Below are positions 1-64,000 of a DNA stretch of 64,000 nt, piece after piece. A program made the position numbers and the translations under genes. Within the stretch, counting starts at the first letter, position 1, and every line of letters begins with the position of its first letter. Below the pieces are notes generated by a model. The model did no database searches. It saw only the letters and a program-made list of their open reading frames with translations, and had not been told where the DNA came from. This stretch comes from a virus, in the IMG/VR virus record IMGVR_UViG_3300010413_000096, positions 1-64,000 of that record. One strand, given 5' to 3'.

Positions 1-704
1 TGTCCAGGCGTGTACGGCATCCCTTGTGGTCGTTGCTGAGCTTGTTGTTGTGAATCGAACGTGGGCATCATCATGGATGCCCCCAGGGCTCCTGCTAGCG
101 GGACACCGCTGGTGACCAGCTTGGAGCCGAAGCCCTTCGCACCGCCACCGAACCAGCCGTGACGGCCTGCACGGTAGAGGTCGCCCATCCGCTGTCTGCC
201 GATGGCCTTGCCGAGCCCCATACGCGCAGCAGAGCCGCCCATACGCCAGGCTGCGCCACCGAGGGCACCACCTGCGAAACCGCGCCCGAAGGCGCTGAGC
301 CGGTCTCCTGGCTCGGCTGTGGCGGCGTTCAGGCCGCCACTGAGAAGACCGAAGGCCGCTGCGTCACGCGCTGCGCCTTGGCCCGCTGTGCCCAGGAACT
401 TGGCAGCTCCGGGACTCACCTTGCCCACTTGGCTCACGGCTTTTTGGCCCAGCCAGCCCATAGGCTTGGCTGCACCACTGATGAGCTTGCCGCCTGTGTG
501 TTTCCACAGGGCACCGAGAGCAGGCTTGAGGACGGTGCCCCAGATGGCCTCCTTCTCCATATCGGAGAGACCAAGGTCTTCGAGTGCAGCTTGCGCACCG
601 GCCGTCTTGAAGAGGACACCGGGGTCCATGGGACCTACCTCGACCTGCGCGTTCGCTTGGCGAGCGCCGTCGATGAGGTCTTGGACAAGCTGAGCACCGT
701 TCAT
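1..704 (-). CDS. Tagged Gly/Ala-rich virion protein, 3' end off window
   Basis: The frame is open from ATG at 704 to base 1, giving at least 234 residues without a stop, so the gene is cut by the window edge. The start overlaps the stop of the upstream gene as TGATG. Residues 1-20 are nearly the same as those of the upstream gene (MNGAQLVQDLIDGARQANAQ here). At about residues 31-46 lies the segment LFKTAGAQAALEDLGL, an instance of the tag shared by many late proteins, followed by EKEA. The rest is rich in Gly and Ala (GGLNAATAEP, GGALGGAAWRMGG) with hydrophobic stretches that could be membrane-active or packed helices. Its place behind the sheath gene suggests a tail or virion-internal protein. 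No enzyme motif was seen and its function is unknown. Confidence 0.75.
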   Translation of the reverse strand, partial: MNGAQLVQDLIDGARQANAQVEVGPMDPGVLFKTAGAQAALEDLGLSDMEKEAIWGTVLKPALGALWKHTGGKLISGAAKPMGWLGQKAVSQVGKVSPGAAKFLGTAGQGAARDAAAFGLLSGGLNAATAEPGDRLSAFGRGFAGGALGGAAWRMGGSAARMGLGKAIGRQRMGDLYRAGRHGWFGGGAKGFGSKLVTSGVPLAGALGASMMMPTFDSQQQAQQRPQGMPYTPG

Positions 705-1124
705 CACCAGGCTCCTCTTGCGGGCAAACGCGCAGCGTACTGCTGCGCGCTCTCCCCTACTGGAAGCGCCCGTGGTACTCCGGGAAGTCCGGTAGGCATA
801 GCCGTCGCAGCCGTGGTGCCTACGTTCTTCGCGGCACCAGCCCCACCACCTCCGAAGAGGCTCTTGATACCGCCCCAGGCTTTGCCGCCGAGCCACTTGA
901 GTCCTCGTCCAACCCACGGAAGAGCACGGAAGAGCACGGCTTGCGACCGCTGCGATAGCGGGAAAGGCGGCTTCTTTGGTGGGGTCGAGTCCGACATCCA
1001 GCATGGCTTGCTGGGCGCCGGCCACCTTGAAGAAGTGCTCTTCGTGAACCTCAGCGACTTTCACGTGAGCGTTAGCTCGACGTGCGCCGTCGATGAGATT
1101 CTGGACGAGTTGCTCCCCGGTCAT
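704..1124 (-). pseudogene. Tagged virion protein broken by a 10-bp tandem duplication
   Basis: An ATG at 1124 has a good AGGAG ribosome site and opens a frame starting MTGEQLVQNLIDGARRAN. It continues through the tag HFFKVAGAQQAMLDVGL and TKEA to ...AVASRALP. There the 10-bp unit at 921-930 is repeated exactly at 931-940. The frame then becomes Arg/Trp-rich and unlike a real protein. Removing one copy restores a 136-residue frame that continues ALPWVGRGLKWLGGKAW, then a Gly-rich segment, and ends at the TGA at 704-706, which couples to the next gene. The N-terminus is paralogous to the downstream gene. As sequenced the gene is frameshifted; this is either a real slippage mutation or an assembly error. 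Its role is unknown, probably virion-associated. Confidence 0.75.
921..940. repeat. 10-bp perfect tandem duplication inside a gene
   Basis: The plus strand reads agagcacgga twice in succession (921-930 and 931-940). The extra copy adds 10 bases and shifts the minus-strand reading frame. Both flanking frames look coding once one copy is removed. Confidence 0.9.
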
Positions 1125-1132
1125 CGTAGCTC

Positions 1133-3769
1133 CTACGAACTGATGAGGTGCAGCCCAATCCTGTTCAAGGGCTTGGGCATGTTGATGCTCATGTACGCCT
1201 CGACGCGGTCAGCCGCTGCGGTGCTGACACCCAGCGACGTGATGGACGCATCGTTGAGCGGTGCGCCAATCTTGGCGTACTTGCGGAGCTTCAACAGGTC
1301 GATGCCCGTGTTCATGGCTTGCTTGAGGAAACCCATGGTCTCCTCGGTGATGTTGTAGACACCCAGGAAGTCGTCGAGGATGTCCTGGAAGAACAACGCG
1401 ATGAAGTCGAAGTTCTTGACCAGGCTGTACTCGCCGGTCTGGAGGGTGTCCGCGTCGGTCGTGAGCTGATGCACGCAGTAGGGCAGCGAGTTGGGGCTGT
1501 CCTGTGCGAAAACGAACCATCCAGCGTCCGAAATCTCGGTGATTTGGGTGTCGCTGAAGTAGCGCGTCGAGTGCTGGATTTCGTCGATGCCTGCGATGCC
1601 CAGGTTGGTGAAACCCTGGTGCGAGGGCAGACCGGCAGTCATGCCACCAACGACGCCTGCGAGGTAGTACCCCGGCTGGTCGTCGGCATCCTCGGGGGTT
1701 GTCGACGTGGAGCGCGTCTTGGACCCATCCACGAGTCCGTTGACGGTGACCTCATCCGGCCACACCAGAACGACGCGACGGCTGTTGAAGCTCTGCGAGA
1801 TGGTCGACAGTTCGTCGACCATGTCGTCCTTCGTGAGGTCGCGGCTGATGCGGTAGTTGAGGTCGGTATCGCCATCGACAGGGTCTTGCGCGATGACGTC
1901 CGAGTAGGCAGCGAGAACGATGTCGTTCTCGTTCGGGATGAAGGCTACCACGTAGCCGTAGTTGGTCGTGTAGTCCGTTCCCGTGATGGGGTTCGGGACT
2001 TGCAGCTCGTCGGTGGCCTTCACCAGGTCGGTGCTGAAGGTCGCCGTGGCATCCGAGATGATGCGGAAGGGTCGCCGGGTCGTGGCGGCGCGAGCCGTGG
2101 TGACCGAAACGACCGTGGAGACCTGCGAACCCGTGGTACCGCCGGTGTCGTCGGCCAGGGTCAGGCTGTGATGCGCGACCTCGACCACTCCGGGAGGGCC
2201 AGCGGCGTTGAGCGCCGTGATGAGCCAGTTGCCCGCGTTGCCCACAGGGGCCGTGAGCACCAGCACATTGCCGACCATTCCGGTGGTGCCGGTGATGGCG
2301 GGCATGCTGACCGTCGGACCTGCGGCGACACAATCGCCAGCAGTGAACGAGGTGCTCGCGACGGGCGTTCCGGTTCCCCGGATGATGTAGTACTGCACGT
2401 TGCCAGTGAGCTTCGAGGTGTCGTTCGGAACCGACGGGTCCGGGAATGCCGAGGCGTCTTGCACGCGCAGACGTTGCTCGTCGTAGACCTCGGCGATGGT
2501 GTACTCGCCCTTGCGACTGTCCACGGCGGTATCGCTCACGATGACGAGCTTGTCACCCGCGCGAACGTCGTCGGTGAGGAAGGTCGCAGCCTCGTCGACG
2601 AAGACGATGGCGTCATCAGCCGCCGCGATAGTGGTGCCGGTGATGGCGCCCTTCACGCACTTGTGGCTGCCGTCGGTGTACGCGCCGCTGATGGTCTTCT
2701 CGGTCGGAAGCTTTTGGGCTCCGATGACCACACGGAACTTCTGGGGAATGCCCGTGGTTTCCGCGTTGGAGACGCTGGCCAGGCCTTCCACACTGGTCTT
2801 GTAGGTGGCGATGATGCTCTTGTCCTCGGTGAGGGGCACGATGGCGTAGATGTCCTTACGCCCTTCGATGACCTCCAGGCAGTCGCTGTGCCCGGAAGCG
2901 TTGTCCGATTTGACGCCGAAGAACTGGATGGGGGTCGTGGTGTTTTTGAGCGCGGTGGCCACGACGCCCGCGAGTGGGTTGCGGGAGTCGATTTTGCCGA
3001 TTTTCGACACAATCTCCGTTTCCGAGGAGCAGGTGTCGACGCTTCGAAGGTCTTGGCGCAGCGAGATGTACTCGATGTAGACCTTCGCGTAGGTCACGAC
3101 GCGCGGCGTGGTTTCGCCCGAAAGGACGGTGGTCACGCCACCACCGATTTTGATTTGGTTCAGGGTGACCGTCACGAAGGAGGAGCTGATGGCCACGTCG
3201 TCCACTTCGCGCTCGATGCGGAACAGGAGGTCGGTGGCAGTCGCCGCGAAGTTCGTGGTGGTGCGCAGCGCCGTGGCACTGTCGACCGCCAAGACGCGCT
3301 TGACGAGGTCGGTTCCACCACCCGCCGGGTCCTCGATGATGAGGTAGTCGCCGGCTTTGACACCCGCCGCAACGAAGTCGATGGGTGTGCCTCCCGTGGC
3401 GGTGACCACGTTCGAGTTGATGGTGACGTCCGCGCCCGTCGAAACGTCGGCGTCGTCGTTGTCTTCGGCGATGAGCACACGGCACTCGTCGAAGTAGACT
3501 TGGACGCTGGACGAATCGAGGACCGCGCCGGTCTTGTTTCCCGGCGGGTCGGCCACCGTGATGGCGTCCGTGTAGAGCGCCGGTGGCGTGTACGGATTGT
3601 CGGCCTCTTTCGTGCCGTAGTCCGAACTCGTCTGGATGTCTCCCTTGTCATCCAGGTAGTCCTTAATCCAGTACGCGGGTCCCGCGACCAGACAGTTGAG
3701 GTCCGGAGTCGTTGGCGTCACCGTGACGGTGGCGTATTCCTGATAAACGAGAACAACAGGTCTGGCCAT
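1133..3769 (-). CDS. Contractile tail sheath protein
   Basis: This 878-residue protein is the contractile sheath that surrounds the tail tube. The N-terminus (MARPVVLVYQEYATVTV) and the C-terminal part have sheath character: a conserved core with RRVVLVWPDEVTVNGL, a Gly-rich YYLAGVVGGMTAGLPSHQG segment, and the closing region with GWFVFAQD, the FQDILDDFLGVYN segment and a short basic end. It is longer than most sheaths. The extra length comes from about three beta-type modules near residues 115-180, 375-465 and 575-645, with the pattern 'F...V.AGD.L.I...Y.I..V'. A clear ribosome site (GGAGATACCC) precedes the ATG. A 109-base gap upstream carries a late promoter-like motif, so it may begin its own transcript. 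Assignment to the sheath is by overall pattern; no tube protein was recognised next to it. Confidence 0.82.
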   Translation of the reverse strand: MARPVVLVYQEYATVTVTPTTPDLNCLVAGPAYWIKDYLDDKGDIQTSSDYGTKEADNPYTPPALYTDAITVADPPGNKTGAVLDSSSVQVYFDECRVLIAEDNDDADVSTGADVTINSNVVTATGGTPIDFVAAGVKAGDYLIIEDPAGGGTDLVKRVLAVDSATALRTTTNFAATATDLLFRIEREVDDVAISSSFVTVTLNQIKIGGGVTTVLSGETTPRVVTYAKVYIEYISLRQDLRSVDTCSSETEIVSKIGKIDSRNPLAGVVATALKNTTTPIQFFGVKSDNASGHSDCLEVIEGRKDIYAIVPLTEDKSIIATYKTSVEGLASVSNAETTGIPQKFRVVIGAQKLPTEKTISGAYTDGSHKCVKGAITGTTIAAADDAIVFVDEAATFLTDDVRAGDKLVIVSDTAVDSRKGEYTIAEVYDEQRLRVQDASAFPDPSVPNDTSKLTGNVQYYIIRGTGTPVASTSFTAGDCVAAGPTVSMPAITGTTGMVGNVLVLTAPVGNAGNWLITALNAAGPPGVVEVAHHSLTLADDTGGTTGSQVSTVVSVTTARAATTRRPFRIISDATATFSTDLVKATDELQVPNPITGTDYTTNYGYVVAFIPNENDIVLAAYSDVIAQDPVDGDTDLNYRISRDLTKDDMVDELSTISQSFNSRRVVLVWPDEVTVNGLVDGSKTRSTSTTPEDADDQPGYYLAGVVGGMTAGLPSHQGFTNLGIAGIDEIQHSTRYFSDTQITEISDAGWFVFAQDSPNSLPYCVHQLTTDADTLQTGEYSLVKNFDFIALFFQDILDDFLGVYNITEETMGFLKQAMNTGIDLLKLRKYAKIGAPLNDASITSLGVSTAAADRVEAYMSINMPKPLNRIGLHLISS

Positions 3770-3834
3770 GGGTATCTCCTGCGGTCCGTCAGCAAACGGT
3801 CAGAACTAACGTGAACTGCACGATAGTTCGACCG

Positions 3835-3844
3835 AATTATAGGT
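3835..3844 (-). promoter_or_regulatory. Putative phage late promoter motif (ACCTATAATT)
   Basis: The minus strand reads ACCTATAATT, 65 bases before the sheath ATG, in the only sizeable gap of this region. It matches the RCCTATWHT motif found upstream of seven other late genes. No conserved -35 element is visible. Confidence 0.55.
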
Positions 3845-3878
3845 GGCAGAGGCTTATTTCACAAGCGGCGTTGATGCT

Positions 3879-4580
3879 TTAGGTCTCCGGCAGCTCGCCG
3901 CTGCTACGTGCGACAAGCTCCAGTAAATACTCGTTCGCGCTCATTCCGCTCTCCTGAATTTTCAGAGCGATTTCGGAAAGCAGAGGCGCAACGGGGACCA
4001 CGGTCCAGCGCACGTTGTACTGTACTTGAAACGTCACCTGTGTCGTCCAGGCTTCCTGGTCATCCTCGTAGGGAACGGTGCGGCCCAAGGCCGGGGGACT
4101 CATGTCGTGCAGCGAGAAGACCTTTTGAATGACGTCAGACGCCACATGGATGCTCCAGTGCGTGACGTCTCCCAGGATGGCGCTCTCGCCTTTGCGGCTT
4201 GAAACGCAATCGATGAGGATAGGTACTGTCGAGAGACACCATTGAGCATCCTTCGAGTCCCGGAAGCGGTGTGCCGCTCGGTCTCCGATGATGCTCTTGC
4301 CGTAGACGCTTTGGTCCTTGTCTACATAGATGGCAGGTTTTGCGCCCCGCTTGGTTTCGTTGTCTTCGAAACTGGACTCGATGAAAATCTTGGCTTTGTT
4401 GGCGTCTTCGTACCAAGGGTAGTCGCTGGGACCATTGCCTGGTGCAAATCGTTCCCGTAGGAACGCCACAAAGATGCCCACGATGGCCAGGGGAGAGCCG
4501 TCGACAATCATTGCTGACGTCTGCGCCGGTGCTCTGACCGGAGGTGGCTTTCTTAGGCCGTATCCGCGTTCTCGAGTCAT
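3879..4580 (-). CDS. Hypothetical tail protein, possible tail terminator
   Basis: This 233-residue protein is not recognised by motif. It has a basic N-terminus (MTRERGYGLRKPPPVRAP), one hydrophobic stretch (AMIVDGSPLAIVGIFVAFL) and a mixed alpha/beta body ending in a helical segment (LSEIALKIQESGMSANEYLLELV). Its start overlaps the stop of the upstream FnIII/zinc-ribbon gene by ATGA, so the two are translationally coupled. Its position directly before the sheath gene in transcription order is where many myoviruses encode a tail terminator or neck protein. That assignment is inference from position only. Confidence 0.6.
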   Translation of the reverse strand: MTRERGYGLRKPPPVRAPAQTSAMIVDGSPLAIVGIFVAFLRERFAPGNGPSDYPWYEDANKAKIFIESSFEDNETKRGAKPAIYVDKDQSVYGKSIIGDRAAHRFRDSKDAQWCLSTVPILIDCVSSRKGESAILGDVTHWSIHVASDVIQKVFSLHDMSPPALGRTVPYEDDQEAWTTQVTFQVQYNVRWTVVPVAPLLSEIALKIQESGMSANEYLLELVARSSGELPET

Positions 4581-5416
4581 AACAGTGGTGGTGTCGCTCT
4601 CAAGTCCACAGGTATGGTGTACTCAACTGCATCGTGCGCGAGTAGAGACGTGGTGACCTGTTGATGCACGGTCCGCCTACGTAACTCGGTCTGCCGTTGG
4701 TTTCGTACCTCGTGTCTTAGGTTCGTAGCCGTTTCGATGATGAGGTCTTTGTCTTGGAGCAGCGGGACGTCCAGTAACGTGATGACGTGAGGCGCTGCTT
4801 CTTTTTTGTTACGTTCTGTGGTTTGTGCTTGTACGTTTTTTGGTGTGTTGATGCGACCCCAGACGATGACCGGGTCCCAGTATCCGCCCACGAATGACGT
4901 TCCATAGCAGGTGGAACAGTACTCCTTGGTGGTCGCGCGTGTCGTGGGGTCGTAGCAGTCGGGACACCGTTCGCCCCAGAAACGTCGTTTGAGCAGCGCC
5001 AGGCGTACGCCGTTGTGCCGTTTGAACAGAATCTGTTCGTCGTAACGAAGGCGTCGACGCAGGCCGCGTTGAATGGGGTCCAGCTCGGTTTCGAGTCCAT
5101 GAGGGTCGCTCGTGGCACCGTTCACGCAACCGGAGGGTGGAACAACCCTTACCTTGTAGTAGATGTCTCGCTGAAGTGAATAGAGATGCGCTTTGCCGTC
5201 ATCGGGCAGATGCGGCTGGTCGGTCATGTCGTCGATGTAGTTGAAGCTGTTCTGCACGCCTTCTTGGAGCGTCTCCCAGGGGCCTTCAGTGGACCCGCTA
5301 CGCTGCACGCTGAAGGTGTAGGAGCCGCTCTCCGTGGGGTTATCCAGGTCCCATTGGATGAAGACACGCTTTGGAAAAAGCGGCGTGACCTTCGTGATGT
5401 GGATTCCCAGCGCCAT
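4577..5416 (-). CDS. FnIII-like virion protein with a zinc ribbon
   Basis: The protein has 279 residues. Residues 1-110 look like a fibronectin type III beta-sandwich (VFIQWDLDN...YTFSVQRSGS...YYKVRVVPP). Residues 151-170 hold four cysteines in the spacing C-x2-C-x12-C-x2-C (CPDC and CSTC), a probable zinc ribbon. The C-terminal third is charged and includes TELRRRTVHQQVTTSLL. It starts where the upstream small gene stops. A structural or assembly role at the neck or tail is likely from context, since several phage proteins of this kind sit near the neck. No enzymatic motif was seen. Confidence 0.7.
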   Translation of the reverse strand: MALGIHITKVTPLFPKRVFIQWDLDNPTESGSYTFSVQRSGSTEGPWETLQEGVQNSFNYIDDMTDQPHLPDDGKAHLYSLQRDIYYKVRVVPPSGCVNGATSDPHGLETELDPIQRGLRRRLRYDEQILFKRHNGVRLALLKRRFWGERCPDCYDPTTRATTKEYCSTCYGTSFVGGYWDPVIVWGRINTPKNVQAQTTERNKKEAAPHVITLLDVPLLQDKDLIIETATNLRHEVRNQRQTELRRRTVHQQVTTSLLAHDAVEYTIPVDLRATPPLL

Positions 5417-5682
5417 CAGAGTCCGGTTCTCGAGTCGATGTCAGGAAGTACGCCGAGCTGCACGCGTCGGTCGTGCTCGTTCCAGAGGTCTTGTGTGCTG
5501 CCCGGCGTGTAGTCCACCTTGTCCGCAGGACGGCCATCCGGACCATTCGTGGCAGGGTCGCCTACTTCGCGATGAACCTGGAACGTCTGGTCTTCAGGTC
5601 GCTCGAGAGACGCGCCGACCTTTGCGAGTGCCGCCAGGCACCCGAGCTTGTAGAAGTAACTAGCTGTAGCGCCGTCCGACAT
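5416..5682 (-). CDS. Small tagged late protein
   Basis: I place the start at ATG 5682, with AGGA seven bases upstream, giving 88 residues. An upstream in-frame ATG at 5715 would add 11 residues but lies deep inside the preceding gene. The N-terminus, MSDGATASYFYKLGCLAALA, carries the FYKxGxxxAL tag seen in many late proteins of this phage. The remainder is short and polar with no known domain. The stop TGA overlaps the start of the next gene. Function is unknown; the tag suggests incorporation in the virion or prohead. Confidence 0.65.
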   Translation of the reverse strand: MSDGATASYFYKLGCLAALAKVGASLERPEDQTFQVHREVGDPATNGPDGRPADKVDYTPGSTQDLWNEHDRRVQLGVLPDIDSRTGL

Positions 5683-6157
5683 AGCGATATCCTGACCCGA
5701 TGGTTCCGTAACCACCTTCCATGTTCTGTTGGTTCTTGATGTCTCGCGCCATGGGCAACCACTCGGCGCGGAGTGCTTGTGCGAGTGCCTGGTACGCCTG
5801 GGCCTTTTCGTAGATGCCTGTGGGAGCGATGTCTCCGTCTTGCACGCTGATTTGGTTTCGGAGTTGATGAAACGTTTCGCTCATCATGAGGAAACGCGCA
5901 GTGCCCAGAAGCAGCAAGTACTCGTTGGGAAAATCGCTGCCATCATGCAGGAAACTGCTCACCGGAGTCAGGCCGTTGAACGCGGACACCGCCATCTTCA
6001 CAGCAAAGGTCAGTTCATTCGGGCCGAACTGCACGTCGTCCAGAATGATGTTGCCTTGGCCGCCGGGGAGGTGACCGAGCGCGTAGTCCCGCAAGAACAT
6101 ACGGATTTCAGTCTCCGTTACGACTGCGGGGGTTGTTGGGGTTCCGACTACCGGCAT
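5660..6157 (-). CDS. Hypothetical head-tail or neck protein
   Basis: This 165-residue protein begins MPVVGTPTTPAVVTETEIRM and is mostly helical. The segment YLLLLGTARFLMMSETFHQL and the ending (NMEGGYGTIGSGYRYVGRRY) resemble small connector-type proteins that insert an extended tail between neighbours, but I do not recognise a family. Its ribosome site GGAG sits in the middle of a 13-bp palindrome that fills the gap to the upstream gene, so its translation or transcription could be controlled there. It lies between a tail-side protein and the FnIII/zinc-ribbon gene. Confidence 0.65.
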   Translation of the reverse strand: MPVVGTPTTPAVVTETEIRMFLRDYALGHLPGGQGNIILDDVQFGPNELTFAVKMAVSAFNGLTPVSSFLHDGSDFPNEYLLLLGTARFLMMSETFHQLRNQISVQDGDIAPTGIYEKAQAYQALAQALRAEWLPMARDIKNQQNMEGGYGTIGSGYRYVGRRYS

Positions 6158-6159
6158 GC

Positions 6160-6172
6160 TTTACTCCGTAAA
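6160..6172. repeat. Dispersed palindrome TTTAC-N3-GTAAA, copy 1 (intergenic)
   Basis: The 13-bp palindrome TTTACTCCGTAAA exactly fills the gap between the stop at 6173 and the start at 6157. It includes the GGAG ribosome site of the downstream gene on the minus strand. It is one of six exact copies in the window. Confidence 0.7.
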
Positions 6173-6658
6173 TCAGTGACGCGCCTGGTCCGACCGGATG
6201 TAGATGCGGACCCAGGGTTTGCCCGTGGCCGCAGCACACGTGATTTTCACCTTCTCACCAGGCATGACATCCATGCGAGGAGACAGTTCGATTTTCTTGC
6301 CGGTGCCCGCACCCAGTTGGAACTCGCCAGCGGAAGTTACCACACCCGCTGTCCACGCCACATCGGCCGTGCCGAGGTACGCGTAGATGTGTTCGAGAAC
6401 CGTGGGTTGCTTGTGGTCCAACGAGAACAGACCGCCACCATCCGCTTCGTCCAGCGTACCTTCCGGAGTAGTCGGTCCTGGATTCTTCATGCGGATGATG
6501 CCGTCGTCAGTGTTCACGAAGGGGACGAAGTCCTGTTCGCCGGCTGGTTCGGACGACAGGGCTGGAACCACACCAGCTAGTGCCGTGCCTGCGGCGAACT
6601 TCTGTTCGATGGCTCGGCAAATTTGTTCGTCATCGAGGACGGTTTGTCTGATTTCCAT
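6173..6658 (-). CDS. Hypothetical structural protein (beta-rich)
   Basis: This 161-residue protein starts MEIRQTVLDDEQICRAIEQ after a clear AGGAG site. A short helical N-terminus is followed by a beta-rich body, with SLDHKQPTVLEHIYAYLGT and a C-terminal half (KIELSPRMDVMPGEKVKITC, WVRIYIRSDQ) that reads like a small beta-sandwich, perhaps a binding or decoration fold. No specific family is recognised. It sits in a string of tail and baseplate-type genes with a 9-base gap upstream. Confidence 0.65.
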   Translation of the reverse strand: MEIRQTVLDDEQICRAIEQKFAAGTALAGVVPALSSEPAGEQDFVPFVNTDDGIIRMKNPGPTTPEGTLDEADGGGLFSLDHKQPTVLEHIYAYLGTADVAWTAGVVTSAGEFQLGAGTGKKIELSPRMDVMPGEKVKITCAAATGKPWVRIYIRSDQARH

Positions 6659-6667
6659 GGCACTCTC

Positions 6668-7234
6668 CTATGGGACGACGACTTCTTCGGTATCCGGTCC
6701 GAAGGCTCCGGGTTTGTAGAACTGTACGGTGTACGTGAAACCCGCTTCCACGGTCACCGGATTGACCCATTCTCCGTTCGCATCTGTCGTCGTCACACCG
6801 ACCACGGACGTGAAGTTCTCGAGGTCGTAGTCGGCTTTCTTGTAGACGCGTACCTGTGCTCCCTCGATGGGTGTACCGTCCGGGTCTTTGTACTGCAACT
6901 GGTTCTCGACACCGTAGTCCTCGTTCAACACAACCGTGTTGGGGAACGGGGGAGGTGTCGTGGATTCTGAAGGTTGAAACGGGTTGCCCCAACCACTGAC
7001 GTTGCCATCAGTGTCTTCCGCACGGATGCTGTACCAGTGCGTCAGCGACCCGGTGACATCGTCGTAGAAGAAACGATTGGTCGCTGAATCGTAGTTCGGT
7101 CCCAGCAAGTCGTGCGCTATGGAGACGAGGTCTGCCCAGGTACCTGGTTGGCCGTTGTCGTCGGGTGCACGACGAACGTCGTACTCCTTCATGTCCGCTT
7201 CGGTGTTAGGCAACCAGGTAATTTTGACGCTCAT
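6668..7234 (-). CDS. Fibronectin III-like tail protein
   Basis: The protein has 188 residues. Residues 1-95 form an FnIII-like domain (VKITWLPNTEADMKEYDVRR ... HWYSIRAEDTDGNVSGWG). Residues 105-188 resemble a carboxypeptidase-regulatory-like beta-sandwich (GTPIEGAQVRVYKKADYD ... GVTTTDANGEW ... YTVQFYKPG). Such domains are common in phage tail fibres and baseplate proteins, where they act as spacers or bind surface sugars. The start overlaps the stop of the upstream gene by ATGA. An adhesion or fibre-accessory role is inferred. Confidence 0.7.
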   Translation of the reverse strand: MSVKITWLPNTEADMKEYDVRRAPDDNGQPGTWADLVSIAHDLLGPNYDSATNRFFYDDVTGSLTHWYSIRAEDTDGNVSGWGNPFQPSESTTPPPFPNTVVLNEDYGVENQLQYKDPDGTPIEGAQVRVYKKADYDLENFTSVVGVTTTDANGEWVNPVTVEAGFTYTVQFYKPGAFGPDTEEVVVP

Positions 7235-7557
7235 GTCTCATGTCCTTCGGGGCACTTCGGCACGGCCGGAGCTTCGGTGCCTGTCTCTTCACTCGCCTCC
7301 GTACCTTTGGGTACTTCTGGTGGGTTAATTGTAGGGTCATAACCCGTAGTTCCACAAGGTACAGATGGAACGGACGGGCCAGAAGCTTCCGCACGCGTCG
7401 GAACAGCCGGTGGTGTTAGCGCAGGGTCCTCTGCGGTAGCACCACACGGAGGAACCGGTGCGGTACCCGCAACTGCTTGGGCACCGTCGGGTGCGCGGAG
7501 TCCTCCGATGTTGCAACAATCCTGGAGCATGCCGTCCGTGATGAGAGATACGCTCAT
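7231..7557 (-). CDS. Pro/Ala-rich protein with two internal repeats
   Basis: This 108-residue protein starts MSVSLITDGMLQDCCNIGG, with a vicinal Cys pair. It then has two copies of a roughly 32-residue unit: PPCGATAEDPALTPPAVP and VPCGTTGYDPTINPPEVP, each followed by an EAS stretch. The repeats are rich in Pro, Thr and Ala, so the protein is probably an extended linker. The start overlaps the stop of the fibre gene upstream by ATGA, and its own stop overlaps the next start. Function is unknown; a fibre attachment or spacer role fits the context. Confidence 0.6.
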   Translation of the reverse strand: MSVSLITDGMLQDCCNIGGLRAPDGAQAVAGTAPVPPCGATAEDPALTPPAVPTRAEASGPSVPSVPCGTTGYDPTINPPEVPKGTEASEETGTEAPAVPKCPEGHET

Positions 7558-9182
7558 GAATCACGTACAGACCGTGCAGTGCGCGCTTTGCACGGTTCCC
7601 CAGGTGTTTCTGTCGAAGTGAAGGAGTACGTAGCGAATTCGCCTTCGCCTGAGCCTCCGTCCGTCGCAGCGAGGGCAGCGGCTTTCGTACGAAACAACCG
7701 AATCCGACCGGAGAGCATCAGACCTTGTGTGTTGTAGGTCATCTGGTCAATGAAGTAGTTCTCCTTTTGCAGCGCTACGATGCGTTGTACGGCGTCACCG
7801 AATGACCCCGCCAAGGTATGGTCCGCTTGCATCGCGTTCCAGACTGCGTTGGCGATGATGGTTGGCGAGATGGCAGAAGATTCCCAGGACCCGCTGCCGT
7901 GGACTCCTGAGAGCACGAGGTCTACGGCTGCGGGCAAGGCGTCGAGCTGGTCGCTGAGGTCCTTGAGGTCGTCGGCATCGGTTCCACGAATGCTGGCTTC
8001 GGCCGCGTCCAGTTCCGCTTTGGTGGGCGGGTCATAATCAATGAGCGCTTGGTCCGCCTGTGCTTTGACCTCGGGCACGGTCGCGTGTTCTTGCACTTCA
8101 GCGCCGAAGGTACCTGGTGTGGTATGCGCGACTTTCGCTTCTTCCCACACTTGACCTGCGATAGCCCCCGGCGTTGCGCCTTCCCAGCTTCCACTTCCGT
8201 GTGCGGCAGCGAGACGCGCAGCAACCTCATCGACGATTTCATCACGTCCCGACGTTGCGATTTTGGCGGCCGTGATAGCGTCGTCGACGAGGTTCATCTC
8301 TGCGCCCGGTGCTGCACGGGTGCTGATGGGCATGTCGACTTTGGGCTGCATGTCGGCGGTGTCTGCCAGAATCTCCTGAACCTGACCGCCACCACCAGGG
8401 GTATCCTTGGTGCCGGTGATGCCCAGGACGGCACGAATCTCCTCACGCTCATCTGTGGACCAGTCGCTGGCAGTTCCATCCCAAGCACCGGCTCCGTGGG
8501 TTCCTGAAAGTTGGGCGTCAATCTGGGCGGCTGTGGGTTTCCCGTCGAGTTGGTCAGAGAGTGTTTTGAGCGTGTCACCATCCGCTCCGCGAATGGCAAG
8601 TTCGGCTGCGTCAAGTTCCGCCTTGGTGGGCGGGTCATACGCGTTGAGCGCGGCCGTGGCAGCCGCTTGTGCTTCAGCCTGCGTGGCGTGTGTTTGTACT
8701 TCCGCCCCGAAAGAGCCAACGATGTTGTGTCCGCCTTTCTGCTCGTCCCAGACCGCGTCTGCGATGAGCGTTGGTGTCACGATGGTTGGGTCGACGTGTA
8801 GCTCGTAGCCCGTCGGAAGGCCTGCGGCGTCAGTGCCTCCGATTTGGACGATGGTGATGTCATAGACGTCGCCACTTCCAGGGTTTGTGATGGCAGCGGT
8901 ATCGAACCCCTTGGTGTGGGCCGGTGCTGCCGTTCTGTTGAGTCGATATATCCCTGGACTGTACGTGGCTGATACTTCCTCGAGCACCTGGTGCATTTGC
9001 ACGACAGAGCCCGGAGCTTTGAAGGTGGCGTCGTTCCAATCGAAGTACAGGTCATCTGCGTGCCGTCGAACGCGCACGTAGACGTCAGTGAGGCCGGTGA
9101 GGAGCTGGTCAGCTTCGTCAAAGACCTGCACCTCAATGGGCTCCTTGGCCCCCGGCTTGATGTACTTCGAGCCGCCCTTCAT
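7554..9182 (-). CDS. Repetitive tail fibre-like protein
   Basis: The protein has 542 residues. An N-terminal beta domain (residues 1-145, KEPIEVQVFDEADQLLTGLT) is followed by large repeats of about 90-130 residues. Each has a VW.....H....GSFG element, then YDPPTKAELDAAE.IRG, then LSDQLD and finally a GTHGAGAWDG/GVHGSGSWES turn. Two full copies occupy about residues 165-270 and 340-460, and a partial third lies at 470-500. The repeats suggest a trimeric fibre or spike shaft. The closing 60 residues (MLSGRIRLFRTKAAALAATD) may be a tip or assembly domain. Placement among FnIII-containing genes supports a host-contact role. Confidence 0.72.
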   Translation of the reverse strand: MKGGSKYIKPGAKEPIEVQVFDEADQLLTGLTDVYVRVRRHADDLYFDWNDATFKAPGSVVQMHQVLEEVSATYSPGIYRLNRTAAPAHTKGFDTAAITNPGSGDVYDITIVQIGGTDAAGLPTGYELHVDPTIVTPTLIADAVWDEQKGGHNIVGSFGAEVQTHATQAEAQAAATAALNAYDPPTKAELDAAELAIRGADGDTLKTLSDQLDGKPTAAQIDAQLSGTHGAGAWDGTASDWSTDEREEIRAVLGITGTKDTPGGGGQVQEILADTADMQPKVDMPISTRAAPGAEMNLVDDAITAAKIATSGRDEIVDEVAARLAAAHGSGSWEGATPGAIAGQVWEEAKVAHTTPGTFGAEVQEHATVPEVKAQADQALIDYDPPTKAELDAAEASIRGTDADDLKDLSDQLDALPAAVDLVLSGVHGSGSWESSAISPTIIANAVWNAMQADHTLAGSFGDAVQRIVALQKENYFIDQMTYNTQGLMLSGRIRLFRTKAAALAATDGGSGEGEFATYSFTSTETPGEPCKARTARSVRDS

Positions 9183-9183
9183 C

Positions 9184-9537
9184 TTAGCCCTTCGTGCTCT
9201 TCAACCGCGCTGCGATGGCCGGGAAATGGCCCGAGGTGACGCGGCGTTTGTGCTCGGCCACGCGGTCCCCAGCGGTGTTCAAGCGTCGGTGCAGGTTTCC
9301 GGTGATAAGGTTGACCAAAGACATTTTGGCTTTGAGCCTACGTGTCTGGTTGGTCGCCATCACTACCCCGAGGAGTTCGCGTGCTTCCTCGATTTCTGCT
9401 GGCAGCAGGGCTCGTTTGGCGAGCATGAGGTCCAACACGGCCTCGACCTGCTTCGATTGAATTTGCTCTGCATCGTTCGGAGTCACCAACCCCGTGTCGA
9501 TGAGAAGCTGTACAATGTCGCCGTCATCGTGACTCAT
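9184..9537 (-). CDS. Small helical protein of unknown function
   Basis: I chose ATG 9537, which follows a CAGGAG site, giving 117 residues starting MSHDDGDIVQLLIDTGLVT. The sequence is almost entirely helical and charged, ending in a basic stretch (NLHRRLNTAGDRVAEHKRR). It overlaps the end of the upstream membrane-anchored gene by 14 bases. No domain was recognised. It lies between that gene and the fibre gene, so an accessory tail or lysis role is possible but unsupported. Confidence 0.6.
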   Translation of the reverse strand: MSHDDGDIVQLLIDTGLVTPNDAEQIQSKQVEAVLDLMLAKRALLPAEIEEARELLGVVMATNQTRRLKAKMSLVNLITGNLHRRLNTAGDRVAEHKRRVTSGHFPAIAARLKSTKG

Positions 9538-9898
9538 CGTCGTCTCCTGTGGGCAGCTTGAAGCGCCCAGTGACTTCACGTCGTCCTTCTTCGCGTGCTT
9601 TTTCCAGCCGATTCTCTTCAACGTACTGTTGAAAGTAGCGCAGAACTTCGGCGCTGTGTTTGCGGCACGCGGAGAGGTCCGTCTTCGCGTGTGTTTCGAC
9701 CGCTTCAAGAGTAGTCGCAAGGTCTTCCAGGGCTACCGTGAGCTTGGTCTTTGCCGCTGTGTCAGCGACCTGGTGGTCCAGATAGCTTTTCGCGTATTCT
9801 TGGTTGATTTTTCGCTCTTTGAAATAGAGATAAAAACCGATACCCGCCAGAATACCGAACACACCGTTCTTGAGAAGTAGAGCGACTACCGGGTCCAT
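9524..9898 (-). CDS. Single-TM coiled-coil protein
   Basis: This 124-residue protein has one N-terminal membrane segment (LLLKNGVFGILAGIGFYLYF, residues 8-27) followed by a charged coiled coil (INQEYAKSYLD...LEDLATTLEAVETHAK) and an acidic end (PTGDDDESR). The layout resembles small phage membrane proteins such as inner-membrane spanins or holin partners, but nothing in the sequence proves this. It sits one base downstream of a receiver-domain gene. Confidence 0.65.
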   Translation of the reverse strand: MDPVVALLLKNGVFGILAGIGFYLYFKERKINQEYAKSYLDHQVADTAAKTKLTVALEDLATTLEAVETHAKTDLSACRKHSAEVLRYFQQYVEENRLEKAREEGRREVTGRFKLPTGDDDESR

Positions 9899-9899
9899 T

Positions 9900-10373
9900 T
9901 CATCTCCTCAATTTGCGCTCTACTTCGGCGAGTTGTTTTTGAACTCCTGACAGAAGTTCTTTCATCTCTTGAAGCTGGCGGAAGTGCACGGTAGCGTAGC
10001 GTAACGCGTGCTTGATGGTACGTTCGTTGATGTCGAGGTTCTTGTTGAGAAAGCCAGCCGCTCCTGCGTCGTCTGCGGCCCATTCGATGTCTTCGTCGGA
10101 CATTGTGGTCATGACGAAGATGGGCGAAGTGCAGCCACCTGCGATGGCGCGTTGTACGAGGTCAAGGGCTCCAACGTTGGAACCAGGAATGATTTGGTCG
10201 AGGATGAAGACATCGTGGGAGTTTCGTACGAGCGCACGAAGCACGTCACTGAAGTCACTCATCGATTCGACGTGGTAGCGACGACTGGTACCCGGCGCTG
10301 TCTGAAGCAGCCCCGCGATGTCGTCCACCATTTCGGTGTCGTCGCTTACCACTAACACGTGCGTCGTCTCCAT
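9900..10373 (-). CDS. Response-regulator receiver domain protein
   Basis: This 157-residue protein is a CheY-type receiver. It has the acidic pair D11-D12 (VVSDDTE), the phosphoacceptor D59 in VFILDQIIPG, T90 in FVMTTMSDE, and K111 in GFLNKNLD, all at the expected spacing. Residues 125-157 form a basic coiled coil (FRQLQEMKELLSGVQKQLAEVERKLRR region). There is no DNA-binding output domain. In bacteria such domains accept phosphate from a histidine kinase and switch a partner. Here it is coded within the tail/lysis part of the late strand, immediately upstream of a single-TM protein. Its target is unknown; it may act on a host chemosensory or signalling pathway. Confidence 0.85.
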   Translation of the reverse strand: METTHVLVVSDDTEMVDDIAGLLQTAPGTSRRYHVESMSDFSDVLRALVRNSHDVFILDQIIPGSNVGALDLVQRAIAGGCTSPIFVMTTMSDEDIEWAADDAGAAGFLNKNLDINERTIKHALRYATVHFRQLQEMKELLSGVQKQLAEVERKLRR

Positions 10374-10389
10374 GGAACCGCCTGTATAA

Positions 10390-11055
10390 TCATGGTGTTA
10401 GGCCCTCAACATTCTTCCAGTGTACCCCACCGTACCGGTTCAGCACGCTGGGGAGGGCGTAGACTAATTTAAGCTCGGTCGGCCACTGAAAGCAACGCAC
10501 CATTAGGCGTTTTGGACTCGTTGTTTCTGGGTCAAAGTGCTCAGCTACGTGGTAGCCCGCGTGACCCAGCATTCGAATTACGCCTTCAGAGCACATCAAC
10601 TTCACCGGGTCCTGGAACTTGCCTTTGATAGACCGACCGCACAAACGCCAAACACCTGCAAGCGCGGCTGCGCGGTAGTCGTATTTGGAGCCCAAGTACT
10701 GTTCCAGCATGGCGTGCACGGCGTTGCTGGCATCAGGGCCGACAAGCTCGAACTCAGCGACGAGAATGTTTTGCTTATCCCACCTCCATCGCGGTCGCGC
10801 CTCGTAGCCGAACCACTCGGCTTGGGCGACCATGCGTTGTGTTTGTCTGACACCTACGACTTGTTGGTTGAAGCAGAACCAGGCGTGTGAACACGGCGAC
10901 CGTGTGACCCAGCGAATCGCCTTTGACATGAGTTTGTTCGTCGTGGAGAAACCAACGGTGATGCGTTGTTCCGCGCGCACAGGTAGTGGCGGCGGACCAT
11001 GGCTGACCGTTGTACGAACACCTTCATGAGGCGGTCTGCAAGCATCTACGGTCAC
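10390..11055 (-). CDS. Permuted papain-fold (NlpC/P60-like) hydrolase
   Basis: This 221-residue protein starts with GTG at 11055, overlapping the end of the upstream membrane protein. It shows the circularly permuted NlpC/P60 pattern: H57 in CSHAWFCFNQ, a YDYRAAALAGV helix near residue 125, and a probable catalytic cysteine C155 in LMCSEGVIRML. Enzymes of this class cleave peptide or amide bonds in cell-wall or lipid substrates. Next to a small multi-TM protein, a peptidoglycan-degrading role at entry or lysis is plausible, but substrate and activity are inferred. Confidence 0.65.
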   Translation of the reverse strand: MTVDACRPPHEGVRTTVSHGPPPLPVRAEQRITVGFSTTNKLMSKAIRWVTRSPCSHAWFCFNQQVVGVRQTQRMVAQAEWFGYEARPRWRWDKQNILVAEFELVGPDASNAVHAMLEQYLGSKYDYRAAALAGVWRLCGRSIKGKFQDPVKLMCSEGVIRMLGHAGYHVAEHFDPETTSPKRLMVRCFQWPTELKLVYALPSVLNRYGGVHWKNVEGLTP

Positions 11056-11348
11056 TTCTTCTTGCGTCCTTTCGACCAGCGACCAACGAGTGCACCGATG
11101 AGCCAGCCCACGCCGTTGGCTAGAGGGTCGATGACCCAGGCGTTGATGGGGCTCTCAAGCACGACCCAGGTTTCGGGGTAGTGGCGTTGGAGAAAGTGTT
11201 CTGGGACTTCCCAGGCGTAGGAACACGCCAGCCAGAGAAGGACGTGTACCCACCAACGGGGTTCCCACTTCGCGTGGATAGACGACGCCACCCAGATGAA
11301 CAGGCCGACGTGTGGAAGTATCCACCAATCTAGGATAGGGCTCATCAT
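11052..11348 (-). CDS. Small Trp-rich membrane protein, possible holin
   Basis: The protein has 98 residues with about three hydrophobic segments: ILDWWILPHVGLFIWVASSI, WWVHVLLWLACSYAW and WVIDPLANGVGWLIGALVG. It ends in a basic tail (RWSKGRKKK) that would stay in the cytoplasm. Size, segment number and charged tail fit a holin, and the next gene downstream is a possible wall hydrolase. The start overlaps the stop of the upstream gene. There is a second holin candidate at 35468-36163. Confidence 0.6.
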   Translation of the reverse strand: MMSPILDWWILPHVGLFIWVASSIHAKWEPRWWVHVLLWLACSYAWEVPEHFLQRHYPETWVVLESPINAWVIDPLANGVGWLIGALVGRWSKGRKKK

Positions 11349-12169
11349 TCGTCCATGCTGGTGCAGTAGAACGTCGCAGTTGCGCGTTCTCCGCCGAATT
11401 CGGTGTCGTTCTCAAGCCAGATGCGAATCTCGAGCCCCAGCGAGTAGAACAACTCCTTGAGTTGAAGGTATTTGAACGGGAAGACCAGGTGCGGTTGACT
11501 CAGCCCGCGCGTGCTGCCTCCGAAAGCGGGAACCTGCGGATAGGTGCCACGTGCTTCGTCGACGAAATCACCGGCCGTTTTGTAGGTCGTCTTCTCGGTG
11601 ACGGGCACCTTGTTGGGCAGGTCTGCGGGGTTGTAGGCCCACGCCTGAAAGTGGATGGTGTCCTTGATGTCGATGTCCGAAGAGAACTGTACTTCGCTCT
11701 CTTCGACCCACAACCGCTTGCCCTCCAGCGGGGCGATGGTGAAGAGACTACCATTCTCATGACTGAAGTCCGCTGTGACAGCACCACTCGGTGCGGCGGC
11801 AAGCGTAACCTTGCCGTTCTCGTAGTCGACGGTGTAGTCGCCGCCCGAGGTTGCGAAGGGCTCACGTGGGGTCAACTCGACACCATCGTCGTAGACCTTT
11901 ACCAGGTAATCTGCGGAGACCAGGTCTTCGCGATAGAGACGACCGTGGGTGAGGTCAATCCAGTTGGCGAAGCCACTCTCATACGTCGTGCCGCTATCGA
12001 GAGTGAGCGCTTGTCCTGTTTTGCGCGTCGAGCCCTGGTACCAGGTGCATTTGTCGCACCAGTTGTACGTGACGATGACTACACCGGAGCCATCCTTGCG
12101 GGGCTCGAGCGCTTCGCGGAGACGTCCCTCAGAATCCAGGTTCGGTTTCTTTCGAAAATCTTTGGTCAT
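11345..12169 (-). CDS. Hypothetical beta-rich baseplate/fibre protein
   Basis: This 274-residue protein has a charged N-terminus (MTKDFRKKPNLDSEGRLREA), a Trp/Cys patch (YNWCDKCTWYQGS), and a short beta module of the 'VKVYDDGVELTP...DYTVDYENGKVTL' kind that often appears in phage structural proteins. The C-terminal half is beta-rich. It overlaps both neighbours by ATGA, within a block of baseplate and fibre-like genes. I do not recognise the family. Confidence 0.65.
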   Translation of the reverse strand: MTKDFRKKPNLDSEGRLREALEPRKDGSGVVIVTYNWCDKCTWYQGSTRKTGQALTLDSGTTYESGFANWIDLTHGRLYREDLVSADYLVKVYDDGVELTPREPFATSGGDYTVDYENGKVTLAAAPSGAVTADFSHENGSLFTIAPLEGKRLWVEESEVQFSSDIDIKDTIHFQAWAYNPADLPNKVPVTEKTTYKTAGDFVDEARGTYPQVPAFGGSTRGLSQPHLVFPFKYLQLKELFYSLGLEIRIWLENDTEFGGERATATFYCTSMDE

Positions 12170-13152
12170 GAAAGCGCCTCATTGCGACCGTATTGAAGAA
12201 AGGCGCGCATGTTGGTGAGCGTTGTGAGGTCGTCACGCACCACGAACTCGAGCCCGTCGTCTTCGGTGAGGATGATGGACGCGATGTTTGGCGTGAGGTT
12301 GAAGACCATCATCATCTCATCGTCGGCGAAGGTCACAGGGTCAGCAGGAACCAACTGTCCGAAGAGGTCCATGTTGTCCTTCATTGTGACGGACCAGATG
12401 ACCTCTTGGGTCGAGAGTTTACCCTGCCGCAAGATGAGACCGAGTTCGAGCCCTCCGGCGATATCAGCGAACGCCGAGCTATTCCATCCGGTGACATCCG
12501 AAGCGACGAGGAGCGTGATGCGCGCGACGTACCGCTCTTCTCCGGCGACACCTACTACGCGGTAACGGTAGGGTCCGTCCTCAGAAGAGTTCAACAAGTC
12601 GATGTCGTCGAAGTAGAACCGCTGACCACTGGTTTGTTTCGCCTGGAAGATGAAGCGACCAACGGGGGTTGTTCCGAGATTGAAGTCGATGAGCGGGATG
12701 CTCACGCGTTGCCAGACGTCAAGGTCGTTGTTGGCGATGTAGTCCGATACCTTGACCGAGTTACCCACTAGGGTCATGCCGCCTGACGCAGCCCACGCAC
12801 ACCGAAGAACAGAGCCCTCGGGGTACGCCTGTGGGTTAATCCAGAAGCTGATAGAATCGAAAGGCACACCGCCGAGATTCCGGTTGCTACCGTAGTCGAA
12901 CCACCAAACGTCATTGACGGAAGTGACGCCTGTGTCGAGGCCGTTGGTGCCCGAATGCGCGGCTGCGGTTGTTTCGGAGCCTACACCACCCCGCGTCCAG
13001 TCGCTGCCTGTGTCTCCTGCACCAGTGCCGTCCCAAACGTCTTCAGCGATGGTCGAGCGGCCATCGACGGCCATCTGTTCGATGCCGTCAGGTACTCGAA
13101 CGAACTTGTCGAGCCCGAGAGCAAAGTTTGGCGGTAGAATCCTGGTTGGCAC
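12166..13152 (-). CDS. Tail protein with carbohydrate-binding-like domain
   Basis: The protein has 328 residues. Residues about 35-190 look like a galactose-binding or CBM jelly-roll (EDVWDGTGAGDTGSDW..., DSISFWINPQAYPEGS, VWQRVSIPLIDFN, GQRFYFDDIDLL). The C-terminal part (residues 195-328) is a second beta domain. This arrangement suits a baseplate or fibre component that binds surface glycans. Its start follows GGAGGACCAAGTGCC, and its stop overlaps the next gene. Binding specificity cannot be judged. Confidence 0.68.
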   Translation of the reverse strand: MPTRILPPNFALGLDKFVRVPDGIEQMAVDGRSTIAEDVWDGTGAGDTGSDWTRGGVGSETTAAAHSGTNGLDTGVTSVNDVWWFDYGSNRNLGGVPFDSISFWINPQAYPEGSVLRCAWAASGGMTLVGNSVKVSDYIANNDLDVWQRVSIPLIDFNLGTTPVGRFIFQAKQTSGQRFYFDDIDLLNSSEDGPYRYRVVGVAGEERYVARITLLVASDVTGWNSSAFADIAGGLELGLILRQGKLSTQEVIWSVTMKDNMDLFGQLVPADPVTFADDEMMMVFNLTPNIASIILTEDDGLEFVVRDDLTTLTNMRAFLQYGRNEALS

Positions 13153-13161
13153 TTGGTCCTC

Positions 13162-14289
13162 CTACACGTTCGTCAACAGGTTGCCCTTGACGAAGCATTC
13201 GAAGTAGAGCCCTGCTGCGTCAATGTCATCGCGCACAGTGACTCGTACGAGGTCACCGGTACCTGCGAATAGTTTGACACCACCGCCAATCAGATACGCA
13301 CTCGTCATGACGTCTTTGTTTGAAACAATCCACTCCCATCCCGCCGGGCTGGCGAAGTTGATGAAGTGTTCGTTAATCCGCATGTTGAATACGGTGATGG
13401 TGTTGCCGTCGGAGATAATTTCTACGAGCAGACCGTTGGTCAGAGGTCCTGCCGTAGCGCCGAAGTACCCATTGCCGAAGGTGATTCCGTTTGCCACCAT
13501 CGTGAATCGAACTTCTTGAAGGGAGACATCGTAAGTGCTATCGGCCAGGTACGTGAACACGACGGGTGTCACACTGCCGTCGACTAGCAGTGAAGAGGCC
13601 GTGCCGTTTTTGACGTAGTCGTTTTTGATTGAAGCTGAAACCGCACCGAAGGCGACAGGGTCACCATCGGGCGTGTAGATGGTGGCTTTGAGACGCCCTT
13701 GTCCGGCAACCGTGTCGATGGCTTCGAGATGCACCAAATCGTCGCTGTCGTTGCCCACGGCGACCTTGGAGTCGGTTTGCAGACGGTAAAGCGTGTCGTC
13801 CAGCACGACACCGATGGCGTTGCCAGCGGAGTTGTAGAGAACGCCTTTCAGCTCACCTCCGGTCTCGGTTTGGAGGATGCGTGCAACACCTGCGGCATCT
13901 TCGCCAGTGACTAGAAACGCTTTGTTGCTGGCAGGGATGGTCACGTTGGGCGTGACCGGAATCGGATTGCCGCTGGCATCGTACAATACGATGGGCCAGC
14001 CGTCCGCAGCCGCTGCCTTGGTTCCTTGGGCGACTTTGCCGATTTCGTTGGTACCGGCAGGTAGTTGGTCCGTTATTTTTTTGATGCCGTCGGTGTCTTT
14101 GATGCTGTCGAGCGTCGCTAGGACGTTCTTCAGACGGTCTTGAAGCGTGTTTGCGGTGGGTGTCGCAGAGATTTCACCGATACGGTCACGAACGGCCTGT
14201 ACGACGGCGTCGGTCGCGGGGTCGATGAGCGTGCCGCCGGAGTCGTAGACTTTGAAGCCATCGTTGTCTACTTCGATAACAAAAATCAT
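13162..14289 (-). CDS. Putative tail fibre/baseplate protein
   Basis: I place the start at ATG 14289, coupled to the upstream stop by ATGA, giving 375 residues that begin MIFVIEVDNDGFKVYD. The first 100 residues contain helical linker elements (LQDRLKNVLATLDSIKDTDG). Residues 110-230 are beta-repeats (IVLYDASGNPIPV, GVLYNSAGNAIGVVLDD, IYTPDGDPVAFG). The remainder (VSLQEVRFTMVANGITFG ... VRVTVRDDIDAAGLYFEC) is a beta-sandwich. This is consistent with a fibre or baseplate wedge accessory. No enzyme motif was seen. Confidence 0.65.
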   Translation of the reverse strand: MIFVIEVDNDGFKVYDSGGTLIDPATDAVVQAVRDRIGEISATPTANTLQDRLKNVLATLDSIKDTDGIKKITDQLPAGTNEIGKVAQGTKAAAADGWPIVLYDASGNPIPVTPNVTIPASNKAFLVTGEDAAGVARILQTETGGELKGVLYNSAGNAIGVVLDDTLYRLQTDSKVAVGNDSDDLVHLEAIDTVAGQGRLKATIYTPDGDPVAFGAVSASIKNDYVKNGTASSLLVDGSVTPVVFTYLADSTYDVSLQEVRFTMVANGITFGNGYFGATAGPLTNGLLVEIISDGNTITVFNMRINEHFINFASPAGWEWIVSNKDVMTSAYLIGGGVKLFAGTGDLVRVTVRDDIDAAGLYFECFVKGNLLTNV

Positions 14290-15017
14290 GAGCCCGTCTC
14301 CGTCCACTGCACGGATGCGATTTTGCCCGCGCTACGGGTGATGACGCCGGTCATGCGTTGTTTCTCGACGCCAGAGCCATCGTACTGGATGAAGTCGAGC
14401 TGTGAAACTTTTCCAGCACTGCGCGTGATTATCATCTCACGCACCTTCACCGTTTTGCCGCTGTTGGTCCAGTTGGTGACGTTGATGACCTTACCCCCAG
14501 AACGCGTTATCTCCTGGTAGTTGGTTTCGGCTAACCAGTGCACCATGTCATCGAGGGCGTCATGCTGTGCTTCGGTGATTCCGCTGCTAGGGCCTCCGCT
14601 GATGTTTGCATCGACCTCTTCTAGTGCTTCTTGTACGTTGGTCTTGGTGAGGTAGATAAGACCTGTGGGGTCAAAACCAACCTTGCTCGACCCTGGAGGG
14701 TGGCGAAATGTTGCAGTGCCTCCGGTTGAATCGACGATGGTTTCTTCAACGTCGACAGTCACCGAATCGATAACGTTGGCGATAGTATAGGTGCCGTCTG
14801 CGCCGGTGGTACCTGCTAGGGTGACCTTGTCCTTGGGTTCCGCGCGTTCATCGACATCGTGCACCAGGTCGATGCCAGAGAAGACGATGCGTTTCGTCGC
14901 AGCCGTCGTTGAAACGACCGTTGCACCTGTGATGTACGTCGTTGTGCCTGGGGAAGCAAGTTCGACAGCATCAACGACGTCAGCATCACGTAGGTCTTCT
15001 TTGGTCAGTCCACTCAT
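14286..15017 (-). CDS. Tail fibre-like protein with ITRSAGK repeats
   Basis: The protein has 243 residues. Residues 28-110 carry one copy of the beta module also seen in the sheath and the 642-residue protein (KVTLAGTTGADGTYTIANV). LTKTNVQEALEEVDANI near residue 125 is a helix typical of phage fibre collars. The C-terminal 80 residues hold three short repeats, ITRSGGKV, ITRSAGKV and ITRSAGKI, spaced about 28 residues apart, which suggests a small beta-prism or fibre tip. It overlaps both neighbours by 4 bases. Confidence 0.68.
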   Translation of the reverse strand: MSGLTKEDLRDADVVDAVELASPGTTTYITGATVVSTTAATKRIVFSGIDLVHDVDERAEPKDKVTLAGTTGADGTYTIANVIDSVTVDVEETIVDSTGGTATFRHPPGSSKVGFDPTGLIYLTKTNVQEALEEVDANISGGPSSGITEAQHDALDDMVHWLAETNYQEITRSGGKVINVTNWTNSGKTVKVREMIITRSAGKVSQLDFIQYDGSGVEKQRMTGVITRSAGKIASVQWTETGS

Positions 15018-15625
15018 CGGGTTTTCTTCGTAGTCTTCTTTCGTGTCGCTTTTTTCTTGGCGACTTTTTTCTTCGCTGGTGCTTTTTTACGCGGTAAAGT
15101 TTTCTTTTTTGTAGCGGCTGCCTTCAACTGTTCCTTCTTGGTTTGGCAGACGATGCAGTCTTCTCTGTCGCAGGGTACACCCTTGTGACAGGAGCAGTTG
15201 CAGTCGGCGGCATCTTCTTCATCCTGACAACCACAAACACAAATGGTTTTCAGCACTTCGGTGTCCGTACGGATGCCGTTACCGCCGTTTGTCTCTTCCT
15301 TTTTTTCTTCGACGGGCGTTTCGGGAACACCACGCTTGAGGTCTTCGCGGTAGCGTCGAATGACGCTGACCAGCGTGTTGGCGATGGTGATGCAGGAGCG
15401 ATGCGTTCCTTCGCAGAAGCTCAGCTCCTTTTGAAGCTTCATGATTTGCGCTTCGGTTTCGAGGCGCAAGCGCTCGAAGTCAGTCAGAAAGCGGTGAAGA
15501 ATCTCTTCGTACTCTTCGGGTACCGCGCCTTCCGAGAACGCACGGAGTTCAGCTTGGAGTTTCAGGTAGCGCTCGCGATGGGTACCTCCACGGCGCAGGT
15601 CTTCGATGGGTGTATTCGTTGCCAT
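15014..15625 (-). CDS. Coiled-coil protein with Cys cluster and Lys-rich tail
   Basis: This 203-residue protein has three parts. Residues 10-100 are a coiled coil. Residues 129-160 hold nine cysteines (C129, 131, 133, 142, 144, 146, 152, 157, 160; motifs CVCGC, CNCSCH and CIVC), probably binding metal. Residues 165-203 are a Lys/Ala tail (KKKVAKKKATRKKTTKKTR) resembling histone H1-type tails. Nucleic-acid binding is likely from the tail. One exact TTTAC-N3-GTAAA palindrome lies in its coding sequence. It sits among tail genes, and its role is unknown. Confidence 0.68.
   Translation of the reverse strand: MATNTPIEDLRRGGTHRERYLKLQAELRAFSEGAVPEEYEEILHRFLTDFERLRLETEAQIMKLQKELSFCEGTHRSCITIANTLVSVIRRYREDLKRGVPETPVEEKKEETNGGNGIRTDTEVLKTICVCGCQDEEDAADCNCSCHKGVPCDREDCIVCQTKKEQLKAAATKKKTLPRKKAPAKKKVAKKKATRKKTTKKTR
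15086..15098. repeat. Palindrome TTTAC-N3-GTAAA, copy 2
   Basis: TTTACGCGGTAAA lies inside the Lys-rich tail of the preceding gene, where it encodes Leu-Pro-Arg-Lys. It is an exact match to the dispersed element. Confidence 0.6.
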
Positions 15626-15626
15626 G

Positions 15627-15863
15627 TCATGTTACCTGTTTTTGTTTGCGTGCCATCTTGTTCGCCACAACAAGGCACGGTTCACAGTACACACCCCAGA
15701 ACTCTTCTGGGAGTGCGGGGCCAGAGACGTGAAAGAAGCGCGTACCAGGGGGAACGATGTGACCAGACTTGCACCGACCGTCGTGAGGGAAGTCGGGATT
15801 AAGGCTGCCTGCTTTATCGCGGGCGACCACCTCGTTCTGTGTCAACGTCGCTTTTGGGTACAC
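15627..15863 (-). CDS. Small hypothetical protein with four cysteines... CxxC pair
   Basis: The protein has 78 residues starting with GTG at 15863 after a weak GGTGGA site. It includes GRCKSGHIVPPGTRFFHV and VYCEPCLVVANKMARKQK. Three cysteines (one single plus a CxxC pair) together with nearby histidines could bind zinc. It fills the space between a large virion protein and the Lys-rich protein gene with minimal gaps, which supports it as real. The function is unknown. Confidence 0.55.
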   Translation of the reverse strand: MYPKATLTQNEVVARDKAGSLNPDFPHDGRCKSGHIVPPGTRFFHVSGPALPEEFWGVYCEPCLVVANKMARKQKQVT

Positions 15864-15882
15864 GGGAGTCCACCGCTACTGC

Positions 15883-17811
15883 CTATTGCAGGATGAAGTA
15901 GTTGATGTGGTCACCCGCTCGAACCAGTTCGAAGGGGGTGATTTGCGTGGTGGACGTCTCCGCATAGTCGTCGTCGTTGGCGACCGAGCCGGGGTCACGG
16001 AGCAACTTGCGCCAAAACACCCAGAGATTGACTCCGTTGTTGGTGCCGTCCAGGGTGTAGGTGTTCCCACCGGGAAGGGTATGCGCGGTCTGCTTGGGAA
16101 TCGCGGAGGTCAGTCGCTCGATGACGCGCGTCACACTGCTGCCCGCGATGGCGTTGGACAGCGCTTGGAGCGAGGCAGTGATGGTCTGGCCACTGGTCAG
16201 GAACAAACCGGTGTAGTTTCGGTCACCGATTTGTTCGTTCAGCTCGTTGAGGCACTCCTCGACGCTGGTGTCCGAGGGGTTCGGCAAATCAGACCAGACG
16301 TAGTTCGCACCCGTGTTGGTGAGCGTGGGCGAGGTTTCACCATCGGCAGCACCGATGAACTCACGAATCTCACCGATGTCCTGGGTGAGGGCCGCGTCGG
16401 AGACGATGCCTCCGATGAGCGTGGTGCGCCCGGCAGTCTCTGAGAGTTCGTCCAGGCGGTAGCGGTCGCCGTAGTAGAAGTCCAAGCTTCCGGGGTGCCG
16501 GCTGACCTGCCACTTGATGGACCCGTCGTTGCCATCCGTGGTGAACGCCGCACCGTCCACCGTGACCGAAGAGGTCGAGATGAAGGCGGTGATTTTGGCG
16601 TGGCGTTGGTTGCCGTCAACCGCCGTGTTGTAGAGCGTCAGGTAACGGCCCACGTCCGCTTCGGACATGCCCGAAAGGCCCGTGACGTTGTTCGTGCCGT
16701 TGCTCACGCTGGCGGCGGCGCCGCTGCGACCGGAGATGATTTCCAGCTCGCTGTCGGTGGCTGCGCCTGTGTTCAGGCCGCTGAGGAGCTGGATGAAGAA
16801 GCGCGTGCCTTCGTTGTCCGCTGTGCGGTTGGGGTCTTTCTCGTTGCCAAAGGAGCGGCCGAAGATACGGTCGCCGTCTTCCTCTTCGAGACCGAGACGT
16901 ACCAGCGGGTCCACGACATCCACGAAGGTGGCGTCGTAGTTGGCCGCATCCTCGGCGCCCGAGTCTGCGATGGGGATGCCTCGGCGGTCGACCGCATCGG
17001 CGTAGCTACGGCTGGACAGGATACCCTTGAGGTCTCCCTCGAGCTTCCAGTCGCAGCTTTCGTTGGTCAGAGAGTTCAGGCCATCCAGCTCGACGGTTTG
17101 ACCGTCCGTGACCGCTTTGATGCGGTACGTGCCGTCGGCATCGGTCGAGTTCGAGATGGTGATGAAGGAGTTGAGGTCCCCCGCGACGAAGTGCATGTCG
17201 GTGACCACGAAGGTCTCGTCGCCGATGGCCAGGGTACCCGTGCCGGTTTCTGCGATAGAAGGACGCAGCTTGGCAGCCACTTCCTGGACATCGCGAACAC
17301 GCGCGTAGCCATCCACCGACAGAAGGTTCGTCAGGTTCTTGGGAATGCTCACACCCACCGCGCTGGGGCGCTGATAGGTGGGTACGTCGCTGGTGTGGCT
17401 CGCGGTGCCTTTGATGAGCTTGCGGTCGGTGCGCTCGAAGTTGAGGTCGTCCTCGAGCGAGTAGGGCTCGTTGATGGTCCACGTCCCCGCGTACGCTTCG
17501 GTGACGCCACTCGCGTTGGTATACTTGAGCGTCGTTCCCGAGGTGACATCCTCGATGAGGAATTCACCGTTGTTGCCGGGGCTGGTCGCACCCGCGATTG
17601 TGATGAAGCGACCGATGTCCGCGCTGGTGAACGCGGCGCCTGCGTCGGTGAGCGTGACTACGCCCGCTGCCACTGCGAAGCTATCGCCTGTTCCGGTGCT
17701 CGTTTGAGAACCTTTGGCGAGCCCCTCGTCGGCCAGCGTCTTGGCGTTGTCGACGTTGATGGAACCCTGGATGTCCAGGAGTTGGCTCAGAAGCCCTGCT
17801 TTGACCGACAT
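15883..17811 (-). CDS. Large virion protein with repeated beta modules
   Basis: This 642-residue protein starts at ATG 17811 after AGGAGAATCAC. It contains at least three copies of a roughly 50-residue module: about residues 50-110 (FTSADIGRFITIAGATSPGN), 200-250 (FVAGDLNSFITISNSTDADG) and 385-435 (MSEADVGRYLTLYNTAVDGN). The same pattern occurs in the sheath and in the ITRSAGK protein. Between the modules lies an acidic stretch (VRLGLEEEDGDRIFGR), and the C-terminal 200 residues look like a trimerising or attachment domain (ECLNELNEQIGDRNYTGLF). It may be a baseplate, fibre or tail-tube-associated protein. No specific family is recognised. Confidence 0.68.
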   Translation of the reverse strand: MSVKAGLLSQLLDIQGSINVDNAKTLADEGLAKGSQTSTGTGDSFAVAAGVVTLTDAGAAFTSADIGRFITIAGATSPGNNGEFLIEDVTSGTTLKYTNASGVTEAYAGTWTINEPYSLEDDLNFERTDRKLIKGTASHTSDVPTYQRPSAVGVSIPKNLTNLLSVDGYARVRDVQEVAAKLRPSIAETGTGTLAIGDETFVVTDMHFVAGDLNSFITISNSTDADGTYRIKAVTDGQTVELDGLNSLTNESCDWKLEGDLKGILSSRSYADAVDRRGIPIADSGAEDAANYDATFVDVVDPLVRLGLEEEDGDRIFGRSFGNEKDPNRTADNEGTRFFIQLLSGLNTGAATDSELEIISGRSGAAASVSNGTNNVTGLSGMSEADVGRYLTLYNTAVDGNQRHAKITAFISTSSVTVDGAAFTTDGNDGSIKWQVSRHPGSLDFYYGDRYRLDELSETAGRTTLIGGIVSDAALTQDIGEIREFIGAADGETSPTLTNTGANYVWSDLPNPSDTSVEECLNELNEQIGDRNYTGLFLTSGQTITASLQALSNAIAGSSVTRVIERLTSAIPKQTAHTLPGGNTYTLDGTNNGVNLWVFWRKLLRDPGSVANDDDYAETSTTQITPFELVRAGDHINYFILQ

Positions 17812-17826
17812 GTGATTCTCCTATCG

Positions 17827-18126
17827 CTAGACGGCAGCTATGTAGTCTGCACGCAGTCTGCTCGTTGTTTGCGGCGTAAAGTGTCGAATGCGCACGAGGT
17901 CGAAACCTCCACCGGGCACGCTTTCAAGCACCTCGTATTCGTATTCAAACAGCCGACGACCTCCATGATACACCTTCACTTGAGACCTCGGCGGGTCGTG
18001 AACGGCTGGTTCGGGGAGATAGAAGTCTTTGTTCGCATCGTTGTAAACTCCAATGAGCGCAATGTTCTCCCTGACCCTGAGTAGCAACGCGCCGCCGGCT
18101 GCTGAACTGGTAGCTTGTAAGCGCAT
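17827..18126 (-). CDS. Small beta-type structural protein
   Basis: The protein has 99 residues starting MRLQATSSAAGGALLL. It contains QVKVYHGGRRLFEYEYEVLE and a closing LRADYIAAV, the short 'V.V.G.RL...DY.V' beta module often found in phage virion proteins. The gap upstream (18127-18182) carries a strong late promoter-like motif, so this gene may begin the tail transcript that continues to the sheath region. Function is unknown. Confidence 0.6.
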   Translation of the reverse strand: MRLQATSSAAGGALLLRVRENIALIGVYNDANKDFYLPEPAVHDPPRSQVKVYHGGRRLFEYEYEVLESVPGGGFDLVRIRHFTPQTTSRLRADYIAAV

Positions 18127-18173
18127 TCGTCACTCCAGCTCATGTTACCAGTTGCAGCAAGCATTCCACCTCT

Positions 18174-18183
18174 AAGTATAGGT
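18174..18183 (-). promoter_or_regulatory. Putative phage late promoter motif (ACCTATACTT)
   Basis: The minus strand reads ACCTATACTT 47 bases before the start at 18126, downstream of the stop of the previous gene. It is identical over ten bases to the copy at 38591-38600. Confidence 0.6.
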
Positions 18184-18431
18184 CATTTGGCACGTTTCAG
18201 TAGCCTCAAAAAGTTGCGCTTCGTCGCGTCATACATCGCAAAAACGGAGTTCAGGTACTCTTCTTTGAACTCCGACATCTGCTCTTCTGTGATGTCGAAG
18301 CGTACCCAAAGCTGCTGTCCTTGAAAGTAGTGACCCGCCGTGTCGATTTTTTTGACGACCTTGATGAACGTGGCCAGATTCATGTCCGCTGTGTCTGGTA
18401 GTTTCTTGTGCGTCTGTGCGTGCTGTGTCAT
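18183..18431 (-). CDS. Small hypothetical helical protein
   Basis: The protein has 82 residues starting MTQHAQTHKKLPDTADMN. It is charged and helical, with VRFDITEEQMSEFKEEYLNS and a basic end (KRNFLRLLKRAK). It is isolated between a rho-independent-type terminator upstream and a late promoter-like motif downstream, so it must be expressed from its own signal or by read-through. A 12/13 match to the TTTAC-N3-GTAAA palindrome (18436-18448) lies right before its start codon and could be an operator. Function is unknown. Confidence 0.55.
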   Translation of the reverse strand: MTQHAQTHKKLPDTADMNLATFIKVVKKIDTAGHYFQGQQLWVRFDITEEQMSEFKEEYLNSVFAMYDATKRNFLRLLKRAK

Positions 18432-18435
18432 GTGC

Positions 18436-18448
18436 TTTACCGCGTAAT
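18436..18448. repeat. Near-copy of the TTTAC-N3-GTAAA palindrome (12/13)
   Basis: TTTACCGCGTAAT differs from the consensus in the last base. It sits 5 bases upstream of the minus-strand ATG at 18431, in an otherwise gene-free gap. Confidence 0.45.
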
Positions 18449-18464
18449 GTCATGTCGGTTCTAA

Positions 18465-18501
18465 CAAAAAGGCGCGTGCAGCCGTAGCCAACACGCGCCT
18501 T
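18465..18501 (-). terminator. Rho-independent terminator after the capsid operon
   Basis: On the minus strand a 10-bp perfect stem (AAGGCGCGTG with CACGCGCCTT; arms at 18492-18501 and 18469-18478) with a 13-base loop is followed by a run of T residues (TTTTTGTT). It lies 21 bases after the stop of the gene at 18522-18983 and would end the capsid transcript. Confidence 0.85.
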
Positions 18502-18521
18502 CAAGAAAGCTAGTTTGGATG

Positions 18522-18983
18522 CTATTTGCCGCTGCGAGAACCCCGTCCTCTGCGACGGGACCCCTTCGACGATGGCGCGTCCTCGTCCGCATCCTCTTTC
18601 GGCTCCTCCGCCTTCGCCGACGTTACCACAACGGGCTTCTCCTCGACAGACACGTTGTCCGTGAGGTCCACCTCTGTGGTCTTCGGCTCTTCTTTCGGAG
18701 GTTCTTCTTTGGGTGGCTCGGGTTTCGGAGCCGCCTTGGGAGCGGGTTTGGGCGCCGCCGCCGGAGCAGGGGCGGGGGCGGAGACTGGAGCCGGGCCTCC
18801 CAGCTTGGTAGCCTCGAGACCGGCTTTCAGGTAGTGCTGCACCAGGGGGTGCTTGAAGGTGACGGCGTCGACGTTGGCTCCCGCGCCCTTCTCTGCAAGG
18901 ACGATGGGTTGGCCTCGGTCATCCAGGACCTGCGATAGGTCCAAGGAACCGTCCCCTTTCCAGGTGAGACGGTATTTATCCAT
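18522..18983 (-). CDS. Pro/Ala/Glu-rich capsid-region protein
   Basis: I choose ATG 18983, which follows GGAGGGAACC, giving 153 residues. Residues 1-65 are a small folded region (MDKYRLTWKGDGSLDLSQVL ... HPLVQHYLKAGLEATK). The rest is a low-complexity linker of Pro, Ala, Lys and Glu (PAAAPKPAPKAAPKPEPPKE) ending in a basic tail (SKGSRRRGRGSRSGK). It follows the major capsid gene and precedes the terminator. A head decoration, head-tail joining or internal protein is possible. The basic tail could contact DNA. Confidence 0.62.
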   Translation of the reverse strand: MDKYRLTWKGDGSLDLSQVLDDRGQPIVLAEKGAGANVDAVTFKHPLVQHYLKAGLEATKLGGPAPVSAPAPAPAAAPKPAPKAAPKPEPPKEEPPKEEPKTTEVDLTDNVSVEEKPVVVTSAKAEEPKEDADEDAPSSKGSRRRGRGSRSGK

Positions 18984-19039
18984 GGTTCCCTCCATCGGCG
19001 CACGTCGAGACATGCGCTATGAGCTAGCCGCCACCAACC

Positions 19040-19055
19040 GCCGGGCGAACCCGGC
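19040..19055 (-). promoter_or_regulatory. Stable hairpin after the major capsid gene
   Basis: The minus strand has GCCGGG-TTCG-CCCGGC, a 6-bp GC stem with a TTCG tetraloop, 10 bases past the capsid stop. There is no T-run. It may protect the 3' end of capsid mRNA or give partial termination. Confidence 0.55.
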
Positions 19056-19064
19056 TACGTCCGA

Positions 19065-19979
19065 CTAGGTCGGGAACTGGATGACCTGGAAGGCAATCGT
19101 GTTGCCGATGCCGATGCCAGGTGCCGCGTAGCTCCAGAACTCGATGATGTCGGCTTCCTGCTTGATGTACAGCGTCGCATCCTGAAGCAGGAAGAAGTTG
19201 CCGAGGAAGTTCTCGGGGGCGAAGACGTACGCCTTCTTCGGGTCCAGGATGTCGCCCTTGATGGTCGACACCACTGGGATACCCCAGAGCTTCTCCTCGT
19301 CCTCGATGCCCTCGTCGTAGTGCCGGCTGGCCACGTCGTCACCGACGCTGGTGGCTGGCAGGTCGAGAGCCTCGTAGTACAGCTCCTTCGTCATCAGGAT
19401 TTTCCCGATGGGCTGACGCCGGCGGACCATCGCCTGGAAGGCCTTCCGGAACGCCGAGGAGTTGAACCCGGTGCCAGCGGTGATTTGCACCGCCGCGTTC
19501 AGGGCCGCCAAGTCGTCCACCGTGACGATGAACTTCTTGTCCTCCTGGTCCGCCATGTCCTTCACGGAGTTGTCCGAGAGGATTTTGCGGATGTCGTTCT
19601 GGTAGGTCATCAGCTCCCACTTGTTCTTGGTGAAGCGCTGGGATTCGGTCTTCCCGAACTTCACCGCGTAGCGGGGGCCTCGGAACCAGGTCCGGGGACC
19701 GGTGCCCTGAAACGTGACGAAGGTGGCCACGCTGTCGGGCTCCTTCTCCACGATTTTCTTGGGCTGGTCCGTGTTCTCGTCCCGGTCGATTTCATCGTCC
19801 CCGAGGAGAATCGGGTTGATGACCTCGCGGGCGAAGGACTCCTGGCGCACCTTCATACGAATGAAGGCGCTCCCCTCGTCCTGGGCTTCTTTGACTCGGC
19901 CCTCTTCCAGCTTCCGCACGAAGTTGGAGTTGATGAGCTGGGCCGAGACTTCCTTTGTCTCGGTCTGATATGCACGCAT
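19065..19979 (-). CDS. Major capsid protein (HK97-fold type)
   Basis: This 304-residue protein starts after GGAGGACACG. An N-terminal charged helical segment (residues 1-45, FVRKLEEGRVKEAQDEGSAF) leads to RQESFAREVINPILLGDDEI and EKEPDSVATFVTFQG, a pattern I associate with myovirus capsid proteins. Later elements include KNKWELMTYQNDIRKILSDN and KDMADQEDKKFIVTVDDL, with beta-rich C-terminal PGIGIGNTIAFQVIQFP. It is downstream of the prohead protease, scaffold-like and decoration genes, the usual capsid order. No long N-terminal delta domain is visible; KEA near residue 31 could be a maturation cleavage site (inference). It is one of the shorter HK97-type capsid proteins. Confidence 0.82.
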   Translation of the reverse strand: MRAYQTETKEVSAQLINSNFVRKLEEGRVKEAQDEGSAFIRMKVRQESFAREVINPILLGDDEIDRDENTDQPKKIVEKEPDSVATFVTFQGTGPRTWFRGPRYAVKFGKTESQRFTKNKWELMTYQNDIRKILSDNSVKDMADQEDKKFIVTVDDLAALNAAVQITAGTGFNSSAFRKAFQAMVRRRQPIGKILMTKELYYEALDLPATSVGDDVASRHYDEGIEDEEKLWGIPVVSTIKGDILDPKKAYVFAPENFLGNFFLLQDATLYIKQEADIIEFWSYAAPGIGIGNTIAFQVIQFPT

Positions 19980-19999
19980 CGTGTCCTCCGAATGTTCAA

Positions 20000-20017
20000 G
20001 CCGGAAAAGAGACCGGC
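20000..20017 (-). promoter_or_regulatory. Short hairpin and variant motif upstream of capsid gene
   Basis: On the minus strand GCCGG-TCTCTTTT-CCGGC forms a small stem-loop 21 bases upstream of the capsid ATG. Further upstream at 20036-20045 the minus strand reads ACCTAGAACG, a degenerate version of the late promoter-like motif. The gap 19980-20058 holds no gene. Confidence 0.35.
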
Positions 20018-20058
20018 ACTCTTGTTACGTTACCTCGTTCTAGGTCGCCCCGACCCGT

Positions 20059-20514
20059 CTACTGCGCGTCGGCGATGTAGACCTTGCCCTCGGTGGCCGT
20101 CTTGTCGTACAGGACGTAGCCGATGAGCTGGTCCGTGGCGCCCTTCACCTTGAGCTTGCCCGCGTTGAACGACACCGGGGTGCCGGGCGGATACGAGCCG
20201 GCCTCGTACTGGTCGGTCGACCAGATGAGTCCGCTGCCCACGCGGCAGGCCTGTCCACCTTCGACGAACTGACCGGAGTAGTCGTCGTTGCCCTCCATCA
20301 CCAGCCAGACCTGCACGGGGTCGGCGGAGGTGATGTCCGGGGTGGTGGCGGCGTCCATGACGGTCTCGCCGTTTTGCAGTTCCTGGGTGACGAGCGTTCC
20401 ACCGGGGAGGCTCACGGGCACGCCAGCGTTCTTCTTCACCTTGAAGGGCTCGGCCAGCGCGCTTCCGTTGGGGTAACCCCGATGAAAGTCGAACTTCGAA
20501 TTCAGAATGGCCAT
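20059..20514 (-). CDS. Probable capsid decoration/stabilisation protein
   Basis: The 151-residue protein is beta-rich and lacks membrane segments. It begins MAILNSKFDFHRGYPNGSA and contains FKVKKNAGVPVSLPGGTLVT, VQVWLVMEGNDDYSGQF and a final beta strand VYIADAQ. A small beta-barrel next to and upstream of the major capsid gene is typical of decoration or head-fibre base proteins. Its ribosome site is AGGAGAGACACC. The specific family is not recognised, so the role comes from context. Confidence 0.68.
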   Translation of the reverse strand: MAILNSKFDFHRGYPNGSALAEPFKVKKNAGVPVSLPGGTLVTQELQNGETVMDAATTPDITSADPVQVWLVMEGNDDYSGQFVEGGQACRVGSGLIWSTDQYEAGSYPPGTPVSFNAGKLKVKGATDQLIGYVLYDKTATEGKVYIADAQ

Positions 20515-20547
20515 GGTGTCTCTCCTGTTTAGAGGGGGCGACCCTCG

Positions 20548-20928
20548 TTACGACATTATCCAGTTCAAGAAATGGTCGTCGGCTTGCGCAGACGCCTCTT
20601 TCACTTGCTCCGCTTTCGACGTCGGCGCCGCCGAATCGCCATCCCGAATGTCGCTGGATTCGCCCAATCCGTCGGGGGGTGCTTCGGCATGCCGTTCTGC
20701 CAGCTTGGCGAACGCTTCGACGACACCTTGGTCGGACGAAGCGATTTTCTCGAGGACGTCGTCGGGAAGACTCTCGCCTGTGACGTTGGCAACCTTCTCC
20801 CCGAGTTCCCTCGCGACCTTCAGACGCTCGGCCCGCGCGGTTTCCTCCCGCTGAACTTCCTCTTGGTCGAGGTGTTCGGCCAGCTTCTCCAGCGCTTCCG
20901 CTGTTTTCAGCAAGAATTCGCGCGACAT
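20548..20928 (-). CDS. Acidic helical protein, scaffold-like
   Basis: I choose ATG 20928, five bases after GGGAGG, giving 126 residues (MSREFLLKTAEALEKLAEHL). An ATG three bases earlier is too close to the ribosome site. The protein is almost all charged helix with likely coiled coil (QEEVQREETARAERLKVAREL) and an acidic C-terminal half. It includes the motif LLKTAEAL. Acidic coiled-coil proteins before the capsid gene often act as scaffolds or internal head proteins. The start is shared with the stop of the small gene upstream (TGATG). Confidence 0.62.
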   Translation of the reverse strand: MSREFLLKTAEALEKLAEHLDQEEVQREETARAERLKVARELGEKVANVTGESLPDDVLEKIASSDQGVVEAFAKLAERHAEAPPDGLGESSDIRDGDSAAPTSKAEQVKEASAQADDHFLNWIMS

Positions 20929-21071
20929 CATTTCCTCCCGAGCTTCCGTTTCAGCAAGGTCAACCCCACGGAGCCGCGAATGAGTTCGGCGCACTTGACC
21001 ATCTTGCGCTTCTCGTGCTCGTCGGCTTCTTTGCGCAGCTCGGCTGCTAGTTTACGAAGTTCTTCCTGCAT
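20928..21071 (-). CDS. Small basic protein (47 residues)
   Basis: ATG 21071 to TGA 20928-20930 encodes 47 residues starting MQEELRKLAAELRKEADEHE and ending in a basic segment (TLLKRKLGRK). It overlaps the end of the upstream gene by 20 bases, and its stop overlaps the next start (TGATG). The amphipathic helix plus basic tail, the tight coupling at both ends and the lack of any gap support it as a real gene. Function is unknown; it belongs to the scaffold/capsid cluster. Confidence 0.6.
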   Translation of the reverse strand: MQEELRKLAAELRKEADEHEKRKMVKCAELIRGSVGLTLLKRKLGRK

Positions 21072-21303
21072 TGACCTGTGCCACGAAGTTGCGGAGGTCA
21101 TCATACGAGACCTCGGGGTTTTCCGTCATGTTCCGACACTGCTCCGCGAGCTTCATCAGCTCTTGGCCAACATCGGTTCGAACGCGAGGCTGCATGGTGC
21201 CGCGAAGCACCTGCCGCTCTGCGGTCTTGATTTGTTCTTCGGCGGCGACCTCTCGCAGAATTTGCGAGGCGGCTTCGCTGACCGATGGGTACTTCATCCG
21301 CAT
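21052..21303 (-). CDS. Small helical head-cluster protein
   Basis: The protein has 83 residues starting MRMKYPSVSEAASQILREVA. It is wholly helical, with EEQIKTAERQVLRG carrying a KTA motif, and a C-terminal helix (SYDDLRNFVAQVNAG). It begins where the upstream gene stops and overlaps the next small gene. No family is recognised. A role in prohead assembly is inferred from position only. Confidence 0.58.
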   Translation of the reverse strand: MRMKYPSVSEAASQILREVAAEEQIKTAERQVLRGTMQPRVRTDVGQELMKLAEQCRNMTENPEVSYDDLRNFVAQVNAGRTS

Positions 21304-21878
21304 CAGTATCCTCCAACGCCTTCGAGTTCGGGGTACAGACCCGTGCGGCCCACGCCGCGCGCAACCTGTCCGAGACCTCGAACGAGCTGAGGTGCAGCGA
21401 GACCAGCAGCAGCGCCGGCACCGAACGCGATGTTCCGTGTGCGCCGCTTGTCGGCTTCGCCTCGTTCTTTTCCAGCACCGTAAGCGAGTGCGCCTCCACC
21501 TGCGCCAAGGGCTCCAAGGCCCAAGCCACCAGCGGCTAGCGCTTTGTAGCGCCCCAACTGACCAGGTTTCGCGCCGAGTTCACCCATCTCTTTGGCGTAC
21601 TGAGCCGCTTGCTGTTCCGCCTTCTGCTTCGCAGCTTGCGCCGCAGCGACATCGAACTCCATCTGGCCCATGCGGTGGGCTGCGTCCTGAATCGCTTTCT
21701 CCTTCGCCGCGAGTTGCTCGCTTGCTTGAGCGAACCCACGTTCGGCACGCTGGATGCGCCCTGGTTTGGCGACCACACGACCCAGCCAGTCGAAGAAGCC
21801 AGCCTCTTTTGTCAGCGTTCCGTGTGCGTCTTGGAAGAGCTGACCGTAGAGGCCGAGTATGTCAGGACGGTACCGCAT
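21303..21878 (-). CDS. Coiled-coil protein with Gly/Ala hydrophobic tail
   Basis: The protein has 191 residues. The N-terminus MRYRPDILGLYGQLFQDAHG and following TLTKEAGFFDWLG faintly resemble the late-protein tag. Residues 45-115 form a Gln/Ala/Lys coiled coil (EQLAAKEKAIQDAAHRMGQM). Residues 115-170 are Gly/Ala-rich and hydrophobic (ALAAGGLGLGALGAGGGALA, AFGAGAAAGLAAPQLV), possibly two membrane-active helices. Similar Gly/Ala segments occur in other tagged proteins here. It may be an internal virion protein; the function is unknown. Confidence 0.6.
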   Translation of the reverse strand: MRYRPDILGLYGQLFQDAHGTLTKEAGFFDWLGRVVAKPGRIQRAERGFAQASEQLAAKEKAIQDAAHRMGQMEFDVAAAQAAKQKAEQQAAQYAKEMGELGAKPGQLGRYKALAAGGLGLGALGAGGGALAYGAGKERGEADKRRTRNIAFGAGAAAGLAAPQLVRGLGQVARGVGRTGLYPELEGVGGY

Positions 21879-21879
21879 G

Positions 21880-22527
21880 TTACGCCGCTTGCTGCACCTG
21901 ACGGAGCACGTTGTTGATGGTCAGAGCGCCTTGCTTGTAGCACTCCGAGGCCATCTTGTGCATCTCGGTCATCGTGTCGCCGTAGCCGCTCTGGAAGTCG
22001 TCCTCGGCGGTCTTGACCAGTTGGTCCCAGGTCTGCCGGTATCCGAGGTCGACCGCCTCTTTGACGAGGTCCGGGTTCTCGGAAGCGAACTTCTGGAACT
22101 CGGCGTCGTTGGCGGCGGCGGTCTTGATGGCGTGGAGGTCCGCATCGGCGGCGAGGGAACGCGGCTGTGCCTGAGCGGTTTTCACGCTCGGGGCTTGCAG
22201 GGCCGCTTCTTCGTACTGCCCGAAGCGCTCCATGAAACCGTCGCACATGGCGGCGCCGTAGATTTGCGCTTGCTTCATCATCGCTTCCTCTTCGGCGGAC
22301 GTCAGGTCCTCGGCGAGCTTGAGCAGGTCCCCGGCGGGGTTCCGCGAGGGCTCGGTCGCAGCGGCAGTCTTCACCTGGGAAGGCGCGGCTGCGAGCGCTT
22401 CGCGCAACGCTCCACGGAGGGCGTCGGGGTTCGTTGGCGTTCTGTTGCTGGTCGCGGCCGATGCGGTCTTGATGCCCTCTTCGGAACGGCTCGCGTCCAG
22501 GCGTTTCATGATGTCTTTGATTTCCAT
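21880..22527 (-). CDS. Scaffold/prohead-core-like protein with repeated KTA sites
   Basis: I choose ATG 22527, preceded by GAGGTCACC, giving 215 residues (MEIKDIMKRLDASRSEEG). The protein is helical and has five copies of a hydrophobic-K-T-A motif: GIKTAS, QVKTAA, SVKTAQ, AIKTAA and LVKTAE, spaced by 30-70 residues. If the prohead protease cuts at such sites, this protein would be chopped into pieces during maturation, as scaffold cores are. It lies directly between the prohead protease and the capsid cluster and has a late promoter-like motif upstream. The function is inferred. Confidence 0.62.
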   Translation of the reverse strand: MEIKDIMKRLDASRSEEGIKTASAATSNRTPTNPDALRGALREALAAAPSQVKTAAATEPSRNPAGDLLKLAEDLTSAEEEAMMKQAQIYGAAMCDGFMERFGQYEEAALQAPSVKTAQAQPRSLAADADLHAIKTAAANDAEFQKFASENPDLVKEAVDLGYRQTWDQLVKTAEDDFQSGYGDTMTEMHKMASECYKQGALTINNVLRQVQQAA

Positions 22528-22563
22528 GGTGACCTCGCTACGGTTCCAGGCAAATTTCAACCC

Positions 22564-22573
22564 AATAATAGGT
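22564..22573 (-). promoter_or_regulatory. Putative phage late promoter motif (ACCTATTATT)
   Basis: The minus strand reads ACCTATTATTGGGTTG in the gap 22528-22600, with the motif 36 bases before the start at 22527. The extension TTGGGTTG is shared with the copy at 32706-32715. Confidence 0.58.
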
Positions 22574-22600
22574 CGAAGGTCCTGGGAAGACAAGTTAGAT

Positions 22601-24532
22601 TCAGGGGATTTCCCATGCCAGGGTCCCCACGATTTCGGCTACTTTATCGAAGTCGATAGTGGCCTCGGTGATTCCGTCGGTGGCAGTCTTGTCACGTTCG
22701 GCCACCACTCGGTCCAGTGTCAAGTTAGGGTAGTACAGCCCAAAGCTCGATATTTTCTGAAGGAACAGGTGCAGGGGTTGCGTTTCTTTCGTCCGCGCAG
22801 CCACCTTTTCGAGCATCGTGGCCCCTGTTTTCGTGATGGCGTAGTCGAGGCCCAGCGCGTTGACGGTGTCCATCAGACCGCCGCGCTTTTCGACGAACTC
22901 CGTGAGGTACGGAACCTGTTCCCCTGATGTCGTTCCGTACATGGGGTCTTTCTTGAAAGCGCTGTGCGTCAGGTATGCGCCCGACGCGCCTAGCGGTAGG
23001 CTCAACAGTTTGCCGCGTCCGGGAAGCGACTTGAGGACCTTGTAGGCAGCGGCCAGCATACCCGCACCGCCACCCAAACGAAGAAGCTTGTTGCGGTCGA
23101 GCACGTCTTGAGCGTCTTGCGCAGCACCGCGTGTCGTTTGATATACGTTGCCGCTGGTCGGGTCCACAACGTCGAGCAAGTCAGATGTTGGAAGGTCCCC
23201 GTGCTCGAGATAAGCAGGGGTCATACGCGACATCAGATAGCTCTGCATCGTTGAGCGCTTTTCCATCATCGGGTCGATGGTCTTGAGCAGCGCCTCTTGA
23301 TGCTGGGGTTCTTCTGTTTCGAGTGTTCCAGCCAACTCGTTGAGCAACGAAGGGCGTTGGCTGAACAGTTCGAAGATTTCTGATTGCAAGGCCGTGAGGT
23401 TCTCCAACACTTGCGGGGGCACCGTCACACCCGGTGCTGCTTTTTCGATGAAGAGCTGGACGAACTCAGGTGTCGTTAGAATGATACCTGCACGGGACAG
23501 GGCGGCGAGCGTATCAGCAAGGCGATAAGGCGCCAGGGCAGATAGGTCGCTACGAGAGAGCTGCGGCGTACGTTGCACAAGCGCGGGCAGCGTGGTGTTG
23601 CGGTAGTGCTGCACCAACCCCGCTTCAGGGCTGCTCACCACAGTTGCAGGATAGCCTCGGACGACTTTGTCCATGTCCGCGAGCTTTCGTGCGGCGGCTG
23701 CTTTGTGGTTGAGGTCGTCCACCAGTTCACCCATGGTGCTCGAATCGAAGTCCTGTACTTCGTACGGCATGGCTACTTTCTTCAGCATGTAGCCAGTACG
23801 GTCCGCTGGGCGAATGACCCAGGAGCTGTCGAAGAAACGAGGACTGGGGTTGAGCGCGCCGTTGCGAATACCTGTGCTGGGGTTAAGCTGTCCCATTGCC
23901 CACTTCAGGTGGTCGCAGTAGTGCTTGCGCGTGGGCGCCATGTGCCCGCATTCGGTGCACACGTCAAACTTGATGCGGCAACCCATGCTCTTGGCAGGGA
24001 ACTCACCGTCACCTATTTGTTCGACCAGGTCTGGCGCTTTGGTGTTGTTGATGTCTTCGAGGACCTCCACGCGGTGCATGTAGGGGTTCCAAAACGCTTT
24101 GAGGATACGCCCGATGCGTTTGTTGGGGTCCTTGTTGACGTGGTGGCGAAAGACGTTCCCTTGTTCGTACGACTTGTAGTGGTGCTGGATGCACTCTTCG
24201 GGAAGAACCCAGGCGTCACGTTTCTTGTTGCTGCAACAGCCACAGCGGGGTTCGATACCCATCTTGTAGGGCTGCTCGGGGAAGCCGTCACCGTTACGGT
24301 TTAGGCCGTACCATTCGTAGCTGCCCAGGCCGATAACTAGGACGATGGTGCGTCCAGGCACCGGTTCGATGCTACGGATGTAGTCGTGTGCGGGACTTGC
24401 GCTAGCCTCTTTAGAAAGCGGTTCGTAGCAAGGTTTACCTCGTAAACCCCACAGAACCACCGGTTGAACCGTGGGTTCACCTGTTGGGAAGCGGTCATCC
24501 AACAGGATGATTTTGTTTCGGTCACCGTACAT
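22601..24532 (-). CDS. Prohead maturation protease with large C-terminal extension
   Basis: The start at ATG 24532 is coupled to the upstream stop (TGATG) and gives 643 residues. Residues 60-215 resemble the serine prohead proteases of large myoviruses: NRNGDGFPEQ, a His region (FRHHVNKDPNKRIG, H130/H131), KAFWNPYMHRVEVLEDI, and the probable nucleophile S182 in FPAKSMGC. This is followed by a zinc-finger-like CTECGH...YCDHLK (C192, C195, C206, H208). Such enzymes cleave scaffold and capsid propeptides inside the prohead. Residues 220-643 are an extra, mostly helical region with a Gly-rich hydrophobic patch (LLRLGGGAGMLAAAYKVLK) and two K-T-[AG] motifs. The extension is much larger than a protease needs and may be an internal head protein released by self-cleavage (inference). 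Confidence 0.72.
   Translation of the reverse strand: MYGDRNKIILLDDRFPTGEPTVQPVVLWGLRGKPCYEPLSKEASASPAHDYIRSIEPVPGRTIVLVIGLGSYEWYGLNRNGDGFPEQPYKMGIEPRCGCCSNKKRDAWVLPEECIQHHYKSYEQGNVFRHHVNKDPNKRIGRILKAFWNPYMHRVEVLEDINNTKAPDLVEQIGDGEFPAKSMGCRIKFDVCTECGHMAPTRKHYCDHLKWAMGQLNPSTGIRNGALNPSPRFFDSSWVIRPADRTGYMLKKVAMPYEVQDFDSSTMGELVDDLNHKAAAARKLADMDKVVRGYPATVVSSPEAGLVQHYRNTTLPALVQRTPQLSRSDLSALAPYRLADTLAALSRAGIILTTPEFVQLFIEKAAPGVTVPPQVLENLTALQSEIFELFSQRPSLLNELAGTLETEEPQHQEALLKTIDPMMEKRSTMQSYLMSRMTPAYLEHGDLPTSDLLDVVDPTSGNVYQTTRGAAQDAQDVLDRNKLLRLGGGAGMLAAAYKVLKSLPGRGKLLSLPLGASGAYLTHSAFKKDPMYGTTSGEQVPYLTEFVEKRGGLMDTVNALGLDYAITKTGATMLEKVAARTKETQPLHLFLQKISSFGLYYPNLTLDRVVAERDKTATDGITEATIDFDKVAEIVGTLAWEIP
24434..24446. 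repeat. Palindrome TTTAC-N3-GTAAA, copy 3
   Basis: GGTTTACCTCGTAAACC gives 7-bp perfect arms around CTC, inside the prohead protease coding sequence. The core 13-mer is an exact match. Confidence 0.6.
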
Positions 24533-25170
24533 CAGCGTAGCAGTTGTCTCAGCAGGTCCACACCGTGCTCGGCATTGAGCATACGGCATTCATGGGCGTC
24601 TTGTCGAATGTGCGCGTCAGCGTGTTTCTCTTGGTCTTCGAGTAGCGAATCGAGAAAGCCCACGGTAGCAAGTTTTTCGAGCAGAAGCTGCTCGTTGGCA
24701 TCACTGCTCATCTTGCTCATCGAAGCGCTCACGGGGACCATCTGTCCGGTGCGCGGGTCGGGTGCGTACTGCACGTGTTTCTGCGTGTCGGGGCGTGTGA
24801 GACGGTGCATCGCCATGAGACCTGCGCCGATTCCGCCAACGCCAAGTGCCGTCTGGAGTGCTTTGTTGCGGGCGTCCGCGATGGTGTCTCGGCTCTCTTC
24901 GCCAGCCCGATGGATGAGGTAGGCACCCCCAGCAGTTGCGGGGATGGCTGCGCCTAGCCCGTATGCCGCACCGCGTCCGACGGGGTTTGCCATGACCTTC
25001 GAAGCGAGTTCACCCCAGTTGACCGCTTCCTTGATGCGGGTAAAGAGCTGCTGGTCGTGTGCGGTTTTCGTTTGCAGGACGTCAGGGTCCTCGTGTGTCT
25101 CGAGATACTTTTCGAGCGCCGCTGATTTTTTGAGTCCCGCGACGATGGCGGTGTAGAACCCGATGTCCAT
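24532..25170 (-). CDS. Hypothetical virion protein with two hydrophobic segments
   Basis: I choose ATG 25170, just after the upstream stop, giving 212 residues. The N-terminus MDIGFYTAIVAGLKKSAALE is a possible divergent form of the late-protein tag. QTKTAHDQQLF follows near residue 35. Two hydrophobic stretches, GAAYGLGAAIPATAGGAYLI and ALQTALGVGGIGAGLMAMH, could be membrane segments. The C-terminus is charged helix with cysteine and histidine residues (ADAHIRQDAHECRML). The gene is coupled to the protease gene by TGATG. Function is unknown; internal head protein is a guess. Confidence 0.6.
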   Translation of the reverse strand: MDIGFYTAIVAGLKKSAALEKYLETHEDPDVLQTKTAHDQQLFTRIKEAVNWGELASKVMANPVGRGAAYGLGAAIPATAGGAYLIHRAGEESRDTIADARNKALQTALGVGGIGAGLMAMHRLTRPDTQKHVQYAPDPRTGQMVPVSASMSKMSSDANEQLLLEKLATVGFLDSLLEDQEKHADAHIRQDAHECRMLNAEHGVDLLRQLLR

Positions 25171-25172
25171 GA

Positions 25173-25394
25173 CTACCTCATCCGCATGACGTGGCAAATG
25201 CCATCCAGCATGGCGCGTTTTTCGAGATGATGTTTCCAGAAACGGTACCCGATGAGGTAGGCCGCTTCCTTGATGGTCACCTCGTCCCGTGCGATGGGCA
25301 TGCCCTCTTGCTTGGCCATGACCGCTGCCACTTTGTGCATCTGGCCACGGAGGTTGCTACGGGCGTGTTCTGACATTGCTCGGATGATGTTCAT
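25173..25394 (-). CDS. Small hypothetical late protein
   Basis: The protein has 73 residues (MNIIRAMSEHARSNLRGQMH), preceded by AGAGGTCACC. It is helical and basic, with KEAAYLIGYRFWKHHLEKRA, a stretch that loosely recalls the shared tag but near the C-terminal half. It fits snugly between two larger late genes. Function is unknown. Confidence 0.55.
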   Translation of the reverse strand: MNIIRAMSEHARSNLRGQMHKVAAVMAKQEGMPIARDEVTIKEAAYLIGYRFWKHHLEKRAMLDGICHVMRMR

Positions 25395-25402
25395 GGTGAC
25401 CT

Positions 25403-26203
25403 CTATTTTCCGCCCAGTGGCGGATTGATGGCTCTCTCCGCGTCGGCGAGTTGCTTGATGGACATGAAGTTCGGGCCGGTGCCATACAGCACGCTCTCGC
25501 GGAGAAACGTCTTGACTGCGTTTTTGTCCGTAGCGAGCGTGGGTGCGAAGCGTACCATCGTGTGATACGCCTCGGCGAGCTGTTGCGGGTCCGCTTGTGA
25601 AATGACGTCGTCTTCGGTTTGTAGCGTCTGGAATACACCTGCGCGTGCGCGATTCCCCATCAGCTCAGCCGGGGCTTGTACGGCTTTGGACAGCACGTCA
25701 GCCATCAACCCGATGGTCTTGGTGCCAAGCTCCTTACCTACGGACTTGGCAAACGCAGTGGCTGCTTCTTCGTCGAGCTTCTCCCGTTCGCGCATCGTGG
25801 GGATGACGGACTTTTGGATGCGCTTTCCCAACGCTTGAATTGTCGGTCCACCGAGTTCATTCAGCGCGATGAGCGAACCACCGACGAGTGCAGCCTTGCC
25901 GGGATTGGCGAGAATCTTGGCACCGAGACCTTTGAGAAGGTCACCGATGCCCTTCTTCGCAAAGCCGAAGGCCATCTGCTTGCCTCCGGCAGCCGTCTTT
26001 TCGGTGCCCTGTAGCGCCGCACGTTTGTCGATGAATGGTTGTGCATCGACTGGCATGACTGGTCCTCCTGGTGTCGTGTACGGCGCTTCAAGCAGAGCTT
26101 TCGAATAGGCATCGTATCGCTTTTTGAAGCGAGCGCCTATGCCACCCAAACCGGGGGCATTCTCTGCAATGGCGTCTAACGTATCTGCGTTTATGATGGT
26201 CAT
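25403..26203 (-). CDS. Hypothetical structural protein
   Basis: I choose ATG 26203, coupled by ATGA to the upstream stop, giving 266 residues (MTIINADTLDAIAENAPGLG). A KTA motif (GTEKTAAGGKQ) lies near residue 72, followed by a Gly/Ala hydrophobic segment (LANPGKAALVGGSLIALNEL), then helices (AATAFAKSVGKELGTKTIGL). The combination of a KTA motif followed by a Gly/Ala patch recurs in other late genes here. Function is unknown; head-internal or neck protein possible. Confidence 0.58.
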   Translation of the reverse strand: MTIINADTLDAIAENAPGLGGIGARFKKRYDAYSKALLEAPYTTPGGPVMPVDAQPFIDKRAALQGTEKTAAGGKQMAFGFAKKGIGDLLKGLGAKILANPGKAALVGGSLIALNELGGPTIQALGKRIQKSVIPTMREREKLDEEAATAFAKSVGKELGTKTIGLMADVLSKAVQAPAELMGNRARAGVFQTLQTEDDVISQADPQQLAEAYHTMVRFAPTLATDKNAVKTFLRESVLYGTGPNFMSIKQLADAERAINPPLGGK

Positions 26204-27021
26204 TGTTCCAAGTTTTTCAAGTATTCGGCTGTCTTGTCCATCCCTTGTTTCAGTTGGGTGATTTCTTCTGAGCACGTCATCATCGTGGCGAGCATCTGCA
26301 TCTCGGGGGTGCTCGAGTCGACCACACGTGCGACCTTCATCATGGCGTCGTGGTCGTAGGTAGCGGCCTCTTTTTTGAGGCTCTGACGGAGCAGTTGCAG
26401 ATGCGGTGCTGCGCGGTCACCCCACTTGTAGAAGGCGTCTTTCTCGAACGCTTCAAACGGGACGCCGTTGAGCCGTGTGAAGACTGTGGCGAGCTTCTGG
26501 AACGTGTCCGTCAGCTCCACACGCTTCTGGTACTCCTGTTCCTTGAGCACCTCGGCCGTTTTGCGCAGCTTCATTATCATGATGTGACCCCGGACTTTGG
26601 GCTCGCCCACCTTGTTCAGGTTGTCCTCGGGTCCCGCCATGTTGAGCTGAGGCGCGTCGGGTCGCGTGGTGGGTAGGTCGGCCGTCAAGTCATCAGGGGA
26701 AACACCTGCTGGACAGCCGGCTTGCTCCACTGCGTCCATGACCTCCTTGGCCGCACCGATGAGCTTCTGGATAGCTGCGTTGGGGTCGGCGGTCTGGAAC
26801 TCCGTGGCGTCCATCTTGTCCGGCCCTTCGGCTTCGCTGAACTTACGCTGGAAGGCCATGTTGTTTGCGGCTTCGACAAGACGCTTGATTTGTTCGGGGT
26901 TGAAGTTCTCGCGACCAGCGACCTTGACCACACCCTCGGTCATCGGAACGGCGTCAGTGAAAAAGCCGTCGACGACTTCGCTGGCGAATTTTTCGAGGTT
27001 TCTTTCTGTGAGCATGGCCAT
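26200..27021 (-). CDS. Hypothetical helical structural protein
   Basis: The ATG at 27021 lies six bases after a perfect AGGAGG, giving 273 residues (MAMLTERNLEKFASEVVDGF). It is almost all helical, with LRKTAEVLKEQEYQKRVEL, AFEKDAFYKWGDRAAPHLQ and MDKTAEYLKNLEQ at the C-terminus. Three K-x-A type sites are present. No family is recognised. It is part of the structural block between the protease and the 860-residue protein. Confidence 0.6.
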   Translation of the reverse strand: MAMLTERNLEKFASEVVDGFFTDAVPMTEGVVKVAGRENFNPEQIKRLVEAANNMAFQRKFSEAEGPDKMDATEFQTADPNAAIQKLIGAAKEVMDAVEQAGCPAGVSPDDLTADLPTTRPDAPQLNMAGPEDNLNKVGEPKVRGHIMIMKLRKTAEVLKEQEYQKRVELTDTFQKLATVFTRLNGVPFEAFEKDAFYKWGDRAAPHLQLLRQSLKKEAATYDHDAMMKVARVVDSSTPEMQMLATMMTCSEEITQLKQGMDKTAEYLKNLEQ

Positions 27022-27031
27022 GGCCTTCCTC

Positions 27032-27733
27032 CTAATTATGGAGAATCTCATCCGGGTGCGGAGCACCAACGGTATGGACGCTAATTGAGTTGTCTTGGTA
27101 CGTCAGTGCCAGCTTCAGCTCGGCCAGTGCATCAACATCGTCGGTCGGGTTGAGCTTCTGCAAGTTGGCTGCTGCTTGGATTGCCGTTCGGCTGTGCTCC
27201 AGTGCGGCGCGTGCAGTCGGTGAGTTGAGCGGTGCTGTACGTCCCGCGAGTGCTTTGTACATGTTCTCCGTCATCATGGTCTCCAACACGTCGATGGGCG
27301 CGTGTCGCATCGTTTTGCGTCCAGGACTGAGAAGCCAGATGAGCACTTCGGGGCCACCAGTGATGACCGTTTCGAGCATCATCGCCTCTTGTGGAGGCAC
27401 GTGCATGCGCATCACGTTGACGTAGTTGTATCGTTCGAGACGGTTGCGGAAAACAGTCACGTCGAAGAAGTAGTCGCAGTAGGCCTGCAAGACGTCCACG
27501 GGAATCTCGGTGGTTTGATGAATGAGGCTCAGTGATGCGCCACCAAGAATGAGCGAGTCGAGGATGATGCGAATGTTCTCCTGGTCGTACTGCTCCCAGG
27601 CGTACTGCACCTCGTCAGGAACCTTCTGTCCTTTCATCGCCTTCACTATGAGTGCGATTTTCGGGTCAGTGGGCTTCCTGTTGTCCTCGATAGCGGCCAA
27701 AGCCGCGTGGACTCTGAAATGCGGGTCTACCAT
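27032..27733 (-). CDS. Hypothetical protein of the structural block
   Basis: The 233-residue protein is helical and lacks membrane segments. It includes AIEDNRKPTDPKIALIVKAM, DVLQAYCDYFFDVTVFRNRL and APIDVLETMMTENMYKALAG. The pattern of a small domain that predicts when a partner is present (LIHQTTEIPVDVLQAYCDYF looks like a helix-turn-helix) is reminiscent of phage adaptor proteins, but I cannot name a family. It starts two codons past the stop of the 860-residue gene. Confidence 0.6.
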   Translation of the reverse strand: MVDPHFRVHAALAAIEDNRKPTDPKIALIVKAMKGQKVPDEVQYAWEQYDQENIRIILDSLILGGASLSLIHQTTEIPVDVLQAYCDYFFDVTVFRNRLERYNYVNVMRMHVPPQEAMMLETVITGGPEVLIWLLSPGRKTMRHAPIDVLETMMTENMYKALAGRTAPLNSPTARAALEHSRTAIQAAANLQKLNPTDDVDALAELKLALTYQDNSISVHTVGAPHPDEILHN

Positions 27734-27736
27734 CTA

Positions 27737-30319
27737 CTACACCCCTGGTGCGACGTTTTCGTCGACGACGATGGCGTTGCGGTTCATCTGAAGGATGAGC
27801 TTGCCGAGACCCTCAAACACGACGCGGATGTTGTCCTCGGTGTCGGAGTAGTCTTCATCGCCGAGCTGTTCTTTGAGTTCTGCCTCCTGCATCCACATGG
27901 TCAGCAAAACACGCCCGAGGTTGTCGAGCGCGCGTTCCAGTGTAGGAACGTAGTCGACGACCATGTCCCGAAAGCTCGGAGCTTGCGCCATGCTGGCGAT
28001 GGCTGCGGCATCGAAGGCACCGGTGTCCGCCAGGTTCGCCGCGCTCTCCAGGAACTGCGGGTTGACCTGTTGCTGAATCTCCATCGCCGATGGTGATTCC
28101 GTGGTCATGGACGCATTTCCAGTGGGCGGCATACCGCCTTCCATGCCAGGTGACATGCCGGCTGCTGCCATGCCGCCACCCATCGCTTCGGGAGCGGGGG
28201 CAGGCATGGCACCCCCCTGGGGCGGTGCACCCGGAGGAGGAGCACCTTGAGGAGCACCCATGCCTGGCATGGGCATCGGAGGTGCACCTTGCTGGACGGC
28301 GGCTTGGCCACCACCAGCGACTTCTTGAGCGCGCTGCTGCACCATCTGGAGCGTTTGCGCCTTGTCCTGAAGCGCCATCGACTGTTGTTGCAGGTCCGCC
28401 ATCTGCTGTTGGATTTGCGTCTGGGCTTCGCCCATCGCGATGTCCAGTGGAGACGGAGGTGCCGGAGGTGGCGCACCGCCCTGCATCGAGGGGTCCATCA
28501 TGGACGGGTCCATCGGAGCCCCTCCGGGCGGTGGTGCACCACCAGCAGCCGCCGGGTCACCCATCATCGGAACCTGCGCCATCTTCGTTAACATGCTTGG
28601 TGACAAGATGTACGCAACGGCCCGACCATTCGGTCGACCGGCAGCTTCCTTCACCAACGCTTCTGCTTCGGTGAAGGGGATGTTGTATTTCAGAGCGGCG
28701 GCCTTCATGGCGCCGACCATGTTGTAGCGGTCTTGCGTGCCATCGAGAGAAAACTGGCCCGCGCCTGCGTTTTTCACGCTGACGGAGTTGGCTCCCATGG
28801 CGTCAAACTTGTCCTTGAACCAGCGGTTGACTTCGCTGGGGGTTGAGAGCAGTTCGCCGTTGGTCATCGGTTCGTCTTTGAGCCGGATGTAGCGTGCACT
28901 GGGCGGAATGAAGACGACGGGTTCGTTCTTGGGCTGGTGCAGCCCCATCTTCGCCGCGTTCTTGTCCATCACGAGGACGGTGTTCTCCCAGTCCTGGAGC
29001 GTGATGCGCTTGATGCCGTTGCTCGACGCGATGCTCTTGATGCGAAACGGCTCGGTGCCGACCCAGGTCTGGCCTTTTTGGACCACGAATATACCCCGGT
29101 CGCCCACGCGTGGTTGCTGTCCACCTTGTTCGTTGGACACGGCGTTGAAGATGGCGGTCGGCCCGTCTTTCTGTTCCTCGAGCGGCGCGGCGACCATCTT
29201 GCTGGTACGACGCCAGGCACCGCCACGCGTGACGACGATGAAGTCCTTGTTGTGCTGGCCGAAACCGAGCGTGTCCTTGCGTTTGCCGTGCCGTCGTTCG
29301 GGGCCATCGGAAAAGTCGTTCGTGACCCTGCGCGGGTTGTGCAAGATGAACGCGTTCTGTTCCTTGCCATCCGAGGTGAAGATACGGTAGAAGCCCGTGT
29401 CGGATGGCGTCTTGAGCTTCTCTTCTCCCTGAATCTGCACCGCGCTGTCGGTGTTTTCGCGATTGTCCTTGGCAGTGTAGCCCTTCAGGAGTACCCCTTG
29501 GTACGCTTCGGGAGCCTTGTCTCCGAAGACCTCCTTGAACTTGGTTGCGGGGGTGTCTTTGTCAGCCACGAACAGCGCACCGCCCTTGGGAGACGTTGCC
29601 GAGGCCGTCTTGGTCGTTTCGAGAGCGCCCGCGATGTTGTCGAGACCGTACATCAACGTGACGCTGGCCGCGAGCTTGGGGCGGCTTTTGAGCACGTTGT
29701 AGAACGCCTCCTTGATGGTGTCGGGGGCAAACGAAAGGAACCTGAGCAGCACGGGCGTGGTCCGTTCGGCCGCTTCTTTCGTCATGCGCTCGAGCATGCG
29801 ATAAATATCGGCAGCGATGACCTCTTCCGTGAGCGGTTCGTTCCGCGCGGCGGCGTAGGCGTAGCGGCCCGTGGTTGGCGGAATCATGATGTTGCGCGTG
29901 TCGATGTTGCGACGAAGCGATTTGGGTGCGTCGATGGCTTCGCCCGTTTCGTCAAGCGTCAACTGACTCACTTCGTTCAACCAGTCGTTGTTCAACGGCA
30001 AGAAGACGTTGAGCCCCTTGTGGTAGAACATGTCGAGCGGTTTGATTTGGTTGTCCGCCATGACCACCGGGATGTAGAGCGTCTCGTTCTCGTGTTGCAC
30101 GACGAACGCTCCCGCACCCGCACCGTTCTCGATGTCGGTGTCGAGAATCTTGAACGTGACAACGTCTTGGATGAGGTCAGGGAACTTGCTGACCAGGACG
30201 TTGTACGCCATCTGGCTGAGCCCTTCTTCGAAGAGCTTGGTTTCTTCGTCGCCCGAAGGCGCACCCTGTGCGAAAGCCTGGGTTCGCGGTGACATCGGCT
30301 GTGCGTGTTTTTGCATCAT
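27737..30319 (-). CDS. Large virion protein with Pro/Gly/Met-rich linker
   Basis: This 860-residue protein has an alpha/beta N-terminal half (residues 1-560) with LETTKTASATSPKGGALFVA near residue 235. Then comes a long low-complexity stretch of Pro, Gly, Met, Ala and Gln (about residues 590-740, e.g. GGAPPPGGAPMDPSMMDPSM) that includes a Gln-rich coiled coil (QTQIQQQMADLQQQSMALQD). The C-terminal 110 residues are acidic helix. It starts coupled to the upstream HEIEH gene. The size and order suggest a major internal or connector component. No enzymatic motif was recognised. Confidence 0.62.
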   Translation of the reverse strand: MMQKHAQPMSPRTQAFAQGAPSGDEETKLFEEGLSQMAYNVLVSKFPDLIQDVVTFKILDTDIENGAGAGAFVVQHENETLYIPVVMADNQIKPLDMFYHKGLNVFLPLNNDWLNEVSQLTLDETGEAIDAPKSLRRNIDTRNIMIPPTTGRYAYAAARNEPLTEEVIAADIYRMLERMTKEAAERTTPVLLRFLSFAPDTIKEAFYNVLKSRPKLAASVTLMYGLDNIAGALETTKTASATSPKGGALFVADKDTPATKFKEVFGDKAPEAYQGVLLKGYTAKDNRENTDSAVQIQGEEKLKTPSDTGFYRIFTSDGKEQNAFILHNPRRVTNDFSDGPERRHGKRKDTLGFGQHNKDFIVVTRGGAWRRTSKMVAAPLEEQKDGPTAIFNAVSNEQGGQQPRVGDRGIFVVQKGQTWVGTEPFRIKSIASSNGIKRITLQDWENTVLVMDKNAAKMGLHQPKNEPVVFIPPSARYIRLKDEPMTNGELLSTPSEVNRWFKDKFDAMGANSVSVKNAGAGQFSLDGTQDRYNMVGAMKAAALKYNIPFTEAEALVKEAAGRPNGRAVAYILSPSMLTKMAQVPMMGDPAAAGGAPPPGGAPMDPSMMDPSMQGGAPPPAPPSPLDIAMGEAQTQIQQQMADLQQQSMALQDKAQTLQMVQQRAQEVAGGGQAAVQQGAPPMPMPGMGAPQGAPPPGAPPQGGAMPAPAPEAMGGGMAAAGMSPGMEGGMPPTGNASMTTESPSAMEIQQQVNPQFLESAANLADTGAFDAAAIASMAQAPSFRDMVVDYVPTLERALDNLGRVLLTMWMQEAELKEQLGDEDYSDTEDNIRVVFEGLGKLILQMNRNAIVVDENVAPGV

Positions 30320-30924
30320 AGTTTTCTTCCCGCCTGGTAAATCAACGCCGGCGACATGCTCGACAACACGTGCGCCATGAATGCCGGGCCGAGTGTTTTC
30401 ATGGCGTCCACCTTTTGTGGACTTGCCTGTATGGCACGCAAACTCGACTGCGCCTCTTCCATCAATTCTGGCGCTGCAACAGCCGCAGACAAGGCTGAAA
30501 GCGTCTTCAGGATGTCGTCACGACGTGCCTTGTTCTGAATGAACGCACGTAGTGCCAGCATCGTGGGCATGGCGGCCACGTTGTTCACACGTGCAACACC
30601 TTGCGCGGCTCTCAACACCTTGCGGTACAACCCTTCTTGGCGGACGCTGTCCGCGTGCTCTATCTCATGAGCCAATCCGATTGGCTCTACTTGCCCTAAA
30701 AGTATCTCACCTTTATCGAAATTATAGAACGCATTCGGCAAATTGGGCATGATGCGCACTTTCGTGTGCGCGAGGTTGGGGTTCCGCTTTATGGCGCGTG
30801 TGGCCACCTGTTGGATACCCGTGGCGCGTTCGGGCGTGCTGTAGTAACTCGCGGGACCTCCGGTCACAGCGATGAGGTGCTGTACGCCTTCGGTCTGCGT
30901 GAGGTCTTTCAGCGTCACGCTCAT
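30316..30924 (-). CDS. Putative zinc metallopeptidase (HEIEH)
   Basis: The protein has 202 residues. A zincin-type motif HExxH is present as H86-E87-x-x-H90 in PIGLAHEIEHADSVRQ, with a small residue and hydrophobics before it as expected. A hydrophobic helical region follows (NNVAAMPTMLALRAFIQ). A downstream ELMEEAQSSLRAIQ could give the third, glutamate ligand, similar in layout to small membrane-linked zinc peptidases. The protein could process virion components. It is coupled to the gene before and after. Activity is unproven; the third ligand is a guess. Confidence 0.55.
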   Translation of the reverse strand: MSVTLKDLTQTEGVQHLIAVTGGPASYYSTPERATGIQQVATRAIKRNPNLAHTKVRIMPNLPNAFYNFDKGEILLGQVEPIGLAHEIEHADSVRQEGLYRKVLRAAQGVARVNNVAAMPTMLALRAFIQNKARRDDILKTLSALSAAVAAPELMEEAQSSLRAIQASPQKVDAMKTLGPAFMAHVLSSMSPALIYQAGRKL

Positions 30925-31145
30925 TGGGCCAACTTCCCTGTGTCCGTCACGACCTTGGGGGCAGGTTCCGTGGCGGTAGCGTTCTGTTTACCGAGTAAAG
31001 ATAAGACGGAGCCGCCCGTTTGTTGTGGTTGGGCGGAAGGCTCTTGTTGCAGCTCAGGCGAGATGTCAGCGGGCTCTGCTGCCTGGGGAAGAAGCTGCTC
31101 TTGAATGAGCTGGGCAGCTATCTTGAATGCGAGGGGAGGAATCAT
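30921..31145 (-). CDS. Small Pro/Gln-rich late protein
   Basis: The protein has 74 residues: an N-terminal amphipathic helix (MIPPLAFKIAAQLIQEQLLP), which is a weak form of the late-protein tag, then a Pro/Gln/Thr-rich linker and VLSLLGKQNATATE. It starts after GGAGGCGGGCGCCA and its stop overlaps the next start. An exact TTTAC-N3-GTAAA palindrome lies in its coding sequence. Function is unknown. Confidence 0.55.
   Translation of the reverse strand: MIPPLAFKIAAQLIQEQLLPQAAEPADISPELQQEPSAQPQQTGGSVLSLLGKQNATATEPAPKVVTDTGKLAQ
30987..30999. repeat. Palindrome TTTAC-N3-GTAAA, copy 4
   Basis: TTTACCGAGTAAA, an exact 13-mer match, lies inside the small Pro/Gln-rich gene (Leu-Leu-Gly-Lys). Confidence 0.6.
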
Positions 31146-31217
31146 TGGCGCCCGCCTCCATGCCGGTGACGCCCGGCGCGGGCGCGTCCACGCAACCAGT
31201 ACCGGGCTGGTACGAAA
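31146..31217 (-). promoter_or_regulatory. 72-base gap with two GC-rich hairpins
   Basis: On the minus strand GTACC-AGCCC-GGTAC and CGCCCG-CGC-CGGGCG can fold after the stop of the 479-residue gene. There is no T-run and no late promoter-like motif. They may stabilise the message or slow polymerase. Confidence 0.4.
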
Positions 31218-32657
31218 TTACGCGCTTGCGGCGACGCCCGTCTGACTGATTTGACGGATGCGCGCGAGCAAGTCGACCTGACCACATTTGCTGCTGTCGG
31301 AGGAGCCCTCGTCCTTCTTGGGCTCGTCCTTCATCGGCTCTTCCTTCTTCGGCGGCTCGCCGTTGCTTTCGCTGCCGCCCTTGGCCTTGATGGCGTTCTT
31401 CAGGGCGTCGGGAAGCTTCTCCTGGCCGGGAGTCAGCTCGGCGCCGGTCTTCTGGTTGCTCCGGGTGCGGTTCTCGCGCTTGCGGCCGTACGGGTTCTCG
31501 TAGCGGCGGCGCTCGCGAGTGCACTCGGCGTGCTTCTGCGCGGCTTCCACGGCCTCGTCATCGGTGGCTCCTGCGTCCTTGTGGAGCAGGCCGATGTACT
31601 GGTTCCGCTCGTCGTCGTTCAGCCCCATCAGCTTGCGGATGTGGCCCACCTTCTCGTCTTCCGACAGGTTGGTGGGGAGATGGGCACCGACCTCTTCGGC
31701 GGTCTTGCGGAAGAGCGCCAAGAAGGGGTCCGCCGAACCTTCTTTGGCGGCGGTGGAGTGCTGCACCACGGTGTTGCCGGAACCGCCCGGAGTCGAACCG
31801 GCCGGGCTCTCGCCGGGCTGGTGCGGATGGGGCTGTTCGGCTCCGACCGTACCCACGCCTTTGCCGGCGGGGTGGTCGCTCTGGCCAACGGCCTGGACGC
31901 CCTTGTGCGCGTAGCCTTCGGGCCGACGGTCGGCTTCGAGCTTGCCTTCACCGGTCGTCGCGGCAGCCATGCCCAGGGTGTTGCCTTTGTCCCCACCGGA
32001 GATGGTGGAGCCCATGGCGACCTTCTGGATGATGGCACGCAGCTCGCCAGCCTTCGACTGCTCGATGACCGTGTTGTCGCCCGAGGGGGTCTCGCCGGGA
32101 GCTTCGGGAGCCGGGATGGTCTCGGCACCCACGACACCTTCGCCACGACCGGCCGGGGACTCGGTGTTCCCCACGCCCTGGACGCCCATCACGTACTTGC
32201 CTTGCGGCCGACGTGCGGCTTCCATCTGGGTTTCGCCAGCGGGCGCATCGGTCATGTCGTTGCCCTTGTCACCACCTTCGATGGTGGAGCCGACGGCGAC
32301 CTTGGTTTCCTCCGCTGCCTTGACCATGACGGCGTACCCTTGCTCGTGAGCGCGGGTGTCGAGGTCGCGAGCGGACGATGTCTTCAGCGCCTCTTCCTCC
32401 GGCATCGGGGGAGCACCTTCGGCCATGCCCGCGCCACCGGTCTCTTCGACCAGCTTGTTCGCGGCGTCCACGAGGGTCGCGGCGACATCGGCGGCGGTCT
32501 CCGGAGAGACGGGCTCACCGGCGGGCTCTTCTGGCATCTGGTCACCCACGGCGTCGGCAACCGCATCGGCGGCTTCCTTGGTCGCGTAACGAACGATTCC
32601 GAGGCGGACCAACTCGTCGTTGATGCCTCGCGCATATGCTCTCTTGAACAGTGACAT
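31218..32657 (-). CDS. Tagged acidic protein with an ~80-residue tandem repeat
   Basis: ATG 32657 follows GGAGGAAACAA and gives 479 residues. The N-terminus SLFKRAYARGINDELVRLGI and later ATKEAADAV match the late-protein tag. Residues 45-110 are acidic helix. Two tandem copies of an 80-90-residue unit follow, each opening GSTIxGGDKGN, then a basic RRPxG, a GVQxVGxxxxPAG(R/K)G segment, VGAE, PGE(T/S)P and finally NTV(I/V)xxS. The C-terminal 150 residues are charged, with PPKKEEPMKDEPKKDEG low complexity and a short end LLARIRQISQTGVAASA. A late promoter-like motif lies 48 bases upstream. It may be a scaffold or internal head protein; no family is recognised. Confidence 0.65.
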   Translation of the reverse strand: MSLFKRAYARGINDELVRLGIVRYATKEAADAVADAVGDQMPEEPAGEPVSPETAADVAATLVDAANKLVEETGGAGMAEGAPPMPEEEALKTSSARDLDTRAHEQGYAVMVKAAEETKVAVGSTIEGGDKGNDMTDAPAGETQMEAARRPQGKYVMGVQGVGNTESPAGRGEGVVGAETIPAPEAPGETPSGDNTVIEQSKAGELRAIIQKVAMGSTISGGDKGNTLGMAAATTGEGKLEADRRPEGYAHKGVQAVGQSDHPAGKGVGTVGAEQPHPHQPGESPAGSTPGGSGNTVVQHSTAAKEGSADPFLALFRKTAEEVGAHLPTNLSEDEKVGHIRKLMGLNDDERNQYIGLLHKDAGATDDEAVEAAQKHAECTRERRRYENPYGRKRENRTRSNQKTGAELTPGQEKLPDALKNAIKAKGGSESNGEPPKKEEPMKDEPKKDEGSSDSSKCGQVDLLARIRQISQTGVAASA

Positions 32658-32705
32658 TTGTTTCCTCCACACGCGGGTGGTTGGCTCCCTTGTGAAAGTC
32701 AACCC

Positions 32706-32715
32706 AAATATAGGT
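32706..32715 (-). promoter_or_regulatory. Putative phage late promoter motif (ACCTATATTT)
   Basis: The minus strand reads GACCTATATTTGGGTTG, 48 bases before the start at 32657, in the gap 32658-32739. The TTGGGTTG extension matches the copy at 22564-22573. Confidence 0.6.
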
Positions 32716-32739
32716 CAACTGCTGTGATTTTCCAAGTGT

Positions 32740-33399
32740 TCATCGTCCCACAAAGCCACCGCCTACACGCAGTGCTCTGGAGGGCACCGGCGCGGCTGCA
32801 TCTGCTTGTTCCGAATACGGTTGTGGTAGGCCCTGGGACGGTTCTTCACCGACTAACTTACTGACACCTTTGCCGAGTTGACCTCCAAGCCAACCGGTCG
32901 CACCGGGCAACGAGTACTCCGGGGTAAAGAGTGACGCGGCGGTTCCTAGAATGCCCATGGGCGGGAACCAACCCAAACCCTCACCGATGGCCCGACCAAC
33001 CGCTTGTCCCCGTGTTTCGCCAGGACGGGGTTCTTCGGTGATACCTTTATATACACCGTAAGCAGGGAAGCCGAACAGAAAGCCTTTGGCACTGACGTCA
33101 CCCGCAAGACGACCGAAGCCTTTGGTCTTCTCCCACGCGCTGGGGCCGTGTAGCATCGTTCGCCAATGCTCACGCGTAGGTTTCAACGACCCTACCTCTT
33201 TGACAAGTTGGACTGGATGAAGAATACGTTCCGGTTCACCGATAAGCGTACGCAACAGGCTGTGCTCGCCAGCGCCTTCTGCAAGCGGTTTGACGCCACG
33301 ACCACGCGATAAACGTCGCAGTATCCAGTCCCAGGCCTTCGCTTCTTTCGTGAAGCCTAGTGTCTGCAACGCTTGCGCTTGTCCGTGTTCGTAGAACAT
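32740..33399 (-). CDS. Tagged hypothetical protein after RNAP beta' subunit
   Basis: This 219-residue protein starts with the tag itself: MFYEHGQAQALQTLGFTKEA. The body mixes basic helices (ILRRLSRGRGVKPLAEGAGE) with Gly-rich hydrophobic parts (GFLFGFPAYGVYKGITEE, WFPPMGILGTAASLF, GGQLGKGVSKLVG). Its start shares an A with the stop of the RNA polymerase beta' gene (TGATG), so the two are co-expressed. The function is unknown; the tag suggests virion incorporation. Confidence 0.65.
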   Translation of the reverse strand: MFYEHGQAQALQTLGFTKEAKAWDWILRRLSRGRGVKPLAEGAGEHSLLRTLIGEPERILHPVQLVKEVGSLKPTREHWRTMLHGPSAWEKTKGFGRLAGDVSAKGFLFGFPAYGVYKGITEEPRPGETRGQAVGRAIGEGLGWFPPMGILGTAASLFTPEYSLPGATGWLGGQLGKGVSKLVGEEPSQGLPQPYSEQADAAAPVPSRALRVGGGFVGR

Positions 33400-35168
33400 C
33401 AGTAGCGTCCTTTGGGTCCGAGTCCGAACTCTTCGCCAAAGACGAACGCGGGAACAGGGTGTGTGCCGTGGATATCAGCCATTTCTCCGAAAGCTGCGCC
33501 TTCCAGAATTACGTTCTTCAGGTTCCGGTGACCTAGTCTAGCTAGAAAATCTGGATGCAACAATGGTGTTCGACTTATCGGTTTCATCACCGGTTCGAAC
33601 GTGGGGGCGTCCGGCGTAACCGGGACGCGTGTCAAGCCGCTCTGTTGGAAGTCTCGCGCCATCGCGGGTGTCACTTGAACACCTGCGGTGTGATGCAAAA
33701 CAGAGTTCCCGAGACGTTGGCCAATCGCTTCTTGCACTGGAACCTCTTTCGCCTTCTTGGCGAGCTGGGCTCTGAAGCGATTATAGTCGACGATGTCACC
33801 TTTCATCACCCCGAGGTTGGCATCGTCACGGTCCAGCATACGGACATAGTTCAGGTCCGTTTTTGCAAGAATCTCGAAGTGGCGTTTATCGATGTCGATG
33901 CCGGTACGCTGATAGATGCCATGCAGTGCGTCGGCGAGATACTTCCGTCCTTCGCCGAGGCCTTTGTACTTCACGACCTCATCGGGTTTGGGGATACCAT
34001 CCGAGAGGGCATCACCCGCGTTCACGCGCTTTCCTCTGTCTACGATGACCTCTAAGTTGGGTGGCACGTAGTGTTGCTTTTCGTCGATGTGGACGTAGTG
34101 GCCGCCCTGGGGTGCACGTTTCACGGCGGTGACGGTGCCGCGCTGGGACGAAAGTGTTGCCTTGTTGAAGAAGCTCTGTGGTATCTCGGTTATCTGCTTG
34201 AACCCACTGAGCCCGCGCAACACGTTCTTCTGCTTTTCCGCAGTGCGTGTGGCGTGCTTGGCGCTCAGGGCCATCTGGGTCAGCGGTTCGCCCATCGCGT
34301 GTGCTGCAATCATACCGACGTTGTGACCGAGACGCGGAGACGCTCCTTTGGTGTCTAGCCCGTAGCACTTCTGGCAGACGCCATCGGGTGCTTCACACGT
34401 CATGGGTGACCGTACGCGGACGCTGCCGCTGCGCGGTTTGTTACGCGCGGTGATGAGGTCGCCGTTGTCTGCACGAAAGCGGTCGATGATGTTCGGGTCA
34501 TCGGCACCCATCATGAGGCCGTTCTTGGTCCCGCAGTCGGGCATCGTGATTATCTGGTCGCTCATGTTGTTGACCAGAATCTTGCTCATCTCGCCTGGAG
34601 CAGCAACAGAGGTGTACGCTTCGACGGCGTTGCGTCTTGCTTCACCCATCGCTATCCAGTTGTCTGCGGGCTTGAGCCCTTCCGCGTAGCTCTTGCTGAT
34701 GAGCCAGGGAATGGTCTCTTCCTGGTCGTTGACGACAGCGGCGGGCGTGGTCACAGACCGCATAAGCTGTGCAGGTTTTCCTCGAGCCCCACTCATCGCC
34801 ATGGGCGTCATCTGTCCTGGGTGCTGTTTCGTCACCTCCAACATTTGCTGCTGCGTTTTTTGGATGAGGTCGATGCGCGCGTTAGGGTCCTTGAGTTGTT
34901 TGACGCGACGTAGTGCTGGTTCGAGGATGGCATCACGCCGTTTGTAGTCGGGTTCGATGTCGTCCAGACCGACGGTGATACCCGCGTCCGTGGTGACCGC
35001 GTCCCCGACTTTCTTCAACGCACCGACAGTTCGAACGTAGGCGTGCGGGTCTTTACGCGCCAGGTCTACCATCAGCGTGTTGAGTTGCTTCTTCGAGGTT
35101 GGACCCGTGATTTGGTGCGACGCTGGGAGGACCTCGTTGAGCAGAAGCTGTCCGACAGTTTGCGCCAC
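33399..35168 (-). CDS. RNA polymerase beta' subunit, C-terminal part
   Basis: This 589-residue protein corresponds to the region of bacterial beta' downstream of the catalytic Asp motif. It has MSGARGKPAQLMRSV (the conserved SGARG element), the second zinc site with all four cysteines (DCGT ... CEAPDGVCQKCYG), and GMIAAHAMGEPLTQMALSA, the form taken here by the trigger-loop/bridge region (bacterial GIIAAQSIGEPGTQLTM). The end has GQRLGNSVLHHTAG and HPDFLARLGHRNLKNVILEG, matching the beta' tail region. It starts with GTG at 35168 after GGAG. A small inverted repeat covers this ribosome site and start. The N-terminal half of beta' is fused to beta 3.4 kb upstream. Together they would form a phage RNA polymerase core without alpha or omega genes in this window. 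Confidence 0.88.
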   Translation of the reverse strand: MAQTVGQLLLNEVLPASHQITGPTSKKQLNTLMVDLARKDPHAYVRTVGALKKVGDAVTTDAGITVGLDDIEPDYKRRDAILEPALRRVKQLKDPNARIDLIQKTQQQMLEVTKQHPGQMTPMAMSGARGKPAQLMRSVTTPAAVVNDQEETIPWLISKSYAEGLKPADNWIAMGEARRNAVEAYTSVAAPGEMSKILVNNMSDQIITMPDCGTKNGLMMGADDPNIIDRFRADNGDLITARNKPRSGSVRVRSPMTCEAPDGVCQKCYGLDTKGASPRLGHNVGMIAAHAMGEPLTQMALSAKHATRTAEKQKNVLRGLSGFKQITEIPQSFFNKATLSSQRGTVTAVKRAPQGGHYVHIDEKQHYVPPNLEVIVDRGKRVNAGDALSDGIPKPDEVVKYKGLGEGRKYLADALHGIYQRTGIDIDKRHFEILAKTDLNYVRMLDRDDANLGVMKGDIVDYNRFRAQLAKKAKEVPVQEAIGQRLGNSVLHHTAGVQVTPAMARDFQQSGLTRVPVTPDAPTFEPVMKPISRTPLLHPDFLARLGHRNLKNVILEGAAFGEMADIHGTHPVPAFVFGEEFGLGPKGRY

Positions 35169-35183
35169 GGGTTAACTCCGTGG
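35165..35183 (-). promoter_or_regulatory. Inverted repeat over the beta' start site
   Basis: In the mRNA, CCACGG and CCGTGG can pair around the 7-base loop AGTTAAC. The GG of the ribosome site GGAG is in the 5' arm and the GTG start codon is in the 3' arm, so the fold could limit initiation of the beta' gene. Confidence 0.45.
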
Positions 35184-35471
35184 GCTGGTCGGCACTATCA
35201 CCCCCGCAACTTGCTGACCTTGGTCTAGGCCGGTGAGGTCGATGGAGTGACCCCAGGAGACGGGTTTGCCGAACTGCCGGTAGCGCCTGTTCTCGGGGTA
35301 GACCCTCTCGGGTTCATCATCCTGTTGTTGCAGGATAGCAGCAAGGCGCTCCGCGTTGATGTTGGGCGACTTCGAGGGATAGGGCGTACCCTTCTCCTCC
35401 GCCTCGGAGGCGGTCTTGAAACCCAAGTCTCGTAGCGCCTGGTCGACGCCTTGCTTGTAGAAAGGGGTCAT
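35172..35471 (-). CDS. Small tagged late protein
   Basis: The 99-residue protein begins MTPFYKQGVDQALRDLGFKT, one of the clearest copies of the tag, followed directly by KTAS. The rest is polar and Pro/Gln-rich (YPSKSPNINAERLAAILQQQ) without a known domain. It overlaps the holin-like gene upstream by ATGA and ends 4 bases before the beta' start codon. Function is unknown. Confidence 0.65.
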   Translation of the reverse strand: MTPFYKQGVDQALRDLGFKTASEAEEKGTPYPSKSPNINAERLAAILQQQDDEPERVYPENRRYRQFGKPVSWGHSIDLTGLDQGQQVAGVIVPTSPRS

Positions 35472-36163
35472 GCGTTGCCGTTCTTCTTCTCCGTGAGCGC
35501 TGCGGCGCGTTCTCCAGTGCTACCGATGGTCTTGTCACGTTCCAGGTGTAGCACGCCCTCGGCCAGGGCTTCGATTTTGTCCTTCTGCCATTCGTGGCCG
35601 TAACCGAGACCGTCCGCGAACTTCTGGAGCAGGTCGACCACTTCGCCGATTTTCGCAGCTCCAGGGGTCTTCTGTCCATCACCGTGTAGCAGACGTTTCT
35701 CTGCTTTTTCCTCGACCCAGGCGAGTGCCCAGCGTGCCTTTTCGGTCATGAGCTTTTCGACCGAATCGGGTACGTCGATTTTCCACTTGGCTTCGGCGAG
35801 CTTCACCAACTTGCGTAGTCCGGCGACCAGAAAGGCGGCGAGGAACATGCCGAAGACGCTGAGCACCGGCATGAGCAGCGCTTGCCACCAGCTCTGTTGG
35901 TCCGTGGTGACGGGCGCAGTGGCTGGTTTCTCGGTCGCGGCTGCGGCCGGCGCGGCGGCAGGCTGCGTTGGCGCGGTCGCGGCGGGTGTTGACGCCGGTG
36001 CCGGCGTCGTCGCTGGCGCTGTCGCAGTCGGTTGACTGGCGGGCTGTGCGAGCGCGTCGGTCACGACCAGTGCGGTGGGTGTGAGCAAACCGAGCGTGAG
36101 AATGAGCCCGATGAGGCTCACAGACGTGCGGAGCTTCCACACTTTCTTGGTGTACGATGTCAT
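35468..36163 (-). CDS. Probable holin (LLH-like) with N-terminal signal segment
   Basis: I choose ATG 36163 after AAGGAGAGACATC, giving 231 residues. Residues 12-37 are hydrophobic and signal-like (LIGLILTLGLLTPTALVVTD then ALAQPA). A Pro/Ala/Thr linker follows (residues 40-95). A second membrane segment lies at about 103-125 (LLMPVLSVFGMFLAAFLVAG). The sequence after it (LRKLVKLAEAKWKID ... ARWALAWVEEKAEKRL) resembles the LLH family of phage holins. Holins form pores in the inner membrane to time lysis. It is coded between the ligase and RNA polymerase genes rather than by the endolysin, which is on the other strand. A late promoter-like motif lies 55 bases upstream. Confidence 0.58.
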   Translation of the reverse strand: MTSYTKKVWKLRTSVSLIGLILTLGLLTPTALVVTDALAQPASQPTATAPATTPAPASTPAATAPTQPAAAPAAAATEKPATAPVTTDQQSWWQALLMPVLSVFGMFLAAFLVAGLRKLVKLAEAKWKIDVPDSVEKLMTEKARWALAWVEEKAEKRLLHGDGQKTPGAAKIGEVVDLLQKFADGLGYGHEWQKDKIEALAEGVLHLERDKTIGSTGERAAALTEKKNGNA

Positions 36164-36426
36164 GATGTCTCTCCTTGAAGAAGTCCGAGCTGCCACAAGG
36201 CCAGCTTCATTCCGGCTGAATAATAGGCGGTTTTCGTTTTTTTCGGTAGGCCCTGAAGGATTTTGTCCCACTCTTTTGACGACACCCCTTTGGGTGGCGG
36301 TGGCTCAGCTTGTTTGACGTGCTCGGGCAGGTCTTTGCCCTTGGGCGTGTGCGCTTCCCACTTCTTGGCCATCTGCGGGTGGGTGGCGTACATCCAGCGT
36401 CGTTGTGCATCGCTCTTGAATGGCAT
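36160..36426 (-). CDS. Small basic phage protein with a C-terminal tag
   Basis: The protein has 88 residues from ATG 36426. The N-terminus MPFKSDAQRRWMYATHPQMA and AHTPKGKDLPEHV belong to a short element common in many phages. The last 25 residues, TAYYSAGMKLALWQLGLLQG, are a version of the late-protein tag placed at the C-terminus. A 16-bp tandem duplication covers the start: the outer ATG at 36442, which couples to the upstream stop (TAATG) and sits by the GAGGGGAAG ribosome site, is now out of frame, and the in-frame ATG lies 16 bases further on. Expression may therefore be weakened. Function is unknown. Confidence 0.62.
   Translation of the reverse strand: MPFKSDAQRRWMYATHPQMAKKWEAHTPKGKDLPEHVKQAEPPPPKGVSSKEWDKILQGLPKKTKTAYYSAGMKLALWQLGLLQGETS
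36219..36228 (-). promoter_or_regulatory. Putative phage late promoter motif (GCCTATTATT)
   Basis: The minus strand reads GCCTATTATT 55 bases before the holin-like start at 36163. Unlike the other copies it lies within the coding part of the preceding gene (Ala-Tyr-Tyr-Ser). Confidence 0.45.
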
Positions 36427-36442
36427 CGCTCTTGAATGGCAT
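36411..36442. repeat. 16-bp perfect tandem duplication at a gene start
   Basis: The plus strand has cgctcttgaatggcat twice (36411-36426 and 36427-36442). Each copy contains the start codon and first codons of the minus-strand gene that ends at 36160. Removing one copy restores the usual TAATG stop/start coupling in frame. Confidence 0.9.
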
Positions 36443-37917
36443 TACTTCCCCTCGAACATCTGGAACCCCTTGTCGAGATGCCAGTCTTGAAACGACGGCG
36501 CGCGAAGTGCACCGGGCTTTTTCGGATTGGTTTTGTCAGGGTACACCCCAAGTGCACGCACACGGGCAACACGTCCGATGTACTTCTGTGGATTCTCCAG
36601 CATGTCGCGTTTGATGTCGTGGTTGAGCCCGGTACCCACGTGGCCAACGATGCGCCCTTTCGGTGTCCAGGAGTAGCGGAACCCACCCGCGAGTCCTTCA
36701 CGTTGGCCTGTCTCGGGGAAGACCTCGCGCACGTAGACGTCGTGGTCAGGACGGAACTTCGCCTTGACGGGTGCTCCTCCTCCAAGGGGCCAGAGAACCA
36801 CACCCTCGGAAGTGATGGGCTCCTGTCCTGTACGCACACGGTTCAACAAATCAACTTTGTCCCGAGTGGACGTCGCCATCGGGGGTAGCTCGAGAAACGG
36901 TAGAACTTTGTTGACGCGCTTGAGGATTTGGAGCTTCTCCTTATAAGGGATGCTCTCGACGTCTTTGCCCGCGCGTCGGGCGACGTCAAAGATGACCGCA
37001 CGGAGCGGCGCGTGTTGTTGTGTGTCGCGGCTTTTCCAGACGCCTGAGTTGAGGACCGCGCCTGTTTCGACGGCTTCTCTGGCGCGGCCTGTGTGCGGGT
37101 CGGAGGCGAACAACTCACCTCGGAGGACCAGCCCGTCGAGCCGCTGGGGTACGCGCTGCTTGAAACCTGGTAGGAACCGGTGGGTGTGTTCGATGACGCC
37201 CGTGTCGCGTTCAGTTGGACGATATGAAAACACGCGGACGGGCTGGCCCGCGTCGAGTCTGAATGTGTTGTGGGCACCATCGACTTTCGCCATCATCAGT
37301 TGCTGACTGTTCGTCACGTCTACCGCATCGGGCTCGACTTCCTTGTACTTGGGTTTGCTCTGCGGCACGTCAGCGCGGTCCTTCGTGACCGTGACGTTTT
37401 GAAGTAGCCACTTGTTGTCTTTTGTGCGGCGTAGAACGAACTCTTCGTTCGACTTTCCCCGGTAAACATTGAAGCGCACCTTGTCGTTGTTCGCTTCAAC
37501 GATGTCGACCGGTTCCTTGACCGCCATGCGCACGCGACCTTTGCCGTAGCCCTCGGGGATGACCTCGGGTTTCTTCGCACCGAACTCCAGCGCATAGGCT
37601 GGGGTGTGCGTGAACGTCTGCACTGCGAGTAGCTTCTCGCCGGGTTCGGGTAGGCGCGCTTTGGGCACCGCCCAGGAGTGTGCTTTGCCCGCATCGGGGT
37701 CTACGAGACGAAGGTCAAAGTGGCGTCCTGCGCGAGCTGCTTCGTGGTCTTGAACCGCGAGGGTCCAGCGGTTGAGTGTTTTGGGCGTGATGGAGGGAAG
37801 TCTGCTGATGGGCTTCTGCGCGGGTATGCCTGGCGCGAATTCCTTCGCTACTTTAAGCAGACCTAAGTCGGCGAGGGCAGCAAGCCGCCCGCCGATTTTG
37901 AACGCGCTGGCATCCAT
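36442..37917 (-). CDS. ATP-dependent DNA ligase with LigD-type 3'-phosphoesterase domain
   Basis: This 491-residue fusion has three parts. Residues 4-24 are the late-protein tag (SAFKIGGRLAALADLGLLKV). Residues 50-135 match the LigD 3'-phosphoesterase domain: WTLAVQDHEAARAGRHFDLR (H58, H66), SWAVPKARLPEPG, and EVIPEGYGKGRVRM. Residues 205-400 carry the nucleotidyltransferase motifs of ATP-dependent ligases: K211 in AKVDGA (motif I), LRGELF (motif III, E268), VIFDVA (IIIa), EGVVLW (IV, E371) and VKAKFRP (V). The C-terminal region is the probable OB-fold (RIVGHVGTGLNHDIKRDM). The enzyme would clean and seal 3' ends at breaks. In bacteria this pairing belongs to non-homologous end joining; no Ku gene is seen here. 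The tag and late location suggest it may be packaged. Confidence 0.82.
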   Translation of the reverse strand: MDASAFKIGGRLAALADLGLLKVAKEFAPGIPAQKPISRLPSITPKTLNRWTLAVQDHEAARAGRHFDLRLVDPDAGKAHSWAVPKARLPEPGEKLLAVQTFTHTPAYALEFGAKKPEVIPEGYGKGRVRMAVKEPVDIVEANNDKVRFNVYRGKSNEEFVLRRTKDNKWLLQNVTVTKDRADVPQSKPKYKEVEPDAVDVTNSQQLMMAKVDGAHNTFRLDAGQPVRVFSYRPTERDTGVIEHTHRFLPGFKQRVPQRLDGLVLRGELFASDPHTGRAREAVETGAVLNSGVWKSRDTQQHAPLRAVIFDVARRAGKDVESIPYKEKLQILKRVNKVLPFLELPPMATSTRDKVDLLNRVRTGQEPITSEGVVLWPLGGGAPVKAKFRPDHDVYVREVFPETGQREGLAGGFRYSWTPKGRIVGHVGTGLNHDIKRDMLENPQKYIGRVARVRALGVYPDKTNPKKPGALRAPSFQDWHLDKGFQMFEGK

Positions 37918-37931
37918 CCAAGGGGCAACCT

Positions 37932-38306
37932 TCAGCGACCTTTGGCCGCCATGTGCTGCATTTTGCCCTTGCCGAACTTCGAGCGCCCGATGGCAGCCGC
38001 GAGGGCACCGGGGTCCTTGACGCCCTTCTGTTTGCTGAGCTTGGATTTGAGCCGTGCGAATCGTGTCCCCTTGCCGGCGGGTGCACGCGCTGCTGGTTGC
38101 GAAGGTCCACCCTTGCGTGAGCCGGGCTTGACCTTGCGTCCTTTGGGCTCTCCGAGCTTTTCGAGCGCGATTTCCACCGCACGTTCCGCAGCCGTCTTAC
38201 GAGTCACGACGGGCGCCGTGGGATTGCCTTCGTCGGCTTGCATCCACGCGGTGAAGTCATGAATCGCCTGGGCCGCGCCTAGCTTGTAGAACACGTCCCG
38301 GTCCAT
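37932..38306 (-). CDS. Small tagged basic protein
   Basis: The protein has 124 residues. The N-terminus MDRDVFYKLGAAQAIHDFTA is a clear copy of the late-protein tag, followed by VVTRKTAAERAVEIALEKLG. The C-terminal half is very basic (RFARLKSKLSKQKGVKD) and ends with PGALAAAIGRSKFGKGKMQH, a short element found at the C-terminus of many small phage proteins. Nucleic-acid contact is plausible. It is followed by the ligase gene with a 14-base gap. Confidence 0.65.
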   Translation of the reverse strand: MDRDVFYKLGAAQAIHDFTAWMQADEGNPTAPVVTRKTAAERAVEIALEKLGEPKGRKVKPGSRKGGPSQPAARAPAGKGTRFARLKSKLSKQKGVKDPGALAAAIGRSKFGKGKMQHMAAKGR

Positions 38307-38307
38307 G

Positions 38308-38559
38308 TCAGTACCCTCGGTTGACGAGCCCCGCCCTGGGTCCGGGGTTGACGATGCCTTCGGGCGCTGCCGGCGGCATGGTTTGACCCGGCGGTTTCGG
38401 GGTGAACTTGGGGGCGGGCGTGACGGGCTTCGCGGCGGGGCCGGCAGCCGGGGTCACGGGTTGCGGGGGCGTCTGCCCCTGTTTCTCCTGCACCATGCGC
38501 TGGAAGTCTTCCCACGCGGCGGCGGCGCCGAGCTTGTATGCGGTGTCGAGATGGCTCAT
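38308..38559 (-). CDS. Small tagged Pro-rich protein
   Basis: ATG 38559 after CAGGAGTGCACG gives 83 residues. The N-terminus MSHLDTAYKLGAAAAWEDFQ is a copy of the tag. The rest is a Pro/Ala/Thr linker (TPKPPGQTMPPAAPEG) ending VNPGPRAGLVNRGY. A late promoter-like motif lies 31 bases upstream, so this gene may lead the transcript that carries the ligase, holin-like and beta' genes. Function is unknown. Confidence 0.62.
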   Translation of the reverse strand: MSHLDTAYKLGAAAAWEDFQRMVQEKQGQTPPQPVTPAAGPAAKPVTPAPKFTPKPPGQTMPPAAPEGIVNPGPRAGLVNRGY

Positions 38560-38590
38560 CGTGCACTCCTGTGAGTCGAACGTTCTCGCC

Positions 38591-38600
38591 AAGTATAGGT
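38591..38600 (-). promoter_or_regulatory. Putative phage late promoter motif (ACCTATACTT)
   Basis: The minus strand reads AACCTATACTTGG in the 53-base gap after the RNA polymerase gene, 31 bases before the start at 38559. The ten-base core is identical to 18174-18183. Confidence 0.62.
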
Positions 38601-38612
38601 TATGGGAGCGTT

Positions 38613-41600
38613 TTACCCAATGCGGATTGTGTCGTTCAAGTCGACTTCCCCGCGCCTATACGCCTGCAAGGCTTCGTTCTTGCTCTTGAAACTTCGCGTT
38701 TTTCCACCCGATGCTGCGCTCGCGGTGTAGACGCCAAGCACCGCTTCGTGTTGTGGAAAAACCATCAAGTCCGACTTCGTCTTGTCGCCGAACAGTTGGT
38801 TGGAGAGTGTCATGGATTTGACGTCTTGAACAGCCCCGTCACTGACAGGAACGTGAACCTGCACGGTGTCACCGTCGTAGTCCATGCCCATACCTTCTTC
38901 CATGAAGGGATTCACTCGAATCGTCTTGCCGGGCACAGGTACCGGGTACGCGCCGACCATGCTGAAACGGTGCAAGGTGGGTGCGCGGTTGATGACTACC
39001 GGACGGTTGCGCGATTCGGTGAGGAGCGCTTCGCGAGCCTGGGGGTGTTTGTTCGCTATCATGTCCTTCGCGTCCAACGCGCGGTAGCCCCCTTGCACCA
39101 GGCGTCGCATGAGGTGGGGCTCGTAGGTCTTCCACATCATGTCTTCAGGCAGTCCCACCTCGTCCATGTTGAGATTGAGGTCAGGCGCTACCGTGCCACG
39201 TCCAGTGAGGTCTTGCGGTCGCTTGAGCACCTTGCCGTGAAAGAAACCACGTTTGGGACTTCCTTGACCAGCGATGGTGGTGATGAATCCCTTGGCACCG
39301 CGTCCTTTGAGCTGAGGGCTCACCGCGTCTCCCAAGCCGAATACCGCCTTGGTCGCGTCATAGAGATGCAGACGCGCTCGACCCACTTCGTCTTCCGGGA
39401 GCATTCGTTTGGCTTCGTTGAGCGTGTCGTTGGCCAGCATCGCGTCGCGGTAGAGGTAGTTTGCGTCAGAGATGAGAAGGTCTCGTTTCCCTCGAGAGGG
39501 CAGAATAGGCCGCACAACAGGAGGCACCACCGGGAGTTTTGAGAGCACGAAGGCCTTGTCCGGCGTGAGGCCTTGGCGTTCCAGACTGTTGAGTGCCTTG
39601 AGTTGCTTCACCGTGTCGTCCAACGAGGTACCCGTGGCTTTGGCTGCACGGGCTTCAAGAAAGGCGCGATGTTCTCTGAGGTCGAGGTCACGCAAGCGTT
39701 TTTGAATCCCTGACCCGCCTTCACGTTGCACGGCTGTACGGAACTGCGCTTTGGTCATTCCCAGAATTCGGCGCACAGGGTCTTCGAACGTGGGGTTGAC
39801 GATGGGTTCGTTCAGCGTGACGTGTGCCCAACGGTTACCGCTGGTGCCGCCTGTAACGACAGGGTCGAAGAGTCCACCCTTCTCTGGTGCGAGGTCCTTT
39901 TCACGTACCATCGTAGGCTTCTTCAACTCGCCCGCAGACATCTTCGTGATGTCGTTGTCGGTCATTGGACCGAGGAAGAGCTGTTCGTTGCTCTTGTCGA
40001 CCTTGATGCCTGCGCCACCCAGCATGTCGACGAACTTGTCGTAGGCGAACGCGCGCCGCATCGGGGGCGTAGGCTGTCCAAGCTGGTAGGCACGCCACCA
40101 CTCGTCGTTGCGTGAACTCTTCAGCGTGGCCGCTTCGCGCAGCGCGTTCCGTGCGTTGTGCGCCAGGAGCCCGTTGATTTCCATACGGCCCAACGACTTT
40201 GCGCCCTCAGCGCCGCCCTTGGCGGGTTGCAAGTTCACGTCGTAGTCGCCCACGCCACGCGCGGAGTAGTTGGTCTCAGTCGATTTGAACAGCTTGTAGA
40301 TGTACTGCGGACCGGTCATCACGCCTTTGCCGTCGGGTCCTTTCACCTCTTTGCCGGTCACCGGATTGAAGAGCACCTCTTTGTCGGTGAGCCCATTATC
40401 CTTGAGCAGTTGTTTGGCCCAGGCCACGTTGTTCCGACCAGACATCGAGGGAATAGCGATGGGCTTTCCTGTTTTCTTCGCCACTTTCGCTACGGCCGTC
40501 TCGATGATTTGCGCAGGGTTTACGCGGGAAACCACGCCAGCCGAGGTCATCAGCAAGTCCAGTGGTTGTCCCTCCGGGTTTCGGACCATCTGGTCGTCAG
40601 GCACAATCTTGGAGATGACGCCCTTGTTGCCGTAGCGTCCGGCTACTTTGTCTCCAACAGCCGCTGACTCGCGCGTTTTCACCGTCACCAGCACGCGGCT
40701 GGCAGTGACAACAACATCCACGACCTCACCCGCATTGCGGTGGTCCCAAACAACCGTCATCTCGCGGTAGGGCGTGGCCAGAGTTTTGTGCAGACGCCCC
40801 AACATCTGTTGGTCGGGAGTCGGAGCTGTTTTGCGCAGCGCTAGTACCAACGGGTCGCCGGGTTGCACCGTTGTGCCCGCCTTGGCGACCCCGCGTTCGT
40901 CCAGGTTGCCGTACTGCTGGCTGGTCCAGCGAGACCCGAACTGCGCTTGGTGCTTTCGCTTGTCGAGCACCACATCGTTGTCCAGCGGCAGCGACTCTTT
41001 ATACATATGCTCGCTGGTGAGTTTCTGCGCACCCGTCTCAGAGACCACGACCGCATCGTTGGAGTTCATGCCGTAGTAGGCCATGTAGCCCACGTTGAGG
41101 TTGCGCCCCAAAGCGAGCTTGCCGTTGCGGGTGTAGTTGGAGTCGGCCAACTGCTGGTTGGCTTCTACGCGGTCGCCTTTCTTCACCGTGACGTTGTTGT
41201 GCAAGTACGTCTTGGACGACAGTGGGTAGTTGTCGTCGTAGGGAATCTTGATGAGTGGTGTAGCACCGAGCTTCTCGCCATCGAGTTCGTCACCTTCGTA
41301 CAGCGTCACGTGCTCTTTCGGAGCCATGCGCGGGAAGGGCCACGTCTCTTCTTCGGAAGCGCTTTTGCGCGACTCGGGTTGCAGGTAGATGTAGTCACGG
41401 TCTACCTTTCGGATGATGCCACTGACAGGTGCCACAGGGACGATGAGGTCCGCCAGCTCTTGTTCAAAAGTGCGACCGGGGTTGTAGGATTCGACCTGAA
41501 CGAGCGGCTCTTCGCGTTCGACGAGAGGCAAGGCCTGCGTCGAGTACTTCCCGCCCATGATGACGCGGTTGCCCTGGAGGCTCTCCGGCATGGGGACGGT

Positions 41601-43070
41601 GTTCGTCGCAGGGCTGAACATGAACGATGGGTGAGGCAGCTCGTAGTCCACTTGGCTGCCCGGCACTGAAACGAGCTGTCCGTTACGAAGCGCTGAGGCG
41701 CCGCTGCGCTTCTTGCCTTCACCGGGAAACGCCACCGTGGCCTGTTCGAGCTTGCGCACGGGTACATCTTCCAGGCGACCGTTCTTCATGTTGCGCATCA
41801 TCGTGTACATGCGCCCTTGGTCATCTCGTTTCGTCCAGAGCGAAGAGCGGAGGTCGATGCCAGCACGGAACGATTCTGGCGTACGTGCGGGGTCGATGAG
41901 TCCGAAGTGCGTGTGGTGCAGGTTGCGTGCCTCGCTAGGCACCGCGCGTTCGGAGCTGATGCCGCCCTCGCCGAGGTTGGTGACGCGCACAGCGCTATCG
42001 ATGATTTCCATCGGGTTGATTTGCGTCGGGATGGAAGCCAATGATGCGTTGGTCACGAAACCCCGCAGCGAGCGCGTGAATGGCGACGCGGGAAGCGCAC
42101 GGTCGAGCGAGGGTTTCTTGCCTCCGGTGCCCAGGCGCATGCGGACCTTCTTGTGCAGGTTGCGGCCCTCAAGCTGAATGCGCTCCTTGATGAAGTCGTC
42201 CACACCGTGGAGCGACTGGAACGCCAGGCTGTCGCGGTCGTCTGTGTCGACACCTTTGCGGTGGACATCGAGGAGCTTCTGCGAAGCCTTGAGCAGCGCC
42301 TGTTGGTTGACGTGCGTGAAGCGCTGTCCCAACGTACGTTCAGTAACGCTGGGGTCGAGCATCGTGTCGCGGTACTTCGCGGTGATTTCACGCGCCATCG
42401 TTTCTGGCTGCGAGGCAGTACGCTGGTACGGCGGCACGAGGCGTTCGTAGAGCTTGGCGACAGCTTGTTCTTCCTTCTTCTTGAAGGCGTCGCGGTTCGT
42501 AGCCACCACCCCCGCGCCCCAGTGCTGCGCCAGTTCTTTGTCGTTCACACCCATGCGCTTGAGCACGGGGTAGAGCGGGATGTTCGTCGAACCGTACTGA
42601 AGAAACATGTGGCCCTTCGCGGGGTCCATGTTGATGCGGAAGTTTTCCCCTTTGCCGAGGTTAAACGCAGCCTCCAGTTCTTCGTTGCCACGCACACGGG
42701 TGTAGACGCCGGGTCGTACCCGTCGCTGATGCGCAACGCTGTACTCGTTGCCATCGACGATGAAGGTATGGCGCTGTGTGAAGAAGGGAAGCTGGGCCAG
42801 CGTCTGGTCCTTCTTGCGTTCGATTACTTTGCCTCCCTCGTCCTTGAGCACGAGGTCGCCGCGCAGCGGTTCTTGCAGCGTGCGCCCTTGTAGGATGGCG
42901 TCTTTTTGTTGTCGCGAGGAGAAATCGCGAGGGTCAACACGGACGTTTTCAACCTCCAGGAGGTGCGCCTTGGTCTGAAGAGGGAATACCCCCTGTACGC
43001 CCTCGATGGCCTTCTGGCGAATCTGTTCGCGACGGGTAGCTGCGTCGACAAGTACTGGAGTCAGCTTCAT
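38613..43070 (-). CDS. RNA polymerase beta fused to beta' N-terminal part
   Basis: This 1485-residue protein contains bacterial-type beta and then the first half of beta'. In beta: GRNLNVGYMAYYGMNSNDAV at about residue 660, GDKVAGRYGNKGVISKI at about 805, and the C-terminal LGRMEINGLLAHNARNALRE at about 960. The beta' part begins with GELKKPTMVREKDL, has LPVVPPVVRPILPSRGKRDL at about 1190, and NRPVVINRAPTLHRFSMVGA followed by the catalytic MDYDGDTVQVHVP at about 1395, with all three Asp kept. The N-terminal zinc site of beta' is absent between GGLFDPVVTGG and the next conserved block. The protein ends shortly after the active site; the remainder of beta' is a separate gene at 33399-35168. The starting ATG follows GTGAGG. 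A late promoter-like motif lies 22 bases upstream. Confidence 0.9.
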   Translation of the reverse strand: MKLTPVLVDAATRREQIRQKAIEGVQGVFPLQTKAHLLEVENVRVDPRDFSSRQQKDAILQGRTLQEPLRGDLVLKDEGGKVIERKKDQTLAQLPFFTQRHTFIVDGNEYSVAHQRRVRPGVYTRVRGNEELEAAFNLGKGENFRINMDPAKGHMFLQYGSTNIPLYPVLKRMGVNDKELAQHWGAGVVATNRDAFKKKEEQAVAKLYERLVPPYQRTASQPETMAREITAKYRDTMLDPSVTERTLGQRFTHVNQQALLKASQKLLDVHRKGVDTDDRDSLAFQSLHGVDDFIKERIQLEGRNLHKKVRMRLGTGGKKPSLDRALPASPFTRSLRGFVTNASLASIPTQINPMEIIDSAVRVTNLGEGGISSERAVPSEARNLHHTHFGLIDPARTPESFRAGIDLRSSLWTKRDDQGRMYTMMRNMKNGRLEDVPVRKLEQATVAFPGEGKKRSGASALRNGQLVSVPGSQVDYELPHPSFMFSPATNTVPMPESLQGNRVIMGGKYSTQALPLVEREEPLVQVESYNPGRTFEQELADLIVPVAPVSGIIRKVDRDYIYLQPESRKSASEEETWPFPRMAPKEHVTLYEGDELDGEKLGATPLIKIPYDDNYPLSSKTYLHNNVTVKKGDRVEANQQLADSNYTRNGKLALGRNLNVGYMAYYGMNSNDAVVVSETGAQKLTSEHMYKESLPLDNDVVLDKRKHQAQFGSRWTSQQYGNLDERGVAKAGTTVQPGDPLVLALRKTAPTPDQQMLGRLHKTLATPYREMTVVWDHRNAGEVVDVVVTASRVLVTVKTRESAAVGDKVAGRYGNKGVISKIVPDDQMVRNPEGQPLDLLMTSAGVVSRVNPAQIIETAVAKVAKKTGKPIAIPSMSGRNNVAWAKQLLKDNGLTDKEVLFNPVTGKEVKGPDGKGVMTGPQYIYKLFKSTETNYSARGVGDYDVNLQPAKGGAEGAKSLGRMEINGLLAHNARNALREAATLKSSRNDEWWRAYQLGQPTPPMRRAFAYDKFVDMLGGAGIKVDKSNEQLFLGPMTDNDITKMSAGELKKPTMVREKDLAPEKGGLFDPVVTGGTSGNRWAHVTLNEPIVNPTFEDPVRRILGMTKAQFRTAVQREGGSGIQKRLRDLDLREHRAFLEARAAKATGTSLDDTVKQLKALNSLERQGLTPDKAFVLSKLPVVPPVVRPILPSRGKRDLLISDANYLYRDAMLANDTLNEAKRMLPEDEVGRARLHLYDATKAVFGLGDAVSPQLKGRGAKGFITTIAGQGSPKRGFFHGKVLKRPQDLTGRGTVAPDLNLNMDEVGLPEDMMWKTYEPHLMRRLVQGGYRALDAKDMIANKHPQAREALLTESRNRPVVINRAPTLHRFSMVGAYPVPVPGKTIRVNPFMEEGMGMDYDGDTVQVHVPVSDGAVQDVKSMTLSNQLFGDKTKSDLMVFPQHEAVLGVYTASAASGGKTRSFKSKNEALQAYRRGEVDLNDTIRIG

Positions 43071-43092
43071 GCTCGTCTAACCTCACGCTCGC

Positions 43093-43102
43093 TAGTATAG
43101 GC
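43093..43102 (-). promoter_or_regulatory. Putative phage late promoter motif (GCCTATACTA)
   Basis: The minus strand reads CGCCTATACTAGCG, 22 bases before the RNA polymerase ATG at 43070. It could allow self-amplifying expression of the polymerase. Confidence 0.55.
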
Positions 43103-43160
43103 GAACCGCGTGCATTTCCAAAGATAGCGCCTGTTTTTGGTACAAGAAAGTGCCCCGGTA

Positions 43161-43201
43161 CCGTGTAGCTTTTGGGAAATCCCTCCCCAAGAGCTACGCG
43201 G
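43161..43201. promoter_or_regulatory. Long stem-loop in the divergent gap
   Basis: CCGTGTAGCTTTTGGG (43161-43176) pairs with CCCAAGAGCTACGCGG (43186-43201), a 16-bp stem with two G-T pairs and a 9-base loop. It lies between the RNA polymerase gene and the plus-strand gene at 43283, in a 212-base gap that holds no other gene. No T-run follows on either strand. Confidence 0.6.
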
Positions 43202-43282
43202 TGGTGGGGTGACGCACGGTTTGTGTCGTCTTTAGTTGCCGGCAAAAAAGAGGGAGTTCTCAAACCACCTCCGGAGGTGAAC

Positions 43283-44065
43283 ATGACTTTTGAACAGTTC
43301 GTTCAATTATGGGCCGTGAAACGCTTGCGCATTCACGACCTAAACAGTCTGGTGCGCAAGAATCGAACCTGTAGTATCCCCGATGAGCTGGGTAGGCTCG
43401 CGGCGCAGCGGGGAGTAACGTTGTCGACCGACGAGGCGTACGGCATCATCAACGCCCTTTTCGACTGGGCCGACAACCTCGGCTTCTGGCCGCTCGACCC
43501 CTCGCCCGAGCCCGAGGAGTGGGAAGGCCGGGACGCCGAACTGCCTCTGTGCGTGTTGGCTACCGATGACGCGCAGTACATCGACTACAACGACATGCCG
43601 CGCATCCTCGCGCTGTACGACGGGCACAACCTGCCCGACTACCTGCCCGAGGACGAACGGCAAGCACGCATTCGTCGTCAGCGTCACAGGCCTGTGCTGA
43701 CGACGACGTGTCGCGAGGACGCGTGCAACGAGAAAATCACCATCACCGTAGCGATGGCCGCGACCGCCATTCGGAAGCACAAGCTCATCGAGTCGGGCGA
43801 CGTCTACGAGCCTTCCACGCTCTGCAAGAAGCACCGCGCCGAGCGTGACGAGATGCTCGCGCAGAAGCGTCAGCGGCGCAACGGCGGAGAGCTGCGGGTC
43901 CCGATGAAGCAAGGTGCGAAGTGGGTCTCGAAGAACAAGAACAAGGAGGTGCCGGATGCTAATCAGAGCGCTGCTTCTTCTCCTGTTGTAGTGGAGGAAC
44001 CGTCTCCGCCACCACAGGAACCGGAGGCGGTGCCGCAGTCGAAGGAGGTACAGCCGGAGGCGTAA
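43283..44065 (+). CDS. Hypothetical plus-strand protein with CxxxxC...C cluster
   Basis: ATG 43283 lies four bases after GGAGGTG, giving 260 residues (MTFEQFVQLWAVKRLRIHDL). The ribosome site is part of a 14-bp palindrome, CACCTCCGGAGGTG (43266-43279). The protein has an N-terminal helical region, an acidic middle (SPEPEEWEGRDAE) and a possible metal site (TTCREDACNEK with TLCKKHRAE). The C-terminus is basic and then Pro-rich. It is the only plus-strand gene inside the late block and its 3' end overlaps the minus-strand gene at 43959-44276 by 107 bases. It is not recognised. Being divergent from the RNA polymerase it may be an early or regulatory gene. Confidence 0.65.
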   Translation: MTFEQFVQLWAVKRLRIHDLNSLVRKNRTCSIPDELGRLAAQRGVTLSTDEAYGIINALFDWADNLGFWPLDPSPEPEEWEGRDAELPLCVLATDDAQYIDYNDMPRILALYDGHNLPDYLPEDERQARIRRQRHRPVLTTTCREDACNEKITITVAMAATAIRKHKLIESGDVYEPSTLCKKHRAERDEMLAQKRQRRNGGELRVPMKQGAKWVSKNKNKEVPDANQSAASSPVVVEEPSPPPQEPEAVPQSKEVQPEA

Positions 44066-44276
44066 CAGCCTCGGGCACGACCATGCTCTCGCCCTCGGGC
44101 TTCGGCTCGGGGGCGGGGGCTTCTTCCTTCGTGCTGAACAGGCTCCTGAGCCAGTCCTTTATGGGGGACGTCACAGGGGTGGTCAATTCGCGCGTCATCT
44201 CGTTGCGCATCAAGTCCGCACGCTTCTTCAGAAGCATGTGTCGCGCGGCGACTTTGAAGAAGTGGGGAGTCGTCAT
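43959..44276 (-). CDS. Small Pro-rich late protein with weak tag
   Basis: The protein has 105 residues. The N-terminus MTTPHFFKVAARHMLLKKRA resembles the late-protein tag (HFFKVA is identical to the copy in the gene ending at 704). A Pro/Val/Glu linker fills the C-terminal half (APAPEPKPEGESMVVPEAV). It is coupled by ATGA to the upstream gene. Its last third is antisense to the Pro-rich end of the plus-strand gene 43283-44065. Function is unknown. Confidence 0.55.
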   Translation of the reverse strand: MTTPHFFKVAARHMLLKKRADLMRNEMTRELTTPVTSPIKDWLRSLFSTKEEAPAPEPKPEGESMVVPEAVTPPAVPPSTAAPPPVPVVAETVPPLQQEKKQRSD

Positions 44277-44713
44277 GACGGTGCGTCTCCCGTTTTCTTT
44301 TTCGGTTTGGGAGTCAGGTAGCTCACGCTGATGACGATGGTTCCATCGCGCAGCGTGGTCCGTTCTTCCCAGCGCATGATTGCATCACCGTCGAGCACCT
44401 CGTTCATGAGCTGTTCGTAATGCGTGGAATCGTCACGCTCAACGAACTCGGGACGGCCACGTTCATCGTGACCGACCTCGACCTGTCCCATGATAAAGCG
44501 CTTGAAGTGCGCGCGGAAGTTGTAGCGGGGGATGCCTCTGATATTCTTGCCATCGGGTGCGGCGAGGTTGTCGATGACGTCTTCGCCTTGCGGGATGGGG
44601 AACTGTGCGAACAGTTGCGGGACATCCGCGTTGGCGCCGAGACCCGTGTCATCAGGAATCTCAGATGCCCGCTTGACGGTTGTTGCAATGCTCTCTGCGT
44701 CAGATTTGCCCAT
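44273..44713 (-). CDS. Hypothetical protein downstream of portal
   Basis: The protein has 146 residues (MGKSDAESIATTVKRASEIP), soluble, alpha/beta, with FRAHFKRFIMGQVEVGHDER and a C-terminal beta hairpin (TLRDGTIVISVSYLTPKPKK). It lies three bases after the portal stop and is coupled to the next gene, so it probably belongs to the head module. No family is recognised. Confidence 0.6.
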   Translation of the reverse strand: MGKSDAESIATTVKRASEIPDDTGLGANADVPQLFAQFPIPQGEDVIDNLAAPDGKNIRGIPRYNFRAHFKRFIMGQVEVGHDERGRPEFVERDDSTHYEQLMNEVLDGDAIMRWEERTTLRDGTIVISVSYLTPKPKKKTGDAPS

Positions 44714-44716
44714 GGC

Positions 44717-46429
44717 TTACCCCTGCCCTTGCGCTTGGCGTTTGCCTTGGTAGGCCGCCTGGCTTTGGTACTCCTCGAGTCGCTGGATGACGACAGCGTA
44801 CATGACGGCGTCTTCCACCTGAAGCGAATGGAGTTGGCTCTTTCGCATGCCGGGGTCGAGGGAGAGGAGTTGTTGTGCGATGCCGTCCGCCTGCGCGAGC
44901 ACTTGCTGTTGGTCGTACTGCATGCCTTGACCCAGCGAGGCTTGCGATTGCGCTTGCTGCGCGAGAGACTGCTGGAGCTTCTGAATCTTGAGTTGCACCT
45001 CCTGCTGGAAGCGCACCTCGTCGAGCTGCTCCTGCATACGGCGGTTGCGCTCTTTCTTGAGGTCGAAGTCGTTCAGCTCCGCGATGGTGGTGTTGGAGAT
45101 GAGCTGGCTGGTCTGGTTGAGCTGCATGATGAGCTGCTTCTGTTGCACGTCGTCGATGAGCTTGAACTCGGTCAGCTCGACGTCGACGCTGCCCCAACCC
45201 AGAATCTTGGTGCTGCGGTCAGTAATCCACTGGAGCAGTTCATTTAGCTCGGACGTGTAGGTGAGAAGCTGGTTTTCCAGCATGCGCAGCGTAATGGCCG
45301 AACCGGTGAACGAGAGACCACCGTAGATGAATTCGCGGGGGATACCCATCGCGGCGATGATGTTGTCCTCAGCCTCTTTGACTTCACCGAGCGTGAGCAG
45401 GGCACGTCCGTCGCCGCCGATTTGTGTCGAGTCCACGGGAACAGGTGAGTGCATGATGGTGAGCGGGTCTTTGCGGTGCTCGCGAATGCCCTGCTTCACC
45501 TCTTCGAACATGCGGGCGATAGAGATGGTCTGAATCGGGTCCGCGTTGGCCGAGGCTTGTTTCGGAAAGAGAATGCGGAAGGGAACCAGGTGGTCCAGCG
45601 CGATGGCCTCGTTCGCTTTCCGAAGCACAGCCGCGTAGAAGAACATCTTGATGGCAGAGGTCAGCGGAGGGAATCCCCACTGTTGGTCGATACCGGCGGG
45701 TGGCGCGACCTTCATGTGGTAGATGTAGTTCGGTGCGAACTTGAACATCTTGTTGTCGCGCACCGCTTTGAGAAACTCGAGCGGCATCGTGTTGAGCAAC
45801 AGCTTGTTGCCTTGCCGGATGCGATTCTTGAGGTCTGGCGGGACCGAGTAGTAGTACGTCGACTCTCCCGAAATCGGGTTGTGGTCGATGTCCATCTGTT
45901 TGGGGTCCCAGCGGATGATGTTGATGCGGTTCGGGTCGGTGAGGCGCCGGTCGATGACCTTGCCCGCCACGACACGTTTGCACTTCTTGCAGGTGAACTC
46001 GAACTTGAGCTTCTTGAATTTGAAGCGGTAGTTGATGTGTTGGATGTTGGTCAGTTTCCCACACTGGGGACACTTCAAGAAGCGCGCGAAGGGTTGGTAG
46101 ATGGAGATGAAGGCATTGCCGTAAATCCAACGGTCGCGACCGCAGAGGACGAGGATGTCCTTGACCTTGAGGGTCTTCTCGAGCAAGTTCTCGACCTTTG
46201 CTTCCAGCCCCTTGTTGGTCGTGGTGTACGAGATGTCGGTGATGGGATACTCAGAGAACTTCTTCAGGGCTGCGAAGATTTGGGCGGAGTTGTAGTAGAG
46301 GTACTCCATCCAGGTGAACAGGTCGCGCAGACGTCGCGGTACGAACCCGGTCAAGAAGTCGAACATCGGGTTCGGATGCGAGGCGTTGCCGCGATACAGA
46401 GACTCGAGGTCTGCTATCGAAAGGTCCAT
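44717..46429 (-). CDS. Portal protein with inserted zinc ribbon
   Basis: ATG 46429 follows GAGGAATCTCA and gives 570 residues. The order of features fits a portal: an N-terminal helical region (MEYLYYNSAQIFAALKKFSE), a beta wing, GFPPLTSAIKMFFYAAVLRK, the long stem helices (LVPFRILFPKQASANADPIQ), the crown region near IIAAMGIPREFIYGGLSFTG and ITLRMLENQLLTYTSELNEL, and a Gln-rich coiled-coil tail (QQEVQLKIQKLQQSLAQQAQ). Residues 120-150 add four cysteines (CPQC...CKKC), a probable zinc ribbon in the wing, not usual for portals. The portal is the ring through which DNA is packaged and to which the tail joins. It is the first gene of the minus-strand block, with a promoter-like motif 36 bases upstream. 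Confidence 0.75.
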   Translation of the reverse strand: MDLSIADLESLYRGNASHPNPMFDFLTGFVPRRLRDLFTWMEYLYYNSAQIFAALKKFSEYPITDISYTTTNKGLEAKVENLLEKTLKVKDILVLCGRDRWIYGNAFISIYQPFARFLKCPQCGKLTNIQHINYRFKFKKLKFEFTCKKCKRVVAGKVIDRRLTDPNRINIIRWDPKQMDIDHNPISGESTYYYSVPPDLKNRIRQGNKLLLNTMPLEFLKAVRDNKMFKFAPNYIYHMKVAPPAGIDQQWGFPPLTSAIKMFFYAAVLRKANEAIALDHLVPFRILFPKQASANADPIQTISIARMFEEVKQGIREHRKDPLTIMHSPVPVDSTQIGGDGRALLTLGEVKEAEDNIIAAMGIPREFIYGGLSFTGSAITLRMLENQLLTYTSELNELLQWITDRSTKILGWGSVDVELTEFKLIDDVQQKQLIMQLNQTSQLISNTTIAELNDFDLKKERNRRMQEQLDEVRFQQEVQLKIQKLQQSLAQQAQSQASLGQGMQYDQQQVLAQADGIAQQLLSLDPGMRKSQLHSLQVEDAVMYAVVIQRLEEYQSQAAYQGKRQAQGQG

Positions 46430-46465
46430 TGAGATTCCTCTACCTACGCGAAACTTGTACAAAAG

Positions 46466-46475
46466 GAGAATAGGT
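46466..46475 (-). promoter_or_regulatory. Putative phage late promoter motif (ACCTATTCTC)
   Basis: The minus strand reads GACCTATTCTCC in the divergent gap, 36 bases before the portal start. On the other strand the same bases include the AAGGAG ribosome site of the plus-strand gene at 46479. Confidence 0.45.
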
Positions 46476-46478
46476 CAC

Positions 46479-46916
46479 GTGTCGGAGGATTACAAGCGGG
46501 CAGTCTGCAATTTCTGCCCATCCCAGCCCCAGTGCGAGGAGTACCGGGGCAAGATGTGGTGTGGGGAGTGCGAGATAGCGCTCGTCTGCACCATGACCGA
46601 AGACGTAGGGGTCACGGACTGCCACGTCGCCAAAAAGTACTGGGAAGAATCTTTACCGCGTAAATGCTTGCTCGCAGAGCAAGCGTTGAGCAGCTTCGTG
46701 CGTGCCAGTGCATCATCCCACGGAGCACGCGAAGGCGCGGATGGATTCGTACGTGATAGCCACAGCAAAATCTTCTGTCCCAGATGTCTGCACCCTACGT
46801 TCATCGCAGAAACAGGTCACACCTGGGAACCCGCCTTCGGTGGTGGCGGACGGCAGTCCACGCTAAAAGCAACTTGTTGTATTTGTGGACTTGACGTGGA
46901 AGTAGCACTGTCGTAG
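46479..46916 (+). CDS. Cys-rich zinc-binding protein
   Basis: I choose GTG 46479 because AAAAGGAGAA lies 8 bases upstream; an in-frame ATG at 46314 would run into the portal gene. The protein has 145 residues. It has several cysteine pairs: CNFCPSQPQCEEY, WCGECEIALVC, KIFCPRCLHP and ATCCICGLD, enough for two or three zinc sites. No catalytic motif was seen. It opens the plus-strand operon that continues with the SNF2-type helicase, so a nucleic-acid-related or regulatory role is likely. Confidence 0.68.
   Translation: MSEDYKRAVCNFCPSQPQCEEYRGKMWCGECEIALVCTMTEDVGVTDCHVAKKYWEESLPRKCLLAEQALSSFVRASASSHGAREGADGFVRDSHSKIFCPRCLHPTFIAETGHTWEPAFGGGGRQSTLKATCCICGLDVEVALS
46652..46664. repeat. Palindrome TTTAC-N3-GTAAA, copy 5
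   Basis: TTTACCGCGTAAA, an exact match, lies in the Cys-rich gene and encodes Leu-Pro-Arg-Lys, the same residues as copy 2. Confidence 0.6.
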
Positions 46917-46932
46917 TGTCGGGCAGATAAAC

Positions 46933-48840
46933 ATGCAAACGGTGATTCTCAAAGTCACGAAGCTCATGGGGACGCCAGTTTTCACAGCGTTCTCCACGGA
47001 TATGCGCTTCGCAAAAGTGTACGGTGCAACACGCCTGGGTGAGAAAGACCCCTTGTGGTACTACCCTGCGTTCTACCCTGTCTACCGTCACGTGCTCAAC
47101 GACTTCAAAGTGTTGCAAGTGCCGCTGGAGCTGTCTGACACCGCCAAGAAAGTGGTGACGCAGCTCGATGAGTACGCCGAACGCATTGAGAAGCGAATAC
47201 TTCCGCCAGGATTTGAGTTCAAGACCAAGCCGTATGACCACCAGCTAGAAGGTCTGGTGCACGTCCTCTACAACTTCCGTGCGGCACTCTTCTACGCCTG
47301 TGGACTGGGGAAGACCAAGGTCGTCATCGATTGGCAGCGTGCCATTGGAGCCAAGCCGCTCATCTTGTGCCCCCGTGTGGTCGTCAAGGTGTGGCCATAC
47401 GAAGCGCAGCGCCATGGCTTCGAGCAGGAGTTCGCGGTCATCGATGCCAAATCGCGTGCGGAGAAGTTGACGCAGCTAACGGACGCCAAGAACTACCCTG
47501 GCATCGTCATCTCCTACGATTCCGCACGACGGTACTACGAAGAGCTGGCCAAGCTGCCGTACAACGCCATCGTGGCGGATGAATCGCACTATATAAAAGG
47601 TCACACGAGCAGCCGGTCCAAGGTGGCCATCGAGCTGAGCAAGAAAGCAAGCCGGCGCATCATCATGTCCGGGACGCCTTCTACGGGAGACCCGCGCGAT
47701 ATGTGGGCGCAGTTTCGCTTCTTATCACCGTGCTTCTTGTCCGAGCAGTTCTGGAAGTTCAAGGACACCTATTGCGAGACTGCGCCGCTCAACAAGCGCA
47801 TCGTGGTGGGTTACAAGAACCTGGATGTGCTCAACCGGCGTGTGAACATCGTGGCGCTTCGCAAAACCAAGGCGCAGTGTTTGGATTTGCCCACACGTCA
47901 AATCATCGATATCCCCATCGACCTCGAAGACCATCAGCGGAAAGTCTACAACACTCTCATCTTCACGGAAGAGTACGAGGTCATACGCACAGCGCTGGCG
48001 GAGGACAAACTTTTCACAGAGCAGGGCCTCATCGATGTGCCCAACGCAGCTATTCTGGTCAACAAGCTGCTTCAGGTTGCTTGCGGATTCGTCTACCTCA
48101 AACCCGATGAGCCACCTATCTGCGACGGTTGCGAACACCTGCGTGACTGCATCAACGAGGGCATCAAACCGTACACCGCTGCGTGCCAGGTCGATTCGAC
48201 ACCGCGTCCGCCAATTGTCGAGCGAATGAAAACGAACGCTAAGCTCGACATGCTCTTGATGAAGCTCGACGAGATTCTTGCTGAGCCGACGCACAAGTGC
48301 ATCGTCTGGTGTCAATTCTCCGCTGAGATGAATTGGGTGCAAGAAGCGGTTCAGGAGCACTGGAAAAAGACCAAACAGAATCACACGCTGGTGCGTGTGG
48401 ATGGCAGCACGGGTGCACCGGAGAAGCTCGTCAAGAAGTTCAACACGGACCCTGAATGTCGCGTCTATCTAGGCCAGGTGGAAACCGGTGTGGGCATCAC
48501 GCTGAACGCAGCGAACTACATGGTCTACTTCAGCTTGCCGTGGAAGCTCCTGGCGTACGACCAATCCATCGACCGCAACCATCGCGTTGGACAAGAACGT
48601 GACGTGGTGGTGTTTCGCTTGATAGCGCGCGGTACCATCGACGTGCACGTTGCACGTTCCTTGGCGCTGAAGCGCACGGTGTCCGAAACGATTGTCGCCA
48701 CTCTGCGGTGCGCTCAATGTGAACGGCAGAAGCGGTGCGAAGACCGAGGCGTGAGCCTCTTCGAGCCTGGCTGTCTCTACAAGCGCCAGGTCGCACGGCC
48801 AGTGGCACGTGCAAGGAGCATCAAAGAATGCCCGACATAA
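46933..48840 (+). CDS. SNF2-type (superfamily 2) DNA helicase/translocase
   Basis: The protein has 635 residues. Walker A is FYACGLGKTKVV (residues 120-131), the DExx box is DESH (about 216), motif III is MSGTP, and motif VI is QSIDRNHRVGQ (about residue 546), the classic SNF2 form. Between the two RecA-like lobes is a cysteine-containing insert (ICDGCEHLRDCINEG ... AAC), and the C-terminus has another (LRCAQCERQKRCEDRG). These could bind zinc or iron-sulphur. Such enzymes move along double-stranded DNA using ATP; in phages they take part in replication, recombination or repair. The gene overlaps the next one by 13 bases. Confidence 0.88.
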   Translation: MQTVILKVTKLMGTPVFTAFSTDMRFAKVYGATRLGEKDPLWYYPAFYPVYRHVLNDFKVLQVPLELSDTAKKVVTQLDEYAERIEKRILPPGFEFKTKPYDHQLEGLVHVLYNFRAALFYACGLGKTKVVIDWQRAIGAKPLILCPRVVVKVWPYEAQRHGFEQEFAVIDAKSRAEKLTQLTDAKNYPGIVISYDSARRYYEELAKLPYNAIVADESHYIKGHTSSRSKVAIELSKKASRRIIMSGTPSTGDPRDMWAQFRFLSPCFLSEQFWKFKDTYCETAPLNKRIVVGYKNLDVLNRRVNIVALRKTKAQCLDLPTRQIIDIPIDLEDHQRKVYNTLIFTEEYEVIRTALAEDKLFTEQGLIDVPNAAILVNKLLQVACGFVYLKPDEPPICDGCEHLRDCINEGIKPYTAACQVDSTPRPPIVERMKTNAKLDMLLMKLDEILAEPTHKCIVWCQFSAEMNWVQEAVQEHWKKTKQNHTLVRVDGSTGAPEKLVKKFNTDPECRVYLGQVETGVGITLNAANYMVYFSLPWKLLAYDQSIDRNHRVGQERDVVVFRLIARGTIDVHVARSLALKRTVSETIVATLRCAQCERQKRCEDRGVSLFEPGCLYKRQVARPVARARSIKECPT

Positions 48841-49469
48841 CACTCAGATACAAACAAGAAGAACTCGAGGACTTCATTCGCAAGATGTTGGCGGCCAAGG
48901 GTCTTCAGCCCGTGGACCGCATCGAGTTTCGTCCGCGCATCGTGAACGGGGAACCGCAGTCGTTCGACGTCATCATCGACTGCGAGCCCGGTCCGCTGTT
49001 GGAAGAATGTCCGATGTGCCAGACGAAGCTGAGCAACGGGGCACCTGTACCCCCAAAACCCGTGCGTACCGCTCCAGCAGGACGCGTAGAGACGCAGAAG
49101 CGCATCGACGAAGAAGAGAGCGAAGCTGCACCAGCCTATGCCGAAGAACGCGACTACCCTGCGGGTGACTTCCCCGTTGACCCTGAGACGCAGGAAGAGC
49201 AGGACCCCTCGCTCATCGACCCGGAACTCGGGGAGACGTTCGACCCTCCGTCGCCCGGAGAGGGCACGCCGTCCGTAACGGTATCCACCACGTCATCTAC
49301 GGATGACGACGATGAGGCCGGAGGCGGGTCGATGAAATCGCTGCTTGCGGCGAACCGGCGTCTCACAGCGCAGCGCGAACGCGAACTCGCGGAGCGCAAG
49401 AAGCAGAGCGGCGGTTCGCACATGGCTGGCGAATCGACTCGGCCACCGAAGCCCGGTGAAGGACTCTGA
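48828..49469 (+). CDS. Acidic hypothetical protein
   Basis: ATG 48828 follows AAGGAG with 9-base spacing and lies inside the end of the helicase gene; an upstream in-frame start is less well placed. The protein has 213 residues. Residues 1-65 form a folded domain (MPDITLRYKQEELEDFIRKM ... FDVIIDCEPG) with a CPMC pair. The rest is acidic low complexity (DEEESEAAPAYAEERDY, TSSTDDDDEAGGG) and a final basic coiled coil. Function is unknown. Its stop overlaps the next start (TGATG), so it is likely part of the replication operon. Confidence 0.65.
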   Translation: MPDITLRYKQEELEDFIRKMLAAKGLQPVDRIEFRPRIVNGEPQSFDVIIDCEPGPLLEECPMCQTKLSNGAPVPPKPVRTAPAGRVETQKRIDEEESEAAPAYAEERDYPAGDFPVDPETQEEQDPSLIDPELGETFDPPSPGEGTPSVTVSTTSSTDDDDEAGGGSMKSLLAANRRLTAQRERELAERKKQSGGSHMAGESTRPPKPGEGL

Positions 49470-50416
49470 TGGCTACACCTAAAAAAGGACGAGAGATGGA
49501 CCAGCCGATTATCGAGCTGACTCCTGAACTCGTCGAACAACTAGAGCGGAACAAACCCCCTGGCGGGTTCAAGCTTCCGCACGGCTACCTCAGCCATTCG
49601 CAAATCGAGATGTACTTGAAGTGCCCTCGGCAGTACTACTTCCGCTACATCCGTGATGAGAAACGACCTCCCGCTGTGGCGATGACGTTGGGCAGCAGCG
49701 CGCACAAAGCGGTGGAGACAACGCATCACCACATCGTGGACCACAAGACGCCTGCCCCTATCGAGATGGTCCTTGCGGCGTACTCCGATACCTTCGACAA
49801 GAAGGCGGTGGATGTGCCGGACGAAGAGTGGCAAGAAGAAGGAAACGACAAGGGTTCGGTGAAGGACGCGGGCGTACGCCTGGTCACTATCTACAATCGG
49901 GACTTTGCACCGTTGGTCAAGCCGCAAGTCAACAACGGTGTGCGGGGCATCGAGAAGAAAATCGAAGTATCTGTGGCGGGTGTCCCGATGGTTGGGTACA
50001 TCGACCTCATCGACACCAACGCCGACGCCATCATGTCGCCCGAAGAACGCGCGTTGCTTCAGGCCCACGGTGCCGATGTGCCCGAGATGTTTCGTACGGC
50101 CGTAACGGACTTCAAGACGAAGTCGAAGTCGGTCTCGCAAGCAGAGATTGACGGGTCCTTCCAGCTCACGTTCTACTCTTACGCGGAAGGCATCAGCATG
50201 GTCCGGTACGACCAGCTCCTTCGACAGAAGAAGCCGAAGGTCAAGCGGATGCACTCGCAACGCACACAAAAGGACTACGGCTGGATGAGCGAAATCGTGA
50301 GCAGCGTGGCGAAGGCCATCACTGCTGGAATCTTTCCACCCTGCGACCCTACGAGCTGGGCCTGCACGCCGAAGTGGTGCGGGTTCTACCATATGTGTCG
50401 CGGCAAGAAACGCTAG
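49469..50416 (+). CDS. RecB/Cas4-like PD-(D/E)XK nuclease with Fe-S cysteines
   Basis: This 315-residue protein resembles the AddB/Cas4 exonuclease family. It has the opening YLSHSQIEMYLKCPRQYYFR (C52), the helical His H79 (GSSAHKAVE), D179 in GYIDLID, the catalytic D214-F-K216 (VTDFKTKSK), a Gln motif (QLTFYSYAEG), and three C-terminal cysteines (CTPKWCGFYHMC). The four cysteines would hold a [4Fe-4S] cluster. Such enzymes digest DNA ends in recombination or generate single-strand tails. A second, different member lies at 56758-57543. Translation may also begin at Met10. Confidence 0.83.
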   Translation: MATPKKGREMDQPIIELTPELVEQLERNKPPGGFKLPHGYLSHSQIEMYLKCPRQYYFRYIRDEKRPPAVAMTLGSSAHKAVETTHHHIVDHKTPAPIEMVLAAYSDTFDKKAVDVPDEEWQEEGNDKGSVKDAGVRLVTIYNRDFAPLVKPQVNNGVRGIEKKIEVSVAGVPMVGYIDLIDTNADAIMSPEERALLQAHGADVPEMFRTAVTDFKTKSKSVSQAEIDGSFQLTFYSYAEGISMVRYDQLLRQKKPKVKRMHSQRTQKDYGWMSEIVSSVAKAITAGIFPPCDPTSWACTPKWCGFYHMCRGKKR

Positions 50417-50425
50417 GAGCGACTC

Positions 50426-51700
50426 ATGGACAAAAAGTACGTCGAACTGTTGACCGCAGACGAGGCCAAGATACGTGCCGACTTTGCCGAGCTATGGGAG
50501 GCCGCAGGGCAAGGAGCCATCACGCCCGACCAGGCGCATCGAACGTTGGACCTGCTGTACAAGCGGTCCATGCTGGACATCATCCACAAGTTGCCCGCCT
50601 ACGTGGAACACTATCCCGCGAAGATGGGGTATCGCGGACGGCTCAAGCACGTGGACGCGCTGTGGTGGGTTGACCACGCGACCGCTGGCATCAACGGCTG
50701 GGGCACCCTCGGGTGGTTCTCCAACAAGCTGCGCACGCACACGAAGAAGTTCACCGACAAAGCAGAGGCGGAGCGTTACGCCAAGAAGCGCAAGAGCAAG
50801 GTCGTGCAGAAGAGCGGGAAGTTCTACGTCTCGTGGCAAGGCTACGCCAACGCCATTACGCACTTCGTCGTGCTCCGCGACGGTACGCCGTTCATGATTC
50901 TGCCTATCGGTGACGGTTGCTGGGGCGAACCCAAACGCAACGGTGACGCCATCCAGGTCGAGATGGTGAATCCTCTCGTCGTCCGTCGTTCGGGCACCGG
51001 CTGGAACTTCTGGGCGGGCAAGATTCCCGACAGCATCGTGCAGTTGCAGCGCCCTGAAGAACTCGACCGCCGTTTCCGAGGTGCGTCGCACATGATGCCC
51101 TACCTCTGGGAACAAGTCATCACGAACATCAAGCTCAAGCGGCTCTGCGTCGCTGCGACCATGAAGCAGATGAAACCCGAGGACGTGGAGTTGACGCCTC
51201 GCATGGCCCTCGACCGCATGAGCCAGCACACCGACTGGCGCGAGAGCAAGTTCGACATGGGACCGCTCTGGCCCTTCGAGATGTGCAACAAGGCCGCGTT
51301 CGAAAACTACCCCATCGAGTCGTACAGCTTCTTCCAGGACTTCATCAAGGCGGGCGACATGGACCCGGTGGCGGACTACGACGAGGTGAAAGCTCTCGCG
51401 AAACAAGCCGAAAGCGAAGAGGAAGAGCACGACGTCTGGGACGACGACGAGACCATCGACTCGACCAAAGAGGTACAGGAAGCGCTCGTGCGGCTCTACG
51501 GCCCCGAGGCGCTGCCACGCTACGGGGTCGATGGGTCGATGGGCAAAGAGACCACCCACGCTGTGCGGCACTTCCAGGAGGACTGGAACAAGAACCACAG
51601 CAACGACCGCATCAAAGAGGACGGAATCCCTGGCGTGGTAACCTGCGCCAAACTCGAGACTGCGCTTGAACTGGCGCAGTTCACTACCACCCCCTTCTAA
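50426..51700 (+). CDS. Endolysin: N-acetylmuramoyl-L-alanine amidase with peptidoglycan-binding domain
   Basis: The protein has 424 residues. The amidase-2 core has the zinc His in ALWWVDHATAGINGW (H84), THFVVLRDGTPFMILPIGDG (H146), and NGDAIQVEMVNPLV (E179). The C-terminal domain (about residues 345-420) is a PG-binding-1 repeat: VQEALVRLYGPEALP, GVDGSMGKETTHAVRHFQ and GIPGVVTCAKLETAL. The enzyme cuts the bond between muramic acid and the stem peptide to release progeny. It lacks a signal peptide, so it needs a holin; the candidates are minus-strand at 35468-36163 and 11052-11348. Its position inside the replication operon rather than with the holin is unusual. Confidence 0.85.
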   Translation: MDKKYVELLTADEAKIRADFAELWEAAGQGAITPDQAHRTLDLLYKRSMLDIIHKLPAYVEHYPAKMGYRGRLKHVDALWWVDHATAGINGWGTLGWFSNKLRTHTKKFTDKAEAERYAKKRKSKVVQKSGKFYVSWQGYANAITHFVVLRDGTPFMILPIGDGCWGEPKRNGDAIQVEMVNPLVVRRSGTGWNFWAGKIPDSIVQLQRPEELDRRFRGASHMMPYLWEQVITNIKLKRLCVAATMKQMKPEDVELTPRMALDRMSQHTDWRESKFDMGPLWPFEMCNKAAFENYPIESYSFFQDFIKAGDMDPVADYDEVKALAKQAESEEEEHDVWDDDETIDSTKEVQEALVRLYGPEALPRYGVDGSMGKETTHAVRHFQEDWNKNHSNDRIKEDGIPGVVTCAKLETALELAQFTTTPF

Positions 51701-51715
51701 GAGGAGATACACAAC

Positions 51716-52141
51716 ATGAAAGTCACCATCACACTGAAGTGCGACCGCAGCGGGCGGACCGAGGATGTCCAAATCGACAGCGGTGAAATCGAGCAGTATG
51801 AGCAGATGCAACAGAAGCGCGAGGCGACGCTCCAGAAGATTCAGGAGTTCCTCGCGTCCATCCCGCCCGAGGACATGCCCGACCTCATCGCAGTCTATCG
51901 CGGCGACTTCCGCCACTTCATCAACGTGAGCAAGGAGTACTGCGACAAGCCCGTGGCGCGGTTGCTCGACCAGCTCTTCCACGCCAGCGACCCCAAGGCG
52001 CGGGCCAAGAAGGCGAAGAGCAGCAAGAACAAGAACAAGGATGCCAAAGGCAACGGCGCAAAAACGGCGAAAGATGGGGTAAAAGACAAGGCTTCCGCCA
52101 AGTCTAGCCCCGACGCCAATCCGCCTGCGGCCACGAAGTAG
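51716..52141 (+). CDS. Hypothetical protein with Lys/Ala-rich tail
   Basis: The protein has 141 residues starting MKVTITLKCDRSGRTEDVQI after AAGAGGAGATAC. Residues 1-95 are a small alpha/beta domain with a coiled coil (EIEQYEQMQQKREATLQKIQ). Residues 98-141 are Lys, Ala, Ser and Asn (AKKAKSSKNKNKDAKGNG), typical of disordered DNA-contacting tails. Function is unknown. Confidence 0.62.
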   Translation: MKVTITLKCDRSGRTEDVQIDSGEIEQYEQMQQKREATLQKIQEFLASIPPEDMPDLIAVYRGDFRHFINVSKEYCDKPVARLLDQLFHASDPKARAKKAKSSKNKNKDAKGNGAKTAKDGVKDKASAKSSPDANPPAATK

Positions 52142-52156
52142 CCCAAGGAGTTCGTC

Positions 52157-52342
52157 ATGTCCGAAGACCGGGAGTTCGAAAAGTACGGCGTCGAAGAAGT
52201 AGACGGCGGAGCGAAGACCGCGAGTGAGGGTACCGACCGCTTCTGTCCCTGGTGCGGCAAGAAGCTGGAGCGTATGGACACCACGAACGTTCTGAAGTGT
52301 CCAGAGCACGGTACCGCGCCGTTCGAGGGCACTCGTGAGTAG
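52157..52342 (+). CDS. Small zinc-ribbon protein
   Basis: The protein has 61 residues. CPWCGKKLERMD and VLKCPEHG give C-x2-C and C-x2-H pairs about 16 residues apart, a compact zinc ribbon. The N-terminus is acidic (MSEDREFEKYGVEEVDG). It overlaps the next gene by 8 bases. Small zinc ribbons of this type are frequent in phage early operons as adaptors or regulators; the target is unknown. Confidence 0.62.
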   Translation: MSEDREFEKYGVEEVDGGAKTASEGTDRFCPWCGKKLERMDTTNVLKCPEHGTAPFEGTRE

Positions 52343-52562
52343 CCGACGAGACAAAGTCACGCGCGAGATTCTCGAGCGCTACAAGCTGATTCGAGCCGTC
52401 CATACCTGCTACTACACGCAGCTAGACCGTGACATTCAGCAAGTAGCGCCCGAATTTTTCTTTCTTGTGAACGATATTCTCGAAGGCAAAGCCATCGATG
52501 AATCGCGTCTACGACATATCGACATGCGCCGTGTCGAAGAATTCCTGAAGGAGGACAAATGA
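52335..52562 (+). CDS. Small hypothetical helical protein
   Basis: The protein has 75 residues and begins with GTG at 52335, inside the end of the zinc-ribbon gene. The sequence is helical (EILERYKLIRAVHTCYYTQL, EFLKEDK) without known motifs. It is coupled by ATGA to the next gene. Tight coupling at both ends supports it as real. Confidence 0.55.
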   Translation: MSSRRDKVTREILERYKLIRAVHTCYYTQLDRDIQQVAPEFFFLVNDILEGKAIDESRLRHIDMRRVEEFLKEDK

Positions 52563-52951
52563 CAACTCGTTTGGACCAGGCGCTGGATGTACTCCATGCG
52601 TTTTCGTCGTCCGTCGCCAAAGCGACGCGACGGCGGCGACGTATACGGCGGGAGCACATCGAAACAGCCGTGAACGCCGTGTCGGCTCTAGCCTCTGCTG
52701 TGGCTGTGGTCGTGCCCCAGGCACGTCCGGCTGCGATGGCGATGGGTTCGTTGCAGAAAGCGGCCCCGTCTATCATCAGGGAACGCGAGCAACCCCAGTT
52801 GCACATCCCGCGTCCCGAGCTGGACCTGCTGGCTCGTTTGCAGTCGCTCGAAGCGCAGATTCCAACCACGACCGGTGAGCATCGCCTGCGCCTTGAAGCG
52901 CAGCGTGACATGCTGCTGAAACTCGTGGAGGACCACGAACAGTACAGATGA
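52559..52951 (+). CDS. Hypothetical protein with basic and hydrophobic segments
   Basis: The protein has 130 residues. An arginine-rich stretch (KATRRRRRIRREHIE) is followed by a hydrophobic Ala/Val segment (ALASAVAVVVPQARPAAMAM) and a C-terminal coiled coil (LDLLARLQSLEAQIP ... RLEAQRDMLLKLVEDH). It is coupled to both neighbours. Membrane association is possible but the hydrophobic segment is short. Function is unknown. Confidence 0.58.
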   Translation: MTTRLDQALDVLHAFSSSVAKATRRRRRIRREHIETAVNAVSALASAVAVVVPQARPAAMAMGSLQKAAPSIIREREQPQLHIPRPELDLLARLQSLEAQIPTTTGEHRLRLEAQRDMLLKLVEDHEQYR

Positions 52952-53589
52952 TTCTCACGGGACCTGAAATCCTTCGCCAACGGGCCGAAGGGCGCATCGC
53001 TATTGAGCCCTTCGACCCGAGGCTGATAAACCCCAACAGCTACAACCTGCGGTTGGCAGACACCCTACGGGTTTATCTGCCCCGAGGCGAGACCGAACTG
53101 AATGCCTGGATTCCGCACACGCAGTTCCCTGCGGCGAAGTTGGATTGTCGTGCCGACAATCCGACCTGGGCGTTCAAGATTCCGGAAGGAGGAATGACGC
53201 TTTACCCAGGTAAACTTTACCTGGGAGCGACCGTAGAGCGCACCGCATCGGACCACTTCGTACCGATGCTCGAAGGGCGTAGTTCGTTGGCACGCCTCGG
53301 CATTTCTGTGCACCAAACCGGTGGGTTCGGTGACATGGGCTTTGCCGGAAACTGGACGCTCGAGATTACTTGCGTAGAGCCTGTGGTCATCTACGCAGGT
53401 ATAGAGGTGTGTCAGGTGCAGTTTTGGACTGCGCAAGGAGCGCAGATGCTTTATGGTCGTCTAAAGCACAAACCCAGCAAGTACTATGAGCAAGTAGAAC
53501 CCACACCAAGCAAACTATTCACAGAGACAGGAGACACCGATGAACGAGACCGAGCTGACGGTCAAGAAGACCGAAGCGCCTCCGACTGA
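52948..53589 (+). CDS. dcd: dCTP deaminase (Dcd family)
   Basis: The protein has 213 residues. The opening MILTGPEILRQRAEGRIAI, NPNSYNLRLADTLRVYL and the active-site block EGRSSLARLGISVHQTGGFG with NWTLEI match dCTP deaminases of the dUTPase superfamily. The enzyme turns dCTP into dUTP, supplying a dTTP precursor or dUTP itself. The GFGDMGFAG loop replaces the usual TA..D.G..G, so fine activity is uncertain. The last 25 residues are an acidic tail that overlaps the parB-like start by 50 bases. A 21-bp palindrome lies in the coding sequence. Confidence 0.83.
   Translation: MILTGPEILRQRAEGRIAIEPFDPRLINPNSYNLRLADTLRVYLPRGETELNAWIPHTQFPAAKLDCRADNPTWAFKIPEGGMTLYPGKLYLGATVERTASDHFVPMLEGRSSLARLGISVHQTGGFGDMGFAGNWTLEITCVEPVVIYAGIEVCQVQFWTAQGAQMLYGRLKHKPSKYYEQVEPTPSKLFTETGDTDERDRADGQEDRSASD
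53205..53225. repeat. 21-bp palindrome upstream of the parB-like gene
   Basis: CCCAGGTAAA-C-TTTACCTGGG is a perfect palindrome. With the TTTAC at 53201 it forms three half-sites (TTTACC, GGTAAA, TTTACC) of the dispersed element. It lies within dcd, 315 bases before the parB-like ATG. Confidence 0.65.
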
Positions 53590-54673
53590 CGGAGCGGGTG
53601 GCAGCGTCGCCCCCGCGACCACGTCGGAGACGAAGAAGGCAGAACCGAAGAAGGCGGAAGCCAAGCCGGATTCCAAGAACGGAACCAAGGCCGCCGCCAA
53701 GCCCGCGCCGAAGCCGAAGAAGCCCAAGGCGAAGGCCAAGCCCGACGACGAGAACGCGGAGGTGACCTATCTGGCCCTCAGCGAAATCATCGTCGAGAAG
53801 GGCCGGAACCCGCGTCAGTACTACGACCGCGAGGCGCTGAAGAAGCTGTCCATCAGCCTCAAGCACATGGGCATGCTTCAGCCCATGGTGGTGCGCACCA
53901 AGCCGGACGACAAGAAGTACTACCTCGTCGCGGGCGAGCGGCGTTACCGCGCGGCCAAGCTCATCAAGATGAAGACGGTTCCGTGCGTCATCCGTGAGCT
54001 GATGTCGGACGCGCAGGTCGCCTACGCCCAGCACGCCGAGAACGCGCACCGCGAAGACCTCAACCCCATCGAGTACGCGCAGAGCATCGCGAACTTCATC
54101 GGGCAAGAGGTCGAGATGACCAACAAGAAGACCGGCCAGAGCCAGGTTGTCACGGTCAACGCCAAGATTGCGTCGGAGGTCTACAGCCTCTCGCAAGGCG
54201 CGGTGAGCCAGTACCTCGCGCTGCTCAAGCTCCCCCAGCCCATCCAGGAAGCTGTTCGCGATGGGAAGGTGAGCTTCGCCCAGGCGCGCATCATCTGCGG
54301 TGCCAAGGAGCACGACGACCAGATGGCTCTCTTCAAGGAGGTCATGTCGGGCGAAGCCAAGCGTGCGTCTGACGTGAAAGAAGCCGCCGAGAAGAAGCGC
54401 GCCAAACGGAGCGCCAAGGGCGAGGGCAAGAAAAAGCGGGGGCGTCCGGCGCAGACGGACGACGACATGCCCAGCGTTCGGCAGAACCTGGACACGGCGC
54501 TGGAGCGGCTGCGTACGGTCAAAATCGCGTCGCGCACCAAACCGGAGCTGCGCGAGAGCCTGGCCGTGAGCTACGAGCGCCATGAGCGCGCCAAGAGCGA
54601 CGAGAAGAAGCAGTACTACAAGGGGTTCATCGCAGCCCTGGAGTGGACTGCGGGCTTCCGGGACAAGCTCTAG
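53540..54673 (+). CDS. ParB-like DNA-binding protein
   Basis: The protein has 377 residues. Residues 1-75 are a Lys/Ala/Pro linker (AAAKPAPKPKKPKAKAKPDD). Residues 76-145 are the ParB/Srx domain, with NPRQYYDREALKKLSISLKH and the CTP-binding AGERRYRAAKL (about 131-141). EDLNPIEYAQSIANFIGQEV follows, then a helix-turn-helix near residue 215 (LSQGAVSQYLALLKLP). The C-terminal 130 residues are basic and helical. ParB proteins bind a palindromic site, slide on DNA as CTP clamps and segregate or organise DNA. No ParA is seen in the window. The stop shares CTAG with the convergent sigma gene. Confidence 0.85.
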   Translation: MNETELTVKKTEAPPTDGAGGSVAPATTSETKKAEPKKAEAKPDSKNGTKAAAKPAPKPKKPKAKAKPDDENAEVTYLALSEIIVEKGRNPRQYYDREALKKLSISLKHMGMLQPMVVRTKPDDKKYYLVAGERRYRAAKLIKMKTVPCVIRELMSDAQVAYAQHAENAHREDLNPIEYAQSIANFIGQEVEMTNKKTGQSQVVTVNAKIASEVYSLSQGAVSQYLALLKLPQPIQEAVRDGKVSFAQARIICGAKEHDDQMALFKEVMSGEAKRASDVKEAAEKKRAKRSAKGEGKKKRGRPAQTDDDMPSVRQNLDTALERLRTVKIASRTKPELRESLAVSYERHERAKSDEKKQYYKGFIAALEWTAGFRDKL

Positions 54674-55545
54674 TTCCAGTACACGTCGTTTGCGCTGGTG
54701 ATGCGTCGCTGGCGCAACCTGCACCGCAACTCTGTCAACGCATCTTCCTTGATTTGCCGGACACGCTCCGGACAGACACCGAGCTTCTCGGCTATCTCCC
54801 GGAGCGTCTTTCGGTCTTCACGCAGACCGTAGTACGCGATGACGACGTACGCGTGACGGTCTTTCAGTGCGTGGAGAAGGTCCTGCAAGAGACGCCGTGC
54901 GTGTCGTTCTGCGTAGTGACCTTCGGTGTCGCTCTCTTCGTTGATGCAGTCGTTGACCAGTTGATGCGTCGAGGAGTGAGGCGGCATAGACATCGCCTCT
55001 TCGTAGGAGATGTAGGTGAACCCAGCGTTCTCCCCCGCCTGACGGGCTCGGTGATGTTCCTTCTGTTTGTAGGGAGGGATGTGAACTGGAGAGGCATCGT
55101 AGAGCGTTGTGCGAATCGCTTCGGTTATCCACCACGCGGCATAGGTTAGGAAACGCGTGGTGTACCTTTGCGCGTCCGTGTGCCGCAAAGCGCGATTGCA
55201 CTCTTGGCAGCGCTGATGCTTCGGTCGAGCGACATAGTTGTTCCTGCCGCATCGAGGACACCGAATCATCCAAGGGCGGTAACGGTCGACGGCGACCATG
55301 AGGCCCACGTTCCCTGCTGCGATGAGATTGTGCAGGAACTCGGTGTCTCCGCGATAGTACTGACGCGCGGTTTTGATAACGAATCGAAGCCCGCCCTCGA
55401 CGAGAAGTCGACGAGCTTCTGGGTCTCCTTGTTCATGGTAGCGTTCGAAGAGCGCACGCTCTTCGCTCGCGTCCGCAGGCATCCTGGCACGACTTACTTC
55501 TACAAAGTAGCGTGTGTGCGACCTGTCATCGGCATACACGTTCAT
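54670..55545 (-). CDS. Sigma-70 family factor with zinc ribbon inside region 2
   Basis: I choose ATG 55545, which follows GGAGGAAAA, giving 291 residues. Region 2 is clear: RRLLVEGGLRFVIKTARQYY, NLIAAGNVGLMVAVDRYRP, then TTRFLTYAAWWITEAIRTTL, as in sigma-70. Between them, at residues 96-116, is an insert with four cysteines (CPRCGR ... CQECNR), i.e. a zinc ribbon placed where region 2.3 contacts the -10 DNA. Region 4 with its helix-turn-helix is YYGLREDRKTLREIAEKLG followed by CPERVRQIKEDALTELR. The factor probably directs the phage RNA polymerase to the phage's own late promoters (inference). It has a good host-type promoter 18-46 bases upstream and is the only minus-strand gene in the early arm. 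Confidence 0.85.
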   Translation of the reverse strand: MNVYADDRSHTRYFVEVSRARMPADASEERALFERYHEQGDPEARRLLVEGGLRFVIKTARQYYRGDTEFLHNLIAAGNVGLMVAVDRYRPWMIRCPRCGRNNYVARPKHQRCQECNRALRHTDAQRYTTRFLTYAAWWITEAIRTTLYDASPVHIPPYKQKEHHRARQAGENAGFTYISYEEAMSMPPHSSTHQLVNDCINEESDTEGHYAERHARRLLQDLLHALKDRHAYVVIAYYGLREDRKTLREIAEKLGVCPERVRQIKEDALTELRCRLRQRRITSANDVYWN

Positions 55546-55567
55546 TTTTCCTCCGTTATGGGGCCGT

Positions 55568-55596
55568 AGTATATCAATTAAGGTAAACTTTGGCAA
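55568..55596 (-). promoter_or_regulatory. Host-type sigma-70 promoter for the sigma gene
   Basis: On the minus strand TTGCCA (55591-55596) and TATACT (55568-55573) are separated by exactly 17 bases, in an AT-rich patch. Transcription would begin about 15 bases before the sigma gene ATG. Confidence 0.75.
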
Positions 55597-55642
55597 ACTT
55601 GTGGTTATTTGATGTTTTCTAAATAATCACGCATCTGTACCC

Positions 55643-55670
55643 TTGACTTCCCTTCGGGACCGGGTGTACT
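55643..55670 (+). promoter_or_regulatory. Possible sigma-70 promoter for the plus-strand operon
   Basis: TTGACT (55643-55648) and TGTACT (55665-55670) are 16 bases apart, 37 bases before the ATG at 55707. With the opposite promoter it makes the gap 55546-55706 a divergent early control region. Confidence 0.5.
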
Positions 55671-55706
55671 GTCGGCCTTCATGACTCAAACAAACAGGAG
55701 AATGAC

Positions 55707-56657
55707 ATGACAAAGAAGCAGGAAGGGGCAAGCCAAGGCTCCTCCAACGAAGAGCAGACCCCGACGAACGGAAAGAACCTCCCCGCCACGCAGGACGACT
55801 ATCACAAGATTTTCGTCCCCGCCCGCGACAAGATGGTCAAGAGCCTTACCACGCTCGCGGACAGCACCACGGACGCCGAAGCCAAGAAGCTCATCTCGAG
55901 CCTGGCGAAGTCCGCCAACCCGAAGAAGAAGGGTCGGGAGGAGATGGAGTCGCGGTGGATTATCCCCACCGTGCGCATCGTCCACGGGGTCACCAAAGAG
56001 AAGCCGGATGGAGCCGAGCCCGGCGACCTCTACACCACGAGCGGCTTCATCCTTCAGCAGCCGTTCAAAGTCACCCCGCTCTACATCTACGAGCAGAACC
56101 GGATGTTCCCGGACGGCGGTGGCAAGGCTCCGGTGTGCTTCGCGCCCGACGCCAAGTACGGTAGGCCCTTCGGCAAGTGTTCGGAGTGTGCCAACTACCC
56201 GATGACCAAGAACGCGACGCGCACGCCCACGGACTGCGACAATGGCATCTGCTTCATCGTCCTCTCGCAGGACATGAAGCTCTACCGGCTCGAGTTCTTC
56301 AAGACCTCCAACAAGGCGGGTCTCAAACTCGACCAGCTCGCGTCCGCGACCGACAACATCTGGGACCGCTGGTTCAGCATCAAGACCCAGCTCCAGTCCA
56401 GCAGCGGCAACGAGTGGCACATCTTCCGCGTCTCCGCCGCGAACGAGGAGACCCCGGAGTACGTGCGCGACGCTGCCGACATTCTCTACGACCTGATTCA
56501 CGCCGAACGGACGGTCTACCTCAACCAGCACTACGCGATGGCTGAGGCGGGCGACCAAGCGGCGGCGTCGGTCAAGGAGAACGTCGACATGGACAGCCTG
56601 GGCCTGGGTGATGACGACGGCGGTGACAACCCGGACCTGTCCGACGGCGGCATCTAA
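55707..56657 (+). CDS. Putative ssDNA-binding protein with acidic tail
   Basis: The protein has 316 residues, starting MTKKQEGASQGSSNEEQTPT after AGGAG. Its core (residues 75-270) is alpha/beta with a cysteine cluster (KCSECANYP, TDCDNGICFIV) that may hold zinc. The C-terminus is strongly acidic (LGLGDDDGGDNPDLSDGG), as in phage and bacterial single-strand DNA-binding proteins that recruit partners by an acidic tail. It follows a divergent early promoter and precedes nuclease, primase-helicase and polymerase genes. Sequence similarity to known SSBs was not recognised, so the role is inferred from tail and context. Confidence 0.55.
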   Translation: MTKKQEGASQGSSNEEQTPTNGKNLPATQDDYHKIFVPARDKMVKSLTTLADSTTDAEAKKLISSLAKSANPKKKGREEMESRWIIPTVRIVHGVTKEKPDGAEPGDLYTTSGFILQQPFKVTPLYIYEQNRMFPDGGGKAPVCFAPDAKYGRPFGKCSECANYPMTKNATRTPTDCDNGICFIVLSQDMKLYRLEFFKTSNKAGLKLDQLASATDNIWDRWFSIKTQLQSSSGNEWHIFRVSAANEETPEYVRDAADILYDLIHAERTVYLNQHYAMAEAGDQAAASVKENVDMDSLGLGDDDGGDNPDLSDGGI

Positions 56658-56686
56658 CAGTCTGTAACGGTGGTACGTGTCACCAG

Positions 56687-56726
56687 GCCGCACCGTCTCT
56701 CCGCAGTCATTGAGGCGGTGCGGCCA
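56687..56726 (+). promoter_or_regulatory. Strong intergenic hairpin
   Basis: GGCCGCACCGTCTC pairs with GAGGCGGTGCGGCC (14 bp, one G-T pair) around a 12-base loop, in the 100-base gap after the acidic-tail protein. There is no T-run. It may cause partial termination or protect the upstream message. Confidence 0.65.
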
Positions 56727-56757
56727 TGTACGTAAACGCAGACGTTAGGAGGTCTCC

Positions 56758-57543
56758 GTGGACTTTTCAGAAGCTGTACTAGAGTTTGCGCCATGGTCGT
56801 ACTCCATGGCCAACAAGGCACACACGTGTCCTTTTGCATTTCATCAGAAGTATGTAGCTAAAGAGAAGGCCAAGGAAGCTCCTCGCATCGACAACCAGGT
56901 GGGCACGGCCGTGCACACCATCCTGGAGTTGTGTGTTCGTGGAGCAACCATCGATGCCGCCTACCAGAAGGTGGTATCCGATGGGTTGCTCTATGAAGTG
57001 GAAATCTCCATCCACAACTTTCGTGTGGCCATTGAAGAGTTCCTGGCGGGATTGGAGCGCTTCAAGACCAAGTTCAAGGTGGTCAAGGTCTACCCGGAAA
57101 AGAAGCTTGGACTGACCAAGGACTTCACTGCTACCGACTACTGGAACAAAAAAGATGACTGCCTAATTCGGGGCGCCATCGATTTAACCCTTCTCACGGG
57201 TTTCAAGCAAGCAGCCATCATCGACCACAAAAGTGGAGCCAAGAAGGAGCTGAGCACGTATGACCACCAGGTAGGGGTCTACAGCCTGCTCGTCGACGCC
57301 TACGTTGACAATCTCCGTGCTGTTCGCACGGGCATCCACTACGTTGGTGCAAGCAAAAACCGCAACGGAACGCGGACCGAATGGGCACCTGAGTACCCGA
57401 TTGAAACGGTTCGAACGCGGTTTCGTGAGGATGTCACGCAGTGGCTGAACGAGGCCGCTGAGCATGCGCAAACGACTGTAGCGAAGGAGAGCTGGATGTG
57501 TGGGTTCTGTGGTTATCAGCACCTATGCCCGTTGAGAAAATGA
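56758..57543 (+). CDS. Second RecB/Cas4-like PD-(D/E)XK nuclease
   Basis: The protein has 261 residues from GTG 56758, which follows AGGAGGTCTCC. It has SMANKAHTCPFAFHQKYVAK (C24), the helical His H53 (GTAVHTILE), RGAIDLTLL (D142), the catalytic IIDHKSGAKKE (D156, K158), and a Tyr motif (YDHQVGVYSLLVDAY). The C-terminal CGFCGYQHLC completes a [4Fe-4S]-type set. The same family is present at 49469-50416 but the two proteins differ strongly, so they are not a recent duplication. Its position directly before the primase-helicase suggests a role in replication or recombination-dependent replication. Confidence 0.82.
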   Translation: MDFSEAVLEFAPWSYSMANKAHTCPFAFHQKYVAKEKAKEAPRIDNQVGTAVHTILELCVRGATIDAAYQKVVSDGLLYEVEISIHNFRVAIEEFLAGLERFKTKFKVVKVYPEKKLGLTKDFTATDYWNKKDDCLIRGAIDLTLLTGFKQAAIIDHKSGAKKELSTYDHQVGVYSLLVDAYVDNLRAVRTGIHYVGASKNRNGTRTEWAPEYPIETVRTRFREDVTQWLNEAAEHAQTTVAKESWMCGFCGYQHLCPLRK

Positions 57544-57562
57544 CAAGGAAAGTGAAAGTAGC

Positions 57563-60500
57563 ATGCCTGGGAAGAAAGGTAGGAAGTCCAATAAGTCCAA
57601 AACTGACACAGCAGCGATAAAACAAATCTGGGGGCAAATCGACGTGGCCGACTGGCTCAACGTCGTACGACAGGCCCACCCGAACAATCGCTGGACCTAC
57701 AGTCGTCAGACCATCAAGGGGCAGTGTCCTTTTCATCAGGACAGAACGCCCTCGTTCGTCATCGACCTCCAGAAGAGATACGCCAAGTGCTACAGCAGCG
57801 CGTGTGGCAAGTTCTTCTGGGACCCGGTGCGCTTCTACATGGCGATGCAGGGTGGTGGGATGCACTACCACAAAGCCCTGATGGACATGAAGAACCGCTT
57901 CGGCATCCAGATGTCGCAGGTGGTCATAGGTGAAATCGGCAAGCGTCAGAAGCATCGCGAAATGAAGAAGCTCCTCTTCGAAGTGATGCGCGGCGAGCTG
58001 ATTGATTGCTACTCCCAACGGAACTCCAAGACGCCAGACCAAGACCTTTTTTACGCTCAAGACGCCTTGGCGTATCTCGACAGTCGTGGCATCCCTCCGG
58101 TCTACCACCTGTTGCCCATCGGTGTGTTCCCACCACAGCTCCGTCTCGAAAACCTCATCAAGCAGAAGCTGCCGTTTCTCGGCAAGCACATGAGCAAGGT
58201 GTGGGACGACATCAAAGAATACCTCGACCTTCAGAATCGCAGCATCGATTGGGAAGGCTCACTGGTGTTTTTCACGGGTAGCTCACCCCAGGACATCGCG
58301 CGGCTCAAGCTACGCCAGGTGCCGCCACCTCAGCAGAGCAATTTCGCTCATGTCACCGATGAGAAGAAGATGTGCTTTATCCCGGACGAGTACGAACACT
58401 CGAACGGCATCTACGGTCTCTTCGGAACACCGCTATACCAGCCCTACCTCGCACGTGACGACGTGCGCTCGTTCTACTACATGGAAGGCGAGTTCGACGC
58501 GCTGTGCATCATCGCCCAGCAGTGCCATACCAGCGATGTCGGCTTCTTTGCGTTCTCAGGAGGCGGCGGGTCGGCCCAGGGGCTCGACTCTATGGCGCAC
58601 TTCGGCTTCGACACGGCCTACGTCGTCGGCGACCACGACAAGGCGGGTAAGGGATTCGTTCAGCGCGTGTTGGAGAGCACCCAGAAAATCGCGACGCGTG
58701 CCTTCGAATGGCCGCGCGTGCTTCTGGACGATGGCAACGGGGGCGTCAAACCGACTACCGACCCTGCGGAAGCGATACAGACCCTCGGCTACGACGTGGT
58801 CAACGCTGAGTTCCGCAAGGAGCAGAACTTCATCAAGCCGTACCAGTGGGCCGCCAACCAGGCCATCGCTGAAATGAACGGCATCGACAAGGATGACATC
58901 CGTCATCTGACATCGGTGGCTGCCAACTGGGGCAAGTTCGTCACGGACGCCGCTGAACAGCACGCCTATGTGAAGGAGGTCGCTGACCAGTTTGATATCA
59001 GCAGCGGCCAGGTGCTCACGGAAATCAAAGCGGGCGAAGAGAACGAGGAGGCGTTCATTGAACGCATTCGCGACTACCTCGCGAATCGGCTACACATCCT
59101 ACAGCGGTTTCGCCAATCGGGGTCACACATCATCCGCGTCTACGATTCGGTGAGCAAAGAGATTTACGAACTGCCCATCGAAGAGAAGATGAAAATCACG
59201 TCGGCTATCGGCGCGATGACCGGAAAAGACTTGCTCCAGTTCATCCGCGAAGACGTGGGTGAACCCGCGTTTCTCGAAGTCGATGAAGACTCGGACAAGC
59301 AGGTCTACATCACGCTGGCCAACAAGTGCGCGGAGTATGTGAAGGCCGCCGTGACGCGCTTGGCAGGCACCTCGGTGAGCGATTCGCTCATTCGTCAACT
59401 AGGCGCGGGGCTGCACTGCATTTCTCCGAACGTGGATAATCCCGACGAGACTTTCAGACTTTACCACGTAAATGGCCTCCGCATGCTGCGTGGAGACTTC
59501 GATTCAAGCGGCAAGCTGGTGTGGAAAGACCTCTCGGGACCATCGGACTCGTCCGTGGTCGTGTTTTCTGAGGGTGACCTCTATCCGCGCGTCTTCATGC
59601 CACACATCCGCAACGCTGCTGACCTCAACAAAGAACCCGAGTTCACCGCCGAGGAGCTATTCGACCTCATCAACTCGATGCTCGATGTCGGCTGGGACTT
59701 CAAGAACCACAAGGTGACCTGTGAGCTGCTCACTGCGTTTTGCATGAGCCTGCCCATCGCCAACTGCGTTGGTCGTCAGCCTTTGTTCATGGTCACGTCT
59801 GAGCAGTCCAGCGGTAAGTCGAGCCTCATCGGTGGCTTCATTGGACGCTCCAACCTTCCACGTATCAACATCGTGCAATCAAGCGTCTACACGGACAACT
59901 ACACCGTCGCGGGCATCCGGCAGCTCATGAATCGCAGCAGTCTATGCCTGTGCCTTGACGAGTTCGAGGACAAAGGTGGCAACGACCGGCGCAGTTCCAT
60001 CACCAAAGGTATCCTTCAGCTCTTCCGAGGCCACTCCAATGAGGAAGGGCTGACGGTCATCGGGTCAACCACAGGACAGCATCGGTCCTTCTACTTCCAC
60101 AGTCCCGCTATCGTAGCCGGTATCCGTGGGCTTCAAGAAGCGGCTGACATCAGCCGTTTCATCAAAATCGAGATGGACAAGAAGGGTGAACGTGAGTCAC
60201 CCGAAACATTGCTGACACGTGAGTTCGGTGAAGACCTCATACGCAAGGTGCGCTTGAACCTGCCGCTCGTGATGTACCGCAAGGCGAAGGAGTTCTACGC
60301 GGCCTACGACCGCATCGACAAGGAGTACCAGGACGGCGGTGGTTTGGAGTTCGGCCGCATCACACGTAGCCGCGAGCACTTCTACAGCTCGATGGCCATC
60401 ATGGCGGTATGCAACAAGGACTACCATCGGTTCATTCGTACCTACTTCCGTCAGCACCGCCTCGACCTCGAACGCATCTCACAAATCTCACTGAGCAGCG

Positions 60501-61084
60501 ACCTCCTCGATGAAGTTCTTCACACACCCAATATCCGCATCAACGACCTCGAAGACACCCGACCAAAGAGCCTGAATAACATCCTGTCGAGCGGCAACCC
60601 CGAAACGCTCAACCAATCGTACAGCGGCATCTACTACGATTGGGAGACCAAGTGGATTGCAGTCCATTGGCCGACGGTCAAAGGAACCAAGCTGCTGTCT
60701 GAACAGGAGTTCCGCAACCGCGACCCAGGATGGCTCAAGAACAATGCTGCGCGCAACAAGTACCACGTACCGGACAGCGAGGCGCAACGGTCAGGCATCT
60801 TTCAGAGGCTCGAGCCCTACATGGGCAAGGTGACGTTTCGCACCAGCGTGAGCGTCTTCAACGTGGAGGAGCTGATAGGTGACGCAGCAAAGTCACGTGT
60901 CACTCCCACCGTGCGCGGACGTGAAAGCATCGACATGCTCGCCGAATACGAAGAGGTCATCAGCAAGCGCAAACACCCCAAACCCCCTGCGAAAAACGAG
61001 GGCGCACGTGGTACAAGCAAGGGCACGCCCGAAGTTAGTTCGCAAAAAGAACCTGACCTCACCGAGGACGATGATTTGGACTGA
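57563..61084 (+). CDS. Primase-helicase fusion (CHC2, TOPRIM, AAA-type ATPase)
   Basis: The protein has 1173 residues. The N-terminus has a CHC2 zinc finger: CPFHQDRTPSF (C55, H58) with KCYSSACGKFFWDP (C76, C81). The TOPRIM site is MEGEFDALCI (about residue 308) and VVGDHDKAGKGF (about 357). The C-terminal half has Walker A TSEQSSGKSSLIGG (about 746), Walker B LCLDEFEDKG (about 798), and IGSTTG as a sensor. The ATPase lacks the DnaB pattern and is closer to superfamily 3/AAA-type phage helicases. It would prime and unwind DNA at the phage fork. It ends with a charged tail (KRKHPKPPAKNEGARG). One palindrome copy lies in its coding sequence. The DNA polymerase gene begins three bases later. Confidence 0.87.
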   Translation: MPGKKGRKSNKSKTDTAAIKQIWGQIDVADWLNVVRQAHPNNRWTYSRQTIKGQCPFHQDRTPSFVIDLQKRYAKCYSSACGKFFWDPVRFYMAMQGGGMHYHKALMDMKNRFGIQMSQVVIGEIGKRQKHREMKKLLFEVMRGELIDCYSQRNSKTPDQDLFYAQDALAYLDSRGIPPVYHLLPIGVFPPQLRLENLIKQKLPFLGKHMSKVWDDIKEYLDLQNRSIDWEGSLVFFTGSSPQDIARLKLRQVPPPQQSNFAHVTDEKKMCFIPDEYEHSNGIYGLFGTPLYQPYLARDDVRSFYYMEGEFDALCIIAQQCHTSDVGFFAFSGGGGSAQGLDSMAHFGFDTAYVVGDHDKAGKGFVQRVLESTQKIATRAFEWPRVLLDDGNGGVKPTTDPAEAIQTLGYDVVNAEFRKEQNFIKPYQWAANQAIAEMNGIDKDDIRHLTSVAANWGKFVTDAAEQHAYVKEVADQFDISSGQVLTEIKAGEENEEAFIERIRDYLANRLHILQRFRQSGSHIIRVYDSVSKEIYELPIEEKMKITSAIGAMTGKDLLQFIREDVGEPAFLEVDEDSDKQVYITLANKCAEYVKAAVTRLAGTSVSDSLIRQLGAGLHCISPNVDNPDETFRLYHVNGLRMLRGDFDSSGKLVWKDLSGPSDSSVVVFSEGDLYPRVFMPHIRNAADLNKEPEFTAEELFDLINSMLDVGWDFKNHKVTCELLTAFCMSLPIANCVGRQPLFMVTSEQSSGKSSLIGGFIGRSNLPRINIVQSSVYTDNYTVAGIRQLMNRSSLCLCLDEFEDKGGNDRRSSITKGILQLFRGHSNEEGLTVIGSTTGQHRSFYFHSPAIVAGIRGLQEAADISRFIKIEMDKKGERESPETLLTREFGEDLIRKVRLNLPLVMYRKAKEFYAAYDRIDKEYQDGGGLEFGRITRSREHFYSSMAIMAVCNKDYHRFIRTYFRQHRLDLERISQISLSSDLLDEVLHTPNIRINDLEDTRPKSLNNILSSGNPETLNQSYSGIYYDWETKWIAVHWPTVKGTKLLSEQEFRNRDPGWLKNNAARNKYHVPDSEAQRSGIFQRLEPYMGKVTFRTSVSVFNVEELIGDAAKSRVTPTVRGRESIDMLAEYEEVISKRKHPKPPAKNEGARGTSKGTPEVSSQKEPDLTEDDDLD
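59460..59472. repeat. Palindrome TTTAC-N3-GTAAA, copy 6
   Basis: TTTACCACGTAAA, an exact match, lies within the primase-helicase gene (Leu-Tyr-His-Val-Asn). Confidence 0.6.
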
Positions 61085-61086
61085 GC

Positions 61087-64000
61087 ATGGCAAAACCTAA
61101 ACCCATCGCGTGCGGCAAATGCGCGCTCCTGAACGAACGCATCGTTCCTCCGAAGTTACCCAGTAAAGAATCACCGACCACCATCATGTTGGTCGGTGAC
61201 CATCCTTCGCTGAGTTTTCCGGAGAACGGTGCGCCCTTCAGGGACCGCAACGGCACGGTAGTCGGCATGCTCCTTCGAAGGTTGCAAGCCCTCTACAACA
61301 CATTCGAACGCGGGCCACACCGCTGGTACAATCTTCAAACGTACATGGGGTACGCGGTGCGCTGCTGCACCGACGACACTCCCAAGAAAGATGTCATCAC
61401 GGTCTGTCGCACGCACTTGGACCGTGACATCTTAAAAGTCCGTCCGAAACTCGTTGTTACTTTTGGTGCGATGCCAACGCAAGCGTTGCTTCGCACCAAG
61501 GTGAAGTTCAGCGATGTGCAGGGTTCCTTTTTATCTGCGCTTGTGAACACCGAGGATGGTCCATTCCGTTACGAGATTTTTCCCACGTACTCCCCGAAGG
61601 CTGTTTTGGCCAAGCCGGGACTCTTCGATGAAATGCTACGCGAGTTGCGCCGAGCGTACCTCCACGTCGAGGGTCTTCATGAAACGAAGACGCTCTCTGA
61701 AGAGACGCTCCGTGAGACCTACCGCTTTCCACACACGGTCGAGGAAGTAGCCGCGCTCTGCGACGAAATCATCAACTACCACAATGAGGGCCAGGACCCC
61801 GACAAGCACTTCATCTCGGTTGATACTGAGACGTCGTCGCTTGAGATGTATGACCCCGAGTCGCTGATGATTATGATTTCGTTCGCCTGGGCGAATCGCC
61901 ACGCAGCGTCTATCGTGCTCGACCACCCGCGTGGTTGGTGGAAACCGGATGAACTCGAGCAGGTGAAGTATCATGTACGCCGGGTTCTCGCCTGTCCGAA
62001 GCCCAAAGTTCTGCACAACCACAAGTTTGACGAGCAGGTCATCGTCCACCGTTACGGATGGGACTTGGTCAACGTGATGTGGGACACCATGGGTGCCGAG
62101 CATCTCCTGGAGGAAGACAAGAAGGGTGCCTATGGGCTGAAGTCGCTCACCAAAACGCGTCTGCCGTTGTACGCGGGCTACGAAGATAAAGTTGCGGAGC
62201 TGCGGGACCAGCACGGCGGCAAGACTCGAGCGGAAGAAGGCAAGCGCTATCGCAAAGCGGTGCTGCACTACGAACAGGCCATCGTCGAACACGCCGAGCG
62301 CATGGTCGAATACGACACCGAATTCGCGGAGTATCAGAAGAAGCTTTCGCACTGGGAAGCCAAGCGCGAAAAGGAAAAAGAGCGCGCGGCCGAAGCGCGC
62401 AAGAACAAGGCGCCAAAAGAAGAACGGCGCATGAACAAGGACGCATACGGGAAGAAGCCGCCAAAACCGCGCAAGCCCGCAGCGCCCCAGGAACCGACGC
62501 ATCAGGAGCCATTCGATTTCACGAAGATACCTCTGAACGACCTCGAGCTATACGCCGGTGTCGATGCAGACGTGACGCGGCAACATGTACTTCACCAAGC
62601 CAAGCGCTTTGACTTGGAGCACAAACAAGACGTCGCCAAGTGTGTGCAGTACCGCGTTGACCCGCCGCCACCCGTGCGTCGATTGATGCGCAGTCACGTC
62701 ATTCCAACGAGCACTTCGTTGGCACAGATGGAGTACACGGGTTTCCCGGTGGACCTTCCGTACGTGGAGGAACTCGATTCAAAGCTCGCTGTCGTGGTGC
62801 AAGAAGCCGAAGAACGACTCTATGAGCTGGCGGGTGAGAAGTTTGTCATCAACAACCCCGCTGAGATTGCACGCATCATGTTCAGCTCCGGGTTCTACCA
62901 GGATGGCAAGCGCGTCATCGTCCCTCGTGACAAGAACATCAAGAAGACGACCAAAGGACAAATCAAGTCCGACGAGAAGGCGCTGCTCTATGTTGCCAAC
63001 ACCTACGGGTTCGAGTTTCCCCGTGTGGTTCTGACGCACCGAAAAGCGCAGAAGGCACGCAGTCCTTTTCTCATCAACGTGCGCGAGCACGCCCGCTTTG
63101 ACGGGCGGATGCACTCGACGTTCTGGCTCACGGGTACGGGTACTGGCCGTCTCTCCTCTTCTGGGGAGAACATGCAGAACATTCCCAAGAAGCTGGCTGG
63201 CTTCAACATCAAGAAGGTGTTTGTACCACCCGAGGGTCACGTCCTCGTCAACACGGACGCCAAGGGCGCGGAGATTCGTATCTTCGCCGCCTACTCCCAG
63301 GACGAAAAACTCATCACGGCCATCAACGATGGGCTGGACACGCACAGCTTCTTCACCGCCAACGTCTTTGGTGAGACCTACGAAGACGTCGAGCGTGCTC
63401 GCGATATCGTCGACCAGTACTACGCGGGCGGTGCGGGCCTTGCGGAGGACCTCGTCAAGTGGGCAGAGAAGCTGGTTCGCAAACGCACCAACTGCAAGCG
63501 CGTGGTGTTCGGAACACTCTACGGGGCGATGGCAGCCAAGATAGCCGAGACGGCGGGCATCTCCCTTGAAGAAGCACAAGAGGTCATCGACCTCATGTTT
63601 CGGATGTTCCCCTCCATTCCCGCATACATCGACAGCACACAGCGCGAAGTACAACTCTTTCGTTGGGTCGCAACCAAGACCGGACGGAAGCGCCGCTTCC
63701 CGATGGCCGATATGCGGATGTTCCGCAATCGGTGCTATCGTCAGGCTGTCAACTTCAAGATTCAAAGCACCAGCTCTGACATCGTGCTCTGGGTGCTGAA
63801 CCAAATTTTCCCCATCATCATTAACGACCTCCAGGGTCAGTTCCACGCCACAGTCCACGACTCGATTGTCTTGTCAGTGCAGCCGAAATATGTGACACAG
63901 GTGCGTGACATCATGCGCGAGTACGGCACCGACCACGTTGCCAAGGAATTCCCGTGGTTACCCGTGCCGTTCTTGTGGGATGTTGAAGTGGGACCGAGCT
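61087..64000 (+). CDS. DNA polymerase I-type with UDG-like and 3'-5' exonuclease domains, 3' end off window
   Basis: The frame is open from ATG 61087 to the window end (at least 971 residues). Residues 5-195 are UDG-like: four cysteines of a [4Fe-4S] site (C9, C12, C93 or C94, C107) and the fold pattern are kept. The catalytic motif A reads LVGDHPSLSFPENGAPF, and the usual HPS motif is YSPKAVL, so glycosylase activity is doubtful. Residues 243-495 are the exonuclease: SVDTETSS (D246, E248), LHNHKFDEQ (D315) and YAGVDADV (D493). A charged coiled-coil insert fills about residues 372-476. The polymerase domain has motif A VNTDAKGAEIRIFA (D724), motif B KRTNCKRVVFGTLYG and motif C TVHDSIVL (H924-D925, with Ser in place of the usual Glu). 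It replicates phage DNA. Confidence 0.9.
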   Translation, partial: MAKPKPIACGKCALLNERIVPPKLPSKESPTTIMLVGDHPSLSFPENGAPFRDRNGTVVGMLLRRLQALYNTFERGPHRWYNLQTYMGYAVRCCTDDTPKKDVITVCRTHLDRDILKVRPKLVVTFGAMPTQALLRTKVKFSDVQGSFLSALVNTEDGPFRYEIFPTYSPKAVLAKPGLFDEMLRELRRAYLHVEGLHETKTLSEETLRETYRFPHTVEEVAALCDEIINYHNEGQDPDKHFISVDTETSSLEMYDPESLMIMISFAWANRHAASIVLDHPRGWWKPDELEQVKYHVRRVLACPKPKVLHNHKFDEQVIVHRYGWDLVNVMWDTMGAEHLLEEDKKGAYGLKSLTKTRLPLYAGYEDKVAELRDQHGGKTRAEEGKRYRKAVLHYEQAIVEHAERMVEYDTEFAEYQKKLSHWEAKREKEKERAAEARKNKAPKEERRMNKDAYGKKPPKPRKPAAPQEPTHQEPFDFTKIPLNDLELYAGVDADVTRQHVLHQAKRFDLEHKQDVAKCVQYRVDPPPPVRRLMRSHVIPTSTSLAQMEYTGFPVDLPYVEELDSKLAVVVQEAEERLYELAGEKFVINNPAEIARIMFSSGFYQDGKRVIVPRDKNIKKTTKGQIKSDEKALLYVANTYGFEFPRVVLTHRKAQKARSPFLINVREHARFDGRMHSTFWLTGTGTGRLSSSGENMQNIPKKLAGFNIKKVFVPPEGHVLVNTDAKGAEIRIFAAYSQDEKLITAINDGLDTHSFFTANVFGETYEDVERARDIVDQYYAGGAGLAEDLVKWAEKLVRKRTNCKRVVFGTLYGAMAAKIAETAGISLEEAQEVIDLMFRMFPSIPAYIDSTQREVQLFRWVATKTGRKRRFPMADMRMFRNRCYRQAVNFKIQSTSSDIVLWVLNQIFPIIINDLQGQFHATVHDSIVLSVQPKYVTQVRDIMREYGTDHVAKEFPWLPVPFLWDVEVGPS

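Follow-up and report, generated by a model that had tools for sequence, protein, structure and literature searches.

A phage sigma factor with a putative zinc-ribbon in its specificity loop, and relatives with ribbons at a second point of the same predicted activator-binding face

The window analysed here, a stretch of 64,000 nucleotides (positions 1 to 64,000 of the IMG/VR virus record IMGVR_UViG_3300010413_000096, a 69,278-bp virus contig), carries on its minus strand the gene for a sigma-70-family factor, the genes for a phage RNA polymerase core and a series of candidate late promoters. The sigma gene with its insert and promoter, and the polymerase genes, are located as follows.

54670..55545, minus strand: sigma-70-family factor of 291 aa, with region 1.2, region 2 (split by an insert), a short disordered linker instead of region 3, and region 4
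55162..55272, minus strand: predicted zinc-ribbon insert, residues 92-128 (WMIRCPRCGRNNYVARPKHQRCQECNRALRHTDAQRYT, given through residue 129), with Cys96, 99, 113 and 116
55568..55596, minus strand: putative host-type promoter of the sigma gene, TTGCCA-17-TATACT with a TG extended -10 (consensus match)
38613..43070, minus strand: RNA polymerase beta-beta' fusion of 1485 aa with no cysteine, without the beta' N-terminal zinc-binding domain, clamp helices kept
33399..35168, minus strand: beta' C-terminal subunit of the phage polymerase, with Cys212, 258, 265 and 268 kept

The sigma ORF runs on the minus strand from an ATG at 55543-55545 to a stop at 54670-54672. A ParB-like gene (53540-54673, plus strand) is convergent with it and overlaps its stop, and this pair is kept in relatives. 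In L034 (G008, 95.7 kb), a contig of the polymerase clade whose sigma factors carry the loop ribbon, ParB directly adjoins the next gene with no sigma gene between, and none turned up in the rest of the contig.

The 291-aa product is a member of the sigma-70 family: it contains regions 2 and 4 and scores 67.4 bits with the NCBIfam sigma70-ECF superfamily model (TIGR02937, cut-off 42.9), while its role in directing promoter use is putative. Pfam Sigma70_r4 (PF04545) matches with 41 bits against a cut-off of 24.1 (E 1.3e-10), and Sigma70_r2 (PF04542) reaches 22.6 bits, just below its cut-off of 24, with a match confined to residues 49-91 because the insert splits region 2. The best NCBIfam models are RpoS and RpoH, both scoring far under their equivalog cut-offs; with 102 bits against 379 for the RpoS equivalog model, the protein does not fall into group 1/2 (RpoD/RpoS). 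The AlphaFold2 model has a mean pLDDT of 85.3 and a poorly defined linker at about residues 170-206, where region 3 would be, and in a Foldseek search the top-ranking matches include complexes of sigma32 and of sigmaS. The first-pass annotation had described regions 2 and 4 as plain; both are indeed recognisable by Pfam and NCBIfam, but the protein is otherwise not plain, since by alignment the region-3 helix-turn-helix is absent.

The insert, 35 residues long and of the pattern C-x2-C-x13-C-x2-C, interrupts the 'specificity loop' that joins regions 2.2 and 2.3, with CPRC at residues 96-99 and CQEC at 113-116, as had been read from the sequence at the outset. By alignment it falls between Y421 and R422 of E. 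coli sigma70 and at P136^E137 of E. coli sigmaS, so that the DPE motif of the loop is split. The earlier placement of the insert in the -10 recognition region likewise stands, since the specificity loop encloses the flipped -11A (PMC6917491, PMC6411747). AlphaFold2 predicts the insert with confidence (block mean pLDDT 93-97, strands at 92-95 and 102-105 with block pLDDT 96-97), and the two conserved C-x2-C knuckles together with this compact predicted beta fold identify it as a probable zinc-ribbon; matches of the sigma to PF13695 and PF10122 remain below the Pfam cut-off. The ribbon is basic, with a net charge of about +7 as compared to +1 for the rest of the sigma. A zinc-ribbon is a small domain that usually binds zinc, and the insert presumably does so as well. 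A 42-residue linker containing both C-x2-C pairs is found in the window, L001/L040, L002/L041, L042, L043, L044 and L025/L045, as compared to 7 residues in other homologues, and all four cysteines are retained in the seven loop-ribbon homologues at identities down to 45%. As the linker and both cysteine pairs recur in seven homologues, the insert is neither chance nor an assembly error. Among the papers searched, none was found that describes zinc-ribbons inside sigma factors. Elsewhere in the window, the portal protein (44717-46462, minus strand) also has a C-x2-C...C-x2-C insert (residues 131-161, CPQCGKLTN...CKKC), present in the L001 homologue as well, and a Cys-rich ORF with four C-x2-C pairs (46299-46913, plus strand) adjoins the portal gene.

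The phage polymerase presumed in the first-pass annotation is indeed encoded in the window, as a beta-beta' fusion and a separate beta' C-terminus; this arrangement and the full-length homology of the fusion place it with the Arash-type polymerases. Relatives found among cultured phages are Salmonella phage Arash and the Vibrio phages D69, D148 and D181, with 35-36% identity over the full fusion. The aligned phage cores are missing precisely the zinc-binding domain of beta' (cysteines C70, C72, C85 and C88 in E. coli), and their beta' clamp toe is partly trimmed, with the clamp helices, on which sigma2 docks, retained. Several beta-beta' loci (L134, L127, L141 and others, G015, G017, G019, G021, G046) have frames of 1600-2842 aa in which the homology is interrupted without stops; these interruptions are probably inteins.

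A scan of IMG/VR yielded 80 sigma loci, and a repeat that started from the sister clade yielded 74; ribbons were tallied as C-x2-C pairs against fixed landmarks. Four classes emerged. The seven sequences of the window clade have the loop ribbon; ten rows have a single ribbon at the junction of regions 1.2 and 2.1; 30 rows have two ribbons at this junction, most with an extra C-x2-C where region 3 would be; and the sigmas of Arash, D69, G005, G007, L294, L304, L308 and others are ribbonless. In about 40 sister sigmas, ribbons occur only at the 1.2/2.1 junction, although some of these sigmas have another C-x2-C beyond region 2, and the four cysteines are invariant in alignment A4. A view of the sister sigmas as ribbonless had been limited to the 2.2/2.3 loop and was overturned by the ribbons at this junction. 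The region-3 helix-turn-helix is absent from all ribbon-bearing sigmas examined and also from some ribbonless ones. In a sigma tree from which the ribbon columns were excluded, sigmas with the loop ribbon, with one ribbon and with two ribbons each form a single clade (SH-aLRT of 96, 100 and 100, in this order), and the polymerase tree agrees with it, with ribbonless phages basal. At least two changes of ribbon state would be needed across these sequence trees; alternatively, a single gain may have been followed by relocation between the sites, the likeness of the loop and 1.2/2.1 ribbons having been judged by eye.

The exact deletion of the zinc-binding domain in the aligned cores, and the lack of any cysteine in the 1485-aa window subunit, could mean that the ribbon stands in for this domain and restores a contact with upstream DNA. 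Such a replacement is improbable, as the cores of Arash, D69, G005 and G037 also lack the domain while the sigmas seen there are ribbonless; the domain loss is thus older than the ribbons. Clades with 1.2/2.1 ribbons possess the same polymerase type as the window phage.

The motif RCCTATWHT has 10 matches in the window against 0.76 expected, all on the minus (late) strand; two lie inside genes (14784, 39502) and eight just upstream of genes, in line with the eight motif-bearing fragments noted earlier. These eight candidate late promoter -10 elements are the following.

46467..46475, minus strand: ACCTATTCT, upstream of the portal gene, TTG 17 bp upstream
43094..43102, minus strand: GCCTATACT, upstream of the beta-beta' gene
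38592..38600, minus strand: ACCTATACT, TTG 17 bp upstream
36220..36228, minus strand: GCCTATTAT, motif match
32707..32715, minus strand: ACCTATATT, TTG 17 bp upstream
22565..22573, minus strand: ACCTATTAT, TTG 17 bp upstream
18175..18183, minus strand: ACCTATACT, motif match
3836..3844, minus strand: ACCTATAAT, TTG 17 bp upstream

Judged by their sequence, the RCCTATWHT sites are late promoters of ordinary sigma-70 layout, with a -35 TTG, a 17-bp spacer and a -10 TATAnT. Of 44 sites in loop-clade phages, 22 have an upstream TTG at a spacing of exactly 17 bp from TATAnT, with 0-2 at any other offset scanned (binomial about 1e-32, the sites from related phages not being independent). The corresponding TTG occurs at 6/27 sites of two-ribbon phages, 3/21 of ribbonless phages and 0/29 of one-ribbon phages. 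Motif searches upstream of late genes, each started solely from the k-mers enriched in that set of phages and using gene calls by a simple longest-ORF rule, returned TnncCTATAnTT for the loop clade and nnccTATAnTT for the two-ribbon phages; with the one-ribbon clade they did not settle on the -10, and k-mer counts and site lists serve as the basis there. A de novo search with the early-strand genes of the loop clade gave no clear motif. On the minus strand of Arash (L238-L247), the early-strand motif TGGTATAAGTA occurs as GGTATAAG upstream of 22 genes against 0.11 expected, and several relatives have a related motif, GGTAYAAG, on their early strand.

It had been proposed at first that the insert alters -10 recognition and dedicates the factor to a non-standard promoter code. 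Its position in the loop enclosing -11A (PMC6917491, PMC6411747), the strong enrichment of the motif and the CC at -14/-13, unlike the host TG, speak for such a code. However, the -35 and the 17-bp spacing are canonical, the -13 C is also found in the ribbonless Arash late motif GCTAAAAT, and the (C)CTATAnT -10 is common to all four classes, including ribbonless relatives and those with ribbons at the other site. The ribbon hence does not set the -10, the claim of a non-standard promoter is not supported by this sigma-70-type layout, and an altered code is now very doubtful. Loop-clade-specific features are the commoner -35 TTG and a pyrimidine bias at -17, the single base tracking the loop ribbon (36/39 sites vs 44/77 in others; Fisher 9e-5, 0.0017 after 19 columns, for a bias found post hoc in partly orthologous sites). 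The site pattern had fixed the -13 C and the hexamer beforehand, and only positions outside it are independent findings.

The host-type promoter predicted upstream of the sigma gene has a similar counterpart, TTTGATATACT, at the same place in L001 and L002, and the beta-beta' gene bears a putative late promoter (43094). This arrangement is consistent with a cascade in which the host polymerase transcribes the sigma gene and the sigma then directs the phage polymerase to the late genes. Instead, the sigma might hijack the host core, given the sigma-70-like promoter layout and the same docking helices on that core. Sigma and phage core sort into the same clades in the two trees and the phage core keeps its clamp helices; both observations are also compatible with use of the host core, yet we consider hijacking unlikely. 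In Arash, the two core subunits gp206/gp216 are among the most abundant particle proteins, and the particle holds another sigma-like protein, gp10, while gp196, the homologue of the window sigma, is not listed (PMC10585845). By analogy, the window polymerase may be carried in the particle and this sigma made in the infected cell. Arash gp10 (L037:11892-12596) is sigma region-3-like and is possibly the sigma of the injected polymerase; a second, gp10-like virion sigma was searched for in the window and not found, in a record that may be incomplete.

The interest lies in the broader picture, in which ribbons were gained at two sites on what appears to be one activator-binding face, located here by homology to sigmaS. 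On sigmaS, the loop ribbon maps to P136^E137 and the 1.2/2.1 ribbons to R82^A83, the start of the non-conserved region (NCR). Crl cradles sigmaS 72-93 (1.2/NCR/2.1) and anchors the nearby specificity loop 133-141 via D135 and E137 (PMC6917491). RbpA-SID touches the NCR, 1.2 and 2.3, and R157 of the sigma70 NCR contacts DNA at -16/-17 (PMC7403470). The ribbons would thus sit at the two places where trans-acting sigma activators are known to anchor. That two or more insertion events placed zinc-ribbons in different sigma loops meeting on the Crl/RbpA/NCR face, as a convergent built-in activator whose loop version also favours the -17 pyrimidine, is a tentative proposal with somewhat less than an even chance.

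Taken together, the best explanation, which we hold to be about evenly balanced between right and wrong, is that the phage sigma works with its own core at late promoters and that the ribbon is a cis-acting sigma-remodelling module. The sigma would direct the phage core to TTG-17 bp-TATAnT with C at -13 and usually at -14, the promoter bases being read by the usual sigma parts, regions 2.3/2.4/3.0 and 4. The ribbon, predicted to lie on the outer face of sigma domain 2, would most likely act in cis like Crl and RbpA in trans and like the sigma70 NCR, keeping the split loop in shape, touching core and/or duplex DNA near -16/-17 with its basic surface and hence easing open-complex formation, and related phages would have acquired their ribbon(s) on the other half of this face. 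A tether to the clamp toe, which is touched by Crl and the NCR, is unlikely as the toe is partly trimmed in the phage core. Counting against any such role, Arash, D69 and G005-type phages function without a ribbon. Zinc-ribbons often bind proteins, and C-x2-C pairs occur also in the portal and other window proteins; hence the ribbon could be a docking site for another phage protein (a regulator, an anti-sigma or a replication protein) or a metal/redox switch, but no conserved partner gene was identified in this analysis and this alternative seems rather unlikely.

Sigma factors are among the best-studied transcription factors. Should the ribbons prove to be built-in activators, these related phages would amount to a natural experiment with the same core polymerase and -10 and differing ribbons, ranging from none, to one or two at the NCR position, to one in the specificity loop, and the role of the outer face of sigma domain 2 in promoter melting would become testable.

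Compared with known systems, the window sigma aligns end to end over regions 1.2, 2 and 4 with the bacterial group 2/3 sigmas RpoS and RpoH, from which it differs in the 35-residue specificity-loop ribbon and the missing region-3 helix-turn-helix. Arash gp196 and the Vibrio phage D69 sigma are its homologues and belong with the same polymerase family (beta-beta' 36/35% full length); unlike the window sigma they have no ribbon, keep region 3 and go with the late motif GCTAAAATA, and packaging of the polymerase in the particle has been demonstrated for Arash alone (PMC10585845). Crl, RbpA and the sigma70 NCR act at the NCR/1.2 surface and at the specificity loop or region 2.3 (PMC6917491, PMC7403470), a likeness to the ribbon that is positional only: Crl and RbpA are proteins in their own right and the NCR has no ribbon fold, whereas the window ribbon is an insert inside sigma, and none of the Pfam, PHROGs and NCBIfam hits of the window sigma is to a Crl or RbpA family. 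In phiKZ/AR9-type phages, a multisubunit polymerase is likewise phage-encoded. The AR9 holoenzyme uses gp226, which has no sequence similarity to sigma (PMC7598289), and polymerases of this type are split differently, whereas the window phage combines a fused beta and beta' with a recognisable sigma.
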